This document shows, one piece after another, positions 1-64,000 of a stretch of 64,000 nucleotides of DNA. The DNA comes from an uncultured Selenomonadales bacterium (GTDB lineage Bacteria > Bacillota > Negativicutes > Selenomonadales > Selenomonadaceae): the NCBI GenBank assembly GCA_937901445.1, contig CALDHY010000030.1, positions 1 through 64,000 of the forward strand, given 5' to 3'. The stretch's first letter is position 1. The number at the start of each line of letters is the position of its first letter. The position numbers were made by a program, and so were the translations under genes. The notes beneath the pieces were generated by a model that was not told where the DNA came from, made no database searches, and was given only the letters and a program-made list of their open reading frames with translations.

Positions 1-65
1 TAACTGCAAAAGGCGTTGATTCAGCTGAAGCTGTCGATGCTTTAATTGATTTTATAAAAAAATGA
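1..65 (+). CDS. C-terminal end of an HPr-like protein (partial)
   Basis: Only the last 20 codons and a TGA at 63-65 are inside the window; the gene begins upstream. The visible tail (TAKGVDSAEAVDALIDFIKK) has the small-residue-rich helix pattern of the end of HPr phosphocarrier proteins of the sugar phosphotransferase system (compare the ending ASGADENDALNALEETM of Bacillus HPr, from memory). A mannose-family PTS operon occurs later in the window, which makes an HPr gene plausible. The fragment is too short to exclude another small alpha/beta protein. Confidence 0.45.
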   Translation, partial: TAKGVDSAEAVDALIDFIKK

Positions 66-83
66 AAGGAAGTTTTTAACAGT

Positions 84-1097
84 ATGATAGTTGTAATGTC
101 CCCCAACGCCACGAAAGAAAATCTTCAAAACGTGGTAAAAAAATTGGAGTCCATGAATCTGCGCACGCACCTTTCAACGGGCGATGAACGCACGATTGTC
201 GGAGTTATCGGCGATAAAAAAATTATTGCCAATCTTGAAATGGAAATGATGGCGGGCGTAGAAAAAACCGTCCGAATCACCGAAAAGTATAAACTTGTAA
301 GCCGTGATTTTCATCCGCAAGATACAATTATTGACGTTGACGGCGTGCAAATTGGCGGCAAAGAAATTATCGTAATGGCGGGACCTTGCGCGGTAGAAAA
401 TCTTGAACAACTGCGCGAGGCGGCGTCTGCAGTAAAAAAAGCCGGAGCTAAAATTTTGCGCGGCGGCGCGTACAAGCCCCGTACTTCCCCCTACGATTTT
501 CAAGGATTGGGCGAGGAAGGCTTAAAACTTTTGCGGCAAGTTGCTGACGAATTTGATATGAAAGTTGTTACTGAAGTTGTAGACCGTGAAGATATTCAGC
601 TTATGGAAAATTACGCAGATATTTTACAGGTCGGCGCGCGCAATATGCAAAACTTTCAAATGTTAAAAGCACTCGGCAAAAGTACAAAACCGATTATGTT
701 AAAGCGCGGACTTTCTGCAACAATTTCAGAATGGCTTAACGCGGCTGAATACATTATGACGGGCGGCAACGAAAATGTTATGTTCTGCGAACGCGGAATT
801 CGCACTTATGAAACTTTCACAAGAAACACGCTGGATTTAAGCGCGGTTGCGGCAGTCAAGGAACTTTCACATTTGCCAATAGTTGTAGATCCTTCACACG
901 GCACCGGACGCCGCCCGATGGTTGCTCCAATGGCTCGCGCGGCAATAGCGGCGGGCGCAGATGCTTTAATGATTGAAGTTCACCCGCACCCCGAAATTGC
1001 ACTTTCAGACGGCAACCAGTCATTGACGCCGGACGATTTTCAAAAGTTAATGGCAAATTTGGGCGAAATTGCAAAGGCTGTCGGTAAAACGATTTAG
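84..1097 (+). CDS. aroF: 3-deoxy-7-phosphoheptulonate synthase (DAHP synthase, type I with regulatory domain)
   Basis: This enzyme condenses phosphoenolpyruvate and erythrose 4-phosphate, the first step of aromatic amino-acid (shikimate) synthesis, in the cytoplasm. The 337 residues fit the Thermotoga/Bacillus AroA(G) class. Residues 1-70 form a ferredoxin-like regulatory domain (MIVVMSPNATKENL), then comes the TIM barrel with MAGPCAVEN, LRGGAYKPRTSPYDFQG, LQVGARNMQNF, LKRGLSATISEWL and VVDPSHGTGRR, all diagnostic. An AAAGGAAG Shine-Dalgarno lies about a dozen bases before the ATG at 84; a second in-frame ATG at 96 is less likely. tyrA follows 85 bases later, so the pair probably serves tyrosine/phenylalanine synthesis. 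The regulatory domain suggests feedback inhibition, but the effector cannot be read from sequence. Confidence 0.95.
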   Translation: MIVVMSPNATKENLQNVVKKLESMNLRTHLSTGDERTIVGVIGDKKIIANLEMEMMAGVEKTVRITEKYKLVSRDFHPQDTIIDVDGVQIGGKEIIVMAGPCAVENLEQLREAASAVKKAGAKILRGGAYKPRTSPYDFQGLGEEGLKLLRQVADEFDMKVVTEVVDREDIQLMENYADILQVGARNMQNFQMLKALGKSTKPIMLKRGLSATISEWLNAAEYIMTGGNENVMFCERGIRTYETFTRNTLDLSAVAAVKELSHLPIVVDPSHGTGRRPMVAPMARAAIAAGADALMIEVHPHPEIALSDGNQSLTPDDFQKLMANLGEIAKAVGKTI

Positions 1098-1133
1098 TAG
1101 TTTGGTAGTGTGATAGTGTGGTAGTGGTGTAGT
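1095..1133 (+). repeat. Short-unit array, TAGTG family, copy 1
   Basis: Degenerate 7-8-base units of the form GGTAGTG/TGATAGTG begin exactly at the aroF stop codon and supply several TAG triplets. Related arrays lie at 8078-8163 and 9489-9576. This copy has only the TAGTG-type arm and no CACTA-type arm, so it cannot fold on itself like the other two. Confidence 0.75.
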
Positions 1134-1182
1134 AAAAATCTGCGCAAAAATTTTTCTGTATAGGGCGGGTGATTGAAAATTT

Positions 1183-2067
1183 ATGATTAAACTTGCGATA
1201 ATTGGTGTTGGATTAATTGGCGGCTCTTTGGGATTGTGTTTGAAAGAAAAACTCGGCAACGAAATTTTTATTACCGGTCTTTGTCGAAGTGAAAAATCTA
1301 TGCAACTTGCAAAAAATTTAGGCGCGGTAGATTTTGCCTCTGCTGACATTGAAAAAGTTGTAAACGACGCAGATATTATTTACTTAAGCCCGCCTGTTTT
1401 GCAAATTGTTCCAATGGTAAAAAAAATTCTGCCCTACGTGAAAAGCGGCGCAATTCTCACTGACGCGGGCAGTACCAAAAAATATATTTGGCAGGAACTC
1501 AAAAAAATTCTGCCGGAAAATATTTATTACATTGCCGGGCACCCAATGACAGGGCGTGAAAAATCCGGCGTGGCGGCGGCTAAGGCAGACCTTTTCAAAA
1601 ATAAAGCTTACGTTATCGTTGAAAATACCGGCGCGCCCGTCGAGGCTAAAGAAAAATTAATGCAAATTCTGCGCCTGACTGATGCAAATTTTATCGAACT
1701 TGACATTGAAAAGCACGACCGTTGCGCGGCGATTATAAGTCACATTCCACATTTGGCGGCGGCGGCTCTTGTTATTTTGCTCAATCGCGCAGGCGACGAC
1801 TTAGAATCTTGCTTAAAACTTATTGGCGGCGGCTTCAAGGATACAACGCGAATTGCAAGTTCAAACGCTGATATGTGGGCTGATATTTGTATGACGAACG
1901 GCAAAGAAATTTCTGCTAATCTGCGCGAGTTGCAAAAAATTCTTGATGAAGTTATAAAAGCCGTTGACAATCAAGACAGACAATTCATACACGATTATTT
2001 TATACAATCAAAAACGCGCCGCGACGAAATTTTGGAAACTGTCGAGCGCAAATTTGATCCGAATTAA
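1183..2067 (+). CDS. tyrA: Prephenate dehydrogenase
   Basis: TyrA oxidatively decarboxylates prephenate to 4-hydroxyphenylpyruvate with NAD(P), committing chorismate-derived carbon to tyrosine. The 294-residue protein starts with a Rossmann nucleotide-binding motif (GVGLIGGSLG, about residues 7-16). It then carries the family signature GHPMTGREKSG (about 119-129) and the helical C-terminal dimerisation domain with the SHIPHLAAAAL helix. It ends without an ACT or chorismate-mutase domain, so it is the short monofunctional form. The gene follows aroF on the same strand. The Shine-Dalgarno is weak (GGGCGGGTGAT region), and the ATG at 1183 is the first that keeps the Rossmann strand intact. Confidence 0.95.
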   Translation: MIKLAIIGVGLIGGSLGLCLKEKLGNEIFITGLCRSEKSMQLAKNLGAVDFASADIEKVVNDADIIYLSPPVLQIVPMVKKILPYVKSGAILTDAGSTKKYIWQELKKILPENIYYIAGHPMTGREKSGVAAAKADLFKNKAYVIVENTGAPVEAKEKLMQILRLTDANFIELDIEKHDRCAAIISHIPHLAAAALVILLNRAGDDLESCLKLIGGGFKDTTRIASSNADMWADICMTNGKEISANLRELQKILDEVIKAVDNQDRQFIHDYFIQSKTRRDEILETVERKFDPN

Positions 2068-2100
2068 TTTAGGGGCTGGGGATTTTTCCTTAGTCTTTTT
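2067..2100 (+). terminator. tyrA terminator built from a heptad-type repeat
   Basis: Directly after the tyrA stop, GGCTGGGG and CCTTAGTC pair (with G-U wobbles) across an ATTTTT-type loop and are followed by seven T. This is the smallest example of the TAAGGAC/CCTTAGTC repeat family found at nine or more other places here. It separates tyrA from the convergent methyltransferase gene that ends at 2101. Confidence 0.6.
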
Positions 2101-3642
2101 TTATACAATTTTTAAAGTTTTTAAGGCGGGCAAACGATTTTCAATAAAAGTTTTGGCACCTTTAGTAAATTCAGAAATATTTTCTTCGGCAGTTTGAAGC
2201 GGTTTACCCTGAATAACCAAAACTTGTCCCGCACTTGAAAAAACATTCCAAGCGTAATTTGCAATTTCGTCAGCCGTATTCAAGCCGTCAAAAATTGCCG
2301 CCGCAAAAATCCTTTCAAACCTGTTGAGTGCAACGCCGCCGCCGGTTACGGGGCTTGCCAAAAATTGAACTTCATCAGAATATTTGGCGCGTTCGCAAAT
2401 GTATTTATTTAAAGAGTGGCAATGCTTTTCAACTTTTTGAACGGCGTCTTCATTTTGGCAGGGCGAAATTTTGCCGGTATTAACAAGCACTATCAAAATT
2501 TCTTCAAGATTAGCTGCCGTAATATCAGGATTATTTTTATTGAATGCTTGAAAATTTTTGGGGCGGAAATTTTCAGCCGCGAGGTATTCAAAAATTTTTT
2601 CACGGTGTTTTTCATTCAAGCTCATTTGAGTGCGTCCGACGTTAAATTTTTCCGGCAGAGGATTTATATCATTGGCAACGTAATTTGTCTCAATGATACG
2701 TTTCATTTTGACAAGAGGCGAAATTTTTACTGCGCCGCGAACCGAAATATCTTTTCTGAATTGGCGATTCAAAAAATAATCCTTGACTTGTTCACGCATA
2801 ATTGGATTTTCAAACGTATTTAAAAATTCAATACAATCTGCAGGCAAAATATATTTTTCTAATTTCTCAATCAATTCGGCAGTACAAGCAAAATCGACTT
2901 TCGCCGCCTGAAACATTTCAGCAACTTCATTGAAGTACATACAAATCCAATCGCGGTTAAAATATTCGTGCGCCAAATAGTCGTGGTTATGTTTCTTCGT
3001 ATTTTCAAAAATTTGTTTAACGTCGGGGACGCGCTGAAAATAACCTGCCTTTGAAATAATTTTTTCTGTAAATTTTAAAGCCTCTTCAACGCGGTTAAAA
3101 GTTTTGCCGCTATGTTGAGAGTAATTGTCGTACAAAATGAAAAGTTCACGCATTGGCGCGGCGGGCGACCAGCCGGGATAACAATTATAACTGTTGTATA
3201 AAATTCCGCCCGGCTTCAAAAATTTCCGCGCAAATTCTACAATGTGTTTCTGATTTTCAGGGCTAATCCAAGACCAAATACCATGCAAGCTGATTGAATC
3301 AAATTTCGGTAAATCTGCGCGATTAAGCATTTCCTCAAAACTGTCATCAAAAAGTTTTGCGCCACAACCGGACGCTTGACAAAGTTTATTTGCGTGCGCC
3401 GAGTGTGCAGGGTTAAAATCTGTGCCGAAATAATTTCCTGCATTTGCGGCGGCGTGAATGTTTACGGTGACGCCCTGTCCAAAACCAAGTTCACAGTGGC
3501 TTTCTTCACCGGAAAAATGGGGGGGGGTAGTATCAACGCCGTTTACAAGTAAACAAAAACGTAAATAAACCGGATTCAATTCTCTGTAGTAGCCGTAAGT
3601 ATAAGTTGATTCAGTAAAATAGCCGTCATTCCAATTATTCAT
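2101..3642 (-). CDS. Class I SAM-dependent methyltransferase with methyltransferase regulatory domain
   Basis: This is a predicted S-adenosylmethionine-dependent methyltransferase of unknown substrate. An N-terminal Rossmann-like fold (about residues 40-210) has the SAM-binding loop CELGFGQGVTVNIHAA and the acidic strand-2 end YFGTDFNPAHSA. The region LHGIWSWISPENQ...LKPGGILYNSYNCYPGW matches the family that combines Methyltransf_12-like and MethyTransf_Reg domains, which includes the rickettsial OmpB lysine methyltransferases. About 300 further residues make up the regulatory/C-terminal domain. The start at 3642 is chosen because a GGGAGG Shine-Dalgarno ends 8 bases upstream; the longer frame to 3657 would place that site inside the gene. 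It is transcribed alone, divergent from accC. A protein-lysine target in the envelope is possible but not shown. Confidence 0.8.
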   Translation of the reverse strand: MNNWNDGYFTESTYTYGYYRELNPVYLRFCLLVNGVDTTPPHFSGEESHCELGFGQGVTVNIHAAANAGNYFGTDFNPAHSAHANKLCQASGCGAKLFDDSFEEMLNRADLPKFDSISLHGIWSWISPENQKHIVEFARKFLKPGGILYNSYNCYPGWSPAAPMRELFILYDNYSQHSGKTFNRVEEALKFTEKIISKAGYFQRVPDVKQIFENTKKHNHDYLAHEYFNRDWICMYFNEVAEMFQAAKVDFACTAELIEKLEKYILPADCIEFLNTFENPIMREQVKDYFLNRQFRKDISVRGAVKISPLVKMKRIIETNYVANDINPLPEKFNVGRTQMSLNEKHREKIFEYLAAENFRPKNFQAFNKNNPDITAANLEEILIVLVNTGKISPCQNEDAVQKVEKHCHSLNKYICERAKYSDEVQFLASPVTGGGVALNRFERIFAAAIFDGLNTADEIANYAWNVFSSAGQVLVIQGKPLQTAEENISEFTKGAKTFIENRLPALKTLKIV

Positions 3643-3710
3643 AAAAAAACCTCCCAAAATTTTACAGCCGAAATTTTAACATACGACGCCGCAAATTTAA
3701 ATAAATTTTG

Positions 3711-3740
3711 TTGAAAAGAATTGCGCCTTTCTGATAAAAT
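3711..3740 (+). promoter_or_regulatory. Sigma-70 promoter of accC
   Basis: TTGAAA (3711-3716), an 18-base spacer and TAAAAT (3735-3740) precede the accC ribosome-binding site. Confidence 0.6.
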
Positions 3741-3766
3741 TAGAAAAAGATTTGGAGGTGTACAAT

Positions 3767-5209
3767 ATGTTCAAAAGAGTTTTGATAGCGAATCGCGGCG
3801 AAATTGCAGTACGTGTCATTCGTGCTTGTCAAGAATTGGGAATTGAAACGGTTGCAGTTTATTCTGACGCGGACAAAAACGCCCTTCATACTCAAATGGC
3901 AGATATTCGTTGCCACATTGGACCGGCTGACGCAATGGAAAGTTACCTGAACAAAGACGCCCTGATTCGCGCCGCCCGTGAATCTAAGGCAGATGCAGTT
4001 CATCCCGGCTACGGTTTTCTTTCTGAAGATACAGCTTTTGCTGAAATGGTAGTCAACGCCGGTTTAACGTGGATTGGACCTTTGCCGGAAACAATTAAAC
4101 TTGTCGGCGATAAAGACGCCGCACGTGATGCCGTTGAGCCTTCAGGTATTCCAATGGCAAAAGGCAGCCCGCCGATTTACAACAACAATATTGCGTTGGA
4201 ATTGGCAAAATTTGTCGGTTATCCTGCGATTTTAAAACCTGTTTCAGGCGGCGGCGGCAAGGGTATGTTTATTGTTCACGATGAAGAGGAACTCCAAAAA
4301 GTTTTGAACGTTATAGATGTGAAAAAAATTCGCTATTACTTTGAACATTATATCGAAAATTCCCGCCATATCGAAGTACAAATTGTGGCTGACAATTTCG
4401 GTGAGGTAATTCATTTGGGCGAACGCGAATGTTCAATTCAACGCCGCAACCAAAAACTTTTGGAAGAATCGCCGTCAATCGCCTTGAGTGAAGAAATGCG
4501 CGAGCGCGTCGGTAAATTGGCAGTGGCGGCGGCTAAAAGCGTTCACTATTCCAGCATTGGTACGGTTGAATTTTTATTAGACCTTGCAACGCACGAATTT
4601 TATTTTATGGAAATTAACCCGCGCGTACAGGTTGAACACGGTATTACAGAGGCGATAACCGGAATTGATTTAGTGCGTACGCAAATAAAAATTGCCGCCG
4701 GTGAGCCGTTAGACTTTTCGCAGAAAGACGTTAAATTCAGAGGGCACGCCATAGAATGCAGAATTAACGCTGAAGACCCTGACAATAATTTTATGCCCGC
4801 GCCCGGCAAAATTACTTTTATGCACGAGCCGTCCGGTCCGCGTGTAAGATTTGACAGCGGCGTAGCGGCAGGGCTTGCGATTGAGCCTTATTATGATTCT
4901 TTAATTGCAAAAGTTATCGTACACGGCAGGACGCGCGGCGACGCTATTAAAATTATGCAACGCGCCTTAAACGAATTTATTATTGAGGGCGAAGATTTGA
5001 AAACTACAATTTCGCTCCATCAAAAAATTTTGGCAGATACTTATTTTCGCACCGGCAACATTGACACGCAATTTATCAATAAGCGTTTGCCGATTTACGC
5101 CAAAGAGCCGAAAAAACTTTCACTCAAAGAAAAATTAAATTTGAAAACAATGTTGAGCGAAAATTTGACAACGGTTTTTGACGCCGGAATTAATGACTTT
5201 GAAGATTAA
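3767..5209 (+). CDS. accC: Biotin carboxylase (acetyl-CoA carboxylase subunit AccC type)
   Basis: This ATP-grasp enzyme carboxylates biotin on a carrier protein using bicarbonate and ATP; the product is used for malonyl-CoA or another acyl-CoA/pyruvate carboxylation. The 480 residues show the biotin-carboxylase N-domain (MFKRVLIANRGEIAVRVIRA), HPGYGFLSED, the glycine-rich ATP loop GGGGKGM, HIEVQI, the ERECSIQRRNQK signature and MEINPRVQVEH. The start at 3767 has GGAGGTG eight bases upstream. It is about 30 residues longer than E. coli AccC through a charged C-terminal tail. No accB or carboxyltransferase gene is adjacent and it has its own promoter and terminator, so it works with partners encoded elsewhere. 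A role in a decarboxylase or pyruvate carboxylase complex cannot be excluded. Confidence 0.9.
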   Translation: MFKRVLIANRGEIAVRVIRACQELGIETVAVYSDADKNALHTQMADIRCHIGPADAMESYLNKDALIRAARESKADAVHPGYGFLSEDTAFAEMVVNAGLTWIGPLPETIKLVGDKDAARDAVEPSGIPMAKGSPPIYNNNIALELAKFVGYPAILKPVSGGGGKGMFIVHDEEELQKVLNVIDVKKIRYYFEHYIENSRHIEVQIVADNFGEVIHLGERECSIQRRNQKLLEESPSIALSEEMRERVGKLAVAAAKSVHYSSIGTVEFLLDLATHEFYFMEINPRVQVEHGITEAITGIDLVRTQIKIAAGEPLDFSQKDVKFRGHAIECRINAEDPDNNFMPAPGKITFMHEPSGPRVRFDSGVAAGLAIEPYYDSLIAKVIVHGRTRGDAIKIMQRALNEFIIEGEDLKTTISLHQKILADTYFRTGNIDTQFINKRLPIYAKEPKKLSLKEKLNLKTMLSENLTTVFDAGINDFED

Positions 5210-5231
5210 TTTTTAAACTACAAAAAAGTTT

Positions 5232-5261
5232 TAGCCGCTTGAAAGAGTCGGCTATTTTTTT
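5232..5261 (+). terminator. Rho-independent terminator of accC
   Basis: The stem TAGCCG/CGGCTA (5232-5237 and 5249-5254) is followed by seven T. Confidence 0.85.
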
Positions 5262-5297
5262 ATGAGTCAATCTCTTTGAAAATTAAAAAAATTTATG

Positions 5298-5324
5298 TTG
5301 CAAATGTGAAAAATATGGTATAAT
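5298..5324 (+). promoter_or_regulatory. Promoter of the TAXI lipoprotein gene
   Basis: TTGCAA (5298-5303) and a perfect TATAAT (5319-5324) are 15 bases apart, with a TGG directly before the -10 (extended -10 type). Confidence 0.7.
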
Positions 5325-5366
5325 TTGCGCAGGAATTTAAAAAAAATTTTTTAAGGAGTGTTATTA

Positions 5367-6335
5367 ATGAAGTTACCAAAAATTTTTAAACGTGTACTGA
5401 CGGCGGGGCTTGCTTTGGCAATGGCTATAGGCGTTGCAGGTTGCGGCACCGGCAGCGACCAGAGCGAAAACTTTTTGAACATTGCAACCGGCGGCACGGC
5501 GGGGACTTATTATCCGATAGGCGGAGCACTTGCTGAAGTTATTAACAAAGAAGTTCAAGGCGTCAACGCCGCCGCACAAAGTACCGGCGCATCCGTTGCA
5601 AATATCAATATGTTGATGGATGGACAAGTTGAAATGGCGATTGTTCAAAATGACATAACCTATTACGCTGTCAACGGTACAAATATGTTCGATAAAAAAG
5701 TTGAAAACCTGCGCGGTATTGCCTCACTTTATCCTGAAACTTGCCAATTTGTAACAACAGTTGATTCAGGTATTATGTCAGTTGCAGATTTAAAGGGTAA
5801 AAGAGTTGCAGTTGGCGCAGCAGGCTCCGGCGTTGAAGCTAACGTTCGCCAAATTCTTCAAGCTTACGGTATAACTTATGACGATATTGAAGAGCAATTT
5901 TTATCATTTGCTGAAGGCGCAAACGCCCTTAAAGACGGCACGGTTGATGTTGCTTGCGTAACTGCAGGTTATCCTACTGCCTCAATTCAAGACGTTGCTT
6001 CACAGAAAAAAATTCGCCTCCTTCCGCTTGATGAAGACAAAATTACCGCGCTTACAATCGATTATCCTTTCTACACAAGGACAGTTATTCCCGGCGGCGT
6101 TTATCAAGGATTTGAAGGCGAAATTGCAACTGTCAGCGTAATGGCTATTCTTGTTGCAACAGACAAAATGGACGATAAAACCGGCTATGACGTAACAAAG
6201 GCAATTTTCACTCACACCGATAAACTTGTAGCGGCTCACTCTGCGGCAAAATCTATTGAAAAGAAAACCGCTCTTGCAGGTATGGGCTTTATCAAAATGA
6301 ATGACGGTGCAGAAAAATTCCTTAAAGAACAATAA
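5367..6335 (+). CDS. TAXI-family TRAP transporter solute-binding lipoprotein
   Basis: This is the extracytoplasmic binding protein of a tripartite ATP-independent transporter of the TAXI type; known members bind glutamate or other dicarboxylate-like ligands. The signal peptide ends in a lipobox (IGVAGC, Cys about residue 28), so the mature protein is membrane-anchored. The hallmark IATGGTAGTYYPIGGALAEV lies at about residues 40-60, followed by GASVANINMLMDGQVEMAI and VGAAGSGVEAN. The start at 5367 has AAGGAG nine bases upstream; an in-frame GTG at 5358 overlaps that site. The membrane component (fused DctQM) is not in the window. The gene is monocistronic, with its own promoter and a strong terminator. 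Confidence 0.9.
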   Translation: MKLPKIFKRVLTAGLALAMAIGVAGCGTGSDQSENFLNIATGGTAGTYYPIGGALAEVINKEVQGVNAAAQSTGASVANINMLMDGQVEMAIVQNDITYYAVNGTNMFDKKVENLRGIASLYPETCQFVTTVDSGIMSVADLKGKRVAVGAAGSGVEANVRQILQAYGITYDDIEEQFLSFAEGANALKDGTVDVACVTAGYPTASIQDVASQKKIRLLPLDEDKITALTIDYPFYTRTVIPGGVYQGFEGEIATVSVMAILVATDKMDDKTGYDVTKAIFTHTDKLVAAHSAAKSIEKKTALAGMGFIKMNDGAEKFLKEQ

Positions 6336-6373
6336 GAGCAAAAAGCTGAAGGCAAAAGTTAAAAATTCCTTAT

Positions 6374-6409
6374 AAAAAAGACCGTACCATTTGCCGGTAC
6401 GGTTTTTTT
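6374..6409 (+). terminator. Bidirectional terminator between the TAXI gene and ftsL
   Basis: The perfect stem ACCGTACC/GGTACGGT (6381-6388 and 6396-6403) has a T-run on the right and an A-run on the left. It can therefore stop both the plus-strand TAXI transcript and the minus-strand rsmH-ftsL transcript. Confidence 0.85.
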
Positions 6410-6414
6410 AGTGT

Positions 6415-6786
6415 CTATCTTTCATGTGCAAAGTACAATTTTTCCGGTACGTCCATACCCAATTCATCCTGCGCAATTTGTTTAATGCGGCTCGGCGATT
6501 TCAACTTTGCAATTTCGATTTTTAAGCGTTCGTTTTCAAGTTCGAGTTGTTGCGCCTGATTTTGCGTGGCAACCAGCGCGTAACCGCGACTTGCACTGAT
6601 ACCGCTGCGAATCACGACCAACATTGCCAAAAGTGAAATGACGATAAAAGCAACGCGGCAACGCGACCGTAAAAGATGATTCAGTTTTGGGCGGTAATTT
6701 ATAAGTCTAAGTTTTGAAGTATTTTCTGCAGATTGAATTTCATTTTGAATTTCGGCGTTGGTATTTTGTTGGTTACGCCTTGTCAT
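6415..6786 (-). CDS. ftsL: Cell division protein FtsL
   Basis: A small bitopic division protein of 123 residues that in the family joins FtsB/DivIC and FtsQ/DivIB in the septal complex. A charged cytoplasmic N-terminus is followed by one membrane helix (about residues 45-63, VAFIVISLLAMLVVI), then a heptad-like coiled coil (LELENERLKIEIAKL) and the IAQDELGMDVPE ending typical of FtsL. The start at 6786 is preceded by GAGGGGG. The gene follows rsmH by 11 bases, the conserved mraW-ftsL order of the dcw cluster. The usual next gene (a pbpB/spoVD homologue) is absent here; a PBP of that type sits at 29.9 kb instead. Confidence 0.85.
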   Translation of the reverse strand: MTRRNQQNTNAEIQNEIQSAENTSKLRLINYRPKLNHLLRSRCRVAFIVISLLAMLVVIRSGISASRGYALVATQNQAQQLELENERLKIEIAKLKSPSRIKQIAQDELGMDVPEKLYFAHER

Positions 6787-6797
6787 AATAGTCCCCC

Positions 6798-7727
6798 TCA
6801 AATAATTTTTTCCGCCGTACGAAGTTTGGCAGATTTCGCACGGGAATTTTTATTTAATTCTTCGACAGTAGCAGTTGCAGCTTTACCTAAAATTTTAATT
6901 TCGGCTTTGTGGTTGCACACGCAGACGGGAAAATTTTTTGGGCAAATGCAGTCCTGCGCGAGTGTCTTGAAAGTATTTTTTACAATCCTGTCTTCAAGCG
7001 AATGGAAAGTAATAATAGCAATTCGCCCGCCAAATTTCAAGTGTCGAACTGCTGAAATTATCGCCGCGTTCAAAATTTCCAATTCGTGATTAACTTCAAT
7101 TCGCACGGCTTGAAAAACTCTTTTGGCGGGATGTCCGCCGTCAGAAATTTTTGGTACAGATTTTTCAATAATTTTGACAAGTTCGCCGGTAGTTTCAATC
7201 GCAGAATTTTTACGCGCGCCGACAATATTTTTTGCAATTCGTTTTGAAAATCTTTCTTCGCCGTATTCGCTGAAAATTTTTACTAAAGAATCTTCGTCGT
7301 AATTGTTGATAACGTCAAACGCAGAAAAATTTTTCGTGCGGTCCATTCTCATATCAAGCGGCGCGTCATTCATATAGGAAAAGCCGCGTTCGGCAGTGTC
7401 AATTTGATATGACGAAACGCCCAAATCGAAAAGTGCGCCGTCAATTTTCTCAACGCCTAAACTGTCAAGAATTTTATCAAGTTCAGAAAAATTGCCGTGA
7501 ACAATTTCAACTTTGCAACTCAAGCCGGAAAGTTTTTCACGCGCCGCGCTTATTGCGTCTTCGTCCCTGTCAATTCCAATTAAAAATCCGTCCGAGTCTA
7601 AACTTTCGCCAATTTTCAAAGAATGCCCGCCGCCGCCCAATGTACAATCCAAATAAATTCCGTGCGGCTGAATGTTAAGAGCGTCAATAACTTCATTCAA
7701 CATTACGCTTTTATGTTCAAACTTCAA
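6798..7727 (-). CDS. rsmH: 16S rRNA (cytosine1402-N4)-methyltransferase RsmH (MraW)
   Basis: It methylates N4 of C1402 in the 16S rRNA decoding centre. The 309-residue protein begins FEHKSVMLNEVID, has the SAM loop CTLGGGGHS, DRDEDAI, FDLGVSSYQID and RGFSYMNDAPLDMRMD, and the C-terminal signature TFHSLEDRIVKN. These are all RsmH hallmarks. The start is a TTG at 7727 with AAGGTGAAGGG upstream; starting at the first ATG would remove the conserved FxHxSV segment. It is the first gene of the rsmH-ftsL unit, with a promoter at 7758-7786. Confidence 0.95.
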   Translation of the reverse strand: MKFEHKSVMLNEVIDALNIQPHGIYLDCTLGGGGHSLKIGESLDSDGFLIGIDRDEDAISAAREKLSGLSCKVEIVHGNFSELDKILDSLGVEKIDGALFDLGVSSYQIDTAERGFSYMNDAPLDMRMDRTKNFSAFDVINNYDEDSLVKIFSEYGEERFSKRIAKNIVGARKNSAIETTGELVKIIEKSVPKISDGGHPAKRVFQAVRIEVNHELEILNAAIISAVRHLKFGGRIAIITFHSLEDRIVKNTFKTLAQDCICPKNFPVCVCNHKAEIKILGKAATATVEELNKNSRAKSAKLRTAEKII

Positions 7728-7757
7728 CGCCCTTCACCTTCCAATTTCTTTATTCAA

Positions 7758-7786
7758 GTTATATCAGAAAATTCCTTCAAACGCAA
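7758..7786 (-). promoter_or_regulatory. Promoter of rsmH-ftsL
   Basis: On the minus strand TTGCGT, a 17-base spacer and TATAAC lie about 30 bases before the rsmH start. Confidence 0.55.
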
Positions 7787-7810
7787 GAAAAATTTTTCAG
7801 TCAAAATTCA

Positions 7811-7838
7811 TTGACGATTTGACGATACGTGATATAAT
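7811..7838 (+). promoter_or_regulatory. Promoter of the DUF1858 gene
   Basis: TTGACG (7811-7816), 16 bases, TATAAT (7833-7838), followed by AGGAGG at the ribosome-binding site. Confidence 0.75.
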
Positions 7839-7862
7839 TCAACAGTTTAGGAGGTTTTTAAA

Positions 7863-8096
7863 ATGAAAATTACTAAAGATATGAATATAATTGAAGTTGT
7901 TCAGAAATATCCTGATACCATCGGCGTTTTTATGTACGCGGGAATGGGTTGTTTCGGTTGCCACGTCGCGCAGTTTGAAACTGTCGAAGAAGGCGCAATG
8001 GCTCATGGAATTGACGTTGATGCACTTGTTGACGCGCTTAATGAAGTTATTGAGGCGTCAGATGAACCGGCGCAAACTAGTGAGGTAGTGGGATAG
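7863..8096 (+). CDS. DUF1858 / redox-disulfide domain protein
   Basis: A 77-residue protein consisting of one DUF1858 domain (the hybrid-cluster-protein-associated redox disulfide domain). It carries YPDTIGVFMYAGMGCFGCHV with the family CxxC (GCFGC) and ETVEEGAMAHGID. The family's biochemical role is not established; the two cysteines suggest redox or metal chemistry. A perfect AGGAGG lies before the ATG. The last seven or so codons (QTSEVVG and the stop) are encoded by the start of the TAGTG-type repeat array, so the C-terminal tail appears to derive from repeat DNA. A hairpin terminator follows at 8166. Confidence 0.85.
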   Translation: MKITKDMNIIEVVQKYPDTIGVFMYAGMGCFGCHVAQFETVEEGAMAHGIDVDALVDALNEVIEASDEPAQTSEVVG

Positions 8097-8163
8097 TGCG
8101 ATAGTTGGATAGTGTTTACTACACCACTACCACACTATACCACTATCACACTACAAAACTACA
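8078..8163 (+). repeat. Short-unit array, TAGTG family, copy 2 (inverted arms)
   Basis: TAGTG-type units (GGTAGTG, GATAGTG, GGATAGTG) run to about 8114, then flip to CACTA-type units (CCACTAC, CACACTA, CACTATC). The two arms are roughly complementary, giving a long imperfect hairpin. The left arm overlaps the 3' end of the DUF1858 coding region. Confidence 0.75.
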
Positions 8164-8165
8164 AC

Positions 8166-8200
8166 GACGGCGTAGAAAAAATTTGCGCCGTTTATTTTTT
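8166..8200 (+). terminator. Terminator-like hairpin just upstream of the DUF512 gene
   Basis: GACGGCG (8166-8172) pairs with CGCCGTT (8186-8192) and is followed by a TTTATTTTTT run ending four bases before the next ATG. It probably ends the DUF1858 transcript, but may also limit or regulate expression of the downstream gene. Confidence 0.65.
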
Positions 8201-8204
8201 AGCT

Positions 8205-9500
8205 ATGAAAATTACCAAGATTTACAAAGATTCGCTTGCTGAAGAATTGGAACTTCAAGTCGGCGATAAAATTTTAAAGATTAACAATCAGACGCCAAAA
8301 GATTTAATTGAACTTAGTTTTTTGTTTGCAGATGAAGAAATTGAACTTTTGGTTGAACATTCCGGCGGCGAAAGGGAAATTATCGCCTTTGAAAAAGATA
8401 TTGATGAAGAAATTGGCGCAGAATTTGAATCCGCCGTTGACAAAATTAAATGCTGTAAAAATCACTGCGTATTTTGTTTTGTCGATATGATCGCGCCGAA
8501 TATGCGTCAAACTTTAAATATTAAAGATGATGACTACCGCCTTTCGTTTTTGTACGGGAATTTTATAACGTTGACAAATTTAACCGACGCAGATTTTAAC
8601 CGTATCAAAAATTTTCATTTATCGCCGCTGTATATTTCGGTTCACTCAATGAATCCTGAAGTTAGGGCGAAAATGCTAAGGACGCCTGCCGCCGGAAAAA
8701 TTCAAACGCACCTTGACAGGTTGCAAAATTGCGGTGTCGAATATCATACTCAAGTTGTACTTTGCCCCAATTTGAATGACGGCGCGGAATTGGATTATAC
8801 AATTTCTGAAATTATGAAACGCCGCCCCTTTGCACAAAGTTTGGCGATTGTTCCTGTCGGAGTTACAAAATATCGCCGTGATAAATTTCCCTTAACGCAA
8901 TTTGACTCCGAAGGCGCGGCAAAAGTTATCGCGCAGGTTGAAAAGTTTCAAAAAAAATCTCGCGCAGAAACCGGCAAAACTTTTGTATATTTGGGCGATG
9001 AATTTTATTTTCTTGCAGGGCAGGAAATGCCGCCCGCCGCCTATTATGACGATTTCCCACAAATTGAAAACGGTATAGGCTTGACGCGCAATTTTATCGA
9101 AGAATTTTATTTAAGGGATAAGGATTACGGGCTAAGGGCTAAGGAATTAAAAATAGATGTAATTTGTGGTACTTCAATTTCAGTTGTCTTGAAAAAACTT
9201 GCTGAAGAGGAAATGCGCCGCAATGAAAATCTTGACGTGCGAATTTTGCCGGTTGTCAATGAATTTTTCGGCAGTAAAATAAATGTTTCAGGGCTTTTAA
9301 CCGGCGGCGATATTATCAACACTCTCAAAAAAAATAATCGCCCTTGCGATAAAATTTTAATTCCTGCAACCGCGCTCCGTTCCGGCACTGAAATTTTTTT
9401 GGACGATGTAACTGTTGACGATATGAGAAAAATTTTCCCTGCAAAATTTCAAGCAATTCACAACGGCGGCGAATTTCACAATAGTTTGATGGTGTTATAG
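8205..9500 (+). CDS. DUF512 family radical-SAM-like protein with N-terminal PDZ-like domain
   Basis: 431 residues from the ATG at 8205. Residues 1-65 are PDZ-like (DSLAEELELQVGDKILKINN). Next comes the cysteine cluster CCKNHCVFCFVDM with the family signature DDDYRLSFLYGNFITLTN, then SPLYISVHSMNPEVR and a C-terminal DUF512 region (TGGDIINTLKK). The cysteine spacing suggests an Fe-S cluster and radical-SAM-like chemistry; no substrate is established. The family is widespread next to der (engA), and that order is seen here. The start choice follows the conserved PDZ beginning; no clear Shine-Dalgarno is visible because a hairpin with a T-run abuts the ATG. Heptad-type repeat units occur inside the gene at 9115-9145. 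Confidence 0.85.
   Translation: MKITKIYKDSLAEELELQVGDKILKINNQTPKDLIELSFLFADEEIELLVEHSGGEREIIAFEKDIDEEIGAEFESAVDKIKCCKNHCVFCFVDMIAPNMRQTLNIKDDDYRLSFLYGNFITLTNLTDADFNRIKNFHLSPLYISVHSMNPEVRAKMLRTPAAGKIQTHLDRLQNCGVEYHTQVVLCPNLNDGAELDYTISEIMKRRPFAQSLAIVPVGVTKYRRDKFPLTQFDSEGAAKVIAQVEKFQKKSRAETGKTFVYLGDEFYFLAGQEMPPAAYYDDFPQIENGIGLTRNFIEEFYLRDKDYGLRAKELKIDVICGTSISVVLKKLAEEEMRRNENLDVRILPVVNEFFGSKINVSGLLTGGDIINTLKKNNRPCDKILIPATALRSGTEIFLDDVTVDDMRKIFPAKFQAIHNGGEFHNSLMVL
9115..9145 (+). repeat. Heptad-type units inside the DUF512 coding region
   Basis: AAGGATTACGGGCTAAGGGCTAAGG-like units, the same as the intergenic TAAGGAC family, are translated in frame (roughly DKDYGLRAKEL). They fall in a non-catalytic stretch without breaking the frame. 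Confidence 0.55.
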
Positions 9501-9576
9501 TGCGTCAGTTTGCTAGTAATAGCTATTCCACTACCACACTATCACACTACCACACTATCCAACTACCACACTACAA
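9489..9576 (+). repeat. Short-unit array, TAGTG family, copy 3
   Basis: A short TAGTG-type arm begins at the DUF512 stop codon; CACTA-type units (CACTACCACA, CACACTATC) then run up to the der ribosome-binding site. The arms can pair imperfectly. Confidence 0.7.
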
Positions 9577-9589
9577 TGGAGGTGATTTA

Positions 9590-10918
9590 ATGAGTAAACC
9601 TATTGTGGCGATTGTCGGGCGTCCGAATGTCGGCAAGTCAACGCTTTTCAATCAAATTGGCAAAAAGCGCGTTTCGATTGTTGACGATATGCCCGGCGTT
9701 ACTCGTGACAGAATTTATATGGATGCAAATTGGCTTGAACACGATTTTACTTTGATTGACACCGGCGGGATTGAAATTTATTCCAACGGCAATAAAATTG
9801 TTGACGAAATACGCGCGCAGGCTAATATTGCTATGGATGAAGCTGACGTTATTATTTTTGTGGTTGACGGTCGCGCAGGTTTAACCGCTGCAGATGAAGA
9901 TATTGCAAAAAGTTTGCGCGGTACAACCAAGCCGATTGTTGTTGCAGTAAATAAAATCGACAGCACGCAACTTGAAGTTGATTCTTACGAATTTTACAAT
10001 TTGGGACTCGGCGATCCAATTCCAATTTCGGCAAGTAACGCGCTTAATCTTGGCGATTTATTGGATGAAGTCATAAAAAATTTTCCCGCAAATGATTCTG
10101 AAGTTATTGACGAAGACGAAATTAAAATTGCCGTGATAGGGCGTCCGAATGTTGGTAAATCTTCACTTGTCAATAAACTTTTGGGCGAAGAGCGCGTTAT
10201 AGTTTCAGATATTGCCGGTACAACCCGCGACGCCATTGACACACATTTTTTCAAGGACGGCACAAAATTTACATTGATTGATACGGCAGGAATGCGCCGA
10301 AAATCTAAAGTCGAAGATGCCGTTGAATATTACAGCGTTATGCGTTCATTGCGTGCGATTGACAGGGCGGACGTTGTTTTAATGTTGATTGACGCGCCCG
10401 CCGGAATTACCGAGCAAGATAAAAAAATTGCCGGCTACGCGCACGATAGCGGCAAAGGTTGCGTTATAATCGTCAACAAATGGGATATTTTCCCTGACAA
10501 GCACGATAAATCTACAAACAGATTCACTGACGATTTACGCGCCGAAATTGGATTTTTGCAATACGCGCCGGTTTTATATTTAAGCGCGTTGACAGGGCAG
10601 CGCGTCGATAGAGTTACAGAATTGGTAAAATTCGTCGTCGAACAACAAACAATGCGTATTCAAACAAGCGTATTAAATGAATTGATTAGAGACGCAACGG
10701 CAGTAAACCCGCCGCCAACTAAAAAAGGTAAGCAACTGAAAATTTTATTTATGACGCAAGCTGACATTTGCCCGCCGCGTTTTGTAATTTTTGTCAACGA
10801 TCCTGAACTTATGCATTTTTCTTACTTGCGATTCATTGAAAATAAACTGCGCGACACTTACGGCTTTGAAGGAACGCCGCTAAAATTTGTCATTCGCAAA
10901 CGCAATGAGGAAGAATAA
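9590..10918 (+). CDS. der: Ribosome biogenesis GTPase Der (EngA)
   Basis: Der carries two tandem GTPase domains and acts in 50S subunit assembly. GTPase 1 begins KPIVAIVGRPNVGKSTLFNQ with DTGG and NKID. GTPase 2 (about residue 180 on) has IAVIGRPNVGKSSLVNK, DTAGMRRKSKV and NKWD. A C-terminal KH-like domain (VNPPPTKKGKQLKILFMTQ) ends in the YLRFIENKLRDTYGFEGTP motif. Length 442 is normal. The start at 9590 has GGAGGTGAT upstream; the longer frame from 9500 would translate repeat DNA. It is followed by a short heptad repeat and the dipeptidase gene. Confidence 0.97.
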   Translation: MSKPIVAIVGRPNVGKSTLFNQIGKKRVSIVDDMPGVTRDRIYMDANWLEHDFTLIDTGGIEIYSNGNKIVDEIRAQANIAMDEADVIIFVVDGRAGLTAADEDIAKSLRGTTKPIVVAVNKIDSTQLEVDSYEFYNLGLGDPIPISASNALNLGDLLDEVIKNFPANDSEVIDEDEIKIAVIGRPNVGKSSLVNKLLGEERVIVSDIAGTTRDAIDTHFFKDGTKFTLIDTAGMRRKSKVEDAVEYYSVMRSLRAIDRADVVLMLIDAPAGITEQDKKIAGYAHDSGKGCVIIVNKWDIFPDKHDKSTNRFTDDLRAEIGFLQYAPVLYLSALTGQRVDRVTELVKFVVEQQTMRIQTSVLNELIRDATAVNPPPTKKGKQLKILFMTQADICPPRFVIFVNDPELMHFSYLRFIENKLRDTYGFEGTPLKFVIRKRNEEE

Positions 10919-10935
10919 GGACTAAGGATTAAGTA
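10914..10935 (+). repeat. Heptad-type array at the der stop codon
   Basis: Three TAAGGAC/TAAGGAT-like units begin with the der TAA stop codon. Confidence 0.6.
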
Positions 10936-10960
10936 AATTTTTTTAAGGAGTGATTTTTTT

Positions 10961-11680
10961 ATGAAGAAAATTTTTAAATTTATGACAGGCTTGCTCATTG
11001 CGGCAATGCTGGCAATTTCGCCGGTATCTGCGCAACGTTCAACCACGCCGGACGATTCAACCGGCTTTGTAGTTTTGGCTGACGTTGTTCCGGATATTAT
11101 TCAAGAGATAAGATATTTTTCAACTTATAATTTTGTCGGAGACAGAATCGAAGGCTACGATCAACCTGTAGCGTTAATGACGATTGAAGCCGCCAATGCT
11201 TTAAAAAACGTTTCTGACGAAGTTAAACAACACGGCTACCGCTTGAAAATTTTTGACGCCTACCGCCCGCAATCTGCAGTAGATCACTTTGTACGTTGGG
11301 GCAAAGATTTGGCTGATTATCGTATGAAATATTATTTCTATCCTAACGTTGACAAGTCCAGATTATTTATCGAAGGCTATATTGCAGAATTTTCAGGGCA
11401 CAGTCGCGGCTCGACAGTCGATTTAACTTTGTTTGATATGGCAACCGGTAAAGAAGTCGACATGGGCGGTACTTTTGATTATTTCGGTGAACTTTCACAC
11501 CCTGACTACAGAGGCAACCTTACTGCTCAACAGATTAAAAATCGTCAATATCTGCGCGACGTTATGATTAAGCACGGATTCAAGCCGCTTGAAACTGAAT
11601 GGTGGCACTTCACGCTTGAAAATGAACCGTACCCCGACACTTACTTTACTTTTTCAGTTACTGATTTAAAAGATTTTTAA
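10961..11680 (+). CDS. Exported D-alanyl-D-alanine dipeptidase (VanX/DdpX family, peptidase M15D)
   Basis: It is predicted to hydrolyse free D-Ala-D-Ala outside the cytoplasm. A signal peptide (MKKIFKFMTGLLIAAMLA...VSA) is cleaved near residue 24. The zinc-site pattern of VanX is complete: SGHSRGSTVDL gives His147 and Asp154, and EWWHF gives Glu213 and His216; DAYRPQSA carries the conserved Arg. Length 239 fits DdpX/VanX-like enzymes. No vanH/vanA or vanRS genes are nearby, so a nutritional or peptidoglycan-recycling role is more likely than glycopeptide resistance. AAGGAG lies before the ATG; plsY follows 17 bases later. Confidence 0.88.
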   Translation: MKKIFKFMTGLLIAAMLAISPVSAQRSTTPDDSTGFVVLADVVPDIIQEIRYFSTYNFVGDRIEGYDQPVALMTIEAANALKNVSDEVKQHGYRLKIFDAYRPQSAVDHFVRWGKDLADYRMKYYFYPNVDKSRLFIEGYIAEFSGHSRGSTVDLTLFDMATGKEVDMGGTFDYFGELSHPDYRGNLTAQQIKNRQYLRDVMIKHGFKPLETEWWHFTLENEPYPDTYFTFSVTDLKDF

Positions 11681-11697
11681 TTTCGGAGGTGTTTTAA

Positions 11698-12279
11698 TTG
11701 TTGGCGTTAATTTTAATTTTAATTTTAAGTTATCTTATCGGTTCCATTCCGAGCGGTTTAATTGCCGGAAGAGCAATTTGGCATAAGGATTTAAGGCATT
11801 ACGGCAGCGGCAATATCGGCGCAACAAATGCTTACCGCGTACTTGGCACAAAAGGCGGCGCGTTAGTTTTCTTGATGGACTTCCTTAAAGGCGAATTGGC
11901 GGTTGTCCTTGCAAGTACTTTTTGCGGCACGCCTTCAACTATGATTCTTGCCGGTTTCTTTGCGATTGTCGGTCATATGCACAGCATTTTCTTGAAGATG
12001 CAGGGCGGCAAGGGCGTTGCAACTTCTTTAGGCGTCATTACAATTTTAATGCCGAAAGTTGCAGTAATTATCGTTATTGTTTGGGGAGCGATTGTTTTTG
12101 CTACAAGGTACGTTTCACTCGGTTCAATCACTGCCGCGCTTATGACGCCTATTCTTGCAATGGCTTTCAGTTATCATAAGTATTACGTTATCTTCAGCAT
12201 TGTTGCTGCCGCGTTCATTATTATCAAGCACAAAGATAACATTGCACGTATCAGAAAAGGCAGGGAAAACAGGTTTTAA
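11698..12279 (+). CDS. plsY: Acyl-phosphate:glycerol-3-phosphate acyltransferase PlsY
   Basis: PlsY transfers the acyl group of acyl-phosphate to glycerol-3-phosphate in the membrane, making lysophosphatidate for phospholipids. The 193 residues carry several membrane helices and the three family motifs: GSGNIGATNAYRVLG, DFLKGELAV and GHMHSIFLKMQGGKGVATSLG. The start is a TTG at 11698 with GGAGG upstream, so the first residues are a hydrophobic LALILILIL stretch. In many genomes plsY follows der, as here with one gene between. Confidence 0.95.
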   Translation: MLALILILILSYLIGSIPSGLIAGRAIWHKDLRHYGSGNIGATNAYRVLGTKGGALVFLMDFLKGELAVVLASTFCGTPSTMILAGFFAIVGHMHSIFLKMQGGKGVATSLGVITILMPKVAVIIVIVWGAIVFATRYVSLGSITAALMTPILAMAFSYHKYYVIFSIVAAAFIIIKHKDNIARIRKGRENRF

Positions 12280-12306
12280 AGGCTAAAGGCTAAGGAATAG
12301 GGGAAA
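12277..12306 (+). repeat. Heptad-type array after plsY
   Basis: AGGCTAA/GGCTAAGGAATAGG units start at the plsY stop codon and end at the ribosome-binding region of the next gene. Confidence 0.6.
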
Positions 12307-12313
12307 GTGAAAA

Positions 12314-13714
12314 GTGAAAAGGTTTATTCCAACTTTAATTTTTATCGCCTTTGACTATGTGGCTATTGTTGCCGCCGAATTTGTATCTTTCTTCATTCGT
12401 AACAGCGTGGATTTTTGGAACAACGCCTATTATTTTTATTCCTATTCCTATATTTTAATTTTTATACCTGCCCTGTTTATAATTTTTTTATCGCACTCTC
12501 ATTCTTACAGACAAATGCAACCTATCGTTGACACAATGCGAGATATTTTTCTTGCGGTGTTTTACGGCTGGATTGCGTCAATAATTTTGATTTACTTTCT
12601 TAAAGCCGGTAACCAAGCTTCACGGCTTTTTATTTTTTTGTTACTTTGTACGGTCTTAACCAATGTTTGCCTGTTCAGATACGCCGTGCTGAAATTTTTC
12701 AAACTCAAAAATATTTTCACTGAAGATATTATCGTTGTAGGCGCGGGATTGACGGCTGAACGGCTTTTAAAATTTTGGCGTGAAGATTTAGGCTATCGCT
12801 ATAACATTCTCGGCTTTGTTGACGATCACCCCGTGTCGAAAATTTTACCTGAACAATTTAAAATTCTCGGCGGCTTTTCCGCGTTAAAAAGTATCGTAAA
12901 TAAAAAAAGCGTCAACACCGTTATTATCGCCGCGCCCGGTATCAACAAAACTATTCTGCAAGATTTAATTTCAAGTATTCAGCACGTTGTAGAAAATATT
13001 TCTTTCATTCCTGATTTAATCGGTACGCCAATGAGCAGCGTCAACCCGTCGATTTTATTTACTGAAAAAATTTTAATGCTGAATCTTAGAAACAATTTGG
13101 CTAATCCCTACAACAGATTTTTCAAGCGCGTTTTCGATATTTTTTTTACGGCTGTTGGCGGCACTTTGATTTTGCCGTTCGTACTGTTGATAATTATTGC
13201 CGTTGCATTTGACCAACGCGGCAAAGTAATTTTCGCACATCGCAGAGTTGGTGTTGCCGGTAAACATTTTTATTGTTACAAGTTTCAAACTATGCGCCCC
13301 AATTTCGACTTGCAAAAATATCTTGAACAGAATCCCGCCGCCAAAAAAGAATGGAATGAATCTTTTAAGTTGACTGACGACCCGCGCGTTACTAAGTTGG
13401 GAGCGTTTTTAAGGAAATATTCACTTGACGAATTGCCGCAACTTTTTAACGTTTTGAAGGGCGATATGTCGCTTGTCGGTCCGCGCCCCATTGTTGATGA
13501 TGAAGTTTCAAAGTACGGCAAATTTATTCGTGAATATTTTATGGTTTTGCCGGGAATTACCGGTATGTGGCAAGTTTCAGGGCGTAGCGATACTACCTAT
13601 GAAGAGCGCGTTCAAATGGATGTTTGGTACGTGCGGAATTGGTCTGTTTGGATTGATATGCTGTATCTTTTTAAAACAGTTAAAGCCGTTATTTCGGCGC
13701 GTGGCGCGTATTAA
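12314..13714 (+). CDS. Exopolysaccharide/O-antigen polyprenyl glycosylphosphotransferase (WbaP-like)
   Basis: It is predicted to transfer a sugar-1-phosphate from a nucleotide sugar to undecaprenyl phosphate, starting assembly of a surface polysaccharide. Residues 1-120 hold four membrane helices, residues 130-240 a CoA-binding-like Rossmann domain (IIVVGAGLTAERLLKFW), then another membrane helix. The catalytic bacterial sugar transferase domain starts at KRVFDIFFTAVGG and has YKFQTMRPN, LRKYSLDELPQLFNVLKGD, SLVGPRP and PGITGMWQVSGRSD. Length 466 is typical. The GTG at 12314 is used as start. No other polysaccharide genes are adjacent; the sugar cannot be inferred. Confidence 0.88.
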   Translation: MKRFIPTLIFIAFDYVAIVAAEFVSFFIRNSVDFWNNAYYFYSYSYILIFIPALFIIFLSHSHSYRQMQPIVDTMRDIFLAVFYGWIASIILIYFLKAGNQASRLFIFLLLCTVLTNVCLFRYAVLKFFKLKNIFTEDIIVVGAGLTAERLLKFWREDLGYRYNILGFVDDHPVSKILPEQFKILGGFSALKSIVNKKSVNTVIIAAPGINKTILQDLISSIQHVVENISFIPDLIGTPMSSVNPSILFTEKILMLNLRNNLANPYNRFFKRVFDIFFTAVGGTLILPFVLLIIIAVAFDQRGKVIFAHRRVGVAGKHFYCYKFQTMRPNFDLQKYLEQNPAAKKEWNESFKLTDDPRVTKLGAFLRKYSLDELPQLFNVLKGDMSLVGPRPIVDDEVSKYGKFIREYFMVLPGITGMWQVSGRSDTTYEERVQMDVWYVRNWSVWIDMLYLFKTVKAVISARGAY

Positions 13715-13747
13715 AAATTTTTTATTTTATAAATGTAATTTCTTTTT

Positions 13748-13896
13748 TAAATGTACTTTCTTTGACCGAGCCTCAAAGAAAGTACCAAAGAAAACGCGTG
13801 CCCGCGCAGGGCACTGAGTTTACTGTACGCTCGAAGTGGGGCTTCCGCCACCTCGTACGCTCCAACGTTACCCGAACCCGTGCAAAGCGCGGGCGG
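13748..13896 (+). repeat. ~150-bp dispersed structured repeat, copy A
   Basis: About 80 percent identical by eye to 44417-44567. It opens with the inverted repeat GTACTTTCTTTGA/TCAAAGAAAGTAC and ends with the outer pair GCCCGCGC/GCGCGGGC enclosing GGGGCTTCCGCCACCTCGTA. Both copies lie in convergent intergenic gaps and in the same orientation. The opening hairpin has paired substitutions between copies. No protein is likely: the frame is not conserved. Confidence 0.8.
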
Positions 13897-13919
13897 ATTT
13901 CAGTCAGATATTTTTCTTT

Positions 13920-14294
13920 TCAGTATTCGGAAACAACTTCAAAGGCGTTTTCAATGTGATTAATTTTAAAATCTTTGCCGACTGCAAAAATTTCTATCAC
14001 GTCAAAGCGGCAGGCGCACTCACAAAAATTTTCATCTTGCAAAAAAACGCTTGCCGCCTCAATAATTTTTTTCTGTTTACGAATATTTACAGCCTCCGCC
14101 GGTGTACCCTTGCTAATATTTGAGCGCGTCTTAACTTCGACAAAAATAATTACGCCGTCCTTTTCGGCGATTATGTCAATTTCAGCCGAGCGAATACGAA
14201 AATTTTTTTCAAGAATTTTATAGCCGTGATTTTCAAGAAAAGTTGCCGCCAAATTTTCGCCTGTATTGCCCAAATTTTTTGTAGTGTTTGACAT
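13920..14294 (-). CDS. yraN: UPF0102 family protein YraN (endonuclease-like fold)
   Basis: 124 residues, the normal size. The family pattern NLGNTGENLAATFLENHGYKILEKNFRI and EIDIIAEKDGVIIFVEVKTR carries the restriction-endonuclease-like E...D...ExK residues. Function in cells is not settled; a structural link to Holliday-junction resolvases is known. The ATG at 14294 directly follows the TAA of the nitroreductase gene with no spacer, indicating translational coupling. Heading into 13.9 kb it faces the structured repeat. Confidence 0.88.
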   Translation of the reverse strand: MSNTTKNLGNTGENLAATFLENHGYKILEKNFRIRSAEIDIIAEKDGVIIFVEVKTRSNISKGTPAEAVNIRKQKKIIEAASVFLQDENFCECACRFDVIEIFAVGKDFKINHIENAFEVVSEY

Positions 14295-14807
14295 TTAAAT
14301 TTCATCAACCGCTTCAGAAATTGCGCGGCGTTCAGTATGGCGAGAGGCGGGCGTTGCATCTTCAGCGGCGTAACCGACGGGGAAAATTGCAATTAATTCG
14401 TAGTCTTGCATTTCGGGGATTAATTCTTTAAGTTTGGGCGCGTCAAAATATCCTACCCAAGTTGTATCGAGCCCTTCAGCTTTTACGGCAAGCATTAAAT
14501 GAGTTGCAACTATTGCGCCGTCAATATCTGCGTAGTTTAAGCCGTCGAACGGGCGCACGAACGCTTTATTTTTCAAAACGCCGACAACAAAAACCATTCC
14601 CGCGCCAAATGTAAAGTTGGTTGATTTTTTTACTTTTGCCATTGATTCGGCTGAAGTGATTTTCCAAATTTTGTACGGCTGATTGTTTTTGGCAGTTGGT
14701 GCCGCAATAGCCGCCTGTAAAATACGTTCAATTTTTTCCGGTTCAATCGGCTTATCTGTTAATTTTCTGCAAGAATATCTTTCCTGCGCCAATGTTAAAA
14801 AATCCAT
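14295..14807 (-). CDS. Nitroreductase-family FMN oxidoreductase
   Basis: 170 residues with the nitroreductase fold: RYSCRKLTDKPIEPEKIERIL (FMN phosphate contacts R/S-R), AAIAAPTAKNNQPYKIW, and the C-terminal YDAPKLKELI-like and IFPVGYAAE stretches typical of small family members. The enzyme would reduce quinone- or nitro-type compounds with NAD(P)H; the true substrate is unknown. The start at 14807 is preceded by GGGAGG at nine bases; the longer frame to 14831 would include that site. It is the first gene of a two-gene unit with yraN. Confidence 0.85.
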   Translation of the reverse strand: MDFLTLAQERYSCRKLTDKPIEPEKIERILQAAIAAPTAKNNQPYKIWKITSAESMAKVKKSTNFTFGAGMVFVVGVLKNKAFVRPFDGLNYADIDGAIVATHLMLAVKAEGLDTTWVGYFDAPKLKELIPEMQDYELIAIFPVGYAAEDATPASRHTERRAISEAVDEI

Positions 14808-14884
14808 TAAATTTACCTCCCAAAAATCCAAAAAGTTTGATTTATTTTAACAAAAAATTTTATTTATTGAAAGGATTTTTTCAA

Positions 14885-14913
14885 ATAAAAAAGTCTGCCG
14901 ACTTCGACAGACT
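14885..14913 (-). terminator. Rho-independent terminator of purF
   Basis: On the minus strand AGTCTGTCG and CGGCAGACT pair and are followed by six T; it lies about 40 bases past the purF stop. Confidence 0.8.
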
Positions 14914-14954
14914 CAAAAAATTTCCTACAAATTTTGATATAACAAATTTAAAAT

Positions 14955-16388
14955 TTATTTATCAAAATCGCCGCGTATATCTTCAACCGGCGGAGCGATA
15001 GGATAATTTCCACTGAAACACGCATCACAAATTGGCAAGCCGCCCGCCATTTCTTTTAAACATTCAAGCGGCAAATATCCAAGTGAATCCGCGCCAATAA
15101 CTTTGCAAATTTCCTCAACAGTTCGATTATTGGCGATTAACTGATTTTCGCTGGGTATGTCAATTCCAAAATAGCAAGGGTGGTAAAACGGCGGGCTTGA
15201 AACTCTCATATGAACTTCAGCCGCGCCCGCGTCACGCAACATATTTACAATTTGGTTGCTGGTTGTGCCGCGTACTATTGAATCATCAATCATTACGATT
15301 TTTTTACCGGCAACAACCTCGCGCAGGACGCTTAATTTAACTTTGACACTTTGCACGCGCGTTGATTGTTTCGGCTTGATAAAAGTTCGCCCGACGTAAG
15401 TATTTTTAGTAAAAGCAATACCGTAAGGAATCCCCGACTCCATCGAATAACCGACCGCCGCCATATTTCCGGATTCAGGAACGCCGACAACCAAATCTGC
15501 GTCAACGGGATGAGTTTTCGCCAAAAGTTTACCGGCAATGATTCTGGACTTTGTAACGCTCATACCGTCAAAAGTTGTATCAGGGCGGCAAAAATAAATA
15601 TATTCAAAAACGCAACGCGCCGTTTTATCTTTTTCAATAGACAAATCCATATTAGATTTAATTTCGCCGTTGGGTAAAATCGTTACAACTTCGCCCGGCA
15701 AAACGTCACGAACAAATTTAGCGTTAATAGTTTCAAGGGCGCAAGTTTCAGAAGTAATAATATAGGCGTTATCCATTTTGCCTATAACAAGCGGGCGAAA
15801 ACCGAAAGGATCTCTTGCACCAATTAATTTGCGCGGGCTTGCAATAACCAGCGAATAGGAGCCTTTGACTTTTTTTAAAGCTTTAACGGTTGCCTCTTGT
15901 ACGGAGCGTGAATGAATCCTTTCGCGTGCAATGTGGTAGGCGATAGTTTCAGTGTCGGTTGTAGTTTGAAAAATTGCGCCGTTCATAGCCAATTCTCGTC
16001 TAAGTTGCGGCGTATTAACCAAATTTCCATTGTGCGCAAGCATCAGCGTACCTTTTAAATAAGCCAAAACGAGCGGCTGTGCATTTTCACGATTTGACGC
16101 GCCGGCAGTTGAATATCGAACGTGCCCGACGCCCAAATTTCCTTTCAGCGTCATTAAATTACTTTCCTTGAAAACTTGATTGACGCGCCCCAAATCTTTT
16201 TGACAAAGTACCCTGTCTTTGCCGTCGAAAGTATCAGTTACGGCAATTCCCGCGCTTTCCTGCCCGCGATGTTGCAGAGCGTAAAGCCCGTAATAAATAG
16301 TTGGGGCCACGTCGCCGCCGTCCAAATCGTACATACCGAAAACGCCGCAAGCCTCCCCTACTGAAATTTCCATATCGCCAAAATCCAT
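14955..16388 (-). CDS. purF: Amidophosphoribosyltransferase (glutamine PRPP amidotransferase)
   Basis: PurF makes 5-phosphoribosylamine from PRPP and glutamine, the first committed step of purine synthesis. A 13-residue propeptide precedes the nucleophile Cys14 (EACGVFGMYD), as in the self-processing Bacillus-type enzyme. The glutaminase half has LQHRGQESAG and GVGHVRYST. The PRPP half has the VMIDDSIVRGTT loop. Four cysteines placed as in B. subtilis (one in FEYIYFCRP, one in PPFYHPCY, two in ICDAC) suggest the oxygen-labile 4Fe-4S form. GGGAG precedes the ATG. It stands alone, away from other pur genes, with a promoter at 16473-16500. A riboswitch-like leader was not seen. Confidence 0.96.
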   Translation of the reverse strand: MDFGDMEISVGEACGVFGMYDLDGGDVAPTIYYGLYALQHRGQESAGIAVTDTFDGKDRVLCQKDLGRVNQVFKESNLMTLKGNLGVGHVRYSTAGASNRENAQPLVLAYLKGTLMLAHNGNLVNTPQLRRELAMNGAIFQTTTDTETIAYHIARERIHSRSVQEATVKALKKVKGSYSLVIASPRKLIGARDPFGFRPLVIGKMDNAYIITSETCALETINAKFVRDVLPGEVVTILPNGEIKSNMDLSIEKDKTARCVFEYIYFCRPDTTFDGMSVTKSRIIAGKLLAKTHPVDADLVVGVPESGNMAAVGYSMESGIPYGIAFTKNTYVGRTFIKPKQSTRVQSVKVKLSVLREVVAGKKIVMIDDSIVRGTTSNQIVNMLRDAGAAEVHMRVSSPPFYHPCYFGIDIPSENQLIANNRTVEEICKVIGADSLGYLPLECLKEMAGGLPICDACFSGNYPIAPPVEDIRGDFDK

Positions 16389-16413
16389 TAAAAAATCTCC
16401 CTTCGGTCGCTTT

Positions 16414-16556
16414 TTAAGGGCTAAGGACTAAAGACTAAGGGCTAGGGGATTTTTCCTTATCCCTGTTTTTAGATTATAAATGATTATCACAAAGTTTCAA
16501 GCATAATATTTTTCCTTAATCCCTAATCCTTAACCCTTAACCCTTAATCCTTATTT
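16414..16556 (-). repeat. Two heptad-type arrays flanking the purF promoter region
   Basis: 16414-16465 holds TAAGGGC/TAAGGAC/TAAAGAC units, a GGGGATTTTTCC centre and then CCTTATCCCTG. 16511-16556 holds only pyrimidine-type units (CCTTAAT, CCCTAATC, CCTTAACC) and runs to the mnmG stop codon. The first array can fold into a hairpin in the purF leader; the second lies just past mnmG and pairs poorly with itself but could pair with the first. Confidence 0.65.
16473..16500 (-). promoter_or_regulatory. Promoter of purF
   Basis: On the minus strand TTGAAA (16500-16495), 16 bases, TATAAT (16478-16473). The heptad hairpin at 16414-16465 would lie in the transcribed leader. Confidence 0.65.
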
Positions 16557-18413
16557 AAAAGTTTCAAGCCAAACAATCAAAACTGAAATATCAGCGGGTG
16601 AAACGCCGGAAATTCTGCTTGCCTGCCCAATCGAACGCGGACGAATTTCTGAAAGTTTTTCCCGCGCCTCGACGCGCAAATTTTGCATTGCGTGATAGTC
16701 GATATTTTCGGGGATAATTTTATTTTCCAGTTTGTCAAGTTTTTCTGCAAGTTCACTTTGCTTTTTAATGTAGCCTTCATAAAACAAAGAAATTTCAACC
16801 TGCGTTGCGGCAAAGCTTGAAATTTTGGGCAAGTCAAAAATTGCAGAAAGTTTTTCGTAAGTAACATTTGGGCGGCGCATTAATTCGGCAAGTTGCATTG
16901 AAGTTTTAATTTCACCAATTCCGGCGGCTGAAAGTTTCTGGTTAATTTCTGCGCTTGGAGTAATTTTAGTTTCAGTCAAAAATTTGGTTGCAGAATTTAT
17001 TTCGGCAAGTTTAGTTTCAAATTTTTTGATACGTTCATTTGACGCAAGCCCAATTTTTATTGCATAGGGCGTCAATCTTAAATCTGCGTTATCTTGTCGA
17101 AGTAACAGGCGGTATTCTGCGCGAGAAGTCATCATTCTGTAAGGCTCGGCAGTTCCTTTTGTAACCAAGTCATCAATCAGCACGCCAATGTAACTTTCAG
17201 ATCGTTTCAAAATCAACGGCTCAAATTTTTTGACAAGTGCCGCCGCGTTAATCCCCGCAATAATTCCCTGCGCCGCCGCCTCTTCGTAGCCGCTGCTGCC
17301 GTTGGATTGTCCCGCGCTAAAAAATCCTGCGATATTTTTAAATTCAAGCGTTGGTTTAAGTTGCAACGGGTCGATACAGTCATATTCAATAGCGTAGCCG
17401 TGCCGCATTATCTTGGCGTTTTCAAGTCCGGGAATTGTATGCAAAAATTCAATCTGCACATCTGCCGGCATTGAAGTTGACATACCCTGCACGTAATATT
17501 CATTGGTGTTTAAACCTTCCGGCTCCAAAAAAAGTTGGTGGCGTTCCTTGTCGGGAAAACGAATAATTTTTGACTCAATCGAAGGGCAATAACGCGGACC
17601 AACGCCTTCAATAATCCCGTTAGCCATTGGGGCGCGGTGTAAATTTTTTCTCAAAATTTCGTGCGTTCGCTCGTTTGTGTATGTCAAGTAACAACAAATT
17701 TGATTATTGGCGGGCGCGTCAGTCATAAACGAAAAATTTTGCATACCTTCATCGCCGCGTTGAATTTCCATTTTTGAAAAATCTAAAGTGCGGGCGTCAA
17801 CTCGCGCAGGCGTACCCGTTTTAAAGCGCATAAGTTGAACGCCCAAATTTTTCAGCGCGTTTGAAAGTTTAGTTGCGGCGCGTTGCCCGTTGGGTCCGCC
17901 GTCAAAAATACTTTCGCCGATAATAATCCTGCCGCTTAAATAAGTGCCGCTTGCCAAAATTACCGCGTCGCTTAAAAAAGTTTCGCCCGTTTCACAAGTG
18001 ACGCCGACGATTTTATTTTCTTCGACCAAAATATTTTCAATCAGCAGTTGCTTTAAATCCAAATTCGGCGTATTTTCGCAAACTTTTTTCATAGCGGCTT
18101 GATAAATTTTTTTGTCGGCTTGAGCGCGCAGGGCTTGTACTGCAAAACCTTTACCCGTGTTAAGCGTGCGAAATTGTATGCAAGTTTCATCTGCGATAAT
18201 TCCCATTTCGCCGCCTAGTGCGTCAACTTCCCTAACCAAATGACCTTTCGCACTGCCGCCTATTGACGGGTTGCAGGGCATCATTGCCAAATTTTCCAGT
18301 GATAAAGTTGTAAGCAAAGTTTTACAACCGAGCCGCGCTGCCGCAAGTGCCGCTTCAATTCCGGCGTGTCCTGCGCCTATTACTATTACTTCATATTTAT
18401 CTGCAGTAAACAT
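16551..18413 (-). CDS. mnmG: tRNA uridine 5-carboxymethylaminomethyl modification enzyme MnmG (GidA)
   Basis: With MnmE it modifies U34 of several tRNAs, using FAD, NADH and a folate-derived carbon. 620 residues with the FAD-binding VIVIGAGHAGIEAALAAARLG at the N-terminus, CNPSIGGSAKGHLVREVDALGG, GPRYCPSIESKI, and the C-terminal helical MnmE-binding domain ending IRPRSIGQASRISGVSPADI. All are classical MnmG features. It follows mnmE on the same strand with a 93-base gap and an apparent promoter of its own. The stop codon adjoins a heptad-type repeat. Confidence 0.97.
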   Translation of the reverse strand: MFTADKYEVIVIGAGHAGIEAALAAARLGCKTLLTTLSLENLAMMPCNPSIGGSAKGHLVREVDALGGEMGIIADETCIQFRTLNTGKGFAVQALRAQADKKIYQAAMKKVCENTPNLDLKQLLIENILVEENKIVGVTCETGETFLSDAVILASGTYLSGRIIIGESIFDGGPNGQRAATKLSNALKNLGVQLMRFKTGTPARVDARTLDFSKMEIQRGDEGMQNFSFMTDAPANNQICCYLTYTNERTHEILRKNLHRAPMANGIIEGVGPRYCPSIESKIIRFPDKERHQLFLEPEGLNTNEYYVQGMSTSMPADVQIEFLHTIPGLENAKIMRHGYAIEYDCIDPLQLKPTLEFKNIAGFFSAGQSNGSSGYEEAAAQGIIAGINAAALVKKFEPLILKRSESYIGVLIDDLVTKGTAEPYRMMTSRAEYRLLLRQDNADLRLTPYAIKIGLASNERIKKFETKLAEINSATKFLTETKITPSAEINQKLSAAGIGEIKTSMQLAELMRRPNVTYEKLSAIFDLPKISSFAATQVEISLFYEGYIKKQSELAEKLDKLENKIIPENIDYHAMQNLRVEAREKLSEIRPRSIGQASRISGVSPADISVLIVWLETFK

Positions 18414-18450
18414 TTACTCTACCTTATTTCTATATTCTTTATTTAAAAAA

Positions 18451-18479
18451 ATTATAAAGCAATTTTTATAAATTGTACA
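18451..18479 (-). promoter_or_regulatory. Possible promoter of mnmG
   Basis: Minus strand: TGTACA, 17 bases, TATAAT, in the mnmE-mnmG gap. The -35 match is only moderate. Confidence 0.4.
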
Positions 18480-18506
18480 GAAAATTTAACAATTCAAAAA
18501 TTGAAT

Positions 18507-19850
18507 TTATTTTCCAATGCAAAATTTGGAAAAAATTTCGTTGATAACATCTTCAGTGACAGATTCGCCGGTTAATTCGCTCAAAAGTTCCAACGCCGCC
18601 CTTAAGTCGATAGAAATAAAATCTATACCAATGTTTTTTTGGAGGGTGGCGCGCGCTTCCTCAAGATTTTTTACTGCGCGTCTAAGTAAATCTGCCTCGC
18701 GTTCGTCGCGTACAAAATTCATTTCGGCGTTGACGTTGCCGACCTTTTCAGAAATTGCCGCCAAAAATTTTTCAACGCCCAAATTTTTCTTAACCGAAAT
18801 TGGAATAAAATTTTCAAACTTTGTAACGTCGATAATTTGCGGCAAGTCAGCCTTTGTAAGTAAAATAATTGCGTTGCGCCCTTCGATAATTTTTAAAATT
18901 TCAAAGTCTTCAGCTGAAAGTTTCCTTGAGCCGTCGAACAACGCCAAAATTAATTCTGCGCGGCTTGCACAATCGCGGGCGCGTTCAATTCCAATTTTTT
19001 CAACGGGATTATCAGAATTTCTAATTCCCGCCGTGTCGATAATTTTAAGCGGTACGCCGCCGATATTTACAAATTCTTCGATACTGTCGCGCGTCGTGCC
19101 GGGAATATCAGTAACAATGGCGCGCTCGGTTTCTGCCAAAAAATTTAACAGGCTGGACTTTCCAACATTCGGCTTGCCTATAATTGCAGTTTCCAGCCCC
19201 TCGCGCAGGATTCGCCCGCTTTTCTGATTGTCAAGGAAAATTTTAATTTCGTCAATCTGCGCGGCAATTTTTTTATCAATATCGCTGATAAAAATTTCGT
19301 CAATGTCATCTTCCGGAAAATCAATTAACGCCTCAATGTGCGCCAAAACGTCCAAAATTTCCGTACGAATTGCGCGGATTTTTTTTGAAGTTTTGCCTGA
19401 AAGTTGATTCTGCGCGACGCTTAAAGCTGTTGAAGTTTTCGCTTGAATAATATCCAAAACTGCCTGCGCTTGCGTTAAATCTAATCTGCCGTTCAAAAAG
19501 GCGCGTTTTGTAAATTCGCCGCGCTCGGCAGGACGTGCGCCCGCTTCAAAAGTTGCACTCAAAACTTGCCGCAAAACTTCCGCGCCGCCGTGACATTGAA
19601 TTTCTACAACATTTTCTTTCGTGTAAGAATGTGGCGCGCGCATAATTAAAATAATTGCCTCGTCGATAATTTCGCCGCCGGAATTTTTCACGTGCCCAAA
19701 AATTACGCTCCTGTCTCGCGCAGATTTTAAATCTTTGTCAAAAATTTTTTCCGCAATGTCAATGGAATTTTCGCCGCTCATACGAATTACGCCAATTCCG
19801 GCAGTGCCAATCGCCGTTGCTATTGCGCTGATTGTATCTTCAGTTTTCAA
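18507..19850 (-). CDS. mnmE: tRNA modification GTPase MnmE (TrmE)
   Basis: MnmE is the GTPase partner of MnmG in wobble-uridine modification. 447 residues: N-terminal tetrahydrofolate-binding domain (DTISAIATAIGTAGIGVIRMSG), central helical region, and an inserted G domain with GKPNVGKSSLLN, DIPGTTRDSIEE, DTAGIR and LTKAD. It ends FCIGK, the conserved C(I/L)GK tail needed for activity. The start is a TTG at 19850 with GAGGTGAT upstream. It is the first gene of the mnmE-mnmG unit and divergent from the PTS operon. Confidence 0.97.
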   Translation of the reverse strand: MKTEDTISAIATAIGTAGIGVIRMSGENSIDIAEKIFDKDLKSARDRSVIFGHVKNSGGEIIDEAIILIMRAPHSYTKENVVEIQCHGGAEVLRQVLSATFEAGARPAERGEFTKRAFLNGRLDLTQAQAVLDIIQAKTSTALSVAQNQLSGKTSKKIRAIRTEILDVLAHIEALIDFPEDDIDEIFISDIDKKIAAQIDEIKIFLDNQKSGRILREGLETAIIGKPNVGKSSLLNFLAETERAIVTDIPGTTRDSIEEFVNIGGVPLKIIDTAGIRNSDNPVEKIGIERARDCASRAELILALFDGSRKLSAEDFEILKIIEGRNAIILLTKADLPQIIDVTKFENFIPISVKKNLGVEKFLAAISEKVGNVNAEMNFVRDEREADLLRRAVKNLEEARATLQKNIGIDFISIDLRAALELLSELTGESVTEDVINEIFSKFCIGK

Positions 19851-19928
19851 AATATCACCTCAAATTTATTATACAACACTTGACAAATTTTTATACAGCA
19901 TTTTCTTTAGTTTCTTTTCAGTTTGCTA

Positions 19929-19957
19929 TTGCAAAAAAAAACTTTATTGAATATAAT
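19929..19957 (+). promoter_or_regulatory. Promoter of the mannose-family PTS operon
   Basis: TTGCAA (19929-19934), 17 bases, TATAAT (19952-19957), 48 bases before the IIB start. No cre-like operator or sigma-54 promoter was recognised. Confidence 0.75.
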
Positions 19958-20004
19958 TCAGCCGTCGAAATTTTTTGTTTTCTTGTTAGAAAGGTGGTAT
20001 TTTT

Positions 20005-20496
20005 ATGGAAATTGCTTTTTGCCGAATCGATGATCGTCTGATTCACGGACAAGTAGCAACCGTTTGGTCAAAGGTTACCGGTTGTAACCGCATTATGTGC
20101 GTCAGCGACGAAGTTGCAAAAGACGAACTCCGCAAAAAACTTTTGTTGCAGGTTGTTCCTCCGGGACTCAAAGGCTACGTTGTTTCAGTTGAAAAAGCTT
20201 GCGAAGCTTACAACAATCCGAAATATGACAGCTTTAAAACTTTGTTCCTGTTCACAAATCCTACCGATGTTGTTCGCGCTATCAAAGGCGGTATTCCCTT
20301 TAAATCAGTAAATCTCGGCGGCAAAACTTTTAAAGACGGCGACACAATGATTTCACAGGCTGTAGGAGTAAGCCCAAAAGACGTTGAATCCTTAAAAGAA
20401 CTCGTCAATATGGGCGTCGAAGTCGAAATGCGCAAACTTGCCAATGATGCTAAAGTTAATGTTGTCGACGCTTTAAAAGCAAAAGGTCTCTGGTAA
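20005..20496 (+). CDS. PTS system mannose/fructose/sorbose-family IIB component
   Basis: A cytoplasmic phosphocarrier that passes phosphate from IIA to the incoming sugar. 163 residues with the active-site histidine motif RIDDRLIHGQVATVW at the N-terminus and the family segment FTNPTDVVRAIKGGIPFKSVNLGG. AAAGGTGG lies before the ATG. It is the first gene of a IIB-IIC-IID operon. No IIA domain is fused or adjacent, so IIA must be supplied from elsewhere. A hairpin with a T-run follows in the 148-base gap before IIC. Confidence 0.93.
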   Translation: MEIAFCRIDDRLIHGQVATVWSKVTGCNRIMCVSDEVAKDELRKKLLLQVVPPGLKGYVVSVEKACEAYNNPKYDSFKTLFLFTNPTDVVRAIKGGIPFKSVNLGGKTFKDGDTMISQAVGVSPKDVESLKELVNMGVEVEMRKLANDAKVNVVDALKAKGLW

Positions 20497-20497
20497 T

Positions 20498-20566
20498 TTA
20501 AGGGCTAAGGGATAAGGATTAAGGGCTAGGGGTTTGAAAATTTTCTAATTCCTAGTTCCTTTTTTC
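20498..20566 (+). repeat. Heptad-type hairpin within the PTS operon
   Basis: TAAGGGC/TAAGGGAT/TAAGGAT units, then GGGCTAGGGGTT pairs with AATTCCTAGTTCC (allowing G-U) around a TGAAAATTTTCT loop, followed by six T. It starts at the IIB stop codon and looks like a partial terminator or processing stabiliser between IIB and IIC-IID. Confidence 0.65.
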
Positions 20567-20644
20567 GGAATCCTTGATTGTCGATTCGGCTAACTAAAAA
20601 AATTTGTTCATTGAAAACTTAATATGAAAGAGGTGTTTTGAGCT

Positions 20645-21445
20645 ATGACGTTAGTATTGCTGTTTATCGTGGCAATGATAACCGGTTTTGCGGCAGTTTT
20701 GGACGAAGCGCAATTCCACCGCCCTGTTATAGCTTGTACAATGACAGGCGCAGTTTTGGGCGATATGACTACAGGAATTATTCTTGGCGGTACACTTGAA
20801 ATGATGGCGTTGGGCTGGATGAACGTCGGCGCGGCTATGGCTCCTGACGCGGCGTTGGCTTCCGTCGTTTCAACAATTTTGGTTATAGTTGGTCATCAAA
20901 GCATTGGTGCAGGTATCGCATTGGCTGTCCCGCTCGCAGCGGCAGGGCAGGTTTTAACTATTTTCGTTCGTACTATCACGGTTTTCTTCCAACATATGGC
21001 TGACGGCTACGCAGAAAAAGGCAATTATCGCGGAATTGAAATGTGTCACTGGGCAGGACTTTTACTTCAAGGTTTGCGCGTAGCTATTCCTTCAGTTGCA
21101 ATTTACATGGTTGCAGGTACTGACACTGTCAACAACGCTCTTAATTCAATTCCGGAAGTTATCACTCGCGGCTTGCAAGTTGCCGGCGGCTTTATCGTTG
21201 TCGTAGGTTACGCAATGGTTATCAACCTTATGAATGCTCAAAAACTTATGGTTTACTTTTTCTTAGGCTTCCTGCTTGCAGTCTTCACTGACATTAACCT
21301 TATCGGTTTCGGTGCTATCGGCGCAATTTGTGCTTACTTCCATATTCAAACAATGCAACAAAATATTAATATCGAAGAAGCGGCAAAAACCGGCGGCGGC
21401 TCTGCTGTCGAAGGCGACGATATTGATGATTCTGACTTAATGTAA
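20645..21445 (+). CDS. PTS system mannose/fructose/sorbose-family IIC component
   Basis: Membrane channel subunit of the transporter, 266 residues and strongly hydrophobic. The family motifs LDEAQFHRPVIACTMTGAVLGD and LGGTLEMMALGWMNVGAAMAPD are present, as is the late NLMNAQKLMVYFFLGF helix. AGAGGTG lies upstream of the ATG. It forms the membrane unit with IID, 13 bases downstream. An acidic C-terminal tail (EGDDIDDSDLM) is cytoplasmic. Confidence 0.93.
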   Translation: MTLVLLFIVAMITGFAAVLDEAQFHRPVIACTMTGAVLGDMTTGIILGGTLEMMALGWMNVGAAMAPDAALASVVSTILVIVGHQSIGAGIALAVPLAAAGQVLTIFVRTITVFFQHMADGYAEKGNYRGIEMCHWAGLLLQGLRVAIPSVAIYMVAGTDTVNNALNSIPEVITRGLQVAGGFIVVVGYAMVINLMNAQKLMVYFFLGFLLAVFTDINLIGFGAIGAICAYFHIQTMQQNINIEEAAKTGGGSAVEGDDIDDSDLM

Positions 21446-21458
21446 GGAGGCGGACAAG

Positions 21459-22283
21459 ATGGCAGCAGAAAAAAAAGTTACAAAAGACGATCTGTTTTGG
21501 GTGTTCGTAAAATCCAACTTCCTGCTCGGCTCCTTCAACTTTGAGCGTATGCAGGCTATGGGTTTCTGCGTTGCAATGATTCCTATCTTGAAAAAAGTTT
21601 ATGAAGGCGAAGAACTTAGCAAGGCTTTAAAACGTCACTTGGAATTTTTTAACACTCAACCATTTGTTGCGGCGGCTATTATGGGTATTATCGGCGCAAT
21701 GGAAGAGAAAAAAGCTAACGGCGCAGATATCAGCGAAGCAACATTATCCGGTGTTAAAGTCGGTTTAATCGGACCATTGGCGGGCGTCGGCGACCCTATA
21801 TTCTGGGGAACAATTCGCCCTGTTTTGGCGGCACTCGGCGCGGGCGTTGCACTTACAGGCTCTTTAATCGGTCCTATGATTTTCTTCATTGGTTTTAATG
21901 CTATTCGTCTTGCTACTCACTGGTACGGCGTACAATACGGTTATACACAAGGTACAGCGTTGGTTGAAAATATCGGCGGTAACCAAATGCACTTCCTTAC
22001 CGAAGGTGCGTCCGTTCTCGGTCTTTTGGTTATGGGCGCGCTCGTTGCAAAATGGACAAGCGTAAATATGCCGCTCGTTATTTCTGAATATACCAATTCA
22101 GCCGGTGAACACGTTGTTACAACTTTACAATCTATTCTTGACAGTTTAATGCCAAGTATCGTTCCGCTCCTTATGACTTTTGCTTGTATGTTCCTCTTGA
22201 AAAAGGGCGTCAATGCTTTAACAATCATTGTCGGACTTTTCGTAATTGGTATTGTCGGTTACGCTGTTGGTCTTATGGCGTAA
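21459..22283 (+). CDS. PTS system mannose/fructose/sorbose-family IID component
   Basis: Second membrane subunit, 274 residues. The N-terminal signature (SNFLLGSFNFERMQAMGF), HLEFFNTQPFVAAAIMG, and GPLAGVGDPIFWGTIRP identify IID; the C-terminus holds membrane helices. AAGGAGG precedes the ATG. The sugar specificity (mannose, fructose, sorbose, N-acetylglucosamine or others) cannot be told from these motifs. A terminator follows. Confidence 0.93.
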   Translation: MAAEKKVTKDDLFWVFVKSNFLLGSFNFERMQAMGFCVAMIPILKKVYEGEELSKALKRHLEFFNTQPFVAAAIMGIIGAMEEKKANGADISEATLSGVKVGLIGPLAGVGDPIFWGTIRPVLAALGAGVALTGSLIGPMIFFIGFNAIRLATHWYGVQYGYTQGTALVENIGGNQMHFLTEGASVLGLLVMGALVAKWTSVNMPLVISEYTNSAGEHVVTTLQSILDSLMPSIVPLLMTFACMFLLKKGVNALTIIVGLFVIGIVGYAVGLMA

Positions 22284-22305
22284 TTCAAATTTAAAATTTT
22301 TTCAC

Positions 22306-22334
22306 GGGCTCTGCAATTTTGCGGAGTCTTTTTT
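22306..22334 (+). terminator. Terminator of the PTS operon
   Basis: GGGCTCTGCAA pairs with TTGCGGAGTC (22306-22328) and is followed by a T-run. Confidence 0.8.
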
Positions 22335-22342
22335 GTTGCAAT

Positions 22343-22369
22343 AAAAAAAGTCAACCTGCGCGATTGACT
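22343..22369 (-). terminator. Terminator of the PepSY-protein gene
   Basis: On the minus strand AGTCAA/TTGACT flank a GC loop and are followed by seven T. Confidence 0.6.
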
Positions 22370-22376
22370 TAAAAAT

Positions 22377-22823
22377 TTATCCTGCTTTGATATTTAAAAT
22401 TTCGCCTTTTACAGCGTCGATATAAAATTTGTATTTGACGTTTTCGGCAATGCAGGAAACTTTGTACACCGGCTGAAATATTTCACTGTTCAAATTTACT
22501 TGTTTAGATTTTTTATCTGAAATTCTCAAGGAAATTTCTTTGTAAGTGATTGAATTTTCTGCTGTACCAATAAATTTTGCAACCATTGAACGAACTGCAT
22601 TATTGTCAATCAGTGAAATATTTTTTTCCTTCGCAAGATTTTCAATAATTACAGTTTGCGCTTGCGCTTCAGCAATTTTTTTAATTTCTTTCTGCTGATG
22701 AAGATAAAATGCACCGCCTCCGGCACAAAACGCGCCTATCACCAAAATTACCGCAAATTTTTTTAAAAGTTTTTTGGTAAATACGCACTTCAAAAAATTT
22801 TTAACTTCTGAAATTTGACTCAT
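22377..22823 (-). CDS. Membrane-anchored PepSY-like protein
   Basis: 148 residues: a basic cytoplasmic N-terminus, one membrane helix (FAVILVIGAFCAGGGAFYL) and an extracytoplasmic domain. The ending VYKVSCIAENVKYKFYIDAVKGEILNIKAG-like pattern (short: KYKFYIDAVKGEIL) resembles a PepSY domain, found in proteins that modulate peptidases or sense envelope conditions. The start at 22823 is chosen because AAGGGGCG precedes it; the gene overlaps the end of the upstream gene by 23 bases. The pair is divergent from a sensor kinase/response regulator operon, which suggests, without proof, a link to that system. Confidence 0.65.
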   Translation of the reverse strand: MSQISEVKNFLKCVFTKKLLKKFAVILVIGAFCAGGGAFYLHQQKEIKKIAEAQAQTVIIENLAKEKNISLIDNNAVRSMVAKFIGTAENSITYKEISLRISDKKSKQVNLNSEIFQPVYKVSCIAENVKYKFYIDAVKGEILNIKAG

Positions 22824-23307
22824 ATTTTGCACGCCCCTTTAAAACGCCACATTTAATTTCATGAACTTGTCCGTTTTTAATTTCAAAAACCAATCCCAAA
22901 TTTTTATTTTCCTCCGTGCAATAAATGTACTTGTCTTCGTGAATAAAATCTGCCTTGCCGTAAGCTTTTTCAAGTGCCGAAACGTCCGCGCCAATTCCAA
23001 TTCCGGCGGCGGTTTTTGCGTCGCTAAGGTCTTCAACTTCAATCTCATAAACTTTGCCGTTGACAAATTCAATTTCTAAATCGCCGTATTTGTATTTGAT
23101 TTTTTCGCCGTGATAATTTTCGGCGTGGTGTTTTTTGTCAGTCTTCGTTTTAGATTTTTCAGGCTGTCCCAAATTTTTTTCAACGTCACTGATTGACGCG
23201 CCATATTCAACGCCGCCCAAAACAAGTTGACTTTGCGGAATTGCCGCAGAACAAACTGAACCGCTTAAAATCGCCGCACCCAAAATTGCCGATAAAAACT
23301 TTTTCAT
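22801..23307 (-). CDS. Secreted protein with two BamE/SmpA-like repeats
   Basis: 168 residues with a signal peptide (MKKFLSAILGAAILSGSVCSA). Two tandem units follow, the first containing GVEYGASISDVEKNLGQPE and the second GIGADVSALEKAYGKAD. Each has a short helix followed by a predicted sheet and a YKYGDLEIEF or YIYCTEEN strand. This is the BamE/SmpA-like pattern found in periplasmic or lipoprotein contexts. No lipobox is evident. AAGGAG precedes the ATG. It is the first gene of a two-gene unit with the PepSY protein, and its promoter region faces the sensor kinase gene. Molecular role unknown. Confidence 0.6.
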   Translation of the reverse strand: MKKFLSAILGAAILSGSVCSAAIPQSQLVLGGVEYGASISDVEKNLGQPEKSKTKTDKKHHAENYHGEKIKYKYGDLEIEFVNGKVYEIEVEDLSDAKTAAGIGIGADVSALEKAYGKADFIHEDKYIYCTEENKNLGLVFEIKNGQVHEIKCGVLKGRAKYESNFRS

Positions 23308-23343
23308 TTTTGAATCGCTCCTTCAAATTTTTTTACGTTGCAG

Positions 23344-23399
23344 ATTGTAACCGCCATATCTAAACAATTTCTAAACTGAATAAAAAAATTTTATAAAAT
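23344..23399 (+). promoter_or_regulatory. Shared divergent control region with a TCTAAAC direct repeat
   Basis: TCTAAAC occurs at 23359-23365 and again at 23370-23376, an 11-base period typical of OmpR/PhoB-family operators. A TATAAA/TAAAAT -10 for the kinase operon lies at 23392-23399. A TACAAT -10 for the divergent gene lies at 23349-23344 on the other strand. The repeat covers the -35 area of both. Confidence 0.5.
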
Positions 23400-23443
23400 G
23401 TTTAAATTTAACGCTTAAAATAATTTTGAAAGGCGGCGATAAG

Positions 23444-24940
23444 ATGAAGATTCAAGATATTTCCTTGAGAAAACGGCTGTTGGTCGGAAATTTTTTAATG
23501 GTAGTTATTCCGGTGTTTGTAATTGCGGCGATGGGCTGGTTGATTTTCAGCGTGGTAAACTTTGCAGATACAGGGCAAAAAAGCGCGGTACTTTCAAATA
23601 TTTTTGAAGATAAAGGCTCCGCGCTGTCAATTCAATTTGCCGTAAGCTCGCTAAAAAATGAAGTCGAGCGGCACAACCATTTTAAATTAAAGCACATTCA
23701 AAAAGATTTTCAAATTTTGGAATCGCAGGGAATTTACGGCGCGGTTTTTCAAGGCAAAAAAATTTTGTACTTGACGCCAACTGCTGACGTTGCAGAAATT
23801 ACGCGGCAAATTTCGGCAAGAAAAATTTTAAATTCCACAATGATTTGGGACAATCAAGGCTTTGCATTTTTTTACAATTCAAGAGGCGCGGTTATAATGG
23901 CAGTCGGCAAAATTCCGTTCACGGAGCAAAAAACAATTTCAAGTTTTCCGCTCAAAGAAATTTTGGAAATTGGCGGCACGATTATTTTTATTTGCACTGT
24001 CATTTTTATAATTTTGCTCGGCAGATATTTATCACGACTTTTATCGTTGCAAATTTTGGAGCCGCTTAAAAAACTGCGCGAGGTATCGGAAAAAATTCGT
24101 GCAGGAAATTTGGAAGTTGCAGTAAACTTTGATTCAAAAGACGAAATTGGCGAAACTTGCCGAGCGTTTGATAAAATGAGAATTGAACTGCGCGAAAATA
24201 AAATTTTGCGTGAAAAATATGAACAGAATAGAAAAGAATTAATCGCCGGAATTTCTCACGACCTTGCAACGCCGCTGACTGCTTTAAAAGGCTACGCAAG
24301 CGGGATTTTGGACGGTATCGCCAATACGCCGGAGAAAAAAATTCACTACGTCGAAATGATAAGTCAAACTGTCGGCGATATGGAAAAACTTGTTGAAAGT
24401 TTGTTTTTGTTTTCAAAGTTGGATTTGGGCAAGATTGAATTTAATTTGGAACCGGTTAATCTGTACGAATATTTTTCTGATTTTGTAACCGAAAAAAAAG
24501 AAATGTACTTGCAACGCGGTTTGAATTTAAAATTTGCCGCCGATAAAAATATTGGTAAGGTTAAGATTGACATTTTACAATTTACGCGGGTTGTGAATAA
24601 TCTTTTGGACAACAGCATAAAGTATAAAAAATCTGAAGTTGTCAACGTGCTGATTAAAATTCAAAACGCCGGAAATTTTTTGCAGATAATTTTTGCAGAT
24701 GACGGGCGCGGCGTGGCGAAAGAGGAACTGCCCAAAATTTTTGATATTTTCTACAGGACAGATCCCGCGCGTTCAAGTATAATTAAAGGGAGCGGCTTGG
24801 GGCTTGCCGTTGTCAAAGAAATTGTTTTGGGAATGAGCGGCGAAATTTGCGCGGCTGAAACTTTTGGCGGCGGGGTGACGATTTTAATAAAATTACCGCT
24901 TGAGGAGGATACCGTTGAAAAAGAAAATTCTGCTGATTGA
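23444..24940 (+). CDS. Two-component sensor histidine kinase (HAMP, HisKA, HATPase)
   Basis: 498 residues. Membrane helices at about 15-39 and 176-198 flank a ~135-residue extracytoplasmic sensor domain of no recognised family. A HAMP linker follows (EPLKKLREVSEKIRAGNL), then the phospho-acceptor box GISHDLATPLTALKGY (His about 272), the N box NNLLDNSIKYK, DDGRGV, and GSGLGLAVVKEIV. ATP-dependent autophosphorylation and transfer to the downstream regulator are expected. The start at 23444 follows AAGGCGG; an upstream TTG (23426) is less likely. It overlaps the regulator gene by 26 bases. Confidence 0.9.
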   Translation: MKIQDISLRKRLLVGNFLMVVIPVFVIAAMGWLIFSVVNFADTGQKSAVLSNIFEDKGSALSIQFAVSSLKNEVERHNHFKLKHIQKDFQILESQGIYGAVFQGKKILYLTPTADVAEITRQISARKILNSTMIWDNQGFAFFYNSRGAVIMAVGKIPFTEQKTISSFPLKEILEIGGTIIFICTVIFIILLGRYLSRLLSLQILEPLKKLREVSEKIRAGNLEVAVNFDSKDEIGETCRAFDKMRIELRENKILREKYEQNRKELIAGISHDLATPLTALKGYASGILDGIANTPEKKIHYVEMISQTVGDMEKLVESLFLFSKLDLGKIEFNLEPVNLYEYFSDFVTEKKEMYLQRGLNLKFAADKNIGKVKIDILQFTRVVNNLLDNSIKYKKSEVVNVLIKIQNAGNFLQIIFADDGRGVAKEELPKIFDIFYRTDPARSSIIKGSGLGLAVVKEIVLGMSGEICAAETFGGGVTILIKLPLEEDTVEKENSAD

Positions 24941-25601
24941 AGACGACGAAAAAATTTCTGAAATTGAACGTGATTATTTGGAGGCAAACGATTTTGAAGT
25001 TGAAATTGTTCACGACGGCAAACTCGGACTTGAAAAAGCCGTTGCAAATGAATACTCGCTGATAATCCTGGATATTATGTTGCCGGGCGTTGACGGTTTT
25101 CAAATTTGCCGTGAAATTCGCAAGTCGAAGGAAACGCCAATTTTGATTGTTTCGGCAAAACGTGAAGATATTGATAAAATACGTGCGCTGGGACTTGGAG
25201 CCGATGACTACGTGATAAAGCCTTTCAGCCCAAATGAATTGACGGCAAGAGTTAAGGCGCATATTTCACGCTACGAAAGATTAACCGGCAAGACTAACGA
25301 TAAAAATTTACATTTCGGCGAATTGGAAATTCAGCCAGAGGCGCGACGTGTTTTTTCAGGCGGCAAAGAAATTTCACTGAAAAACAAAGAATTTGAATTG
25401 TTGCTTTTCCTCGCGCAGAATCCCAATATTGTTTTCAGCAAAGACAGATTGTTTGACAGAATTTGGGGGATTGATTCAATGGGCGATACGGCAACGGTTA
25501 TGGTGCATATTAATCGCCTTCGTGAAAAAATTGAGCCCGTCCCTTCCAATCCAAAATATATTGAAACAGTTTGGGGCGCGGGTTACAGATTTAAAAGTTG
25601 A
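24915..25601 (+). CDS. OmpR/PhoB-family response regulator
   Basis: 228 residues: receiver domain (KKKILLIEDDEKISEIE; phospho-Asp in IILDIMLPGVDGF; Lys in DDYVIKPF) and a C-terminal winged-helix DNA-binding domain (VMVHINRLREKIE, YIETVWGAGYRFK). The start is a TTG at 24915 with GAGGAGG upstream, inside the end of the kinase gene, so the two are translationally coupled. The TCTAAAC repeat at 23359-23376 is a plausible target and would give autoregulation plus control of the divergent envelope genes. Confidence 0.92.
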   Translation: MKKKILLIEDDEKISEIERDYLEANDFEVEIVHDGKLGLEKAVANEYSLIILDIMLPGVDGFQICREIRKSKETPILIVSAKREDIDKIRALGLGADDYVIKPFSPNELTARVKAHISRYERLTGKTNDKNLHFGELEIQPEARRVFSGGKEISLKNKEFELLLFLAQNPNIVFSKDRLFDRIWGIDSMGDTATVMVHINRLREKIEPVPSNPKYIETVWGAGYRFKS

Positions 25602-25626
25602 CTTAATTTTGGCGGTTTTATATAAT
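25598..25626 (+). promoter_or_regulatory. Promoter of the acyl-CoA-ligase-like gene
   Basis: TTGACT (25598-25603, overlapping the regulator stop codon), 17 bases, TATAAT (25621-25626). Confidence 0.75.
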
Positions 25627-25660
25627 TGCAACGTTATTTTAAAAATGGAAGGTGTTATAT

Positions 25661-27298
25661 TTGCCTGTAATGGAATACTTGGAGCGCAACGCCGAACTTT
25701 ACGGCGATGAAGTTGCGCTTGTAGAATTGAATCCCAATGAGCCGGACGGACAACGCAGGACGTGGAAAGAATACAGTTTGATTGAATCTAATCGTTTTGC
25801 GCCGTACAGAAAAGAAATTACTTGGAGCGTATTTGACGAAAAGGCTAATCGCTGTGCAAATTTTTTGATTGAACGCGGCGTACAAAAAGGCGATAAAGTT
25901 GCAATAATTATGTACAACTGCCTTGAGTGGTTGCCGATTTATTTTGGAATTTTGAAAACGGGCGCAATAGCCGTGCCGTTCAATTTTCGCTACACTGCTG
26001 AAGAAATTTTATATTGCGCTGAACTTGCTGAAGTTGACGTGATAATTTTTGGACCTGAATTTATTGGGCGTATTGAAACAAATGCCGAAAGACTTTCACG
26101 CGGCAGACTTTTAATTTACGTTGGCGATAACTGCCCGAGTTTTGCTGAAAGTTATCATTTATTGGCGGCGAATTGTTCAAGCCACAAGCCTAACGTCGGC
26201 GAAATTACGGACGAAGATTTTGGCGCAATTTATTTTTCAAGCGGTACAACCGGTTTTCCAAAGGCTATTTTACACAAGCACCAAAGTTTGACGCAAGCCG
26301 CGCAAATGGAACAGAAACACCACTTGACGGGGCGCGGCGATTGTTTTTTGTGTATACCGCCGCTTTATCATACCGGCGCAAAATTTCACTGGATGGGCAG
26401 CCTTGTTGCCGGTTCTCGCGCAGTTTTGCTTAAAGGTACAAAGCCGGAAATAATTCTTGACGCCGTATCAAAAGAAAAATGTACAATCGTTTGGCTTTTA
26501 GTGCCTTGGGCGCAGGATATAGTTGACGCGCTCGACAGGGGCGATATAAAACTTTCAGATTATGAAATTTCGCAGTGGCGGTTAATGCACATTGGCGCGC
26601 AACCTGTACCGCCTTCCTTAATTCGCCGCTGGAAAAAATATTTCCCCAATCACGACTACGATACAAATTACGGCTTAAGTGAATCAACCGGTCCCGGCTG
26701 TGTACATTTGGGCTTAGAAAACATTTCAAAAGTTGGAGCTATCGGCGTGCCCGGTTATCGTTGGAAATGTAAAATTATTGACGAACATGGCGCGGAAGTT
26801 GCACGCGGTGAAGTCGGCGAACTTTGCGTAAAAGGTCCCGGCGTTATGACTTGCTACTACAACGACGAAAAAGCAACTGCTGAAGTCCTTAAGGGCGGCT
26901 GGCTTTTAACGGGCGATATGGCAATGCAAGATGAAGACGGCTTTTACTTTTTGGTTGACAGGAAGAAAGACGTTATTGTTAGCGGCGGCGAAAATATTTA
27001 TCCCGTACAAATTGAAGATTTTCTGCACAAATTCGACAAGGTTAAAGATGTTGCAGTTATCGGCTTGGCAGACAGGCGACTCGGTGAAATTAGCGCGGCG
27101 ATTATCGAAATTAAAGACGGTATGAATTGCACTGAAGACGAAATAAATAATTTCTGCGCAGAATTGCCACGCTACAAACGCCCAAAAAAAATTATTTTTG
27201 CAGACGTGCCGCGCAACGCTACAGGTAAAATTGAAAAGCCCGCACTGCGCAAACGTTACGGCGCAGATAAACTTGTTGCTCAAGAAAATCGCAGTTAA
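25661..27298 (+). CDS. AMP-dependent acyl-CoA synthetase/ligase family enzyme
   Basis: A predicted adenylate-forming enzyme that activates a carboxylic acid, usually to an acyl-CoA. 545 residues with the core motifs YFSSGTTGFPKAILHKH (P-loop), YGLSESTGPG, GWLLTGDMAMQDEDGFYFLVDR and the catalytic-lysine ending RNATGKIEKPALR (A10). The start is a TTG at 25661, eight bases after GGAAGG; the ATG at 25670 is an alternative. The substrate is not identifiable: the region around IPPLYHTGAKFHW resembles fatty-acid or aromatic-acid CoA ligases. It is monocistronic with its own promoter and terminator. Confidence 0.85.
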   Translation: MPVMEYLERNAELYGDEVALVELNPNEPDGQRRTWKEYSLIESNRFAPYRKEITWSVFDEKANRCANFLIERGVQKGDKVAIIMYNCLEWLPIYFGILKTGAIAVPFNFRYTAEEILYCAELAEVDVIIFGPEFIGRIETNAERLSRGRLLIYVGDNCPSFAESYHLLAANCSSHKPNVGEITDEDFGAIYFSSGTTGFPKAILHKHQSLTQAAQMEQKHHLTGRGDCFLCIPPLYHTGAKFHWMGSLVAGSRAVLLKGTKPEIILDAVSKEKCTIVWLLVPWAQDIVDALDRGDIKLSDYEISQWRLMHIGAQPVPPSLIRRWKKYFPNHDYDTNYGLSESTGPGCVHLGLENISKVGAIGVPGYRWKCKIIDEHGAEVARGEVGELCVKGPGVMTCYYNDEKATAEVLKGGWLLTGDMAMQDEDGFYFLVDRKKDVIVSGGENIYPVQIEDFLHKFDKVKDVAVIGLADRRLGEISAAIIEIKDGMNCTEDEINNFCAELPRYKRPKKIIFADVPRNATGKIEKPALRKRYGADKLVAQENRS

Positions 27299-27314
27299 AA
27301 ATTTTTTTGAAACT

Positions 27315-27349
27315 AAAAAACCCGCTTAAACCGGCGGGTTATTTTTTTT
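27315..27349 (+). terminator. Bidirectional terminator
   Basis: AACCCGC/GCGGGTT (27319-27325 and 27334-27340) has A-runs on the left and T-runs on the right. It ends the ligase transcript, and the minus-strand GT2 stop codon overlaps its stem. Confidence 0.85.
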
Positions 27350-28085
27350 GTAATTCAAGCAGTTTCAAATATTTCATCATTGTATAAAAAAAGTGATTCG
27401 CGCAGGTGTAAAATCCGTACCAGCCGTCCAAAAATCCCGCCTTAATAAAAAACATTTTGAAAAATCCCGCGCTTGCGTGCAGAAACGCGCCCGCCCTTGA
27501 AATTCTTTTGCCTTTTTTAAAATTATCTTCAGCCCAAATTGTGCTGTACATTTGCATTTTACTTTCCCATTGGCTCCAGCTGCGGTAGGTGTAATGTTCA
27601 AGATAACCCTGTAAAGTTTTAATTTCACAGGGGCAATTCGGATGTTCGTGAACTTTGCCCGACCATTGAACTTTTTCACGCGGAAACATTCTCAAAACAT
27701 AATCGGGATTTAAAACGCCGTGATTGAAAGTTACGCCAAATGCAGTTGTCTTGCGTTGAATTTTGTACTGTAAATTTAAATTATCCTGCGCGAGGATTTT
27801 TTTTATATGTTCGACAGATTTTAAAGTTAATCTTTCGTCCGCGTCAATGTACAAAATTAAATCAGCCGCCGTTTTATCGAGCGCAAAATTTCTCTGCGCG
27901 GCAAAGTCATTATCCCATGCACGGTAAAAAACTTTTGCGCCGTTTTTTTCGGCAAGTTCAACGGTTTTATCAGTACTGCCGGAATCGATTATTAAAATTT
28001 CGTCCGTACATTGGCGGGCGTTTCTTATCACGTCAACAATATGGTATTCTTCATTTTTCGTCAAAATAATAATTGCAAGCGTCAT
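27339..28085 (-). CDS. Family 2 glycosyltransferase (LPS core, WaaE/LgtF-like)
   Basis: 248 residues, cytoplasmic or membrane-associated. GT-A fold: LAIIILTKNEEYHIVDVIRN, IIDSGSTDKTVELA, WDNDFAAQRNFAL and the metal-binding DADERL. The middle and end (KVHEHPNC, LEHYTYRSWSQWESKM, and the hydrophobic FKMFFIKAGFLDGWYGF) match the WaaE/KdtX/LgtF group that adds glucose to the inner core of lipopolysaccharide. The start at 28085 follows AGGAG; the longer frame upstream has no site. This supports a diderm, LPS-making host. Confidence 0.85.
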   Translation of the reverse strand: MTLAIIILTKNEEYHIVDVIRNARQCTDEILIIDSGSTDKTVELAEKNGAKVFYRAWDNDFAAQRNFALDKTAADLILYIDADERLTLKSVEHIKKILAQDNLNLQYKIQRKTTAFGVTFNHGVLNPDYVLRMFPREKVQWSGKVHEHPNCPCEIKTLQGYLEHYTYRSWSQWESKMQMYSTIWAEDNFKKGKRISRAGAFLHASAGFFKMFFIKAGFLDGWYGFYTCANHFFYTMMKYLKLLELQKK

Positions 28086-28291
28086 TAAATTTCTCCTAAA
28101 AATTTTGGCTAATTTTATACTGCAAAAAAAAATTTGTAAATATAAAAAATATCCGCGTACGTGCGCCTGAAGGGCTCTAGCTGAAGATTTTGAGTAAATT
28201 TGGTACAATTACCCTAAAAACAATTTAAACCTGCCTTAAATCGAAAATTTCACGTTTTCAAGAAAATTTTACTCTTGCCTTGTATTTGTAA

Positions 28292-28584
28292 TTGCGTGTA
28301 CACGGACGCTTGAATTTTTATTGTGAATTTGCGCGTACACTGACGCCTGAATTTTTTATTGTGAATTTGCGTGTACACGGACGCTTGAATTTTTTTATTG
28401 TGAATTTGTGTGCATACAGACGCTTGAATTTTTTATTGTGAATTTGCGCGTACACGGTCGCTTGAAATTTTTTGTGAATTTGCGTGTACACGGTCGCTTG
28501 AAATTTTTTGTGAATTTGCGTGTACACGGACGCTTTAGATTTTTATTGTGTGCTTGCGTGCATACTGACACTAAAAAATTTTGC
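28292..28584 (+). repeat. Eight-copy 36-39-bp tandem repeat
   Basis: Units begin at 28292, 28329, 28367, 28406, 28444, 28480, 28516 and 28554. Each holds TTGCGTGTACACGGACGCTT followed by GAATTTTTATTGTGAAT, with a CGTGTACACG-type palindrome at its core. Units abut without spacers, and lengths of 36-39 bp break any reading frame. A diverged relative (GCGTACGTGCGCCTGAAG) lies near 28156. The array is in the 600-base gap before telA; the rest of that gap (28086-28290) shows no other feature. Confidence 0.85.
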
Positions 28585-28620
28585 TCTTGCCTAAAATCTG
28601 TAGTTTTCCTGAAAAAAAAG

Positions 28621-28649
28621 TTGATTTTAACGCCGCGTTTTTTTATAAT
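28621..28649 (+). promoter_or_regulatory. Promoter of telA-PBP
   Basis: TTGATT (28621-28626), 17 bases, TATAAT (28644-28649), directly after the tandem repeat array. Confidence 0.7.
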
Positions 28650-28687
28650 TTAAAAGAGTTTTTGAAAATACTATGGAGGAAAATTTT

Positions 28688-29851
28688 ATGGCAGATATAA
28701 ACCTTGAAGATTTAATGGCGCAAAAGGCGGCAAGCCCTTCAAATGACGAAACGCCCGCCGCTGAAGTCAAGCCGGAAGTCGAAATTGCGAAAGTTACTCA
28801 ACAAGTAGAAACTTTGACGCCCGCCGAACGCCAAAAAGTTCAATCGATTAAAGACGGAATTAATTTAATGGATTCTTCAACGCCCCTGACTTTCGGCGCG
28901 CCCGCACAAAAAGAAATCGCGCAGTTTTCGGACAGCATTTTGGCTAAAATTCGTACAAAAGATTCAGGCGAAGTCGGAAATTTGCTGAATGATTTGGTTG
29001 CAAAGGTTAAAGGCTTCGACGTTGCCGAAAAAAAATCTTTCGTAAGCAAAATTCCTATTCTCGGTTCACTCGTAGACAAGGGCGAAAATCTTATGCAGGG
29101 CTACGAAAAACTTTCTACGCAAGTTGAAAAAATTCAAGCCGGTCTCGAACGCTCAAAAGTTAAAATGATGGAAGACGTTGTAATGTTCGATACGCTGTAC
29201 GAAAAAAATTTGGCGTACTTCAAAGATTTACAACTTTATATTCTTGCCGGTGAAGAAAAACTTGAAGAAATGCGCACCGTAACTTTGCCGAAACTTAAAG
29301 CACAAGCCGCCGCCAAAAATGATCCTATGGCAGTTCAAGTTGTCGCAGATTTTGAACAAAGTGTTGACAGATTTGAAAAGAAACTTCATGATTTAAAACT
29401 TAGCAAAACTATCGCTATTCAAACTGCGCCGCAAATTCGCCTGATTCAAAATAACGACCGCGTTTTAATTGACAGGGTACAATCCGCAATTTATCACACT
29501 ATCCCGCTCTGGAAAAATCAAATGGTAATTGCACTCGGTTTATCACGTCAACAGGAAGTTATTCAAATGCAACGCGCCGTAGCTGATGCCACAAATGACT
29601 TGCTCCGCCGTAACGCCGAAATGCTCAAACAAAATACCATTGACACGGCAAGGGCAAATGAACGCGGCGTTGTCGATGTTGAAACTGTTAAAAAAGTCAA
29701 CGAAGATTTAATTGCTACGATTGAAGAAACAGTTAAAATTCAACAGGAAGGCAGAGCTAAACGCGCCGCCGCCGAAAAGGAACTTCTCGCCATTGAAGGC
29801 AAACTCAAAGAAGCTCTTTTGAGAAATTCCAACAGAACAACTAATCAGTAA
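28688..29851 (+). CDS. TelA-family (toxic anion resistance) protein
   Basis: 387 residues of the TelA/KlaA/YceH family, linked to tellurite and envelope-antimicrobial tolerance although the activity is unknown. Family pattern: a disordered N-terminus, the segment KSFVSKIPILGSLVDKGENLM, and long helices with VEKIQAGLERSKVKMMEDV and TAPQIRLIQNNDRVLIDRVQSA ending in VIQMQRAVADATNDLLRRNAEM. No membrane helix is present. The start at 28688 follows GGAGG. Its stop codon overlaps the ATG of the next gene (a penicillin-binding protein) by one base, an unusual coupling that hints at a cell-wall role. Confidence 0.85.
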   Translation: MADINLEDLMAQKAASPSNDETPAAEVKPEVEIAKVTQQVETLTPAERQKVQSIKDGINLMDSSTPLTFGAPAQKEIAQFSDSILAKIRTKDSGEVGNLLNDLVAKVKGFDVAEKKSFVSKIPILGSLVDKGENLMQGYEKLSTQVEKIQAGLERSKVKMMEDVVMFDTLYEKNLAYFKDLQLYILAGEEKLEEMRTVTLPKLKAQAAAKNDPMAVQVVADFEQSVDRFEKKLHDLKLSKTIAIQTAPQIRLIQNNDRVLIDRVQSAIYHTIPLWKNQMVIALGLSRQQEVIQMQRAVADATNDLLRRNAEMLKQNTIDTARANERGVVDVETVKKVNEDLIATIEETVKIQQEGRAKRAAAEKELLAIEGKLKEALLRNSNRTTNQ

Positions 29852-31893
29852 TGGATAAGCACAGAATAAAACTTCAACTAAATATCGTGCGGCTCGTTGC
29901 CGTAATGCTTTTAGCCATTTTGATAATAATTTTTCGCTATGCATGGTTGCAACTTGTACAGGGCAGCGAACTTGCCGAAAGAATGCGCTATCAAGTCGGA
30001 CAAGATTATTTGGTACAATCGCCGCGCGGCGCAATTCTTGACAGAAACGGCAGAGAATTAGCCGCAAGCACTATGACAAAATCGCTTTTCGTAGACCCGA
30101 ATAACGTTCAAAACGCCCAACAACTTGCAAAAGACTTAGCCCCGCTTGTACGAAAATCTGAAGAAGATATTCTCAAAGATATTGGAATTGGCGGCGGCTT
30201 TGTATGGATTAAACGGCGGCTCGAACAATCCGAATATGAGGCAATTCGTAAAATGATTCGTGAAAAAAATTATTTCAGTTGTCTCGGTTTTCGTGATGAG
30301 GCTAAAAGATATTATCCAAATGACGTTTTGGCGGCAAATGTTTTAGGGTTCGTCGGCACTGACGATAAAGGGCTTGACGGTATCGAACAAGCTTTTGACA
30401 AGTACATTAAAGGCGAAGTTACGGAATCTTTTTTGTACACTGACACGCGCGACCGCCCAATCTTAGAATCGATTTTTGACAGGCACGGTTATCAAGGCGA
30501 AAGATGCAAAACAATTCAGTTGACGATTGACAGCGCAATTCAATTTATCGTTGAACAGGAACTTGACCGCGCAATGGCTGAAAATGATCCTGTTGCCGTT
30601 ACTTGCGTTGCAATGGATCCTAAAACCGGCGAAATTTTGGCAATGGCTAGCCGCCCGACTTACAATCCCAATCGTTTTTGGGACTACGACCCTGAAATTT
30701 GGAAGAATCGCGCAGTTTCTTTTGTCTACGAGCCGGGCTCCACTTTCAAAACTATAACGGCAGGCGCGGCGTTGCAAGAAAATATTGTTACACCGGGACA
30801 AATTTTCGTAGATCCCGGTTACGTTATGGTTAGCGGTATGAGGATTCAAAACTGGAACGGCGCAAGTTTCGGCACTGTAACTTTTGCTGACGTTGTCAAA
30901 CAATCTTTGAACACCGGCTTTGCACTGATAGGCTTAGAACTCGGCGGCGAAAAACTTATAAAATACGCACACCTTTTTGGATTCGGCGACGTTACGGGAA
31001 TTGAATTGCCGGGCGAAGAGGCAGGGCTTTTATATTCGCCGGATGAAATGGTTGAATCAGATATTGCCACAATGGCTATTGGTCAAAGTATCGCCGTTAC
31101 GCCGTTGCAACTTGTACGGGCAATGAGCGCGGTTGCAAATGACGGCGTTTTATTAAAACCACATATCGTCAAGATGATTAAAAATGCTAACGGCTCCACC
31201 TATTCAGAAACACAAGTTGAACCTGTCAGAAAAACTATCGACCCCGCAACCGATAAAACTTTGGTAGGACTTCTTGAACAGGTTGTGGCAACGGGCGGCG
31301 GGCAAAAGGCAAAAGTACGCGGTTACAGCGTTGCAGGAAAAACCGGCACTGCGCAGAAAATCAGAGCAGACGGCACGGGTTACGCTGAAGGCAGTTACAT
31401 TGCGTCGTTTTGCGGATTCGGACCGGTTGAAAATCCAAGAATTGCGTTGCTTGTTATGATTGACGACCCGTCGGGCGTTTTTTACGGCGGACAAATTGCC
31501 GCGCCGGTTGCGGGCAGGATTTTTTCACAGATTTTCAGATATATGAGAATTGAACCGAGCGAGACTCCCAATGACGACGAAGAGGAAATTTCGGCAGATG
31601 TTGGTGAAGGTGACAGCGCGGGTACTTCCTCAATTCCAACGTACACGCCGCCAAAAGTTGAAACGCCCGCGCCTGCTGAAAGTGTCGAAGAAAAAACTGA
31701 AGATTTAACGGACAGCACAGAAATTGTTGTACCGGATTTTCGCGGCAAAAGTATTCGTGAATCTGCGCGACTTGCAAACAATGTAGGCTTGAAGATTGAA
31801 ACGAGCGGCTCCGGCTTTGCAGATTCTCAAAGTATTTCGCCGGGCGCAGTTGTACCGCGCGGTTCAGTTATAAAAGTAAATTTCAATCCGTAA
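29851..31893 (+). CDS. Penicillin-binding protein (FtsI/SpoVD class B transpeptidase) with PASTA domain
   Basis: A class B peptidoglycan transpeptidase of 680 residues. It has a short cytoplasmic N-terminus, a membrane helix (about 12-30) and a dimerisation domain (SPRGAILDRNGRELA). In the transpeptidase domain the nucleophile is Ser297 in EPGSTFK, with QSLN at about 351-354 and AGKTGTAQK at about 495-503. An acidic, proline-rich linker and one PASTA domain follow (about 634-680, VPDFRGKSIRESARL). The architecture matches SpoVD/PbpB-like septal or sporulation PBPs. It is translationally coupled to telA rather than to ftsL/mra genes, which lie 23 kb away, so it could be the main septal PBP or a specialised paralogue. 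Confidence 0.92.
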   Translation: MDKHRIKLQLNIVRLVAVMLLAILIIIFRYAWLQLVQGSELAERMRYQVGQDYLVQSPRGAILDRNGRELAASTMTKSLFVDPNNVQNAQQLAKDLAPLVRKSEEDILKDIGIGGGFVWIKRRLEQSEYEAIRKMIREKNYFSCLGFRDEAKRYYPNDVLAANVLGFVGTDDKGLDGIEQAFDKYIKGEVTESFLYTDTRDRPILESIFDRHGYQGERCKTIQLTIDSAIQFIVEQELDRAMAENDPVAVTCVAMDPKTGEILAMASRPTYNPNRFWDYDPEIWKNRAVSFVYEPGSTFKTITAGAALQENIVTPGQIFVDPGYVMVSGMRIQNWNGASFGTVTFADVVKQSLNTGFALIGLELGGEKLIKYAHLFGFGDVTGIELPGEEAGLLYSPDEMVESDIATMAIGQSIAVTPLQLVRAMSAVANDGVLLKPHIVKMIKNANGSTYSETQVEPVRKTIDPATDKTLVGLLEQVVATGGGQKAKVRGYSVAGKTGTAQKIRADGTGYAEGSYIASFCGFGPVENPRIALLVMIDDPSGVFYGGQIAAPVAGRIFSQIFRYMRIEPSETPNDDEEEISADVGEGDSAGTSSIPTYTPPKVETPAPAESVEEKTEDLTDSTEIVVPDFRGKSIRESARLANNVGLKIETSGSGFADSQSISPGAVVPRGSVIKVNFNP

Positions 31894-31908
31894 TTTTAAA
31901 AATTAAAA

Positions 31909-31938
31909 ATCCCCTAATCCCTAGTCCTTAACCCCTAA
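31909..31938 (+). repeat. Heptad-type array between the PBP and STAS genes
   Basis: CCCCTAATCCCTAGTCCTTAACCCC: pyrimidine-type units only, so no self-pairing arm. Confidence 0.6.
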
Positions 31939-31965
31939 AAAACTGACTGAAAGGAAGTTTTTTTT

Positions 31966-32298
31966 ATGGAAATACAAAAAGAGCGCGACGGCGAAAAATT
32001 AGCCGTAGCGTTGACAGGCAGACTTGACGCGGTAACCGCAATTCAATTTGACAAAGATATTTCAAAATCGCTTGACGGAATTACAAATTTGATAATTGAC
32101 TTGGCGAATTTAGACTACATTGCATCGGCGGGCTTGCGTATACTGTTAAAGTTGCAAAAACGAATGAACACTCAAGGCGATATGAAAATAAAAAATGTCA
32201 AGCGTGAAGTGCGTGAAGTTTTGGATATGACGGGCTTTTCAAGGTTGCTTTCAATGGAAGAAACGCCCGCGCCCAAAAAACTTTCATTTAACTTTTGA
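31966..32298 (+). CDS. STAS-domain anti-sigma factor antagonist (SpoIIAA/RsbV-like)
   Basis: 110 residues forming a single STAS domain. VALTGRLDAVTAIQFDKDI and LIIDLANLDYIASAGLRILLKL include the Ser in ASAGLR at the usual phosphorylation position. Such proteins release a sigma factor by binding its anti-sigma kinase. No matching kinase or phosphatase gene is in the window, and a role in another partner-switch is possible. AAAGGAAG precedes the ATG. It is followed 11 bases later by an unknown gene. Confidence 0.88.
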   Translation: MEIQKERDGEKLAVALTGRLDAVTAIQFDKDISKSLDGITNLIIDLANLDYIASAGLRILLKLQKRMNTQGDMKIKNVKREVREVLDMTGFSRLLSMEETPAPKKLSFNF

Positions 32299-32309
32299 GG
32301 TGAATTTTT

Positions 32310-32657
32310 ATGATTAAAGCGTTTGAATTTGAAGGTAAATTTTTCCGCTCGAAGGTTCCAATTCCATTTGTGGAAGATAATTTTTATTTGCCGGCAAAAG
32401 TTTTTATTGAAGGGTATTTCCCTGCCGGTACGGTTTTCAAATTTCAAGAGGCAATTTGCAGTAAAAAAATTGACGTGTACAACGATCAAGTTAATGATTA
32501 TTGCCACGCCGTTTCACTTTTGTACAGCAACAAATTTAAAGGCAACGAGTCGCCGGACGAAGAAGACGAATACAAAGTTATTTTCCATGTCGATTTAAGC
32601 GCGTTATTTTTATTGTTGGAGCCAATCGACGAACAGGGAAACATTATCGAACTTTAA
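32310..32657 (+). CDS. Hypothetical protein, 115 residues
   Basis: Not recognised. An acidic, soluble protein without signal peptide or membrane helix. It starts MIKAFEFEGKFFRSKVPIPF, with a mixed alpha/beta character and a Leu-rich segment near the end (LSALFLLLEPIDEQ). GAGGTG lies before the ATG. It is co-transcribed with the STAS gene and ends at a strong terminator, so it may belong to the same regulatory unit. Confidence 0.6.
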   Translation: MIKAFEFEGKFFRSKVPIPFVEDNFYLPAKVFIEGYFPAGTVFKFQEAICSKKIDVYNDQVNDYCHAVSLLYSNKFKGNESPDEEDEYKVIFHVDLSALFLLLEPIDEQGNIIEL

Positions 32658-32670
32658 AAAATTTTTAGTA

Positions 32671-32712
32671 AAAAAGCCGCTTAAGTTTACAAGGCTTGAG
32701 CGGTTATTTTTT
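32671..32712 (+). terminator. Terminator of the STAS operon
   Basis: CCGCTTAAG pairs with CTTGAGCGG around a TTTACAAGG loop and is followed by ATTTTTT. Confidence 0.85.
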
Positions 32713-32719
32713 GTGCAAT

Positions 32720-32743
32720 AAAAAAAGCCCGCCGCTGCGAGCT
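32720..32743 (-). terminator. Terminator of the YopX-like gene
   Basis: On the minus strand AGCTCG pairs with CGGGCT and is followed by seven T. Confidence 0.7.
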
Positions 32744-32752
32744 GAAAAAATT

Positions 32753-32977
32753 TTAAAATTCTGCGATTAAACGCGCCACGCGCCCTTCATTTACGTCATC
32801 TTCATAAACTTCTTTATCGCCCAAATAACCGACAAGTTGACGAACGCTTTTAGGATCAACTTTATATTCGCCGTTTGCAGTTACAATGCAGGTAAACGCG
32901 CCCTGATGCAAATCTCCGTAAATAAATTCGCCGTCTTCAATTTTTTTGCCTCTAAATTTTATCGGAATATTTTTCAT
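32753..32977 (-). CDS. YopX-domain-like small protein
   Basis: 74 residues. MKNIPIKFRGKKIEDGEFIY and the ending VDPKSVRQLVG...EVYEDDV resemble phage YopX-family proteins, whose pattern is an N-terminal (K)FRGK...GEWVYGDL and a C-terminal VDPETVGQFTG...EIYEGDI (from memory). AAGGGGA precedes the ATG. It is a short solitary gene, likely a phage-derived remnant or captured domain. Function unknown. It is divergent from the FliB-like gene. Confidence 0.7.
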   Translation of the reverse strand: MKNIPIKFRGKKIEDGEFIYGDLHQGAFTCIVTANGEYKVDPKSVRQLVGYLGDKEVYEDDVNEGRVARLIAEF

Positions 32978-33052
32978 TGCAAAATTTCCCCTTTCTGATA
33001 GACTGTAAAAGTACTTTGAAATTCTAACATTGACAAAGAAAGGTGTCAACAA

Positions 33053-34105
33053 ATGAAATGTATTCAAGCGAGTTACATAAAAAATTTTCAGTGCAACGGC
33101 AAAATTTGCGGCGCGCGTTGTTGCAGGGATTGGCGAATTATCGTTGACGAGGAAACTTACGATAAAATTTCTGAACTTGACACGGCGGCGCGGGAAGAAA
33201 TTTTTCAACATACAGAATGGGTTGAAGATGAAGTTGAAGGCGTCGATATAATGGTTTTAAAACTGCGCGAAGACGGCGTTTGCTCGTTGCTGGATGAAAA
33301 AGATTGCCTTTGCAGTTTGCAGAAGAATCACGGCGAAGATTATTTAACGGCTATTTGTCAAAGTTTCCCGCGCGTTACTTACAAACTTGACGAAGATTTT
33401 TTTGAACAGTCAATGACGCTAACCTGTCCGCTTGCCGCAAATTTAATTCTGCTTCCAACGGAGCCAATAACTTTTACTGAAACTGAAAATGTTACGGCGC
33501 GGGCGATTATCGGTTTCAAAAAAAGAATTTCACGCCCTGCTGAAGATTTTTTTAATATTCAAATGCAGGCGGTAAAACTTTTGCAGGATAAAAATATTTC
33601 GATTAATCAACGCTTAAAAAATCTTTGCGAAATGTTTTACAAACAAACTTTGCCGGACGCCAAATTTAATTTTCAAGTTCACGCCGAAATTTTGACAGAA
33701 ATTTTTTTGAAAACTTATGGCGCAAATATCAGCCGCGCGCAAAAAAAATCTTTACGCCAAAATTATTTTTCCTACCGTGAAAGAATCCTCGCGCAGGTTT
33801 ACGAAAATTTTAATAATGTGCTAGAAAATTATCTGGTCAATGAATTCTTTATGCGCTGTTATCCCTGCGCCTACAGCGGCGGCGAATTTCACAATGTCAA
33901 AATTTTTATCACGGCGTACAGGATTTTGGAATTTTCGCTGGTACTTTCTGCCATTGCAAAAAAAACTTTGAACGTCGAAGAAATTATTAAAGTGATTTAT
34001 TCCGTGAATGATATGCTTGACCACAGTCAGGGCGGTATGGAAGAAATTGTAAATTTTGCGAAAGGTTGCAACGCCGCTGATTTTGTGATAAAAATGCTTG
34101 GGTGA
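33053..34105 (+). CDS. FliB-like protein (flagellin lysine-N-methylase family)
   Basis: 350 residues with the N-terminal cysteine pattern of FliB-family proteins: FQCNGKICGARCCRDWRI, then CSLLDEKDCLCSLQKNHGEDYL and CQSFPR, TLTCPLAA. In Salmonella FliB methylates flagellin lysines, and the cysteines suggest a metal or Fe-S site. No flagellar genes are in the window, so the substrate here is unknown. AAAGGTG precedes the ATG. The last bases are followed immediately by recG (4-base spacing), so the two form an operon. Confidence 0.8.
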   Translation: MKCIQASYIKNFQCNGKICGARCCRDWRIIVDEETYDKISELDTAAREEIFQHTEWVEDEVEGVDIMVLKLREDGVCSLLDEKDCLCSLQKNHGEDYLTAICQSFPRVTYKLDEDFFEQSMTLTCPLAANLILLPTEPITFTETENVTARAIIGFKKRISRPAEDFFNIQMQAVKLLQDKNISINQRLKNLCEMFYKQTLPDAKFNFQVHAEILTEIFLKTYGANISRAQKKSLRQNYFSYRERILAQVYENFNNVLENYLVNEFFMRCYPCAYSGGEFHNVKIFITAYRILEFSLVLSAIAKKTLNVEEIIKVIYSVNDMLDHSQGGMEEIVNFAKGCNAADFVIKMLG

Positions 34106-34109
34106 TAAA

Positions 34110-36200
34110 ATGAGTAAAACTGAATTTGAATTTACAGACAGTGTAATGTACGTTAAGGGCGTCGGTCCCAACCGCGCAAAGGCACTTGAAAAACTAAAGA
34201 TTTTTACAATGTACGACCTGTTGACGCACTACCCGCGCACTTATGACGATCAAAGATATATAACGCCAATATCGCAGGCAAGGATTGATGAACAGGGCGT
34301 TTTTATCGGCACGCTTTACAATATAAATCTGCGCGAAACTTCCAGATTAAAAATTCTTTCGGCAACGTTAAGCGATTCAAGCGGCAGTATTAAAGTTATG
34401 TGGTTTAATCAGGAATATCTGCAGAAAAAACTTTTTACCGGTACGCGAATTATGATAGTCGGCAAAGTCAAATTTGACACGTGGAACGGTTGCTTGGCGA
34501 TTAATCAGATTAATTCTTTCGCAATTTTGGAGCCCGGCGAAAAAGTTACACTTGGATTAAAGCCGGTTTACCCTGCAACTGCCACAATAAATCAAAGTGT
34601 TTTTCGCACGGCAATTCAAAATTTGCTTGAAAAAATGCCGCCAATAAAGGAAATTCTCCCTGCGCAAATTCTCAAAAAACTAAACTTAATGCCGCTTGAT
34701 ACGGCAATGAGACAAATTCATTTTCCAAAAGACGCGGCAACTTTAGGGCAAGCGCGGCGCAGATTAGCATTTGATGAATTATTTTTGATTCAGTGCGGCT
34801 TAATGTTAATCAAGCGTCAAAATACTGAACAAAAACTCGGTATCACTTGCAAAAAAAACGGCGCACTTGTAAAAAAAGTTTTTGAAAGTTTGCCCTTTAC
34901 TTTGACTGACGATCAACTTAAAACTTTTAAAACCGTCGCGCAGGATATGGAAAGTAGCCTTCCAATGCGCCGCTTGATTCAAGGGGACGTCGGCTCCGGT
35001 AAAACTGTTGTTGCAATGCTTGCACTCGTTAAGGTTGTAGAAAACGGCTGGCAAGGCGCGTTAATGGCTCCTACCGAAATTTTAGCCGTTCAACATTACA
35101 ACACTTTTACACAAATGCTTGAAAAGTTCGGAATAAGAATCGGCTTGCTTAGTGCAAAAGTTACACGCTACAAAAAAACTCGTGAAGAAAATTACAGTAA
35201 AATTGCCAATCACGAATTTGATATTGTAATTGGAACGCACGCGCTTATACAAGACGCCGTACAATTTGCAAAACTCGGACTTGTCATAACTGACGAACAA
35301 CACCGTTTCGGCGTCACTCAACGCGCAAATTTGGGCAAAAAATCTGAAGTTGTTCCTGATATGATTGTAATGACAGCAACGCCAATTCCGCGCACAATGA
35401 CTTTGACTGTTTACGGCGATTTAAACGTTTCACTGATTAAGCAAATGCCGCCCGGTCGCAAGCCGATTAAAACTTCAGTAAAAACCGTGCGCAGTCGAAA
35501 AACAGTTTATGAATTTGTGCGGAGCGAAATTTTAAAAGGGCGTCAAGCTTACGTTGTTTGCCCGCTTATTGAACGCAGCGAATCAGAAAGATTCAATTCT
35601 GTTGACCCTGCAACCGAAATTTACGAAATGTTGAGCAGGGGAATTTTTAAAGATATTTCCTGCGCGCTGATTCACGGCAAAATAAATCCCCTCGAAAAGG
35701 ACGAAATTATGACGCGCTTTCACGACGGGAAAATTAAATTGTTAGTTTCAACGACGGTTATTGAAGTCGGCGTCGATGTACCGAATGCAACGGTTATGGT
35801 TATTGAAAATGCCGAGCGTTTCGGACTTTCGCAACTGCACCAACTGCGCGGGCGCGTCGGGCGCGGCTCCGAAAAATCTTACTGCATTTTAATTTCTGAC
35901 AGCAAACAGGGCGCAGCGGGCGCGCGGCTTGATTTAATGGAGTCTACCAACAACGGCTTTGAACTTGCTGAAGAAGATTTAAAATTACGCGGTCCCGGAC
36001 AATTTTTCGGCGAATCTCAACACGGCTTGCCGGATTTAAAAATTGCAAATGTTTTTCGTGACATTGAAACTTTGATTGAGGCTAGGAACGCCGCAGAAAC
36101 TTTTGTAACTTCAGAATCTGATTTAAGTTATTTTGCGGGCTTGAGAAAAAATCTTGCGCTTGCTTACGGCGATAAATTCAACCAAATTAATCTTGCTTGA
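34110..36200 (+). CDS. recG: ATP-dependent DNA helicase RecG
   Basis: RecG regresses stalled replication forks and branch-migrates junctions. 696 residues with an N-terminal wedge/OB domain (VGPNRAKALEKLKIFTMYDL, IGTLYNINLRE), helicase motif I GDVGSGKTVVA, DEQHRFGV, TATPIPRT, motif V STTVIEVGVDVPNAT and motif VI QLRGRVGRGSEKSYCI, plus the C-terminal GPGQFFGESQHG. The start at 34110 has GGGTGAT upstream. The promoter of the next small gene begins inside the recG stop codon. Confidence 0.97.
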   Translation: MSKTEFEFTDSVMYVKGVGPNRAKALEKLKIFTMYDLLTHYPRTYDDQRYITPISQARIDEQGVFIGTLYNINLRETSRLKILSATLSDSSGSIKVMWFNQEYLQKKLFTGTRIMIVGKVKFDTWNGCLAINQINSFAILEPGEKVTLGLKPVYPATATINQSVFRTAIQNLLEKMPPIKEILPAQILKKLNLMPLDTAMRQIHFPKDAATLGQARRRLAFDELFLIQCGLMLIKRQNTEQKLGITCKKNGALVKKVFESLPFTLTDDQLKTFKTVAQDMESSLPMRRLIQGDVGSGKTVVAMLALVKVVENGWQGALMAPTEILAVQHYNTFTQMLEKFGIRIGLLSAKVTRYKKTREENYSKIANHEFDIVIGTHALIQDAVQFAKLGLVITDEQHRFGVTQRANLGKKSEVVPDMIVMTATPIPRTMTLTVYGDLNVSLIKQMPPGRKPIKTSVKTVRSRKTVYEFVRSEILKGRQAYVVCPLIERSESERFNSVDPATEIYEMLSRGIFKDISCALIHGKINPLEKDEIMTRFHDGKIKLLVSTTVIEVGVDVPNATVMVIENAERFGLSQLHQLRGRVGRGSEKSYCILISDSKQGAAGARLDLMESTNNGFELAEEDLKLRGPGQFFGESQHGLPDLKIANVFRDIETLIEARNAAETFVTSESDLSYFAGLRKNLALAYGDKFNQINLA

Positions 36201-36224
36201 CAAAAATTTTGTTTGAAATAAAAT
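36197..36224 (+). promoter_or_regulatory. Promoter of the Fst-like toxin
   Basis: A perfect TTGACA (36197-36202), 16 bases, TAAAAT (36219-36224). The transcript would begin near 36231. Confidence 0.8.
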
Positions 36225-36271
36225 AAACACTGTTACCGCCCCTATACCGGTAAGGGTAGGAGGTGATAGCA

Positions 36272-36373
36272 GTGGATATCTTGATTGATGTCTTAGAAAT
36301 GATCGGAGCTAATCTGATTTCCAAAATCATCTGGAATAAGATTAAAAAGTACTTCGACGACGAAACGCGGTAA
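36272..36373 (+). CDS. Fst/par-like type I toxin peptide
   Basis: A 33-residue peptide, VDILIDVLEMIGANLISKII then WNKIKKYFDDETR, from a GTG start behind a full anti-SD match AGGAGGTGAT (36258-36267). The N-terminal two thirds are hydrophobic/amphipathic and the tail is charged (FDDETR). This is like the 33-residue Fst toxin of plasmid pAD1, which has a membrane segment and a charged tail. TTACCG/CGGTAA (36233-36253 region) can fold just upstream of the ribosome-binding site. The expected action is membrane insertion when not repressed by the antisense RNA described below. Sequence identity to Fst itself is low; the call rests on size, architecture and RNA layout. Confidence 0.7.
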   Translation: MDILIDVLEMIGANLISKIIWNKIKKYFDDETR

Positions 36374-36395
36374 CATTTGCCGTAGCGTTGAATAA

Positions 36396-36493
36396 ACGCA
36401 ACCCCCGAACCATCTCGACCAAGATTGGCTAGGGGGTTTTCTGCGTCTGTGATAACTTAGATATTTTGATTGATGTATTGTATTTTTATTTAT
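36396..36493 (-). ncRNA. Convergent antisense antitoxin RNA (RNAII-like)
   Basis: On the minus strand TTGCAA (36528-36523), 17 bases, TAATAT (36505-36500) would start a transcript near 36493. It runs toward the toxin gene and ends at the shared hairpin 36400-36440. Its 5' region is complementary to the GATATTTTGATTGATGTAT copy at 36460-36478, which nearly repeats the toxin translation-start segment GATATCTTGATTGATGTCT (36275-36293). The RNA could therefore pair with the toxin mRNA at both the terminator and the start region, as in the par locus of pAD1. Confidence 0.65.
36400..36440 (+). terminator. Shared bidirectional terminator of the toxin-antitoxin module
   Basis: AACCCCC (36400-36406) pairs with GGGGGTT (36432-36438), with an inner CCATCT/AGATTGG pairing, and TTTT follows on the plus side. 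A second small hairpin GCGTT/AACGC lies at 36385-36399. Confidence 0.75.
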
Positions 36494-36531
36494 GATGAAA
36501 TATTATCATAGAAAAAATTTTTTTGCAAGAT

Positions 36532-37338
36532 TTATTTTAAATTTAAAATTTCGTGCGCCGCCTCGACAGTCGAATTTATTTTTTCGGCAAAATTAATTTC
36601 CTGCGCGCCGGGATTTTTGGACAAGTAACAAAGATATTCAATATTGCCTTCAGGACCTTTAATTGGCGAAAAATCTAAGCCGCAAATTTTAAATCCTAAA
36701 CTTTGGGCGAAATTTAAAACGTACTCGATAACTGCCGAATGAATTTTTTTATCTTTGACAACGCCCTTTTTGCCGACGTTTTCACGCCCCGCCTCAAATT
36801 GCGGTTTTATTAACGCGGCAACTTCCCCCGTATCACTAAGCAATTTAAAGGCAACCGGTAAAACTTTATCAAGCGAAATAAAAGCAACGTCAACCGACGC
36901 AAAATCCAAAATATCCGGCAAACTTTCAACATTGCGAATATTTGTGCGTTCAAGATTTACAACGCGGTTATCATTGCGCAATTTCCACGCAAGCTGCCCG
37001 TAACCAACATCAATGGCGTAAACTTTTTTTGCGCCGTGCTGTAACATGCAATCTGTAAAGCCGCCGGTTGACGCGCCAATATCCGCCGCAATTTTATTTT
37101 CCAAATTTAACTTGAAAACTTCAACGGCTTTTTGAAGTTTGAAACCGCCGCGACTAACAAAGGGCATATCTTCACCAAGAATTTTTATTTCAGAATCAGC
37201 GGCAACCAAAGTACCGGCTTTATCGATTTTTTGCCCGTTGACTAAAACTTTTCCCATCATAATTAGCGACTTAGCGCGGGCGCGACTTTCGCAAAAATTT
37301 TTTTCTGTCAGTAAAACGTCAATTCGTTCCTTGCTCAT
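36532..37338 (-). CDS. tlyA: TlyA-family rRNA 2'-O-methyltransferase / hemolysin-like protein
   Basis: 268 residues: an N-terminal S4 RNA-binding domain (ERIDVLLTEKNFCESRARAK, MMGKVLVNGQKIDKAG) and an FtsJ-like methyltransferase domain (AADIGASTGGFTDCML, YAIDVGYGQLAWKL, FISLDKVLPVAF, ALIKPQFEAGRENVGKKGVV). TlyA proteins methylate 16S/23S rRNA ribose in mycobacteria; the target here is unproven. It lies downstream of dxs in the usual Firmicutes order ispA-dxs-tlyA, interrupted by one unknown gene and a heptad repeat. Confidence 0.92.
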   Translation of the reverse strand: MSKERIDVLLTEKNFCESRARAKSLIMMGKVLVNGQKIDKAGTLVAADSEIKILGEDMPFVSRGGFKLQKAVEVFKLNLENKIAADIGASTGGFTDCMLQHGAKKVYAIDVGYGQLAWKLRNDNRVVNLERTNIRNVESLPDILDFASVDVAFISLDKVLPVAFKLLSDTGEVAALIKPQFEAGRENVGKKGVVKDKKIHSAVIEYVLNFAQSLGFKICGLDFSPIKGPEGNIEYLCYLSKNPGAQEINFAEKINSTVEAAHEILNLK

Positions 37339-37366
37339 ATTTTTTACCTAAATTCAACTTACAAAT

Positions 37367-37411
37367 TTCCTAACCCTTAGCCCCTAGCCCCTAAATCCTA
37401 ATCCCCAAATC
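37367..37411 (-). repeat. Heptad-type array between the unknown gene and tlyA
   Basis: CCTAACCCTTAGCCCCTAGC-type units, overlapping the 3' end of the 37391 gene and supplying its stop codon. Confidence 0.65.
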
Positions 37412-38005
37412 CCATTCGGCGGGCCAAAATCTTTCAGCCATATCTAAAACCGGCGCGACCAATTCTCTAACGTTTATAATTCGTTTCAGTTGCCAAAAAT
37501 TTTTTTCAACTTCGACAAACTCAAATTGAAAATTCAAAGTTCCCCAAATTTTGCCGTAATAAGAATTATCGCCGGAAATTTCGACTTCAGCAACTGCGCG
37601 GGAATTTTCGACGGTAATTTTTTTTGTATTGGAAGTTAGAGCCTTTAACATTTTTGAAAGTTCGACGGCGCAAAAATCTATTGGTGCGGCAGTAAAACTT
37701 TTCGGCGGCGTCAAATTTTTATTGAAGTAAGCCTTCATTACCCGCGTTACAAATCCCAAATGCACGCCTCGAAACTTTGAATTGTAAAAGCGCAAAACGC
37801 CCGCGCCGAATTTAAAAAATAAATCGTGCGGATATAGTTTGTGAAATTTCGCGCAGTTTTTAGCCAATTCGTCAGTAACCTCTTCGTAGCCTTCGTCCAA
37901 AAATTTTTTCACGTCAACATAGCGCGTCAACTTTTCGTAGTCCCGCTCGTTTATCGCCGCCCGCATTTCTTCAAGCGTATTTCTAAAAATTTCTTCCCTG
38001 TCCAT
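37391..38005 (-). CDS. Hypothetical protein, 204 residues
   Basis: Not recognised with confidence. A soluble protein without signal peptide. The N-terminal helix (REEIFRNTLEEMRAAINERD) is followed by KLTRYVDVKKFLDEGYEEVT, and the end is beta-rich (WGTLNFQFEFVEVEKNFWQL and KRIINVRELVAPVLD). This pattern is loosely like DUF2939 or SnoaL-like domains. The start at 38005 follows GAGG; the upstream TTG at 38017 is part of that site. It is encoded between dxs and tlyA, with the stop codon inside heptad repeat DNA. Confidence 0.6.
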   Translation of the reverse strand: MDREEIFRNTLEEMRAAINERDYEKLTRYVDVKKFLDEGYEEVTDELAKNCAKFHKLYPHDLFFKFGAGVLRFYNSKFRGVHLGFVTRVMKAYFNKNLTPPKSFTAAPIDFCAVELSKMLKALTSNTKKITVENSRAVAEVEISGDNSYYGKIWGTLNFQFEFVEVEKNFWQLKRIINVRELVAPVLDMAERFWPAEWDLGIRI

Positions 38006-38014
38006 ATTTTTCCT

Positions 38015-38054
38015 CAATTCCCTAATCCCCAGCCCTTAGCCCTTAGCCCCTAAA
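38015..38054 (-). repeat. Heptad-type array at the dxs stop codon
   Basis: CCCTAATCCCCAGCCCTTAG-type units; the final dxs codons (LGAKG and stop) are read from the repeat. Confidence 0.65.
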
Positions 38055-39892
38055 ATTGCGTTAGCAATTTGTTCAGCCGTCAAGCCGCAAAGTTTCAAAA
38101 GTTCGGCGCGTGTACCGTGTTCAACAAATTTATCGTGAATACCGAACCTTAAAAGCCGCGTCGAAATATTTTCATCTTCCAAAAATTCAGCAACCGCCGC
38201 GCCAAATCCCCCGCTCAAAGTTCCCTCTTCAATCGTAACTAAAAGTTTTGAAGTTTCAGCCGCCAAAATATTTTTGTCAAGCGGCTTGATAAATCTTGCG
38301 TTAATGACGTTTACCGGAAAATTTAAAATCTGCGCGACTTCCTGTGCAACGCTTACCATACTTCCAACAGCAAAAATCGAAACTGCCGCGCCGTCAATTT
38401 TTTTTACATATTCAGCTTTTCCCCAATCTAAATTTTGTGGAATTTCATCAACTGCCGCGCCGCTGCCACTGCCGCGAGGATAACGTATCGCCACAGGATT
38501 TTCTTGCTTGACTGCCGCAAAAAACATTTGGCGCAATTCGTTTTCATCTTTTGGAGCCAAAATATTTATGTTGGGAATTGTACGCAGAAAAGCCATATCA
38601 AACGCGCCGTGATGAGTTGCGCCGTCTTCGCCTACAAGCCCTGCCCTGTCAAGGCAAAAAATTACCGGCAATTTCTGTAAGCAAACATCGTGAAGAATCT
38701 GATCATAGGCGCGCTGAATAAACGTCGAATAAATCGCAACAACAGGACGCAAGCCGCCCGCCGCCATTCCTGCCGCCAAAGTTACGGCGTGTTCTTCAGC
38801 TATTCCAACGTCAAAAAATCTGTCGGGAAATTCTTGAGAAAAATTTTTTAAGCCCGTACCTGAAGGCATCGCCGCCGTTATCGCCACGATTTTTTTATTT
38901 TGCCGCGCAATGTCAACAATCGCCTTGCTAAAAATTTCTGTGTAAGTTGGCGGTGCAGGTTTTTTAAAAATTTCGCCGGTGTCAAGATTAAACTTGCCGA
39001 CGCCGTGAAATTTTTCAGGCGAATTTTCGGCGGGCTTGTAGCCTTTGCCTTTCGTAGTGTGTACGTGAATCAAAATCGGCTCGTCTAAATCTTTAATTTT
39101 TGAAAAAATATCCTGCATTATGTGAATATCATGCCCGTCAATCGGTCCAAGATACGTAAAACCTAACGCCTCAAAAATCGTACCCGGCACAATCGCAGAT
39201 TTTAAACCGTACCGCACGGAATTAGCCGCCGTCAAAATTTTATCGCCAATATCTGAAATTGGAAGATTTTTTATAAAATTCTCGAAGTCTCTTTTGGCGC
39301 GGCGATATTGCGGATTGAGGCGAACTTCAGAAAGATATTCAGAAAGCGCGCCAACATTTTTTGCGATTGACATTTCATTATCGTTTAGAATTACGATTAA
39401 ATTTTTTTTGAGTTGCCCCGCGTGATTCAACGCCTCAAACGCCTCGCCGCCGGTAAGTGCGCCGTCGCCAATAACCGCTATAACTTTGCCGTTTTTATTT
39501 TGAATTTCTTCAGCAAGCAACAACCCTAACGCCGCGCTAATCGAAGTTGACGAATGCCCAACGCCGAAAAAATCGTACGGCGATTCACTGCGATTGGGAA
39601 AACCCGTAAGCCCGCCAAATTTTCTTATTGTATGAAAACTGTCTCGACGCCCTGTTAAAATTTTGTGCGTGTAAGCTTGATGTCCAACGTCCCAAACAAT
39701 TTTATCTTTGCCAAAATTAAAAACCGAATACAACGCCAAAGTTAATTCAACCGTTCCCAAACTCGGCGCAAGGTGCCCGCCGTTTTTCGACACTGTTTCC
39801 AAAATCAAGTGCCGAATTTCCGACGCCAATATTTTTAATTCTGACAGCCGCATTTTTTGAAGTTCGGCGGGCGATTTTAAACTTTCTAACAT
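38036..39892 (-). CDS. dxs: 1-deoxy-D-xylulose-5-phosphate synthase
   Basis: DXS condenses pyruvate with glyceraldehyde 3-phosphate using thiamine diphosphate, the entry step of the MEP isoprenoid pathway. 618 residues: GGHLAPSLGTVELTLAL, WDVGHQAYTHKILTGR, the ThDP motif VIGDGALTGGEAFEALNHAG through NDNEMSIAKNVG, then the transketolase pyrimidine domain (DVGIAEEHAVTLAAGMA) and the C-terminal domain. The start codon shares one base with the ispA stop (TAATG), so the two are translationally coupled. Confidence 0.97.
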   Translation of the reverse strand: MLESLKSPAELQKMRLSELKILASEIRHLILETVSKNGGHLAPSLGTVELTLALYSVFNFGKDKIVWDVGHQAYTHKILTGRRDSFHTIRKFGGLTGFPNRSESPYDFFGVGHSSTSISAALGLLLAEEIQNKNGKVIAVIGDGALTGGEAFEALNHAGQLKKNLIVILNDNEMSIAKNVGALSEYLSEVRLNPQYRRAKRDFENFIKNLPISDIGDKILTAANSVRYGLKSAIVPGTIFEALGFTYLGPIDGHDIHIMQDIFSKIKDLDEPILIHVHTTKGKGYKPAENSPEKFHGVGKFNLDTGEIFKKPAPPTYTEIFSKAIVDIARQNKKIVAITAAMPSGTGLKNFSQEFPDRFFDVGIAEEHAVTLAAGMAAGGLRPVVAIYSTFIQRAYDQILHDVCLQKLPVIFCLDRAGLVGEDGATHHGAFDMAFLRTIPNINILAPKDENELRQMFFAAVKQENPVAIRYPRGSGSGAAVDEIPQNLDWGKAEYVKKIDGAAVSIFAVGSMVSVAQEVAQILNFPVNVINARFIKPLDKNILAAETSKLLVTIEEGTLSGGFGAAVAEFLEDENISTRLLRFGIHDKFVEHGTRAELLKLCGLTAEQIANAILGAKG

Positions 39893-40770
39893 TATTTATT
39901 CCGTCCGATTAAATATTTTACAATTTCGCGCAGAAAATCAGCCTCCGCGCCAAAATCTTTCAGTGCGTCAATTGCTTCATTTACGGCGGCTTGTGCAAGA
40001 TTTTTAGCCGTGTCAATCGAAGTCAAAGTTACATATGTTGACTTGTTATTTTTGGCGTCACTGCCGACGGGCTTACCCAAATTTTTTTCATCGCCGATAA
40101 CGTCCAAAATATCATCCGTAATTTGAAAGGCAAGCCCAAATTTTTCGGCGTAAATTGTAAGCGCGTCAAGTTGCATTGAATTTGCGCCCGCCAAAATTGC
40201 GCCGCTGCGAATTGCCGCGCGGAAAAGTGCGCCGGTTTTTCCCATGTGCATTTTTTTCAGCGTTGCCATATCGATTTTTTTATTTTCAGATTCAAGGTCG
40301 ATTGACTGCCCGCCGACCATACCGCTTGCGCCCGCTGCCGCGCTGATTTCTTGTACAACTTTCAACAAAATTTCCGGCGAAATATTTTCTTGCCGCGTCA
40401 TAACTTCAAATGCCAATGTTAAAAGTGCGTCGCCCGCCAAAATCGCCGTTGCCTCGCCAAAAACTTTGTGGTTAGTCAACTTGCCGCGCCGGTAGTCGTC
40501 GTTGTCCATTGCCGGCAGGTCGTCATGAATCAGCGAATATGTATGAATCATTTCTATTGCGCTTGCAACGGTTAAAAATTTTTCGCCCGTGTTGTTGACT
40601 GCATCCGCCGCCGCCATTAAAAGAATTGGGCGAAGTCTTTTGCCGCCGCTCATTAAGCTGTATTCCATAGCCTGTGCGAGTATTTCTTCAAGTGCGGGAT
40701 TTTTTTTGAGTTCGATTAACAAATTTTTTTCGACAAGTGCCGAGCGATTTTTCCATAAATCCATAAACAT
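39892..40770 (-). CDS. ispA: Polyprenyl (farnesyl) diphosphate synthase IspA
   Basis: It makes farnesyl/geranyl diphosphate from C5 units for undecaprenyl and quinone side chains. 292 residues with GGKRLRPILLMAA, the first Asp-rich motif LIHDDLPAMDNDDYRRGK, GQSIDLES, and the second Asp-rich motif QITDDILDVIGDEKNLGKPVGSD (its start QITDDILDVIGD). The ATG at 40770 has AGGAAG nine bases upstream; the longer frame lacks a site. It leads the ispA-dxs-tlyA unit. xseA/xseB, often upstream of ispA in Firmicutes, are absent here. Confidence 0.95.
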   Translation of the reverse strand: MFMDLWKNRSALVEKNLLIELKKNPALEEILAQAMEYSLMSGGKRLRPILLMAAADAVNNTGEKFLTVASAIEMIHTYSLIHDDLPAMDNDDYRRGKLTNHKVFGEATAILAGDALLTLAFEVMTRQENISPEILLKVVQEISAAAGASGMVGGQSIDLESENKKIDMATLKKMHMGKTGALFRAAIRSGAILAGANSMQLDALTIYAEKFGLAFQITDDILDVIGDEKNLGKPVGSDAKNNKSTYVTLTSIDTAKNLAQAAVNEAIDALKDFGAEADFLREIVKYLIGRNK

Positions 40771-40937
40771 AAAATCAAGCTTCCTAATCTTGAAAAATTC
40801 CAATGGTATAAAATAATTTGTAACTTCAGCCCGTCATCGGTTTTTAGTTGGAAGTGAAAATTTAGGAAGAGTTGGCAAACGCGGAATAAACTTTGAATAA
40901 CTTCAACCTTTGACGTGAAAAACCCTGACGGGCGTCA

Positions 40938-41013
40938 ATGCACTTTCTTTTGGTACTTTTCTTTTTGCTTTGGAAAAGAAAAGTACATTTAAGAAATAAA
41001 AAGAAAGAAAGTA
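40938..41013 (+). repeat. GTACTTTTC hairpins related to the dispersed repeat
   Basis: GTACTTTTCTTTT...AAAAGAAAAGTAC is nested in a longer ACTTTCTTTT...AAGAAAGAAAGT pairing, resembling the opening hairpin of the 13748 and 44417 elements but without their GC-rich part. It lies in the 291-base ispA-nusB gap, in which nothing else but the nusB terminator is visible. Confidence 0.5.
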
Positions 41014-41025
41014 CATTTAAATAAC

Positions 41026-41050
41026 AAAAAAACCGGACTTGGGCGTCCGG
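41026..41050 (-). terminator. Terminator of the Asp23-nusB operon
   Basis: On the minus strand CCGGAC pairs with GTCCGG and seven T follow, just after the nusB stop. Confidence 0.85.
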
Positions 41051-41061
41051 CTGATAAAATT

Positions 41062-41502
41062 TCAATTTGCTATTGCGTTGAGAACGCCGTTGACGAATCG
41101 CCAAGAATCGTCTGTGCCGTACTTTTTCGCAAGTTTCACAGCTTCATTTATTGCGACGCCTGCAGAAACTTTTTCTTCGGCGAATTTCATTTCATATACG
41201 GCAAGCCGCAAAATATTTCTGTCTGCCGATGCCAATCTTGAAAGCGTCCAATTCTTTTTCAAGTAAGATTTTATAATTTCGTCAATTTCTTCAAGATGCG
41301 CCATTACACTTTTAACAGTTTCGCCTACGTAGCCGAGATTTTTTTTCGTCAAGACTTCGTCTTCGTCAAATTCTTCAGCCGCGTCAATAGCTGTACCTAT
41401 TGCAAGTCCTTCGTAAATTTCGCGCTCTTCCGGTTCTCCGTGATTAAAATCTAACTGAAACAAAGCTCTAAAAGCCGTTTCGCGTGCAAATGTACGACTC
41501 AT
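41062..41502 (-). CDS. nusB: Transcription antitermination factor NusB
   Basis: NusB binds boxA RNA with S10 (NusE) in rRNA antitermination. 146 residues: SRTFARETAFRALFQLDFN, the helical core, LASADRNILRLAVYEMKF and VAINEAVKLAKKYGTDDSWRF all match. The start at 41502 is preceded by AGAGAG; the longer frame to 41565 would overlap the DUF2273 gene. It is the last gene of the Asp23 block, as in many Firmicutes. Confidence 0.95.
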   Translation of the reverse strand: MSRTFARETAFRALFQLDFNHGEPEEREIYEGLAIGTAIDAAEEFDEDEVLTKKNLGYVGETVKSVMAHLEEIDEIIKSYLKKNWTLSRLASADRNILRLAVYEMKFAEEKVSAGVAINEAVKLAKKYGTDDSWRFVNGVLNAIAN

Positions 41503-41515
41503 TTTTTTCAACTCT

Positions 41516-41782
41516 CTAGTTAAAATATTTCCAATATCTGAAACGTTCGGGAACGGTATTTTCAATCGCCTTCAGCGTTTTGTCTACCAAATCGTCGCCT
41601 TCCTCAAAACGCGAGCCGATATACAAGCCGATTATTCCGCAGAAAAAAGCAAACAAAGTGTTAAACAAGCCGAAAGACAAAATCGCCACGCCACATAATA
41701 TTCCGCCTATAAATCCAAATTTCCGCGTCGGATAAGTCTCAAACGCCAATTTTACAAGATTTTTTACTTCTCTCCACATCAT
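41516..41782 (-). CDS. DUF2273 small membrane protein
   Basis: 88 residues with two membrane helices (FGFIGGILCGVAILSFGLFN and TLFAFFCGIIGLYIGSRF) and a charged tail. This is the DUF2273 pattern found in Asp23/AmaP clusters. It may help anchor Asp23-type proteins at the membrane; no activity is known. AGGCGG lies before the ATG; 41779 is an equally possible start. Confidence 0.8.
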   Translation of the reverse strand: MMWREVKNLVKLAFETYPTRKFGFIGGILCGVAILSFGLFNTLFAFFCGIIGLYIGSRFEEGDDLVDKTLKAIENTVPERFRYWKYFN

Positions 41783-41791
41783 TTTCACCGC

Positions 41792-42187
41792 CTATCTTAC
41801 TCGACGTTTTTTTATTTCCGGCAAATTCTGGTTTACCTGCGTAACTCTTATATCAAAAAGCGCGTCCCTTATATCAAGCATATTTTTTAATTCTTCCTTG
41901 ATGGCATCACGCAATTTCGCCCCAAGCATCGGCGCGGAATAATTTTGCAAAATCACTAAATCAAATTTTACTTGTAACGGGTTATTTACCGTTGGCGCGT
42001 CGATAATTACATTGTTAATTTCGTGGACGCCTTCAAGCCGCGTACGTTCAACAATTCGCCGGATTATATCAATTTCAATGTTCACAGTACCAAAATCTGT
42101 TTCGCGCAATAAAAATTCGCCGCCGGTTCGCGTAGCTCCAAAAGTGTTTCCTATCAAATGTTTTAAATTTTTAATTCTGTTCAGCAT
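41792..42187 (-). CDS. Asp23/AmaP-like domain protein
   Basis: 131 residues. After a short basic N-terminus it has the Asp23-like alternation of strand and helix (VNIEIDIIRRIVERTRLEGV, VKFDLVILQNYSAPMLGAKL) with a C-terminal IRVTQVNQNLPE strand. The same YSAP-type segment occurs in the neighbouring AmaP-like protein (SQSYSAPETSAEVK), so the two are related. No membrane helix. It belongs to the alkaline-shock/envelope block. Confidence 0.65.
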   Translation of the reverse strand: MLNRIKNLKHLIGNTFGATRTGGEFLLRETDFGTVNIEIDIIRRIVERTRLEGVHEINNVIIDAPTVNNPLQVKFDLVILQNYSAPMLGAKLRDAIKEELKNMLDIRDALFDIRVTQVNQNLPEIKKRRVR

Positions 42188-42195
42188 TTCAACAC

Positions 42196-42765
42196 CTAAA
42201 CAACGCGCCTTTCACGCTCTATCACTGCATGAGTAATTTCAGTAACTGTTATTTCAACCGGTACATCCGAAATTTCCAAAACAACTTGCAATGCTTTATT
42301 TACCGCCGTTTTTACCTCCGCGCTTGTTTCAGGAGCAGAATAACTTTGACTTAAAATAACTGAAAGATTTACACTAACGGGAGGAGTCCCGCCCTTATTT
42401 GTAACTTTCGCCTCAACTTGTCGTACTCCAACTACTGAAAGTGCCGCGCGTTCAACCACGCTTACTATCGCCGGTATTGTGACTGCAACTTCTTTTGGCG
42501 TTGCTTTTTGAAGTTCAACATCGCCGCTTAAATTTACAACGGTTGCCTTTTTGCTTGAAGAAAGAGCCATTGTCAAAAGACACAAACTCGCCAAAAACAT
42601 TACCGCAATAACAATTAAAGTTTCTTGACTTGAAATAATCAAGTTTAAATTATCTTGCCAAACTTGCGCCGGGAAAAAGTGCAGGCAAACGCCCGCACTT
42701 ACTACCAACGCCGCCATTACTGCGAGAACGTACAAAAGCAACAACAGGCGACTTATTATGCCCAT
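42196..42765 (-). CDS. amaP: Alkaline shock response membrane anchor protein AmaP
   Basis: 189 residues with two N-terminal membrane helices (LLLLLYVLAVMAALVVSAGV; TLIVIAVMFLASLCLLTMAL) followed by an Asp23-like cytoplasmic domain (VAVTIPAIVSVVERAALSVV). In staphylococci AmaP tethers Asp23 to the membrane. Gene order Asp23-AmaP-(Asp23-like)-DUF2273-nusB supports the call. Confidence 0.85.
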   Translation of the reverse strand: MGIISRLLLLLYVLAVMAALVVSAGVCLHFFPAQVWQDNLNLIISSQETLIVIAVMFLASLCLLTMALSSSKKATVVNLSGDVELQKATPKEVAVTIPAIVSVVERAALSVVGVRQVEAKVTNKGGTPPVSVNLSVILSQSYSAPETSAEVKTAVNKALQVVLEISDVPVEITVTEITHAVIERERRVV

Positions 42766-42811
42766 AAAACTTTCACACCTCCTCGCCTATTGCCTTTGAA
42801 TTTTTTCAATC

Positions 42812-43216
42812 TTAGTGAACGCGTACTTCTTCAACGGTTGCTTCATTTTCTTCAGGGAAACTGACGCCTTGAACGTGTACGTTGACTTCAACGACTGAAA
42901 GTCCCGTCATATTTTCGATCGCGCGTTTAATATTTTCCTGCGCAGAAAGTGCAACATCGGGGATACGTACGCCGTATTTTACGATAATGTACAGATCAAT
43001 CGCCGCTTCACGTTCGCCGACTTCAACTTTTACGCCCTTAGAAAAATTCTTGCGTCCGAGCATTTCTGCAATACCGCCGACAAGCCCGCCGCTCATTCCT
43101 GCAATACCGTCAATTTCGGTTGCCGCCAAGCCTGCAATAATGCTGACAACTTCATCAGCAATTTTAATAGCTCCAAGTCCGGTGTCGTTTTTTACCAAAT
43201 CTTTTTCTTCTGCCAT
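42812..43216 (-). CDS. Asp23/Gls24 family envelope stress protein
   Basis: 134 residues: GAIKIADEVVSIIAGLAATEIDGIAGMSGG (first 20: GAIKIADEVVSIIAGLAATE), VEVGEREAAIDLYIIVKYGV and IKRAIENMTGLSVVEVNVHV are diagnostic for Asp23. It is a cytoplasmic, membrane-associated cell-wall stress protein and the first gene of the Asp23-nusB operon. GGAGGAGG precedes the ATG. Confidence 0.92.
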   Translation of the reverse strand: MAEEKDLVKNDTGLGAIKIADEVVSIIAGLAATEIDGIAGMSGGLVGGIAEMLGRKNFSKGVKVEVGEREAAIDLYIIVKYGVRIPDVALSAQENIKRAIENMTGLSVVEVNVHVQGVSFPEENEATVEEVRVH

Positions 43217-43562
43217 TGGGAAAAACCTCCTCCAAAAATTGTGTTTGACATTTCACAAAGGAATTTTGAGTTATCCTCAAAGGACTTGCCAAAAGCCCTG
43301 TATACTGCAACTTTCGCCACAGTTTACTTGCATTAATTGATATTGCCCGCTAATATTTTTCGGGCTCCAAAATTTATAAAATCATTGACGCGGGGAAAAT
43401 TTCCTTACCTGAATTTTACCTGATTTTTAGTATTACGTCAAATTTTTAAGGCTTAAACTTTTGCCCTAACAGCTTTACGCCATTTCCTGTTAAGTATTCG
43501 CTACGTTGAAAATTTTCCCTGCCGAAATTCAAAAAATTTAACTTTGCCCCGCGCCAAAATAT
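43217..43562. other. Intergenic region between the Asp23 operon and sigH
   Basis: About 350 bases without a supportable gene. A GCCCG/CGGGC hairpin with an AT-rich loop lies near 43347-43370. Short AT-rich direct motifs occur, but no clear -35/-10 pair for the minus-strand Asp23 operon could be set. Confidence 0.5.
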
Positions 43563-43591
43563 TTGACTTGCCGCGCCGCGTGGTTTATAAT
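43563..43591 (+). promoter_or_regulatory. Promoter of sigH
   Basis: TTGACT (43563-43568), 17 bases, TATAAT (43586-43591), then GGAGG before the ATG. Confidence 0.75.
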
Positions 43592-43618
43592 CTTTTTGAA
43601 ATTGATGGAGGTCATCAA

Positions 43619-44377
43619 ATGGACACAAACACAGAAAATATTTGCGGAACTGAAAATAACGACGAATACAGCAAGTATGATTCTTTGACTGACGAAGAAC
43701 TTATTACCGAGATAAAAGAAAAAATGAACGCCGCCGCGCTTGATTATCTGATACACCGTTACAGGGCTTTTGTTAGGGCAAAGGCGCGCTCGTACTTTTT
43801 GATTGGCGCGGATCGTGAAGATATTATTCAAGAAGGCATGATTGGATTTTATAAAGCCGTTCGAGATTTTAAGAGCGATAAACTTTCTTCATTTCACGCC
43901 TTCGCCGAACTTTGCGTAACGCGGCAAATTATCACGGCGATTAAAACTGCCACACGTCAAAAACATATCCCGCTAAATTCGTACGTTTCATTGAATAAAC
44001 CAATTTACGACGAAGATTCTGACAGGACACTTTTGGACGTTTTATCCGGCGTCAAAGTTGCCGACCCTGAAGAATTGGTTATAAGTCGTGAAGAATTTTT
44101 GGCGATTGAAAAGAAAATGGAAGAAATTTTAAGCGACCTTGAATGGCAAGTGTTAATGGCGTATCTTGACGGTAAATCTTACCAAGAAATTGCAGCAAGC
44201 TTGAATCGTCACGTTAAGTCAATCGATAACGCACTTCAAAGAGTAAAACGAAAACTTGAACGCTACGTGGCAAGCCGCACTGACGCTATTGATATTGGCA
44301 CGGTTTATCGCGGACTTTCGACAATCGACCGGCACTTGAAAAATTCTTCAGTTAAACGTTCTTCAACCTTAGATTGA
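43619..44377 (+). CDS. sigH: SigH (Spo0H)-family RNA polymerase sigma factor
   Basis: 252 residues. Region 2 has AALDYLIHRYRAFVRAKARS and GADREDIIQEGMIGFYKAVRDF; region 4 has LSDLEWQVLMAYLDGKSYQE and the helix-turn-helix AASLNRHVKSIDNALQRVKR. FAELCVTRQIITAIKTATRQKH is characteristic of SigH. In Bacillus it drives early-sporulation and competence genes; in non-sporulating relatives it has other targets. The start at 43619 follows GGAGG. About 30 extra C-terminal residues extend past region 4. Confidence 0.9.
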   Translation: MDTNTENICGTENNDEYSKYDSLTDEELITEIKEKMNAAALDYLIHRYRAFVRAKARSYFLIGADREDIIQEGMIGFYKAVRDFKSDKLSSFHAFAELCVTRQIITAIKTATRQKHIPLNSYVSLNKPIYDEDSDRTLLDVLSGVKVADPEELVISREEFLAIEKKMEEILSDLEWQVLMAYLDGKSYQEIAASLNRHVKSIDNALQRVKRKLERYVASRTDAIDIGTVYRGLSTIDRHLKNSSVKRSSTLD

Positions 44378-44416
44378 AAATTTCCTTCCCAAAAACGGCG
44401 AAGGATTTTTTTATTT

Positions 44417-44567
44417 TAAATATACTTTCTTTTGTCATGCCACAAAAGAAAGTATCAAAGAAAAAGTCTAGCCCGCGCAGGGCACCGGCGTTCATGTACG
44501 CTCGGAGTAGGGCTTCCGCCACCTCGTACGCTCCAACATTACCCAGACCCGTGCAAAGCGCGGGCGG
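44417..44567 (+). repeat. ~150-bp dispersed structured repeat, copy B
   Basis: Matches 13748-13896. The opening hairpin is ATACTTTCTTTTGT/ACAAAAGAAAGTAT, differing from copy A at paired positions so that the stem is kept. The GCCCGCGCAGGGCAC and GTGCAAAGCGCGGGC ends are conserved and complementary. It lies between convergent sigH and rarA. Confidence 0.8.
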
Positions 44568-44582
44568 CTTTATTACAGATAG

Positions 44583-45791
44583 TTATTTTTCAATGTAATA
44601 TTTTTTATCCTTGAAAGAGTCCGGCAAATATTGTTGTTCGACAAAATGCCCCTCGAAGTCGTGCGGGTACTTGTAACCTTTGCCGTTGCCAAAAAATTTT
44701 GCGCCCTTGTAGCTTGTGTCGCGCAAATGTACGGGGACTTCATCTGCATTGGGATTATTTTGAACGTCGGCAAGTGCCGCGTCAATCGCCAAATACGCCG
44801 CGTTACTTTTCGGCGCGTTTGCAATGTACGTTACAGCCTGCGCGAGGATAATTCTGGCTTCCGGCAAACCTACAAACTGCGCCGCTTGAGCCGCCGCGTT
44901 TGCCAAAATTAAAGCTTGCGGGTCGGCGTTTCCAACATCTTCAGCCGCACAAATTACAATTCGCCGCGCAATAAATTTTATATCTTCGCCGCCGTCAATC
45001 ATCTTTGCCAAATAAAAAATCGCCGCGTCCGCGTCACTGCCGCGCATACTTTTTATAAACGCGCTTGCCGTGTCGTAATGATTATCGCCGCCCTTGTCGT
45101 AACGCCGGATTTTTTCGCCCAAAATTTCGCGCAGATTTTCAACGGTTACGCCGCCTTCAAAAATAAGCTGTTCCAAAATGTTCAATGCAATTCTTGCATC
45201 GCCGTCCGCAAAATCTGAAATTATTTCAACTGCTTTATCTTCAACCGCCAAATTTTTTTCAAGGTTAATTGCGCGTTGGAGAATTTTTTTTATATCTGCG
45301 GCAGATAATTTTTTCAGCTGAATAATTTTAACGCGGCTTAAAAGCGCGGGGTTGACTTCAAAGAAAGGATTTTCAGTCGTTGCGCCAATTAAAATAATCC
45401 TGCCGTCTTCGACGTACGGAAGCAGAAAATCTTGTTGACTTTTATTAAAGCGGTGAATTTCATCAATAAATAGAATTGTGCGTTTGCCGTAAAAATTTTT
45501 TTGGTCTTCAGCATTTTTGACAATTTCGCGCAGGTCTTTAATCCCGGCAAGTGCCGCGTTAATTTTTACAAAGTTGCTTTTTGTAGAATTGGCGATAATT
45601 TTTGCAAGCGTAGTTTTGCCTGTGCCGGGCGCGCCAAAAAATATCATTGAAAAAATTCTGCCGCCTTCAATCATTTTGCCAAGACTGCTTAAAATTTTTT
45701 CCTGCCCTACGAAGTCTTTCAAAGTTTGCGGGCGCAATTTTTCGGCGAGCGGCTGAAAACTTTTATCTTCCACTGATTCAAATAAATTCAT
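44583..45791 (-). CDS. rarA: Replication-associated recombination protein A (RarA/MgsA)
   Basis: An AAA+ ATPase of the RarA/Mgs1/WRNIP1 family acting at stalled replication forks. 402 residues: PLAEKLRPQTLKDFVGQEK, Walker A FFGAPGTGKTTLAKI, Walker B LFIDEIHRFNKSQQD, sensor GATTENPFFEVNPALLSR, and the C-terminal tetramer domain (DAAIFYLAKMIDGGEDIKFI, PKSNAAYLAIDAAL, HLRDTSYKGAKFFGNGKGY). The start at 45791 follows GAGG. Confidence 0.95.
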   Translation of the reverse strand: MNLFESVEDKSFQPLAEKLRPQTLKDFVGQEKILSSLGKMIEGGRIFSMIFFGAPGTGKTTLAKIIANSTKSNFVKINAALAGIKDLREIVKNAEDQKNFYGKRTILFIDEIHRFNKSQQDFLLPYVEDGRIILIGATTENPFFEVNPALLSRVKIIQLKKLSAADIKKILQRAINLEKNLAVEDKAVEIISDFADGDARIALNILEQLIFEGGVTVENLREILGEKIRRYDKGGDNHYDTASAFIKSMRGSDADAAIFYLAKMIDGGEDIKFIARRIVICAAEDVGNADPQALILANAAAQAAQFVGLPEARIILAQAVTYIANAPKSNAAYLAIDAALADVQNNPNADEVPVHLRDTSYKGAKFFGNGKGYKYPHDFEGHFVEQQYLPDSFKDKKYYIEK

Positions 45792-45799
45792 AAAAATCC

Positions 45800-46213
45800 T
45801 CAAAGTATCATCAGCAAAGTACCGACGGTAATTAAAATGCAGCCGATAATTGCCTTTATCGAAACAGTTTCATTCAAAAATAAAACCGCAAAAATTATCG
45901 TGATAACAATGCTTAGTTTGTCTATTGGCGCAACTTTTGAAACTTCGCCGAGTTGTAAAGCTTTATAATAAAACAGCCACGACGCTCCGGTTGCAAGCCC
46001 GGATAAAATCAGAAACAACCAACTTTTTTGAGAAATTGCAGAAATTCCCGCCTGCGCGTGCGTCAAGAAAACTACAGCCCACGCCATTGCCAAAACTACC
46101 GCCGTACGAATTGCCGTTGCTAGATTTGAATTGACGCCCTCAATTCCTATCTTTGCAAGAATTGCCGTAAGTGCCGCAAAAATCGCTGACAGTAACGCAA
46201 ATATCAGCCACAT
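45800..46213 (-). CDS. EamA-family (DMT superfamily) small transporter
   Basis: 137 residues with four to five membrane helices, one EamA half-unit: MWLIFALLSAIFAALTAILA at the start and the family ending FLNETVSIKAIIGCILITVG. Full DMT exporters have two such units, so this would need to dimerise; such half-size members are common. Substrate unknown. It ends nine bases before rarA. Confidence 0.82.
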   Translation of the reverse strand: MWLIFALLSAIFAALTAILAKIGIEGVNSNLATAIRTAVVLAMAWAVVFLTHAQAGISAISQKSWLFLILSGLATGASWLFYYKALQLGEVSKVAPIDKLSIVITIIFAVLFLNETVSIKAIIGCILITVGTLLMIL

Positions 46214-46645
46214 TTAAAATTCCCCCGTCGAGCCGAAACGCCCTGCGCGAATTGCTCCGACACCAATTTTATCGCCGTCAACCGGCAAATATTTTTGAAA
46301 AATTCCCTGCGCAATTCTCATACCTTTTTTAATTTCAAATTCGCCAAAAAAACTTACAACCGGCAAAATGATATGGTCGTTATAATCTGCGTCAATAACG
46401 CCCACGCCGTTTGCCAAAGTTACGCCGTACTTTACCGCCAAACTTGAACGAATGTAAATCATTAAAACTTCGTCAGAAAGCATAAAGGCTTTGAGCCCCG
46501 TTGGTACGAGCGAAATTTTTTTATTCGACACAAAAACATTTTCGGCGGCTTGTAAATCGTAGCCCGCACTAAAAGCCGTTTTGCGCGTCGGTAAAATTAT
46601 TCCGCTGTTTTCGTAACCTTGCAGAATCTCAAAGCCTCTGTTCAT
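46214..46645 (-). CDS. dut: dUTP diphosphatase-like protein (dUTPase)
   Basis: Hydrolyses dUTP to dUMP to keep uracil out of DNA. About 143 residues with motif 1 SAGYDLQAAE, motif 2 YIRSSLAVKYG, motif 3 GVIDADYNDHIILPV and motif 4 GMRIAQGIF; motif 5 ends AGRFGSTGEF. Some motif residues are altered (ADYND replaces the usual ADYRG-type), so the activity is probable rather than certain. A TTG at 46654 is an alternative start. It is encoded directly after hfq. Confidence 0.85.
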   Translation of the reverse strand: MNRGFEILQGYENSGIILPTRKTAFSAGYDLQAAENVFVSNKKISLVPTGLKAFMLSDEVLMIYIRSSLAVKYGVTLANGVGVIDADYNDHIILPVVSFFGEFEIKKGMRIAQGIFQKYLPVDGDKIGVGAIRAGRFGSTGEF

Positions 46646-46660
46646 TTTGTTCAAAATTTT

Positions 46661-46924
46661 TTACTCTTCAGTTTCAGTTTCTTCTTTGGGCGCGTTATCT
46701 TTGCCGCTGTTGCTGAAAGCCTTTGTGGGCGTAATGGTAGAAATTGCGTGTTTGTAAATCATTTGCTGCTTGCCCATTGTTTCAAGAATGACAGTGAAAT
46801 TATCGAAGCCGCGCACCAAGCCTTTTAGCTGAAAGCCGTTGACGAGATGAATTACGACAACAATATTTTCTTTACGCGCTTGATTTAGGAAGTTGTCCTG
46901 AATGTTGATAGGTTTTGTAGCCAT
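46661..46924 (-). CDS. hfq: RNA-binding protein Hfq
   Basis: Sm-like hexameric RNA chaperone, 87 residues. [20 protein letters not shown] and [20 protein letters not shown] carry Sm1; [12 protein letters not shown] carries the YKHAI Sm2 motif. A charged acidic tail (KEETETEE) follows. It is placed after miaA, the classical miaA-hfq order. Confidence 0.97.
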
Positions 46925-46947
46925 AAAAAAACTCCTTCTTTAAAATT

Positions 46948-47742
46948 TTATTCGACGTTGAAAAATTTTATATAGTTCATTCGCCGATACCACGTTAATT
47001 GACGCTTGGCAAAATTTCTTGTAGCTTGACTGACTTTAGAAATAGTTTCGTCGAAAGTTGCCGCGCCCTTCAAAAATTCAACCGTTTCCTTATAACCTAT
47101 GCCGAGCATTGCTTGAGCATTCGGCTTGACGCCCGCGCTTAAAAGTTTCTGAACTTCCTCAACAAGCCCGGCGTCAAACATTTTTTTTGTACGTTCATTG
47201 ATTCTTTCGTAAAGTTTTTGGCGGCTTGCAGTTAAACCGATAACCAGCGCGTTATATTTGAGTTTGCCTGTTTCTAAAAAAAATTTTTCTTGACTTTTGA
47301 CGTCATCATAAAATTTATAACCTTCAATTAAAGCTTGAATGTAAAGCCCCGTGCCGCCGACGACTATTGGAATTTTGCCGCGCGAATTCATTTCAGTTAT
47401 AATTTCAGACGCCAATTTTACAAATTCTGCAACGCTGAATTTTTCGTCCGGTTCAAGAATATCAATCAGATAATGGCGAATTTTTTTTAGTTCCTGCGCA
47501 GTTGGTTTAGCCGTGCCTATATTGAAATTTTTGTAAACCGACATTGAATCAGCCGAAATAATTTCCGTGTTAAAAGTTTCAGCCAATTTCATTGCAAGGG
47601 AACTTTTGCCGGTTGCAGTTGCGCCCAAAATTACCAAAACTTTTTCTTGCGGTGAACTTTGCAAACTTAATGATTGTACCGAATTTAAAATTTTTGTCAA
47701 GTCAAAAGGCTCGGCGTCAAATTCTTTTATAACGTTATTCAT
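46948..47742 (-). CDS. miaA: tRNA dimethylallyltransferase MiaA (insertion domain lacking)
   Basis: MiaA adds dimethylallyl to A37 of tRNAs reading UNN codons. Core motifs are present: P-loop ILGATATGKSSLAMKLA, SADSMSVYKNFNIGTAKP, HYLIDILEP, VVGGTGLYIQALIEG, ALVIGLTASRQKLYERIN, AMLGIGYKE, and RNFAKRQLTWYRR. However, the stretch between GLYIQALIEG and ALVIGLT is only about 22 residues, against roughly 75 in B. subtilis or E. coli MiaA. The motif around DPxxAxxIHPND-RRxxRALE, part of the helical insertion domain, is therefore missing. A ~33-residue N-terminal extension precedes the P-loop. The start overlaps the upstream gene by eight bases. The frame is unbroken, so the deletion is clean. Confidence 0.88.
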   Translation of the reverse strand: MNNVIKEFDAEPFDLTKILNSVQSLSLQSSPQEKVLVILGATATGKSSLAMKLAETFNTEIISADSMSVYKNFNIGTAKPTAQELKKIRHYLIDILEPDEKFSVAEFVKLASEIITEMNSRGKIPIVVGGTGLYIQALIEGYKFYDDVKSQEKFFLETGKLKYNALVIGLTASRQKLYERINERTKKMFDAGLVEEVQKLLSAGVKPNAQAMLGIGYKETVEFLKGAATFDETISKVSQATRNFAKRQLTWYRRMNYIKFFNVE

Positions 47743-48397
47743 CCAAATTCAAAGACTCGCCGGGATTGACAATAAGAACTGTAGCAGTTTTAACCAACGC
47801 TTTAAATTTTTCCGGGTCTTGTTTGATAATATCCCACGTGTTGTAGTGAACGGGGATAACATTTGACGCATCTAAAAGTTCAACAGCCTTTGCGGCGTCT
47901 TCCGGTCCCATAGTGTAATGATCGCCTATTGGCAAAATTGCATAATCGATTTTATCGCGTTGCCCAATTAATTTCATATCGCCGAAAAGTGCCGTATCGC
48001 CTGCGAAATAAATAATTTTGCCGCCAATTCCGACAACGTAGCCGCAAGGAACGCCGCCCGCAACTCCTGCGCTGTGCAGAGCCGGAACCATTCGCACAAA
48101 GCCGAACGGCAAATTCAAAGTGCCGCCCAAATTCATATTAATGCATTTGATATTTTCGCCGCCAAAATCTGTAATTTCAGGAATACCAATAGCGGTTGCG
48201 TGATTTTTTTTAAGAATTTCGTAGGCGTCGCCCACGTGGTCTGCGTGCGCGTGCGTTACCAAAATATAATCCGTTTCAATTTCCTCCGGCTTAGTTTTTG
48301 CCAGCGGGTTGCCGGTCAAAAACGGGTCGAATAAAAGTTTGTACGTTCCATCGTCGAGTTGAAAACAAGCGTGACCGTAATAGTTGAAAGTCAGCAT
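47735..48397 (-). CDS. Metal-dependent hydrolase, UPF0173/metallo-beta-lactamase fold
   Basis: 220 residues with the metal motif THAHADHVGDAYEIL, and HPxHYNTWD-type HYNTWDIIKQDPEKF at the end. MLTFNYYGHACFQLDDGTYK at the start and GVPCGYVVGIGGKIIYFAGD are typical for UPF0173 (YtkL-like) proteins, whose substrate is unknown. AAGGAGATAGG lies upstream. It leads the operon to miaA-hfq-dut-EamA-rarA. Confidence 0.88.
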   Translation of the reverse strand: MLTFNYYGHACFQLDDGTYKLLFDPFLTGNPLAKTKPEEIETDYILVTHAHADHVGDAYEILKKNHATAIGIPEITDFGGENIKCINMNLGGTLNLPFGFVRMVPALHSAGVAGGVPCGYVVGIGGKIIYFAGDTALFGDMKLIGQRDKIDYAILPIGDHYTMGPEDAAKAVELLDASNVIPVHYNTWDIIKQDPEKFKALVKTATVLIVNPGESLNLDE

Positions 48398-48499
48398 TTC
48401 CTATCTCCTTCCAAAATTTCTGAATTAATTCTACGCGGTTAATTCGCTACAAAGTTAAAAATTCCCTTGTAGTTTTCTTGTAGTTTTCAGAAAAATTTT

Positions 48500-49321
48500 T
48501 TAGCGTTTGCTTGACTGATTATGTTCAACAAAATCCATAATAAAATCCAAAAAATGTTCCGGCTTAACTTCACTAATTTTTAAACGTTTCAAAGATGCTT
48601 TGTGCTCCTCTTCAGTTTGCAAGCTTTTCAAGTTAGTAAATATCCAATAGTTCCAAAAATTAATTTTTTTGATGAATTGTTCTTTATCAGTAGTGCGAAG
48701 AATTTTACCTTGAGCTTGAAGTTTTTGTGCCATTTTTAAATCTTTGAGAGCGTCTCCTGCATGACCCATAAAATAATTTGCCATACCACGCTGCCAATAA
48801 ATTTCAGCATAAGATTTTGGATGCTTTTCAATCCAGCGATTAGTTATTTCCTTTACTTGAGACCAAGATTCAAATGTGTCAATTTTAGAATAACAGCCGG
48901 ATATAGCCAAATAACCGTAAACTTCATCCGGAGCAAGTTCAAGAACTTTTTTGTAACATTTTAAAGCGTCGTCATATTTTTTGTGGTCTTCGTAAAACAA
49001 ACCAAGCATAAGGTGCGCCCCCGATATTAAAGGCATACATTCAATAGATTTTTTATAATTTTCTAAGGCGGCGTCATAATTATTCAACGCATCATAACAC
49101 TGGGCAATATTAAAGTACAAAACGCCTTTATGAGTATTCATCAAATTTAATTTCAACGCTTTTTCAAATGTGGCAATAGCCTCGTTGTGCTGTTGACTAT
49201 TCATTTGGCGAGTGCCTAAATCGTTTAGTTGTTTAAAATTATCATAATCCGACGCTTGCGCCATCGAAAAATTAAACATAACTGCTATTAAACCGAATAA
49301 AAAAAATTTGCGTACAAACAT
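48500..49321 (-). CDS. Secreted TPR protein
   Basis: 273 residues with a signal peptide (MFVRKFFLFGLIAVMFNFSMAQAS, cleavage after AQA). At least four TPR units follow (for example NYDAALENYKKSIECMP and KYDDALKCYKKVLELAPDEV), then a charged C-terminus. It is a periplasmic protein-interaction scaffold and the last gene of a six-gene operon of periplasmic/outer-membrane proteins; GAGGT precedes the ATG. Substrate or partner unknown. Confidence 0.75.
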   Translation of the reverse strand: MFVRKFFLFGLIAVMFNFSMAQASDYDNFKQLNDLGTRQMNSQQHNEAIATFEKALKLNLMNTHKGVLYFNIAQCYDALNNYDAALENYKKSIECMPLISGAHLMLGLFYEDHKKYDDALKCYKKVLELAPDEVYGYLAISGCYSKIDTFESWSQVKEITNRWIEKHPKSYAEIYWQRGMANYFMGHAGDALKDLKMAQKLQAQGKILRTTDKEQFIKKINFWNYWIFTNLKSLQTEEEHKASLKRLKISEVKPEHFLDFIMDFVEHNQSSKR

Positions 49322-49326
49322 AGGAA

Positions 49327-50321
49327 TTACCTCAACTTTGCTAAATTTTTGGCGGCTTTTTCGGTGCGTTTTTTACCTTCTTTGGCAGGTTTATATTTTT
49401 TATCAATTTCCAACGCTCTATTATAATCAGCAAGAGCACGAGCGGGTTGTTCAAGTGCTTCATAAACTTGAGCGCGTTTGCAATACACTACCGCAGGATT
49501 TCTACGCACTATTACAGGATTTTTGCGCCCTACAACTTTGTTAAAATCTTCCAGTGCTTTTTCATATTCTTTCAAGCCCAAATAAGCATCTGCTCTGCCT
49601 TCGTAAATGGTTAAAAGATAACTATTTGGATCGTAATAGGAAAATTTTATTTCACGCATATATTTTGGGTTAATTTCTTTTTCAAGGTAAGTTGCATTTC
49701 CATAATCTTGAGTTTGAATTAAATCCAGTGCTTTATTAAAATCTTGGAGTGCCGAAACATAATCTTGAGAGTTATTTAAATTTACTCCGCGCTTGACGTA
49801 AGCATAAAAATCATTTGAATCAAGTTCTATTACTTTGCTCCAGTCTTCAGCTGCAAAAGTGTAAAGCTCTATATCTTCATAAAAGCGGGCGCGGGTATAG
49901 TATAGATTTTTATTGTCAGGCGCAAGGTTAATCGCTTGTTGGTATAAAGTAGCGGCTTCATTTTTAGCTTGTTTGACACTGTGGGCTACTTTTTCTTTGT
50001 TGAATTGTTCGTTACCGATTAAAAACCAGCCGAAGGGAGTTATTTTTAGATAAATTGATAATTCGTAACCTTGAACACGAGCAACTTCGCCTAATCCGCA
50101 ATAAGCTTCGGCGCAATTAGAATTTAATTCAATAGCTTTTTGATAATCCTGTTTTGCAAGGTTCAAATAATCTGAATAAGGTGAATCTAAATATCTCCAC
50201 GTTTAACATACAATAATGGATTATCAGGTGTGCTTGAAATTTCGGCGGTTGCTTTTTCGAGTTCACTTGAGGCATTCGCCGTTGAAAAAATTAAACCAAC
50301 AATTAAAAAAGTTACAAACAT
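49327..50321 (-). pseudogene. Secreted TPR protein, frameshifted
   Basis: An intact signal peptide opens at 50321 behind AGGAGA (MFVTFLIVGLIFSTANAS). The frame then reaches a TAG at 50189-50187 after GDI. The downstream frame continues YLDSPYSDYLNLAKQDYQKA and runs through several TPR units (for example ALQDFNKALDLIQ, ALEDFNKVVGRK) to the stop at 49327. Adding one T near 50193 would fuse GD to YLDSPYSD and restore a ~331-residue secreted TPR protein. The cause may be a real mutation, a phase-variable state or a sequencing error; the site is not a long homopolymer. Confidence 0.75.
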
Positions 50322-50338
50322 AAAAATTCTCCTCTCAA

Positions 50339-51151
50339 TTATTGAATATGTTTTTGAGCAACGTCAATAATATTTTGCGCAAAATTTTTTATTTCTGTGT
50401 TGACATTTGACGACAAAATTTTTTTAGCTGCCGTCAACGCTTCTTTATAATTTCCAAGTTTAAAGTGGCTGTCAGCCAAAATAAATTGTACTACGCCAAC
50501 GTCAGAATAAAATTCAAGTGCCTTATTACAAAGTTCAATGGCACGAACATAATTTTTTTTTAGATATTCATCAAATGCTTCATTCATATACTTAATCAAA
50601 CGTTGAGCCGAAGAATAAAATTTTCTGCGCCGCGCCATTGCCTCAAGCGTTTTCGTATCTGAATTTTGGCGATTAGCATAAGCGCGTTTGAATTCGTCAT
50701 TGGAGCGTGTTTGTTCGTCATATTGCGATTGTAAAATTTTTTGAATTTGAAGTTGCCGGTTTAATTCTTGCCGGTCGCGCAGGAGTTCTTCAAGATTTAA
50801 TCTGTCAATTTCAACGTGCGACTTAAGTTGTACAATAAATTGAATATCGCCGTTTGGAAGAATTTTTTTTGTAATTGATTCCGCGTCGACATACAAAACT
50901 TGCGCGGCGATAAATTCTATTTCGTCCTGATGAAGTTGAGAATTTTTTATGATCGATGAACTTTTGATAAAAAATCCTGCCTGTTCAACGGCTGAACGTT
51001 TGGCGGCGTTGCGAGCGCGGTCTTCAGCAACTATAAAAGATTCAGTCGAGGCAACATATTCGCCGGTTGATTCAATGTGTTGAATTTCAGCCTGCACGAC
51101 GGAAATTAATATCAAACTAAAAAAAATAATCATAAAAAATTTCTTTAACAT
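50339..51151 (-). CDS. Secreted LPP20/FlgT-N-like protein with TPR end
   Basis: 270 residues. A signal peptide (MLKKFFMIIFFSLILISVVQA) is followed by a domain (IESTGEYVASTESFIVAEDR ... NAAKRSAVEQAGFFIKSSS) that resembles LPP20 or FlgT N-terminal domains of flagellar or outer-membrane proteins. Next is a coiled-coil stretch rich in Q/E/R (RDRQELNRQLQIQKILQSQY), then TPR-like helices. The start follows AAGGAA; one base separates it from the upstream gene. Likely periplasmic, part of the envelope operon. The intact paralogue of the frameshifted gene upstream. Confidence 0.65.
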   Translation of the reverse strand: MLKKFFMIIFFSLILISVVQAEIQHIESTGEYVASTESFIVAEDRARNAAKRSAVEQAGFFIKSSSIIKNSQLHQDEIEFIAAQVLYVDAESITKKILPNGDIQFIVQLKSHVEIDRLNLEELLRDRQELNRQLQIQKILQSQYDEQTRSNDEFKRAYANRQNSDTKTLEAMARRRKFYSSAQRLIKYMNEAFDEYLKKNYVRAIELCNKALEFYSDVGVVQFILADSHFKLGNYKEALTAAKKILSSNVNTEIKNFAQNIIDVAQKHIQ

Positions 51152-51152
51152 T

Positions 51153-51991
51153 TTAGTTATTCCTTTCGGCATTAATATTCTTGCGTTCCTTTAGATACCA
51201 TAAATTTTCCGGCTCCAGCTTTATCGCCGCGTTAATATACTTCAGTGCGTTTTCCCAGTCAGATAAGTTGCAATAATCCAACGCGCAGACAAAATTTGCA
51301 TAGGCGTCATTTTTATTATATTCTAAAAATTTTAAATCGCACTGTAACGCCTGCTCATAATTTTCTTGCTGAATATAAATTTCTGCTTGCACGGAATACG
51401 CCACGCCCTTTTAAAGGCGGGATTCAGAAAAATTATCCTGTCAGTCAACGCCAAAATTTCTTCAAAAGTTTTATTTTCAGCAGTCGCTTGAGTGTACAAT
51501 TCGTTCAACTTAATGATACTTGCCGAATGTAACCTTTGATTTTCTTCAGTAGATTTTTTATGTTTATTTTGAATTTTTTTATTTTGTCGGTTTGTTTCTT
51601 CAAGTTTAATTTTGTAGCGATTCAGAGCCTCTTCGATTTTATCAGTATTAACAATCGCTGTAACAAAGGAACTATATTTAATAGTATCGTTCGGCAAAAT
51701 ATGAACTCTATAGTTGACATTTTTAATTTGAGTAATTGTACCTGAAATTATAATAAATTCGTCGGCAGTCAAATTTATGTTTTCAGATTTGCTGTAACTT
51801 TCGACGTATACACCGGCTTTTTCAAGCGCAAATTTTAGGGCGTGTTGCTTAGATTTTTCTTTTGCTATAGCGGGTGTATCGATTGAATCATTTTCAACAA
51901 TATAAAATCCTTCAGCCTCGATAATTTTCTCTTCAGCCGCGCAAATTGAAAACTGCAATAAAAAAATTGCCGCTGCGATTAAAAATTTCAT
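51153..51991 (-). pseudogene. Secreted LPP20/FlgT-N-like TPR protein, frameshifted
   Basis: The first frame gives a signal peptide (MKFLIAAAIFLLQFSICAAE), an LPP20/FlgT-like domain (IIEAEGFYIVENDSIDTPAI ... ALKFALEKAGVYVESYSKS), a K/E/N-rich coiled coil and the start of a TPR unit (LTDRIIFLNPAFKRAW), then goes off frame. The TPR sequence continues in the other frame as AYSVQAEIYIQQENYEQALQ and on to the stop at 51153. A single added G in the GCGTGGCGTATTCC stretch (about 51392-51405) would fuse AW to AYSVQ. It is paralogous to the intact gene at 50339-51151. Confidence 0.75.
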
Positions 51992-52003
51992 AAAATCCAC
52001 CGC

Positions 52004-52606
52004 CTAAAAATCTGAACGAACACCAACAAAAGCTCCGCTGGTTGTAAAGTTGCTGAAATTATTTTTATCGTGAACTTTTGCGCTGAAATGGCGATAACCG
52101 GCGGTAATTGTAAAATGTTTGCTCGGCGAATATTTAAAGCCGGTTTCTGCGTCATAAATCCTGCCGAATCCGCCGACCGGCATTCCCGAAAATTGAGTAT
52201 AAAATTTTACGCGCGGGCGAATAGTCATATAAAAGTCAATTCCTACAGTTGGAACCGGTACAAAATTATTTTCGTCTGAATCCTTCCAAGTAATTCCCGT
52301 GACGCCGTAACTCCAATTAAGCCCCGTACCCATCAAAGAAAAAATTTCGTTGTTGACGTTCATTTTTATGAAGTTCAAATTTTTTTGACTGTCAACGCGG
52401 TTATAATCCACGAAAAACCTTTTGTAGCGGAAAATAATTTCATTTTCGTTGAGGCGCGCCTCCAAACTTAAAGGCGGCTCTTTTTTCTTCAACTGCGCGA
52501 GTGCATCTTTCAAATAAAAAGGCTCTTCATCGTCTTCAACCTGCGCGAAAACGTTGGAAGGTAAAATTAAAAACGTCAACAAAAATATTCGTAAAAAATT
52601 TTTCAT
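52004..52606 (-). CDS. Predicted outer-membrane beta-barrel-like protein
   Basis: 200 residues with a signal peptide (MKNFLRIFLLTFLILPSNVFAQ). The mature part has alternating hydrophobic strands with aromatic belts (LNWSYGVTGITWKDSD, VGIDFYMTIRPRVKFYTQF, GFKYSPSKHFTITAGYRHFS) and a C-terminal phenylalanine (VGVRSDF). These are the marks of a small outer-membrane barrel. No family recognised. It sits between the CsgG-like gene and the LPP20-type genes. Confidence 0.65.
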   Translation of the reverse strand: MKNFLRIFLLTFLILPSNVFAQVEDDEEPFYLKDALAQLKKKEPPLSLEARLNENEIIFRYKRFFVDYNRVDSQKNLNFIKMNVNNEIFSLMGTGLNWSYGVTGITWKDSDENNFVPVPTVGIDFYMTIRPRVKFYTQFSGMPVGGFGRIYDAETGFKYSPSKHFTITAGYRHFSAKVHDKNNFSNFTTSGAFVGVRSDF

Positions 52607-52610
52607 TGCC

Positions 52611-53342
52611 TTAACCTTTAGATTTTAAAATATTTTTTTCGGCGTAAGTTGTAACGCGCTTTGAAATAATTTTTGCCGCGTCGTCAAGTGATTTTAAGTA
52701 AGCCTCGTCGCTTGCGTCATTGTAGCCCTTGCGTGGCTTTTTATGTTTCAAAGTTTTTCCTGCAATATTTTTTCTGGTAATTGTTGCGCCGCTTTCAACT
52801 TCGACAAGTTGCATATTTACTGACGTGCGATAAAATTTCCTTAACGTACCGGGAACGCCGCTGTAAACTCCGACGCCAAAACTGCCGCCGCTGCCAATTC
52901 CAATTCCAATGCTGTTGCCAATACCAAAAGTATCATCATCTTCTTCAGAAATACCAATTCCCAAAATTTCACAGCGTATCACGTACTGCGCGCCCAAATT
53001 TTGATACAAACTTTTTTCAAATTCCAAATTCTTTGAACTGAAAATAAAAATATCGCCAACATCCGACGCGCCGCTGTTTTCAAGCGTTTTTATTTCGGCA
53101 ATAAAATTTTCAGACGTTGGATTTAACACATTAAAAATTTTCGATTTTTTGAGTTGCAAAATTAATTTGTCGCGCAGAATTGCCGCCGTTTGAAGTTCAG
53201 AAAAATTTGTGGCGTCAGTAACTTCAACCGCAATTTTTACGCGCTCCTCCATTGGTATTTCGGCAGATTTTTTCTTTGCAAACGCCGCGCCTTGAATCAG
53301 CAACACTGCCGCCATTAATATTACAAAAAATTTTTTCGTCAT
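52611..53342 (-). CDS. Secreted CsgG/FlgO-like protein
   Basis: 243 residues with a signal peptide (MTKKFFVILMAAVLLIQGAAFA). The core (RVKIAVEVTDATNFSELQTA ... ILRDKLILQLKKSKIFNVL) is the CsgG/FlgO-like pattern of a strand followed by a helix and an F-x-V strand. A glycine-rich loop (FGIGNSIGIGIGSGGSFGVG) and LVEVESGATITRKNIAGKTL follow. CsgG-like proteins build outer-membrane pores or pole-associated rings; FlgO is flagellar. No lipobox is seen, unlike CsgG. The start follows GGAG. It is the first gene of the operon running to 48500. Confidence 0.55.
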   Translation of the reverse strand: MTKKFFVILMAAVLLIQGAAFAKKKSAEIPMEERVKIAVEVTDATNFSELQTAAILRDKLILQLKKSKIFNVLNPTSENFIAEIKTLENSGASDVGDIFIFSSKNLEFEKSLYQNLGAQYVIRCEILGIGISEEDDDTFGIGNSIGIGIGSGGSFGVGVYSGVPGTLRKFYRTSVNMQLVEVESGATITRKNIAGKTLKHKKPRKGYNDASDEAYLKSLDDAAKIISKRVTTYAEKNILKSKG

Positions 53343-53362
53343 CTTTACCATCTCCTGTTTCT

Positions 53363-53458
53363 TTAAAGACTAAGGAATAAAGCCTAAAGACTGGGGATTT
53401 TTCCTTAATCCCTAACCCTTAGTCCCTAACCCTTAGTCCCTAACCCTTAGCCCCTAAA
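53363..53458 (-). repeat. Longest heptad-type array with inverted arms
   Basis: AAGACTAAGGAATAAAGCC-type units, the centre GGGGATTTTTCCTTA, then seven or so CCCTAACCCTTAGTC-type units in near-perfect tandem. The arms can pair into a hairpin between the CsgG-like gene and trkH. Confidence 0.75.
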
Positions 53459-54985
53459 TTACCATTCTTTTAAATTTCGTCTGTCAATCAAGCCCGCAAA
53501 AAAAATTAATACTACAAAAATTTCAAGCCGCCCTACAATCAAAATTATCATACAAAAAATTTTTCCCGCCGCCGGTAAGTTCAAAAAATTTTCCGGCTCG
53601 CAAATTCCGGGCAAAGTTCCAACATTTGTTAAACACGAAAAAGACATTGCAACCGCTTCAGAAAAACTTAGCCCGGTAAAACTCAACGCCGCCGAGCAAA
53701 TAAATAAAGTTACGCACGCCAAAAAGAAAAAGCCCAAAATTCGTCCGATTATTTCTTGAGGCACTGAAATTTTATTGACTTTTATAACTGTCAACATTCG
53801 CGGGTGCATTGTTTTTTCAAGTTCAGCCGCCATAAGTTTTGCAAGTACAATCACGCGCATAATTTTCAGCCCGCCGGTTACAGAGCCCATACAGCCGCCG
53901 ATTATCGCCAACGAAAAAGTAAAAAATGTATCGAAGTCGTTAAGTTGTTTAAATGAATCTTGGTGAATTCCCGTCGTGCTCAAAAATGACGCCACGTGAA
54001 AAATTGCATGCCTGAACGCCGCGCCGCCGGAAAAAATCCCCTGCCGGTACGTGCTGAAAGTCAACATTCCAACACCAACAAAAATTATCAGCGCAACAAC
54101 TTTTACTTCGGAATTTGTAAAAAATTTCTTTATGTTGTTGACGATATTTTGAAAAAAAGTTTTGCAGTAATTAATTCCGCGCCTAAAAATATTTTCCTTT
54201 TGCTTGACGATTGGCGGCGGCGTTGTAACAATCAGCCGGTGATAAAATAAAAAATTTCCGCACGCTAAAATCATTGTGAAGGTTGCCGCGTATTCAATAA
54301 AAATATTTCCTTGCGCAGGGAAAAATTCGCCGCCGCCGGTCGATATGCAACGCATCGCCATTATCGCAGAATCCCAAAAACCTAAGCCCGCCAATTTAAA
54401 TAATCCTATGCTTAAAATTGTCAAGCCCGCGTAAACTTTTATCATTCGTTGCGCCATTGCCAGCATTTGCCCGAAAAGCGGACTGAAATTTTGTCCGCCG
54501 TGCAAACTTAATGCAATACCAAAATTGCCGCTAACTTCAGGCATTACCGTTACAAGCATTACCAAAAAAATCAGCGAACCGTACCACATTAACAAACTTT
54601 GCCACAATATTAAACTATAGGGCGCGCTTTCAGGCAAAATTCCAATTCCCGCCGAAGTTAGATTTGCAACAGTTTCAAGCGCGGCATCAACCGGTGATAA
54701 AACTCCAAAATATATGAAAGGCAACGCGCCAAAAATTGCAACCGGCGGATAAACTAAAAGCATTGCGGTTGCAGCCGAAATTAGCGGCAGGCGGCGGCGG
54801 GGGTTACGCCCTGCATATTTCAAGGCTCTTTCGGCGGCAATTACGCAAATTCCAATGACGCCAAAAACTATTGCCACGTCAAATTCACGCCGGAAAACTG
54901 CCACGTAAATTATAGGGACGGCGAAAATTGCACTGAACGCAATTAAAACATTCCCCAACAAACTAAAAATAATTTTCTTATCCAT
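53459..54985 (-). CDS. TrkH/KtrB-family potassium (cation) transporter membrane subunit
   Basis: 508 residues with eight or more membrane segments and four pore loops. The loops are TSAGIG (about 118-123), RCISTGGGEF, SFLSTTGIHQ and SCLTNVGTLPG, fitting the KtrB/TrkH superfamily. The first loop lacks the usual T-x-TG spacing. Takes up K+ (or Na+) across the cytoplasmic membrane, normally with a cytoplasmic RCK-type TrkA/KtrA partner that is not adjacent here. A basic N-terminal region (RNPRRRLPL) follows the second helix. Confidence 0.85.
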   Translation of the reverse strand: MDKKIIFSLLGNVLIAFSAIFAVPIIYVAVFRREFDVAIVFGVIGICVIAAERALKYAGRNPRRRLPLISAATAMLLVYPPVAIFGALPFIYFGVLSPVDAALETVANLTSAGIGILPESAPYSLILWQSLLMWYGSLIFLVMLVTVMPEVSGNFGIALSLHGGQNFSPLFGQMLAMAQRMIKVYAGLTILSIGLFKLAGLGFWDSAIMAMRCISTGGGEFFPAQGNIFIEYAATFTMILACGNFLFYHRLIVTTPPPIVKQKENIFRRGINYCKTFFQNIVNNIKKFFTNSEVKVVALIIFVGVGMLTFSTYRQGIFSGGAAFRHAIFHVASFLSTTGIHQDSFKQLNDFDTFFTFSLAIIGGCMGSVTGGLKIMRVIVLAKLMAAELEKTMHPRMLTVIKVNKISVPQEIIGRILGFFFLACVTLFICSAALSFTGLSFSEAVAMSFSCLTNVGTLPGICEPENFLNLPAAGKIFCMIILIVGRLEIFVVLIFFAGLIDRRNLKEW

Positions 54986-55049
54986 AGTGCTGTAATTGTA
55001 CGATATTTTTTTAATTGTGTCTTTAAAAATTTTCCGGCGGCTGAAATAT

Positions 55050-55077
55050 TTGCAATTCTTTAAAACTGTGGTATTAT
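55050..55077 (+). promoter_or_regulatory. Promoter of ndh
   Basis: TTGCAA (55050-55055), 16 bases, TATTAT (55072-55077), preceded by TGG. A GGGAGG ribosome-binding site follows. Confidence 0.6.
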
Positions 55078-55120
55078 GTTTTAGTTTTTATATAAAGTTT
55101 TTTTTGGGAGGTCTTAAAAG

Positions 55121-56386
55121 ATGTCCGGTGGAAAGCCCAAAATTGTTATAGTTGGCGGAGGATTCGGCGGGATTAAACTTGCCAAACTTTTCGCCAAAGA
55201 AAATGTTGATATTACGATTGTTGACCGCCATAATTTTCATTTATTCCAGCCGCTTTTATATCAAGTTTCAACTTCCGTACTTTCGACGGACGAAATTGCA
55301 TATCCTATTCGTTCATTTTTCCGCAATAATAAAAATGTAAGTTTATTTATGGCAAAGGCGCAGGGCGTCGACCAAGAGCGAAATGTTTTGTTGACGAATC
55401 ACGGCGAAATTTCCTATGATTATTTAATTTTAGCCGCCGGTGCCACGACAAATTTTTTCGGTATGAAAGAAGTTGAGGAACATTCTTTTGGAATGAAAAC
55501 CTTGCAAGAGGCGTTACACATAAGAAATCACGTCCTGCACGAATTTGAACGCGCCTGCAAGCCGTACCGCACGCCTGAAGACAGAAAAAAGCGAATGACT
55601 TTTGTAGTTGTAGGCGGCGGACCAACAGGCGTTGAAGAAGCGGGCGCGCTTACAGAATTAATCGAAATTCAGAAAAAAGAAATTCACGAGCTTGACTGGA
55701 ACGATGTTAAAGTTTATCTGATTGAAGCAACAGATAAAGTTTTACCAATGATGACGCCTGATTTACAGGAAGAAACAGTTAAAGTTTTGCGAAAAAAAGG
55801 CGTCAACGTTATGTTGAATACGCAAGTTGTAGGTTACGACGGCGACGTTTTGAAATTGAAAAGCGGCGCGGAAATTCCAACAACAACGGTAATTTGGGCG
55901 GCGGGCGTTCGCGCAGTTGACTTTATAAAAAATTGCGGCGGCGAATGTGCGCGCGACGGACGAATTTGGATTGAAGAAAATTTAATGGTACGCGGTGCAG
56001 TTCATCAGAATGTTTTTGCCATTGGCGATTGCGCGGCGTTTATGCACGGCGATATGAAACGCCCCTTGCCGACGGTTGCGCCGGTTGCTACTCAAGAAGC
56101 GGTTGTTGTTCACAAAAATATTATGAAACTGATTAAAGGCGAAGGAAACCTTGAAAAATTCGTCTACAAAGATTTGGGCGCAATGGCAACCATCGGGCGC
56201 GGTAAAGCCGTTGTCAACCATCCGAAAATGACGGGATTTTTGGCGTGGTGCGCGTGGATGTTTGTACATTTAATAAGATTGGCGGGCGCACATACCAACT
56301 TTACCGTTGCGTTAAAGTGGACGTGGAATTTCTTTTCAGGAACGCGGCTCGGGCGAATTATCACGAATATAAAACTTGATCCTTAA
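55121..56386 (+). CDS. ndh: Type II NADH:quinone dehydrogenase (NDH-2)
   Basis: A peripheral-membrane flavoprotein that passes electrons from NADH to quinone without proton pumping. 421 residues: KIVIVGGGFGGIKLAKLFAK (FAD), HLFQPLLYQVSTSVLSTDEI, VVVGGGPTGVEEAGAL (NADH), TVIWAAGVRA, NVFAIGDCAAF and the PVATQEAVV quinone-site region. A C-terminal amphipathic/hydrophobic segment (GFLAWCAWMFVHLIRLAG) is the membrane attachment. It indicates a quinone-based respiratory or redox-balancing route. Confidence 0.93.
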   Translation: MSGGKPKIVIVGGGFGGIKLAKLFAKENVDITIVDRHNFHLFQPLLYQVSTSVLSTDEIAYPIRSFFRNNKNVSLFMAKAQGVDQERNVLLTNHGEISYDYLILAAGATTNFFGMKEVEEHSFGMKTLQEALHIRNHVLHEFERACKPYRTPEDRKKRMTFVVVGGGPTGVEEAGALTELIEIQKKEIHELDWNDVKVYLIEATDKVLPMMTPDLQEETVKVLRKKGVNVMLNTQVVGYDGDVLKLKSGAEIPTTTVIWAAGVRAVDFIKNCGGECARDGRIWIEENLMVRGAVHQNVFAIGDCAAFMHGDMKRPLPTVAPVATQEAVVVHKNIMKLIKGEGNLEKFVYKDLGAMATIGRGKAVVNHPKMTGFLAWCAWMFVHLIRLAGAHTNFTVALKWTWNFFSGTRLGRIITNIKLDP

Positions 56387-56395
56387 TAAAAAATT

Positions 56396-56428
56396 AACTC
56401 ACAGATTGAAATTTTCTGTGAGTTTTTT
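56396..56428 (+). terminator. Bidirectional terminator between ndh and the CARF genes
   Basis: AACTCACAGA/TCTGTGAGTT with an A-run left and a T-run right; serves ndh on the plus strand and the CARF operon on the minus strand. Confidence 0.85.
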
Positions 56429-56463
56429 GTTGAAATTTTTCTTAGTGTGTTGAAAAAAACTTT

Positions 56464-58605
56464 TTAGTACTGTCTGAAATTTACAAATTTGAAAGTTGAA
56501 ACTTTCTTTGTAGAGCCGTCCGGCTCCGTAATTTCTGAAACGACGCGCTCACTTGTTGCCGCCATTACCGGAATTTTATTTTTTTTCAGTTCCTCAACCA
56601 TTGCAACAGTATAATTAAATTCGCCTTGACAAAGTACGGCAACCGGCGCAAATTCTAAAATCGCTTGCAAATTTTTTATAACCATGTCTTTAACTTGTTT
56701 TGCAGAAAAATTTGGCGACACTTCAGGGAAAGGTAAATCAACAATTCGCCCCAATTTTTCAGCCGCTGCTTTTTGTTCCGCGCTCCAATTTTCCGACGTG
56801 TGATTTGTATGATTTACAAAAATTTTTTCAACACTTATAATTTCTTTCGGCTCTTCAATTTCGGTAATTTCGGAAATTTCGATTTTTTCTATTGTTTCAA
56901 TTTCATCAAGCCCGCTCTTAATAAAATCTTCCAAATCTTTTGCCGTCTCAAATTCGCCAATATCAAGGCGTGCGTGGTTGCTGTGGTTGCGCTCGTCCTT
57001 CAAAGTAAAATATTTTTCCATTACGCTGAAAAATTTTTCTTTATCCATTGCCAACCTAAAAATATTTTTCCTTAACATATAATCAAGCCGGAAAATTCTT
57101 GTATCGCCTTCATATGAAGCCAATTTTCCATTCAAATCGTTAGTTGGAAGATTCTTGAAAAGTACATTAAAACGTTTACTCGGTTTGGTGACTTGCAAAG
57201 ATTTAATAGATTTAATAAATTCTTTAATCGGCAAAAGTTCAACTGATTCTAAATCTGACAGCAACGCGGGATTGTTCCAAATTTTACTCAAAGTTTCAAG
57301 TTGCAAGCGCAGTTGATTTTCATTTGGAGCTTTTATTCCTGCCGACAAATTTTTTTCGATAACAATTTTTCCTTTCAAATTGTCGTAGTTGAAAATATCA
57401 GCTTGCACTGCCGGTACAGCAAATTTTTTTATCGATGAAAAATAATCCCCGCGTCCTTCATTCAAGGCATCAACTTGTTTTATAAAATCTGCGCGAGCAG
57501 TTTTAAAATCTTTATCGTCTTCAAGATAATTGTTCAGTACGTAAAAGCCCTCGTTCCTGTTATCTTTTTTCAAAATTTTATCGACGGCTTCACGGTATTT
57601 ATCTGTAAGTACAACAAATTTTTTGTAAATGTATTCCGGCACGCGCTCGGTATAAAGCGTCAACGCCTGTTGCAAGTAGCCGTGTTCAACGCACCAACGA
57701 ATTATTTTTAAATCGTCTTGCCCGCGCGTTGCTATAAGCATAGAATATTTTTCACGAATTTTGCCAATAAGCCGCTCCATTAAAATATCCTGTACATTTT
57801 CAATATTGGTTTCAAAATCGTTAATTGCGTCATGCAGATTTTCAATCGCCGCCTTAAATTGCCCGTAACGGCAAAGTTTTATTGCTTCTGCAAAATTTTC
57901 CATTGCGCCGGTTAATTTTTTCGGCTGTTCAGATTGTTCAATACCGGCGTAATATTTTTTCAACGCCTCGACGCTGCCGAAATTTATAAATTCTTCGACG
58001 CCGGAAATTAACTGAAACAAATCATAAATATTTTTGACTTCCTCAACGGTACTTTTTTTATCTTTGCCTTTGTAATTTGAATAAATCAGCCTCCCGATTT
58101 TTATACCGCTGTATTCAAGCAGGCGGATAACATCCAGCATAAGCATATTAATATGACGCATTCCGCCGGTTAAATCGACGTGCAAAACAATTTCTCTATT
58201 TTCAGCGTACTCTTGAATCATTTTTGCTATAGCTGCCACGCTTTTCAAATTTTCATCGCCGGTTAAATCTTCGTCAAAGTTATAAGTTGTATATTCAACA
58301 TTCGGCAAAAATTTTTTCATACGGTTTGTAAAATAATCCAGATGCGTTACAGTTGGATTATTTTCAATAAGAATTAATTTTTTTTCGTCAATTTTGCCGT
58401 CATTATCGACGCCGCGAATTTTTTTGGACGCCAAAATAAAAATCCTTGAAATTTCATCTTCGTTTTTCAGAATATAACGCACGGCAGATTCATTGGTTGT
58501 ATGTGTTTTTTCGCTGCCTTTTATGTTGTCATATTCGACTTCAGAAACTTTACCGCCAAAAACTTTCACATCGCTTAAAAAAGTCAACAAAATATGTTCA
58601 GCCAT
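56464..58605 (-). CDS. CARF-HEPN ribonuclease-like protein fused to a Csx20-like domain
   Basis: 713 residues. Residues 1-215 form a CARF-type Rossmann domain: TNESAVRYIL at 38-47, and the ligand-loop motif HVDLTGGMRHINMLMLDVIR at about 142-161, as in TM1812/Csx1-Csm6 proteins. A long helical region follows. The HEPN active-site motif is complete in KDERNHSNHARLD (Arg539-x4-His544). After a short acidic linker, residues about 590-713 resemble Csx20: VLCQGEFNYTVAMVEEL, PVMAATSERVVSE and the ending FKFVNFRQY. Inferred action: cyclic-oligoadenylate-like ligand binding switches on RNA cleavage, and the Csx20-like part may degrade the ligand. GGGAG precedes the ATG. It follows the paralogue by 12 bases. 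No cas10 or CRISPR is in the window. Confidence 0.82.
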   Translation of the reverse strand: MAEHILLTFLSDVKVFGGKVSEVEYDNIKGSEKTHTTNESAVRYILKNEDEISRIFILASKKIRGVDNDGKIDEKKLILIENNPTVTHLDYFTNRMKKFLPNVEYTTYNFDEDLTGDENLKSVAAIAKMIQEYAENREIVLHVDLTGGMRHINMLMLDVIRLLEYSGIKIGRLIYSNYKGKDKKSTVEEVKNIYDLFQLISGVEEFINFGSVEALKKYYAGIEQSEQPKKLTGAMENFAEAIKLCRYGQFKAAIENLHDAINDFETNIENVQDILMERLIGKIREKYSMLIATRGQDDLKIIRWCVEHGYLQQALTLYTERVPEYIYKKFVVLTDKYREAVDKILKKDNRNEGFYVLNNYLEDDKDFKTARADFIKQVDALNEGRGDYFSSIKKFAVPAVQADIFNYDNLKGKIVIEKNLSAGIKAPNENQLRLQLETLSKIWNNPALLSDLESVELLPIKEFIKSIKSLQVTKPSKRFNVLFKNLPTNDLNGKLASYEGDTRIFRLDYMLRKNIFRLAMDKEKFFSVMEKYFTLKDERNHSNHARLDIGEFETAKDLEDFIKSGLDEIETIEKIEISEITEIEEPKEIISVEKIFVNHTNHTSENWSAEQKAAAEKLGRIVDLPFPEVSPNFSAKQVKDMVIKNLQAILEFAPVAVLCQGEFNYTVAMVEELKKNKIPVMAATSERVVSEITEPDGSTKKVSTFKFVNFRQY

Positions 58606-58617
58606 AAAATCACTCCC

Positions 58618-60333
58618 CTAAATTTTTTCAAGTTCGTTAAGATAATCGACAATCATTTTTTCAAGGTCGGAAATTTCTTTGCGCTCGATATTGTTTGCGT
58701 GATTTAAGCGGTTACGCTCCTGCCGTATTTCGTAGTAGCCGTTCAAAAGTTTCAAAATTTCTTCTTGATTGGTGATTTTAGATCTTGCAACGCCATTTTT
58801 CAGCATTTCCCTATAAATTGCTGCGCGATTTTCCCATTTTGGCGCAGCGTTTTCTTCAAGCTTTTTCAGTACAATATTAAGCGCGTTTATTTTGTCTATA
58901 TTTAAAATTCCCAAAAGAGATTCTGCGCGCAAGTCGGCGATAACGGCAAAAATTTTATCGTAGTCTAAGGTGCGCAGGTACTCAAAAAATTTTTTCTTGC
59001 AGGGTCTTTCCTTGTACAAAAATTGAAGCGCGTCAAACAACAGCGGATATTTTTTCTTAAATTCATTGACAGATAATTTACTTCCAACACAAAGAGAAAA
59101 CGCGCCGTAAGCTCTTGAATGCTCGTCAACCAGATTTTTTAAGTTACCGTAGCTTTTTGAAATTAATTTTTCTGCTATTGGACTTGGCAAATTTTTTAAG
59201 ATACGCCTTAAATCTCTACAAAAAATATTCAGCAATTCGTGGTCAACTTGTAATTTATTTTTGCGCTGATAGGCGATTATAAAATGTTGTTGCCATTCCC
59301 GCCCGAATGTTATCCCGTCGTTTTCGGCGTCCTTTATAATCAATTCGCTTGTCGGCTCAAAAATTTTTCTGTTGATAATTTCTTCCGGCAACCATTCGGT
59401 ACAAAGTGTCATTGCCTGTTGCCAAAAACCTTTTTTCATACACCAACGAATAATATCGGGGCGGGTTGCTTTACCCTTTATTAAATTTCCGTACTCAAAT
59501 TCAATGGTGTCAATAATTTTAGAGAAAAGTTCGCTTTTAATATCTTTTATTGTTGTTTCACGAAAAATTTTAATTTGTTCGCCGAGATTTTTTAAATCGC
59601 CTTCGATATCTGCCGTACGACAAATTTTTATAGTTTCAGAAAAATGTTTCATGGCGTCCAGAAGTTTTGAAGTTGCAGCGTCAGAATTTCCCTCAAAGTA
59701 TTCCATAAGAGCCTCCACGCTGCCAAACTTTACAAATTCATCTGCGCCGGTTATCAGCGTAAAAACTTTTTGAATTTCGTTTGCGCGGTAGACAATTTTT
59801 TTGGCGGGATCTGAATAAAGAATTGCGCCAATTTCAATTCCCCTGTACCGCAACAGTTGAATAATTGACAGCATAAGCATTGAAGTATGACGAAAACCGC
59901 CTGTCATATCTGCGTGAACAATAATTTTTTCGGTTGGGAAATTCTTTGCATAATTTGTAACGGCGTTTGCAATTTCGGCTATCTGCAAAATATTTTTTTC
60001 CAAATCTCTATCGTCCGAATAATCTTGCTCCACAAATTTATCTTTAAGGTACGGGAACTCTTTGAGAATACGCCGCTTCAAAAAATCTATGTGTTTGATT
60101 TTCCCAAATTCAGTTTCTGCCGCTACAAAATCATTTTTAACTTTATCGCTTGTTATGAAGAAAATTTTTGATAAAGAATCACTGCCGAGCATCCTTTCAA
60201 CATAGACAACGGCGGATTCATTTGTTTGTATTGAAGAATAAGGCGCGCCTTTTATATCAGGGTAAACTATAGGATTTTTAAGGTAGACTTCGTTGACAAC
60301 GCTCACGAACGCCAACATTATATTTTTCGCCAA
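58618..60333 (-). CDS. CARF-HEPN ribonuclease-like protein (paralogue without Csx20 domain)
   Basis: 571 residues from a TTG at 60333 placed eight bases after AGGAAG. The N-terminal CARF-type domain has TNESAVVYVE and HADMTGGFRHTSMLMLSII (motif at about 140-158). The middle has FVKFGSVEALMEYFEG and DIIRWCMKKGFWQQAMTLCT, matched in the partner as FINFGSVEALKKYYAG and IIRWCVEHGYLQQALTLYTE, so the two are tandem paralogues. The C-terminal HEPN motif is RQERNRLNHANN (Arg540-x4-His545). It lacks the extra C-terminal domain. Probably co-transcribed with the fusion gene downstream; the two may form a heteromer or respond to different ligands. Confidence 0.82.
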   Translation of the reverse strand: MAKNIMLAFVSVVNEVYLKNPIVYPDIKGAPYSSIQTNESAVVYVERMLGSDSLSKIFFITSDKVKNDFVAAETEFGKIKHIDFLKRRILKEFPYLKDKFVEQDYSDDRDLEKNILQIAEIANAVTNYAKNFPTEKIIVHADMTGGFRHTSMLMLSIIQLLRYRGIEIGAILYSDPAKKIVYRANEIQKVFTLITGADEFVKFGSVEALMEYFEGNSDAATSKLLDAMKHFSETIKICRTADIEGDLKNLGEQIKIFRETTIKDIKSELFSKIIDTIEFEYGNLIKGKATRPDIIRWCMKKGFWQQAMTLCTEWLPEEIINRKIFEPTSELIIKDAENDGITFGREWQQHFIIAYQRKNKLQVDHELLNIFCRDLRRILKNLPSPIAEKLISKSYGNLKNLVDEHSRAYGAFSLCVGSKLSVNEFKKKYPLLFDALQFLYKERPCKKKFFEYLRTLDYDKIFAVIADLRAESLLGILNIDKINALNIVLKKLEENAAPKWENRAAIYREMLKNGVARSKITNQEEILKLLNGYYEIRQERNRLNHANNIERKEISDLEKMIVDYLNELEKI

Positions 60334-60366
60334 AAAATTCACTTCCTATACTTTTAAATTTTTAAG

Positions 60367-60426
60367 ATTATATAACATCCCCAAAAATAAAAAAAGTTGT
60401 ACCCAATATATTTGTTATGTTAAAAT
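60367..60426. promoter_or_regulatory. Divergent promoter region of the CARF operon and the PHP-HD gene
   Basis: On the minus strand a TATAAT -10 lies at 60372-60367 with no good -35. On the plus strand TTGTAC (60397-60402), 18 bases, TAAAAT (60421-60426) precede the PHP-HD gene. Confidence 0.5.
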
Positions 60427-60454
60427 GTTAAAAATTTTTTAAGGGGGCGGCAAC

Positions 60455-61723
60455 TTGTTTACAGATTTACACATACACAGCACGGCAAGCGACGGCACGG
60501 ACGCGCCTGAAGTCATTGTTCAGAAAATTTGCGGCGCAACCGGAATTAAAATTTTTGCGTTGACTGACCACGATACAATTTCCGGCGTTGAAAAGATTGA
60601 GGCGGCAATTCCTGCCGGTACTTTTTTTATTCACGGCGTCGAATTTTCCTGCAAGACGGAGCGCGGCTTTAAGTGTCACATTTTGGCTTACTTTTACGAT
60701 TCAACCAACGCTGACTTTCAAAAAATCCTTCTGCAAGGTAAAAATCTTCACGCCGAAAAACTCTCGCGCAGATTAAATTTTCTTGCCGAATTGTACGGGA
60801 TAAAATTTGCCGAAAATGACGTTGCCGAACTAAGCAAAAATGAAGTTGTCGGCAAGCCGCACATTGTAAATTTTGTGGCTGAAAAATTCGGCTTTGACAA
60901 GAAAAAAATTTATGACGATTTGCGCAAATGTAAATTTAGTTCACGGCTTGACGCGCGCGCGGTAATTGCCGCAATAAAAAATTCCGGCGGCGTGGCAATT
61001 TGGGCGCACCCGCTCGGCGGCGAAGGCGAAAAAATTTTATCTCAAGCCGAATTTCAAGAAAGATTTGACGAACTGAAAAATTTGGGAATTGAAGGGCTTG
61101 AGTGTTTATATTCCCGCTACAATAACGCGCAGGAAAATTTTTTGGTTGAAACTGCGCGACAAAATAATTTGTACATTTCCGGCGGCAGCGATTATCACGG
61201 CAAAAATAAAACTGTTGCGCTCGGCGAATTGGGAACCGAAAAGCCGCACGTCAAAATTTTTCAACTTACGATTTTACAAAAAATTTTTGAGTGTCATAAA
61301 AATTTGCGCGTAAGAAAAGCCTTTGAAGTTGCAAAAACTGCGCACGGCGGGCAATTCGATAAAGCGGGCGTTGAATATATTTTTCACCCAATGACGGTTG
61401 CGCTAAATTTTGGCGGCGATGATTCGGCAATAATTGTTTCGCTGTTACACGACGTGGCAGAAGATACAAGCTTGACGGTTGAAAATCTGCGCGAGGAAAT
61501 TAATTTGACAGCGGCTGAAGTTAGCGCGTTGAAACTTTTGACGCACGATAAAGCCGTTGACTACTTCGACTACATAAAAAAAATAAAATCAAATGCACTT
61601 GCCGCCAAAGTTAAAACAGCAGACCTTGAAAATAACTCTGACTTGTCGAGAATTGCGGCTCCGACCGAAAAAGATTTTAGCCGCGTCGAAAAGTACCGGC
61701 AAGCCTTGAATATCTTGAAATAA
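60455..61723 (+). CDS. PHP phosphoesterase fused to a RelA/SpoT-type HD hydrolase domain
   Basis: 422 residues. Residues 1-270 form a PHP domain of the YciV/TrpH type with all metal ligands visible (DLHIHSTASDG; ALTDHDTISG; HGVEFS; IWAHPLGG; SGGSDYHG), a fold that hydrolyses nucleotide phosphoesters such as 3',5'-bisphosphate or RNA ends. Residues 290-420 form an HD domain of the (p)ppGpp hydrolase kind: AKTAHGGQFDKAG, YIFHPMTVAL, LLHDVAEDT and VKTADLENNSDLSRI. No synthetase or TGS/ACT domain is present. The start is a TTG with AAGGGGGCGG upstream. Two nucleotide-hydrolase domains in one chain next to CARF proteins suggest second-messenger turnover, which is inference. YciV-like proteins alone are about 290 residues. 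Confidence 0.82.
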   Translation: MFTDLHIHSTASDGTDAPEVIVQKICGATGIKIFALTDHDTISGVEKIEAAIPAGTFFIHGVEFSCKTERGFKCHILAYFYDSTNADFQKILLQGKNLHAEKLSRRLNFLAELYGIKFAENDVAELSKNEVVGKPHIVNFVAEKFGFDKKKIYDDLRKCKFSSRLDARAVIAAIKNSGGVAIWAHPLGGEGEKILSQAEFQERFDELKNLGIEGLECLYSRYNNAQENFLVETARQNNLYISGGSDYHGKNKTVALGELGTEKPHVKIFQLTILQKIFECHKNLRVRKAFEVAKTAHGGQFDKAGVEYIFHPMTVALNFGGDDSAIIVSLLHDVAEDTSLTVENLREEINLTAAEVSALKLLTHDKAVDYFDYIKKIKSNALAAKVKTADLENNSDLSRIAAPTEKDFSRVEKYRQALNILK

Positions 61724-61729
61724 AAAATT

Positions 61730-61760
61730 GCGGCGTAGCAAAAAAACTGCGCCGCTTTTT
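61730..61760 (+). terminator. Bidirectional terminator between PHP-HD and the AAA+ gene
   Basis: GCGGCGTAG/CTGCGCCGC around an A-rich loop, with a T-run on the right and A-run on the left. Confidence 0.85.
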
Positions 61761-61777
61761 GATTGAAAAAAATTTTG

Positions 61778-63862
61778 CTATTCTTTAGCTTTTAAATTAA
61801 AACCGATTTTCTTTTTGTTGTCCGAATACTGCGCGACGACGTTTACTTCAAAATCTTCAACCTTGAGTTGTAAAAGTTCATCGCGTCCAATTTCCTTGCC
61901 TTCATTTTCAGTAACGATTCTTTGAGATTGTTTCAACAGTGCCTGTTCCAACAAATTCCTGACAAAACGCCCGTTGCCGAAATCTTCCTTGTTGCAAACT
62001 TTTGAAAAAATTTCGTAGCAGTGCTTTTCAATTTCGGGGTTAAGTTCAAAGCCTTTGTTTTTCGCCATAAGTTGAAGAATCTGCAAAAGTTCGGCGGCGT
62101 TGTAATTTGGAAAATCCACGTGAAAGGCAATTCGACTGCGCAAGCCTTCATTTCTTGACAAAAAGTTTTTCATCTTTTCGGGATAACCGGCAAAAATTAC
62201 AATTACGTCGTTCCTGTGATTTTCCATTTCCTGTACGATTGTATTAATTGCCTCATCGCCGTAAAGCCCCTCTCTGTCTTCAAGGAGCGAATAAGCCTCA
62301 TCAATGAAGAGTACGCCGCCCTTTGCAAGCTTGAATTGGCGTTTAACTTTCGGTGCTGTGTGTCCTACGTATTCGCCGACTAAATCTGCGCGACCGCACT
62401 CGATAAATTCGCCGGTATGTAAAATTCCTTCCTTGCTCAAAATTTCCGCCAATAATCTTGCAACGCTGGTTTTTGCGCTGCCGGGGTTGCCGGTAAAAAC
62501 CATGTGCAAGCTTGTTTGATGTTGTTCAAGACCGAGCGTCGAGCGGATTTTTTGAACTTTTGCGTTGCCGATTATTTGATTGATAATTTTCTTAATTTCA
62601 GTCAAGCCAATCATATCTTGCAACCGTTGATAGGCATCTTTGGCGGTTAATTCTGAACGCATAATCATAAGGCGGCTTGCCTGTTTGTAGGCGGTGTACG
62701 TGTTGTTTCTCAAGCTGTCGCGCAGGATTGAACTATAAATTTTGTGCAAATCTGAAGGGTAGAAACTGACTTTATTGCCGAGAAAAACTTCAACGTTGGT
62801 TTCTTTGAGTTCAACTTTGCCGTGTTTTATTATATCGCTAAGATACGCCGCCGCCTCTGCGCGGTTGCCGGAGCCTTCGTTGACTTCGACAAGGTAAATA
62901 TCTTCCTGCAAATTTTGTATAAATTTTGTGGCAAAGCCGGGATTTTCTGTTATTTCAAGGAAAATAAACAAGGTATTTTGTTGGTGCTTGCGTACGAGTT
63001 CGGCAAATTCTTTAACGACGCGCTCATAGCAAGTGGCGTAATTTCTATGTTCATCCTTTGAGCCGCGCAGTTCGATAATAATTGTGTTTCCGGCTGATTG
63101 ATCAAAAATGCTGTCTAAGTCACATTCGCAGTAGCAATGCTCGGTTACTTCAGAAATGAGAGTGATACTGCGCCCGACTAATCTTTTGTTTTCATAAAGG
63201 GCGTGGCAAATTAAATCTGCCATTTGTTTTGCGCCTTGAGAATTTTTGGCAGAAAATTTATAGTGGACGGGGTGCCCGTAAAATTTTTTTGGATTTTCAG
63301 CTGAATAAATTCTTTCCAGTTCGTCAATCAAAGTTTTATCCGCCATTAATTTTTTTGCTTTGTTGCGCGCTTGAGTAAGGGTAAATTTCTTTTCGTCAAA
63401 AAGTGCTTCTTCAACTTTAAATTCTTCGTTGTTGAAATAGTTCAAAGTAAAGTTTCTGTGTTGCTGAAGGTTGCCGCGCTCCCAGTGGCTGCGATAAGTG
63501 AAATAATCTGAACGCTCGGCGGCTGTCAAACATTTTTGCGCCTGTGACGGCAAAATTTCGCGCAGGCTTTTTACTTTTATATCTTCCAATAAAAAATTAT
63601 CGTCAGAAAAAACTTTCTTCAAGAATTTTGTTAATTCGGCGGCAGTAATTCTGGTTAGTGAATCTGTACCAATTAATAATCGAAATTCGCCGATTTTTGC
63701 GCTGTAAATCGAAATTGCAAAGTTTGCCGCGTCCAAGAGATATTCATTTAAATCTTGAATTATGGATTCGCCCCAATTCCTTTTTGCACTGCAATTCATA
63801 TTTTGTATAATGGTTCCTTCGCTTTCGCTGTCAAAAGTTATATGACAATCATAAAATTGCAT
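61778..63862 (-). CDS. CbxX/CfqX (SpoVK)-type AAA+ ATPase with long N-terminal region
   Basis: 694 residues. The C-terminal part (about 415-694) is a CbxX/SpoVK-type AAA+ domain: Walker A GNPGSAKTSVARL (the usual glycine before Lys is Ala), Walker B GGVLFIDEAYSL, sensor motif VIVIFAGYPEKMKNFLSRNEGLRSR and the lid GFELNPEIEKHCY. The first ~400 residues are not recognised; residues 225-345 (SITLISEVTEHCYCECDLDS ... NTLFIFLEITENPG) look like a degenerate second AAA/P-loop fold. Family members remodel protein complexes; the client here is unknown. GGGAGG precedes the ATG. Whether it belongs with the CARF genes is unproven. Confidence 0.75.
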   Translation of the reverse strand: MQFYDCHITFDSESEGTIIQNMNCSAKRNWGESIIQDLNEYLLDAANFAISIYSAKIGEFRLLIGTDSLTRITAAELTKFLKKVFSDDNFLLEDIKVKSLREILPSQAQKCLTAAERSDYFTYRSHWERGNLQQHRNFTLNYFNNEEFKVEEALFDEKKFTLTQARNKAKKLMADKTLIDELERIYSAENPKKFYGHPVHYKFSAKNSQGAKQMADLICHALYENKRLVGRSITLISEVTEHCYCECDLDSIFDQSAGNTIIIELRGSKDEHRNYATCYERVVKEFAELVRKHQQNTLFIFLEITENPGFATKFIQNLQEDIYLVEVNEGSGNRAEAAAYLSDIIKHGKVELKETNVEVFLGNKVSFYPSDLHKIYSSILRDSLRNNTYTAYKQASRLMIMRSELTAKDAYQRLQDMIGLTEIKKIINQIIGNAKVQKIRSTLGLEQHQTSLHMVFTGNPGSAKTSVARLLAEILSKEGILHTGEFIECGRADLVGEYVGHTAPKVKRQFKLAKGGVLFIDEAYSLLEDREGLYGDEAINTIVQEMENHRNDVIVIFAGYPEKMKNFLSRNEGLRSRIAFHVDFPNYNAAELLQILQLMAKNKGFELNPEIEKHCYEIFSKVCNKEDFGNGRFVRNLLEQALLKQSQRIVTENEGKEIGRDELLQLKVEDFEVNVVAQYSDNKKKIGFNLKAKE

Positions 63863-64000
63863 TGTTGTTGCCTCCCAAATATTAAACGATAGAATGTATA
63901 ACTTAGCGGCACATTATAATTTTTTCCACTAATTTTACTATAGCTTTTCATCTTTGAAAATACGCCGCCGCAAAATTTTTTGGTCAGACAGTAAATCGTC
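63863..64000. other. Upstream region of the AAA+ gene at the window edge
   Basis: A minus-strand TATAAT at 63918-63913 is a plausible -10 for the AAA+ gene; the -35 is weak. Nothing else can be supported to the end of the window. Confidence 0.4.

Follow-up and report, generated by a model that had tools for sequence, protein, structure and literature searches.

A tandem CARF-HEPN gene pair with a fused Csx20 domain, probably a detached type III-D CRISPR effector cassette in a Selenomonadaceae genome

The ribonuclease Csx1 of Marinitoga is fused to the ring nuclease Crn2 (DUF1874), forming a characterised self-limiting enzyme (PDB 8y7g; PMC7293037). Another ring nuclease, Csx20, is described in published work as strongly associated with Csx1, and as a stand-alone protein it degraded cA4 in vitro (PMC12409355). 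In the accessible sections of the literature searched, we found no description of a CARF-HEPN-Csx20 fusion. The architecture is already named in PADLOC as CARF2--CARF_HEPN_CSX20 (PDLC01843), a name that reportedly comes from the 2020 CARF classification paper.

We analyzed a 64-kb stretch of DNA (the window) from an uncultured Selenomonadales bacterium that carries two adjacent genes, A and B, of this general type. Relatives of both lie in Selenomonadaceae type III-D loci (L001, L082, and L083) together with Cas10d, Cas5, and Cas7; L001 and L082 also have regulator-like genes, one of them WYL. The window, in contrast, has effectors only. A and B are another example of an arrangement that is already known, set apart from the rest of the system. 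Like Csx1-Crn2, B is predicted to join a CARF-HEPN ribonuclease to a ring nuclease within a single chain, and by analogy would follow the same self-limiting logic. However, its putative ring nuclease is Csx20 rather than Crn2, and a second CARF-HEPN paralogue (A) without a ring-nuclease domain is encoded alongside. Although B may work in the manner of Csx1-Crn2, we do not class it as such a fusion, its C-terminal domain matching Csx20. The features discussed below are:

55121-56386 (+), NADH dehydrogenase (NDH-2-like; Pfam Pyr_redox_2; 95% identical in G001), the flanking gene that marks the site
56397-56428 (+), hairpin and T-run 3' of the NADH dehydrogenase gene, similar in relatives; read from the letters, by eye, as a terminator
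56464-58605 (-), gene B, CARF-HEPN-Csx20 fusion of 713 aa, from PADLOC profile matches and the AF2 model
56464-56826 (-), Csx20 ring-nuclease-type domain of B, residues 594-713 plus stop, from PADLOC/NCBIfam profiles and the conserved core
56875-57132 (-), HEPN region of B, approximately residues 492-577, with R539-x4-H544, from motif conservation and whole-chain alignments to Csm6/Csx1
58021-58605 (-), CARF domain of B, approximately residues 1-195, with motif DLTGGMRH at 144-151
58606-58620 (-), A-B junction, where the stop codon of A runs into the probable ribosome-binding site of B (Shine-Dalgarno read by eye)
58618-60342 (-), gene A, CARF-HEPN protein, 574 aa from a GTG or 571 aa from a TTG at 60333

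The gene pair and its domains

In the list of open reading frames, A and B are co-directional on the minus strand, B starting 12 nt downstream of A. The A stop codon (TAG) overlaps AGGGGAG, a Shine-Dalgarno-like stretch seen by eye in the letters immediately 5' of the B ATG, so translational coupling of the two genes is likely. An earlier sequence-only reading, which ended the pair at 60333 (the TTG start of the 571-aa version of A), had described them as tandem CARF-HEPN paralogues, and our comparisons agree: A and B share 35% identity in a 365-column alignment spanning B 1-353, a second aligned segment contains the HEPN motif, and profile comparison gave 100% probability over 535 columns. 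Both reading frames are full length and carry both motifs, which in A are DMTGGFRH at residues 142-149 and R540-H545 (571-aa numbering). With dN/dS values against the L001 pair of about 0.33 for B and 0.21 for A, both genes are under purifying selection between species.

The two proteins have the N-terminal CARF Rossmann domain and the C-terminal HEPN domain with conserved R-x4-6-H of the CARF2 CARF-HEPN group, and they strongly matched the corresponding PADLOC models (PDLC01829, 505 bits for A; PDLC01830, 418 bits for B). Together with a Csx20 match of 114 bits in B, these scores make a chance domain assignment untenable. Pfam gave only sub-threshold matches to B (Csa3_N, 22.4 bits against a cut-off of 27) and no match to A, and profile searches of PDB sequences returned no convincing relative. 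The R-x4-H sites proved to be conserved among homologues: among the best 120 of 331 matches to B, R and H are present in 120/120 rows (the window's own included), and among the best 120 of 170 matches to A they are nearly invariant (R in 112/120, with 6 gaps and 2 other residues; H in 111/120, with 7 gaps and 2 others). We infer that A and B are RNases switched on by cyclic oligoadenylates (cOA).

Csx1-Crn2 (8y7g) is the best PDB match found by Foldseek for the AF2 models of both A (pLDDT 82) and B (pLDDT 83.6), and the whole-chain B model aligns to Csm6/Csx1, but whole-chain TM-scores to 8y7g are just 0.21-0.28. Global quality is middling (pTM 0.47 and 0.53), and B falls below pLDDT 50 at 545-547, directly after H544. 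The whole-chain structure matches listed for B are filled by CARF, with VIA matches covering residues 1-568 and no match to the Csx20 part among those listed. Residues 591-713, folded and searched as part of the whole chain, form a block of alternating strands and helices with pLDDT of at least 82.

This block corresponds to the additional domain noted earlier on the downstream paralogue, which occupies residues 594-713 and ends in FKFVNFRQY. It matches the PADLOC Csx20 profile PDLC01397 at 114 bits (model positions 2-114 of 114) and NCBIfam NF040559 at 48.7 bits, below the curated cut-off of 70. A set of 39 fused and stand-alone Csx20 rows (11 fused), collected by searching with the domain of B itself, has 35 columns conserved at 90% or more, and B keeps all 35, thus sharing the conserved core with the stand-alone Csx20 proteins of its relatives; no Crn2/DUF1874 model was among the matches to B that Pfam, NCBIfam, and the 25 listed PADLOC rows contain. 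The earlier reading of a Csx20-type domain is thus probable, whereas the accompanying description of Csx20 as a proposed ring nuclease is outdated by the in vitro work cited above. B probably belongs by its domain to the same family as the protein in that work but differs in being, as predicted from its reading frame, fused to an effector, and its Csx20 domain is a putative ring nuclease acting on cA4. PDLC01843 has the same CARF-HEPN-Csx20 order, but this 498-position model scores B at 141 bits, well under the unfused CARF2 model; as it also scores A at 75 bits, part of its score reflects CARF. Searches of phage records with the Csx20 domain gave no match, and searches of viral contigs with B and with the domain found no relative. 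Four plasmid records matched B in the Csx20 part only (31-38% identity), with TIGR02221 genes under the match in 3/4.

Type III-D relatives and the chromosomal site

Across 189 genomes of the family, Cas10d was found in 47/50 genomes with such CARF-HEPN genes versus 8/139 without (p = 3e-32, uncorrected for kinship). Where relatives share a contig with Cas10d, 51/60 matches are within 10 kb of it. The three genomes without detected Cas10d (G058, G070, and G083) are all drafts. A is present in 20 genomes, B in 19, and both in 12, the two lying no more than 2.6 kb apart in all 9 genomes where they share a contig. The closest pair with readable surroundings, L001, has a type III-D cas10 at a distance of 3 kb and is adjoined by Cas10d, Cas5, Cas7, and a WYL gene; the GGDD cyclase motif is present in the L001 Cas10 and in L082 and L083 frames that resemble Cas10. 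A 147 kb contig carries P0002 (74%), the relative nearest to B. Detached CARF-HEPN relatives also occur in genomes with Cas10d, 1.69 Mb (G039) and 266 kb (G141) from it, although these are distant (33% and 32% identical to A).

The reported absence of CRISPR from the window was borne out. A scan of the 64 kb gave no array, and tblastn with nine cas or WYL-type proteins from two relatives gave no homologue; the G001 and G084 CRISPR repeats and an 11-base repeat end matched the window no better than they matched shuffles, and Rfam and tRNA scans of it found nothing. As Cas10d, Cas5/Cas7, and an array were not found in the 64 kb, we do not file the window as a type III-D locus. B's protein cluster is on one contig of 69185 nt, probably the window's own, which would extend about 5 kb beyond it. 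Homology of the NADH dehydrogenase block to relatives stops at 56440-56443, the pair is homologous to L001 over 56463-60338, and homology of the downstream block begins at about 60430 (blastn). At the same site, relatives G001 and G084 carry CRISPR arrays instead, whose repeat core also occurs in arrays on those genomes' cas10d contigs. A PHP-HD protein encoded at 60455-61723 was considered as a further member, but its relatives in G064 and G084 occur without the pair, and we do not count it as part of the unit.

Function of the detached pair

Taken together, we consider it probable that A and B serve as accessory effectors to a type III-D CRISPR-Cas system whose Cas10d is encoded elsewhere in the genome, with B timed by its own Csx20 domain; the pair is most likely a relocated effector cassette acting in trans. 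The Cas10d complex would sense foreign RNA and make a cyclic oligoadenylate, most likely cA4. Binding of this messenger to the CARF domains of both proteins would switch on HEPN ribonuclease sites, which would then cut RNA indiscriminately. The fused Csx20 would cleave the messenger, giving each B chain its own timer (compare Csx1-Crn2), and A, which has no such domain, would depend on B to switch it off in trans. The cassette itself, apart from the cas operon in this reading, lies at a chromosomal site where two close relatives have a CRISPR array.

The sequence-only reading had instead suggested an orphan or alternative signalling unit, in which the messenger sensed by the pair comes from a source other than a type III Cas10 of this genome. 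The window without cas10 or array would fit this, as would the CARF-HEPN genes in the three genomes without detected Cas10d, but those of G058 sit on a 7.5 kb draft contig, and no nucleotide cyclase was found among 18 other window proteins put to PADLOC (10 of them) or Pfam. The Cas10d association in relatives and the placement of the L001 pair in a III-D locus speak against the idea, which we now regard as very improbable. It is also quite improbable that the cassette is an idle relic of a lost III-D system: cas genes and arrays were not found in the window, and the site has an array in two close relatives and neither array nor remnant here, but both genes are full length with conserved motifs and their dN/dS is well below 1, albeit as an average over the divergence in which a recent loss would not show. 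Finally, the NADH dehydrogenase block, the pair, and the downstream block might have been wrongly joined in assembly, the pair really belonging to a III-D locus. Homology breaks at both edges of the pair and the dispersed arrays of relatives invite misassembly, yet we found no CRISPR repeat at either edge, and relatives also differ among themselves in the genes after the NADH dehydrogenase; such a chimera is very unlikely.

Within the preferred reading of a relocated III-D cassette, a bolder version seems unlikely: A and B would form a two-part effector in which only B has a messenger-destroying timer and sets the response duration for both RNases (or for an A/B heterodimer). In this family, the effector cassettes of a III-D system and its leader-array units would each be mobile on their own and able to occupy the same chromosomal docking sites, and relocation would probably use the homology between dispersed identical arrays.

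B would add to the natural cases in which a cOA-activated RNase is fused with a ring nuclease, from a different ring-nuclease family than in Csx1-Crn2, and could show whether effector and off-switch have been coupled 1:1 more than once; its linkage to A leads one to ask why two such similar RNases stay together. Surveys limited to a few kb around type III loci would miss detached cassettes of this kind. One such range was 6 kb (PMC12409355).

Origin of the Csx20 fusion

Stand-alone csx20 relatives often adjoin A- or B-type genes and cas10d. Beside a lone csx20 in G064, two small unusual-looking open reading frames raised the idea of a prophage origin, which we found unsupported: of four proteins, three had no PHROGs match and one had a weak lipoprotein match. 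Placing the fused label on this family's Csx20 tree takes a minimum of three changes, and these may reflect several fusions or one fusion with losses. The fusion in B probably arose by the joining of a csx20 directly behind a B-type gene, an order found in G002 and G080; in G092, whose Csx20 neighbours the fused clade in the tree, the two are parted by a single stop codon. With adjacent, stop-separated, and fused stages all present in related genomes, the fusion step is directly open to study.

The CARF-HEPN pair and its domains

The pair consists of two adjacent minus-strand genes that combine signal-binding (CARF), RNase (HEPN) and ring-nuclease-type (Csx20) domains:

58618-60342, minus strand: A, CARF-HEPN protein
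56464-58605, minus strand: B, CARF-HEPN protein with a Csx20 domain

Only 12 nt separate them, and the stop codon of A overlaps the likely ribosome-binding site of B. The sequence-only reading had taken them for adjacent paralogues of the CARF-HEPN type, and both points held: A and B share 35% identity across B residues 1-353, with a profile-profile probability of 100%, and PADLOC CARF2--CARF_HEPN models score 505 bits for A and 418 bits for B. Csx20 in B scores 114 bits (PADLOC), and the composite PADLOC model CARF_HEPN_CSX20 gives 141 bits for B versus 75 for A, which has no Csx20 domain. The NCBIfam Csx20 model reaches 48.7 bits on B 628-713, under its cut-off of 70, and TIGR02221 (TM1812) from the same collection matches B weakly. 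Among the listed B relatives, precomputed Pfam family PF27247 is limited to fused proteins and PF27248 is present in many CARF-HEPN rows.

The R-x4-H motifs proposed for the HEPN domains are indeed conserved: R539 and H544 of B never vary across the top 120 of 331 B matches, a set that contains the window's own protein. For A, the top 120 of 170 matches retain R540 in 112 rows (6 have a gap and 2 another residue) and H545 in 111 (a gap in 7, another residue in 2). All 240 rows of these two sets share the D, G, G and R of the CARF domain. The Csx20 domain of B also matches every one of the 35 columns conserved at 90% or more across 39 fused and stand-alone Csx20 rows; three rows that were short, three that were identical copies, and duplicate fetches of loci G001 and G002 had been removed beforehand. 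Compared with L001, a locus from a relative, aligned-codon identity is 65% for B (681 codons) and 76% for A (490 codons), and dN/dS values of about 0.33 for B and 0.21 for A show both genes to have been under purifying selection across species. At L001:8463-10153, in a draft genome, the A gene is split into overlapping frames of 76 and 490 aa.

Association with type III-D Cas10d in relatives

The window was searched for Cas10, for Cas subunits and for an array, and none was found, as the earlier remark on the lack of CRISPR nearby had it; for this reason the window alone is not classed as a III-D locus. Our genome scan with B as the query yielded two Selenomonadaceae loci; P0002, which is the closest to B in the protein set (74% identity; contig of 147 kb), is not one of them. 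In L001, A and fused B come after a pair of regulator-like genes, one of which has a PADLOC WYL match; on the far side of those genes, about 3 kb from A, lie type III-D Cas10d, Cas5 and Cas7. B-like matches occur in 54/189 family genomes, 50 with CARF-HEPN parts and 4 with Csx20 only. Cas10d (PDLC02057) was found in 64/189 genomes at E 1e-5, or 55 once matches weaker than 1e-9 were dropped; counted on the 55-genome set, it is present in 47 of the 50 CARF-HEPN genomes versus 8 of the 139 others (Fisher p 3e-32, ignoring kinship). Cas10d is on the contig of 60 of the 89 CARF-HEPN matches, at no more than 10 kb in 51, no more than 20 kb in 56 and a greater distance in 4. Of these four, G041 has a distance of 20.6 kb and G163 one of 25 kb; the others, on chromosome-size contigs, lie 1.69 Mb (G039) and 266 kb (G141) away and are less closely related, with 33% and 32% identity to A. 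By these two cases, genomes with Cas10d can hold detached CARF-HEPN genes. A GGDD motif is found in the Cas10 of L001 and in the Cas10-like frames of two further loci, L082 and L083.

The pair is best explained as an effector cassette of type III-D that carries its own timer and acts in trans; we infer its ligand, its trans action and any A-B interaction alike. In one study, Csx20 degrades cA4 in vitro, as well as cA3 when more enzyme is used, and shows a strong association with Csx1 (PMC12409355); another describes the Marinitoga fusion Csx1-Crn2, in which effector and ring nuclease on one chain produce a time-limited RNase (PMC7293037). PADLOC already models this architecture, and an analogue of the mechanism is published. 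The literature searched, as far as its text was available, yielded no description of the fused Selenomonadaceae lineage with its unfused intermediates, of the linked A/B pair, or of a detached placement at a site that arrays of this type of system also use.

Fusion of Csx20 and pairing of A with B

In unfused relatives csx20 is often found within several nucleotides of an A- or B-type gene. Its overlap with the B end is 4 nt in L002, and in G092 a single in-frame stop separates it from B. The Csx20 tree places the window's fused protein in a nine-row clade (support 98/93) that has G092 as its neighbour, and the fused proteins P0038 and G027 elsewhere; its starred branches force at least three changes of the fused label, which can mean several fusions, or one fusion with two losses. 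Searching with the Csx20 part, under the tool's word limits, we found 9 fused proteins among 348 candidates of B's length range, a set from which the G027 and G140 types are absent; G140, also fused (788-aa frame), is outside the tree's rows. The fusions of G140 (L083:7014-12839) and G027 (L082:6425-15442) lie within 4 kb of Cas10d, each alongside a second CARF-HEPN gene. In G141, three arrays that have a repeat in common surround a csx20 and CARF-HEPN cassette (L080:6364-11783), with the nearest Cas10d 266 kb off. G064 has a stand-alone csx20 (L081:1843-2217) about 70% identical to B's domain; this genome gave no CARF-HEPN relative at E 1e-20 and no Cas10d at E 1e-5, and neither the gene nor its two small neighbours had a PHROGs match.

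With calls at E 1e-100 or better for A and 1e-95 for B, distinguished by score rather than tree, 20 genomes hold A, 19 hold B and 12 hold both (p 1.5e-9, ignoring kinship), leaving 8 with A only and 7 with B only. Nine of the 12 carry both genes on one contig, 20-2545 nt apart (4 tandem, 5 convergent), and three on separate contigs. From this co-occurrence and spacing, A and B tend to travel together.

The NADH dehydrogenase site and repeats in the window

Beside the B end lies a NADH dehydrogenase gene (NDH; 55121-56386, plus strand) that is 95% identical in G001 and G084, close relatives that also carry fused B; on the far side of NDH, synteny extends through TrkH and additional genes. Past the NDH terminator these two genomes have a CRISPR array, of 21 repeats in G001 and about 15 in G084, preceded by similar leader-like sequence (by eye). 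The repeat core recurs on the cas10d contig (C14 in both) and, for G001, at two more places on C2. In the window, the B end occupies this NDH-side spot. Homology to relatives stops at 56440-56443 on the NDH side; against L001 the pair spans 56463-60338, and a downstream homologous block begins near 60430. Of 168 genomes with an NDH match, we viewed the site in 48 (two with less than 1 kb downstream, several with less than 2 kb), and among these G001 and G084 alone show an array immediately past NDH; in G068 (L103) three copies of the repeat lie about 3.8 kb away, and G064 has NDH 94% identical with other genes at the site. With arrays in two related genomes, the grounds for a rule are weak.

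Beyond the pair, 60455-61723 encodes a protein in which a PHP domain is joined to an HD domain at the C-terminus (an HD_4 match under the cut-off), and whose relatives in G064 and G084 lack the pair beside them. A 694-aa protein follows at 61778-63862, with a C-terminal AAA ATPase and AAA_lid_6 and no Pfam match in its N-terminal 400 residues.

We rejected 28280-28581 as a CRISPR array, as it consists of eight head-to-tail 36-39 nt units, TTGTGAATTTGCGTGTACACGGACGCTTGAA-like, without spacers. Runs of CCTTAGCCCCTAA-like units occur at 16508-16553, 37355-37400, 38007-38052 and 53397-53470, mostly between ORFs, and L078 has similar short runs built of another unit.
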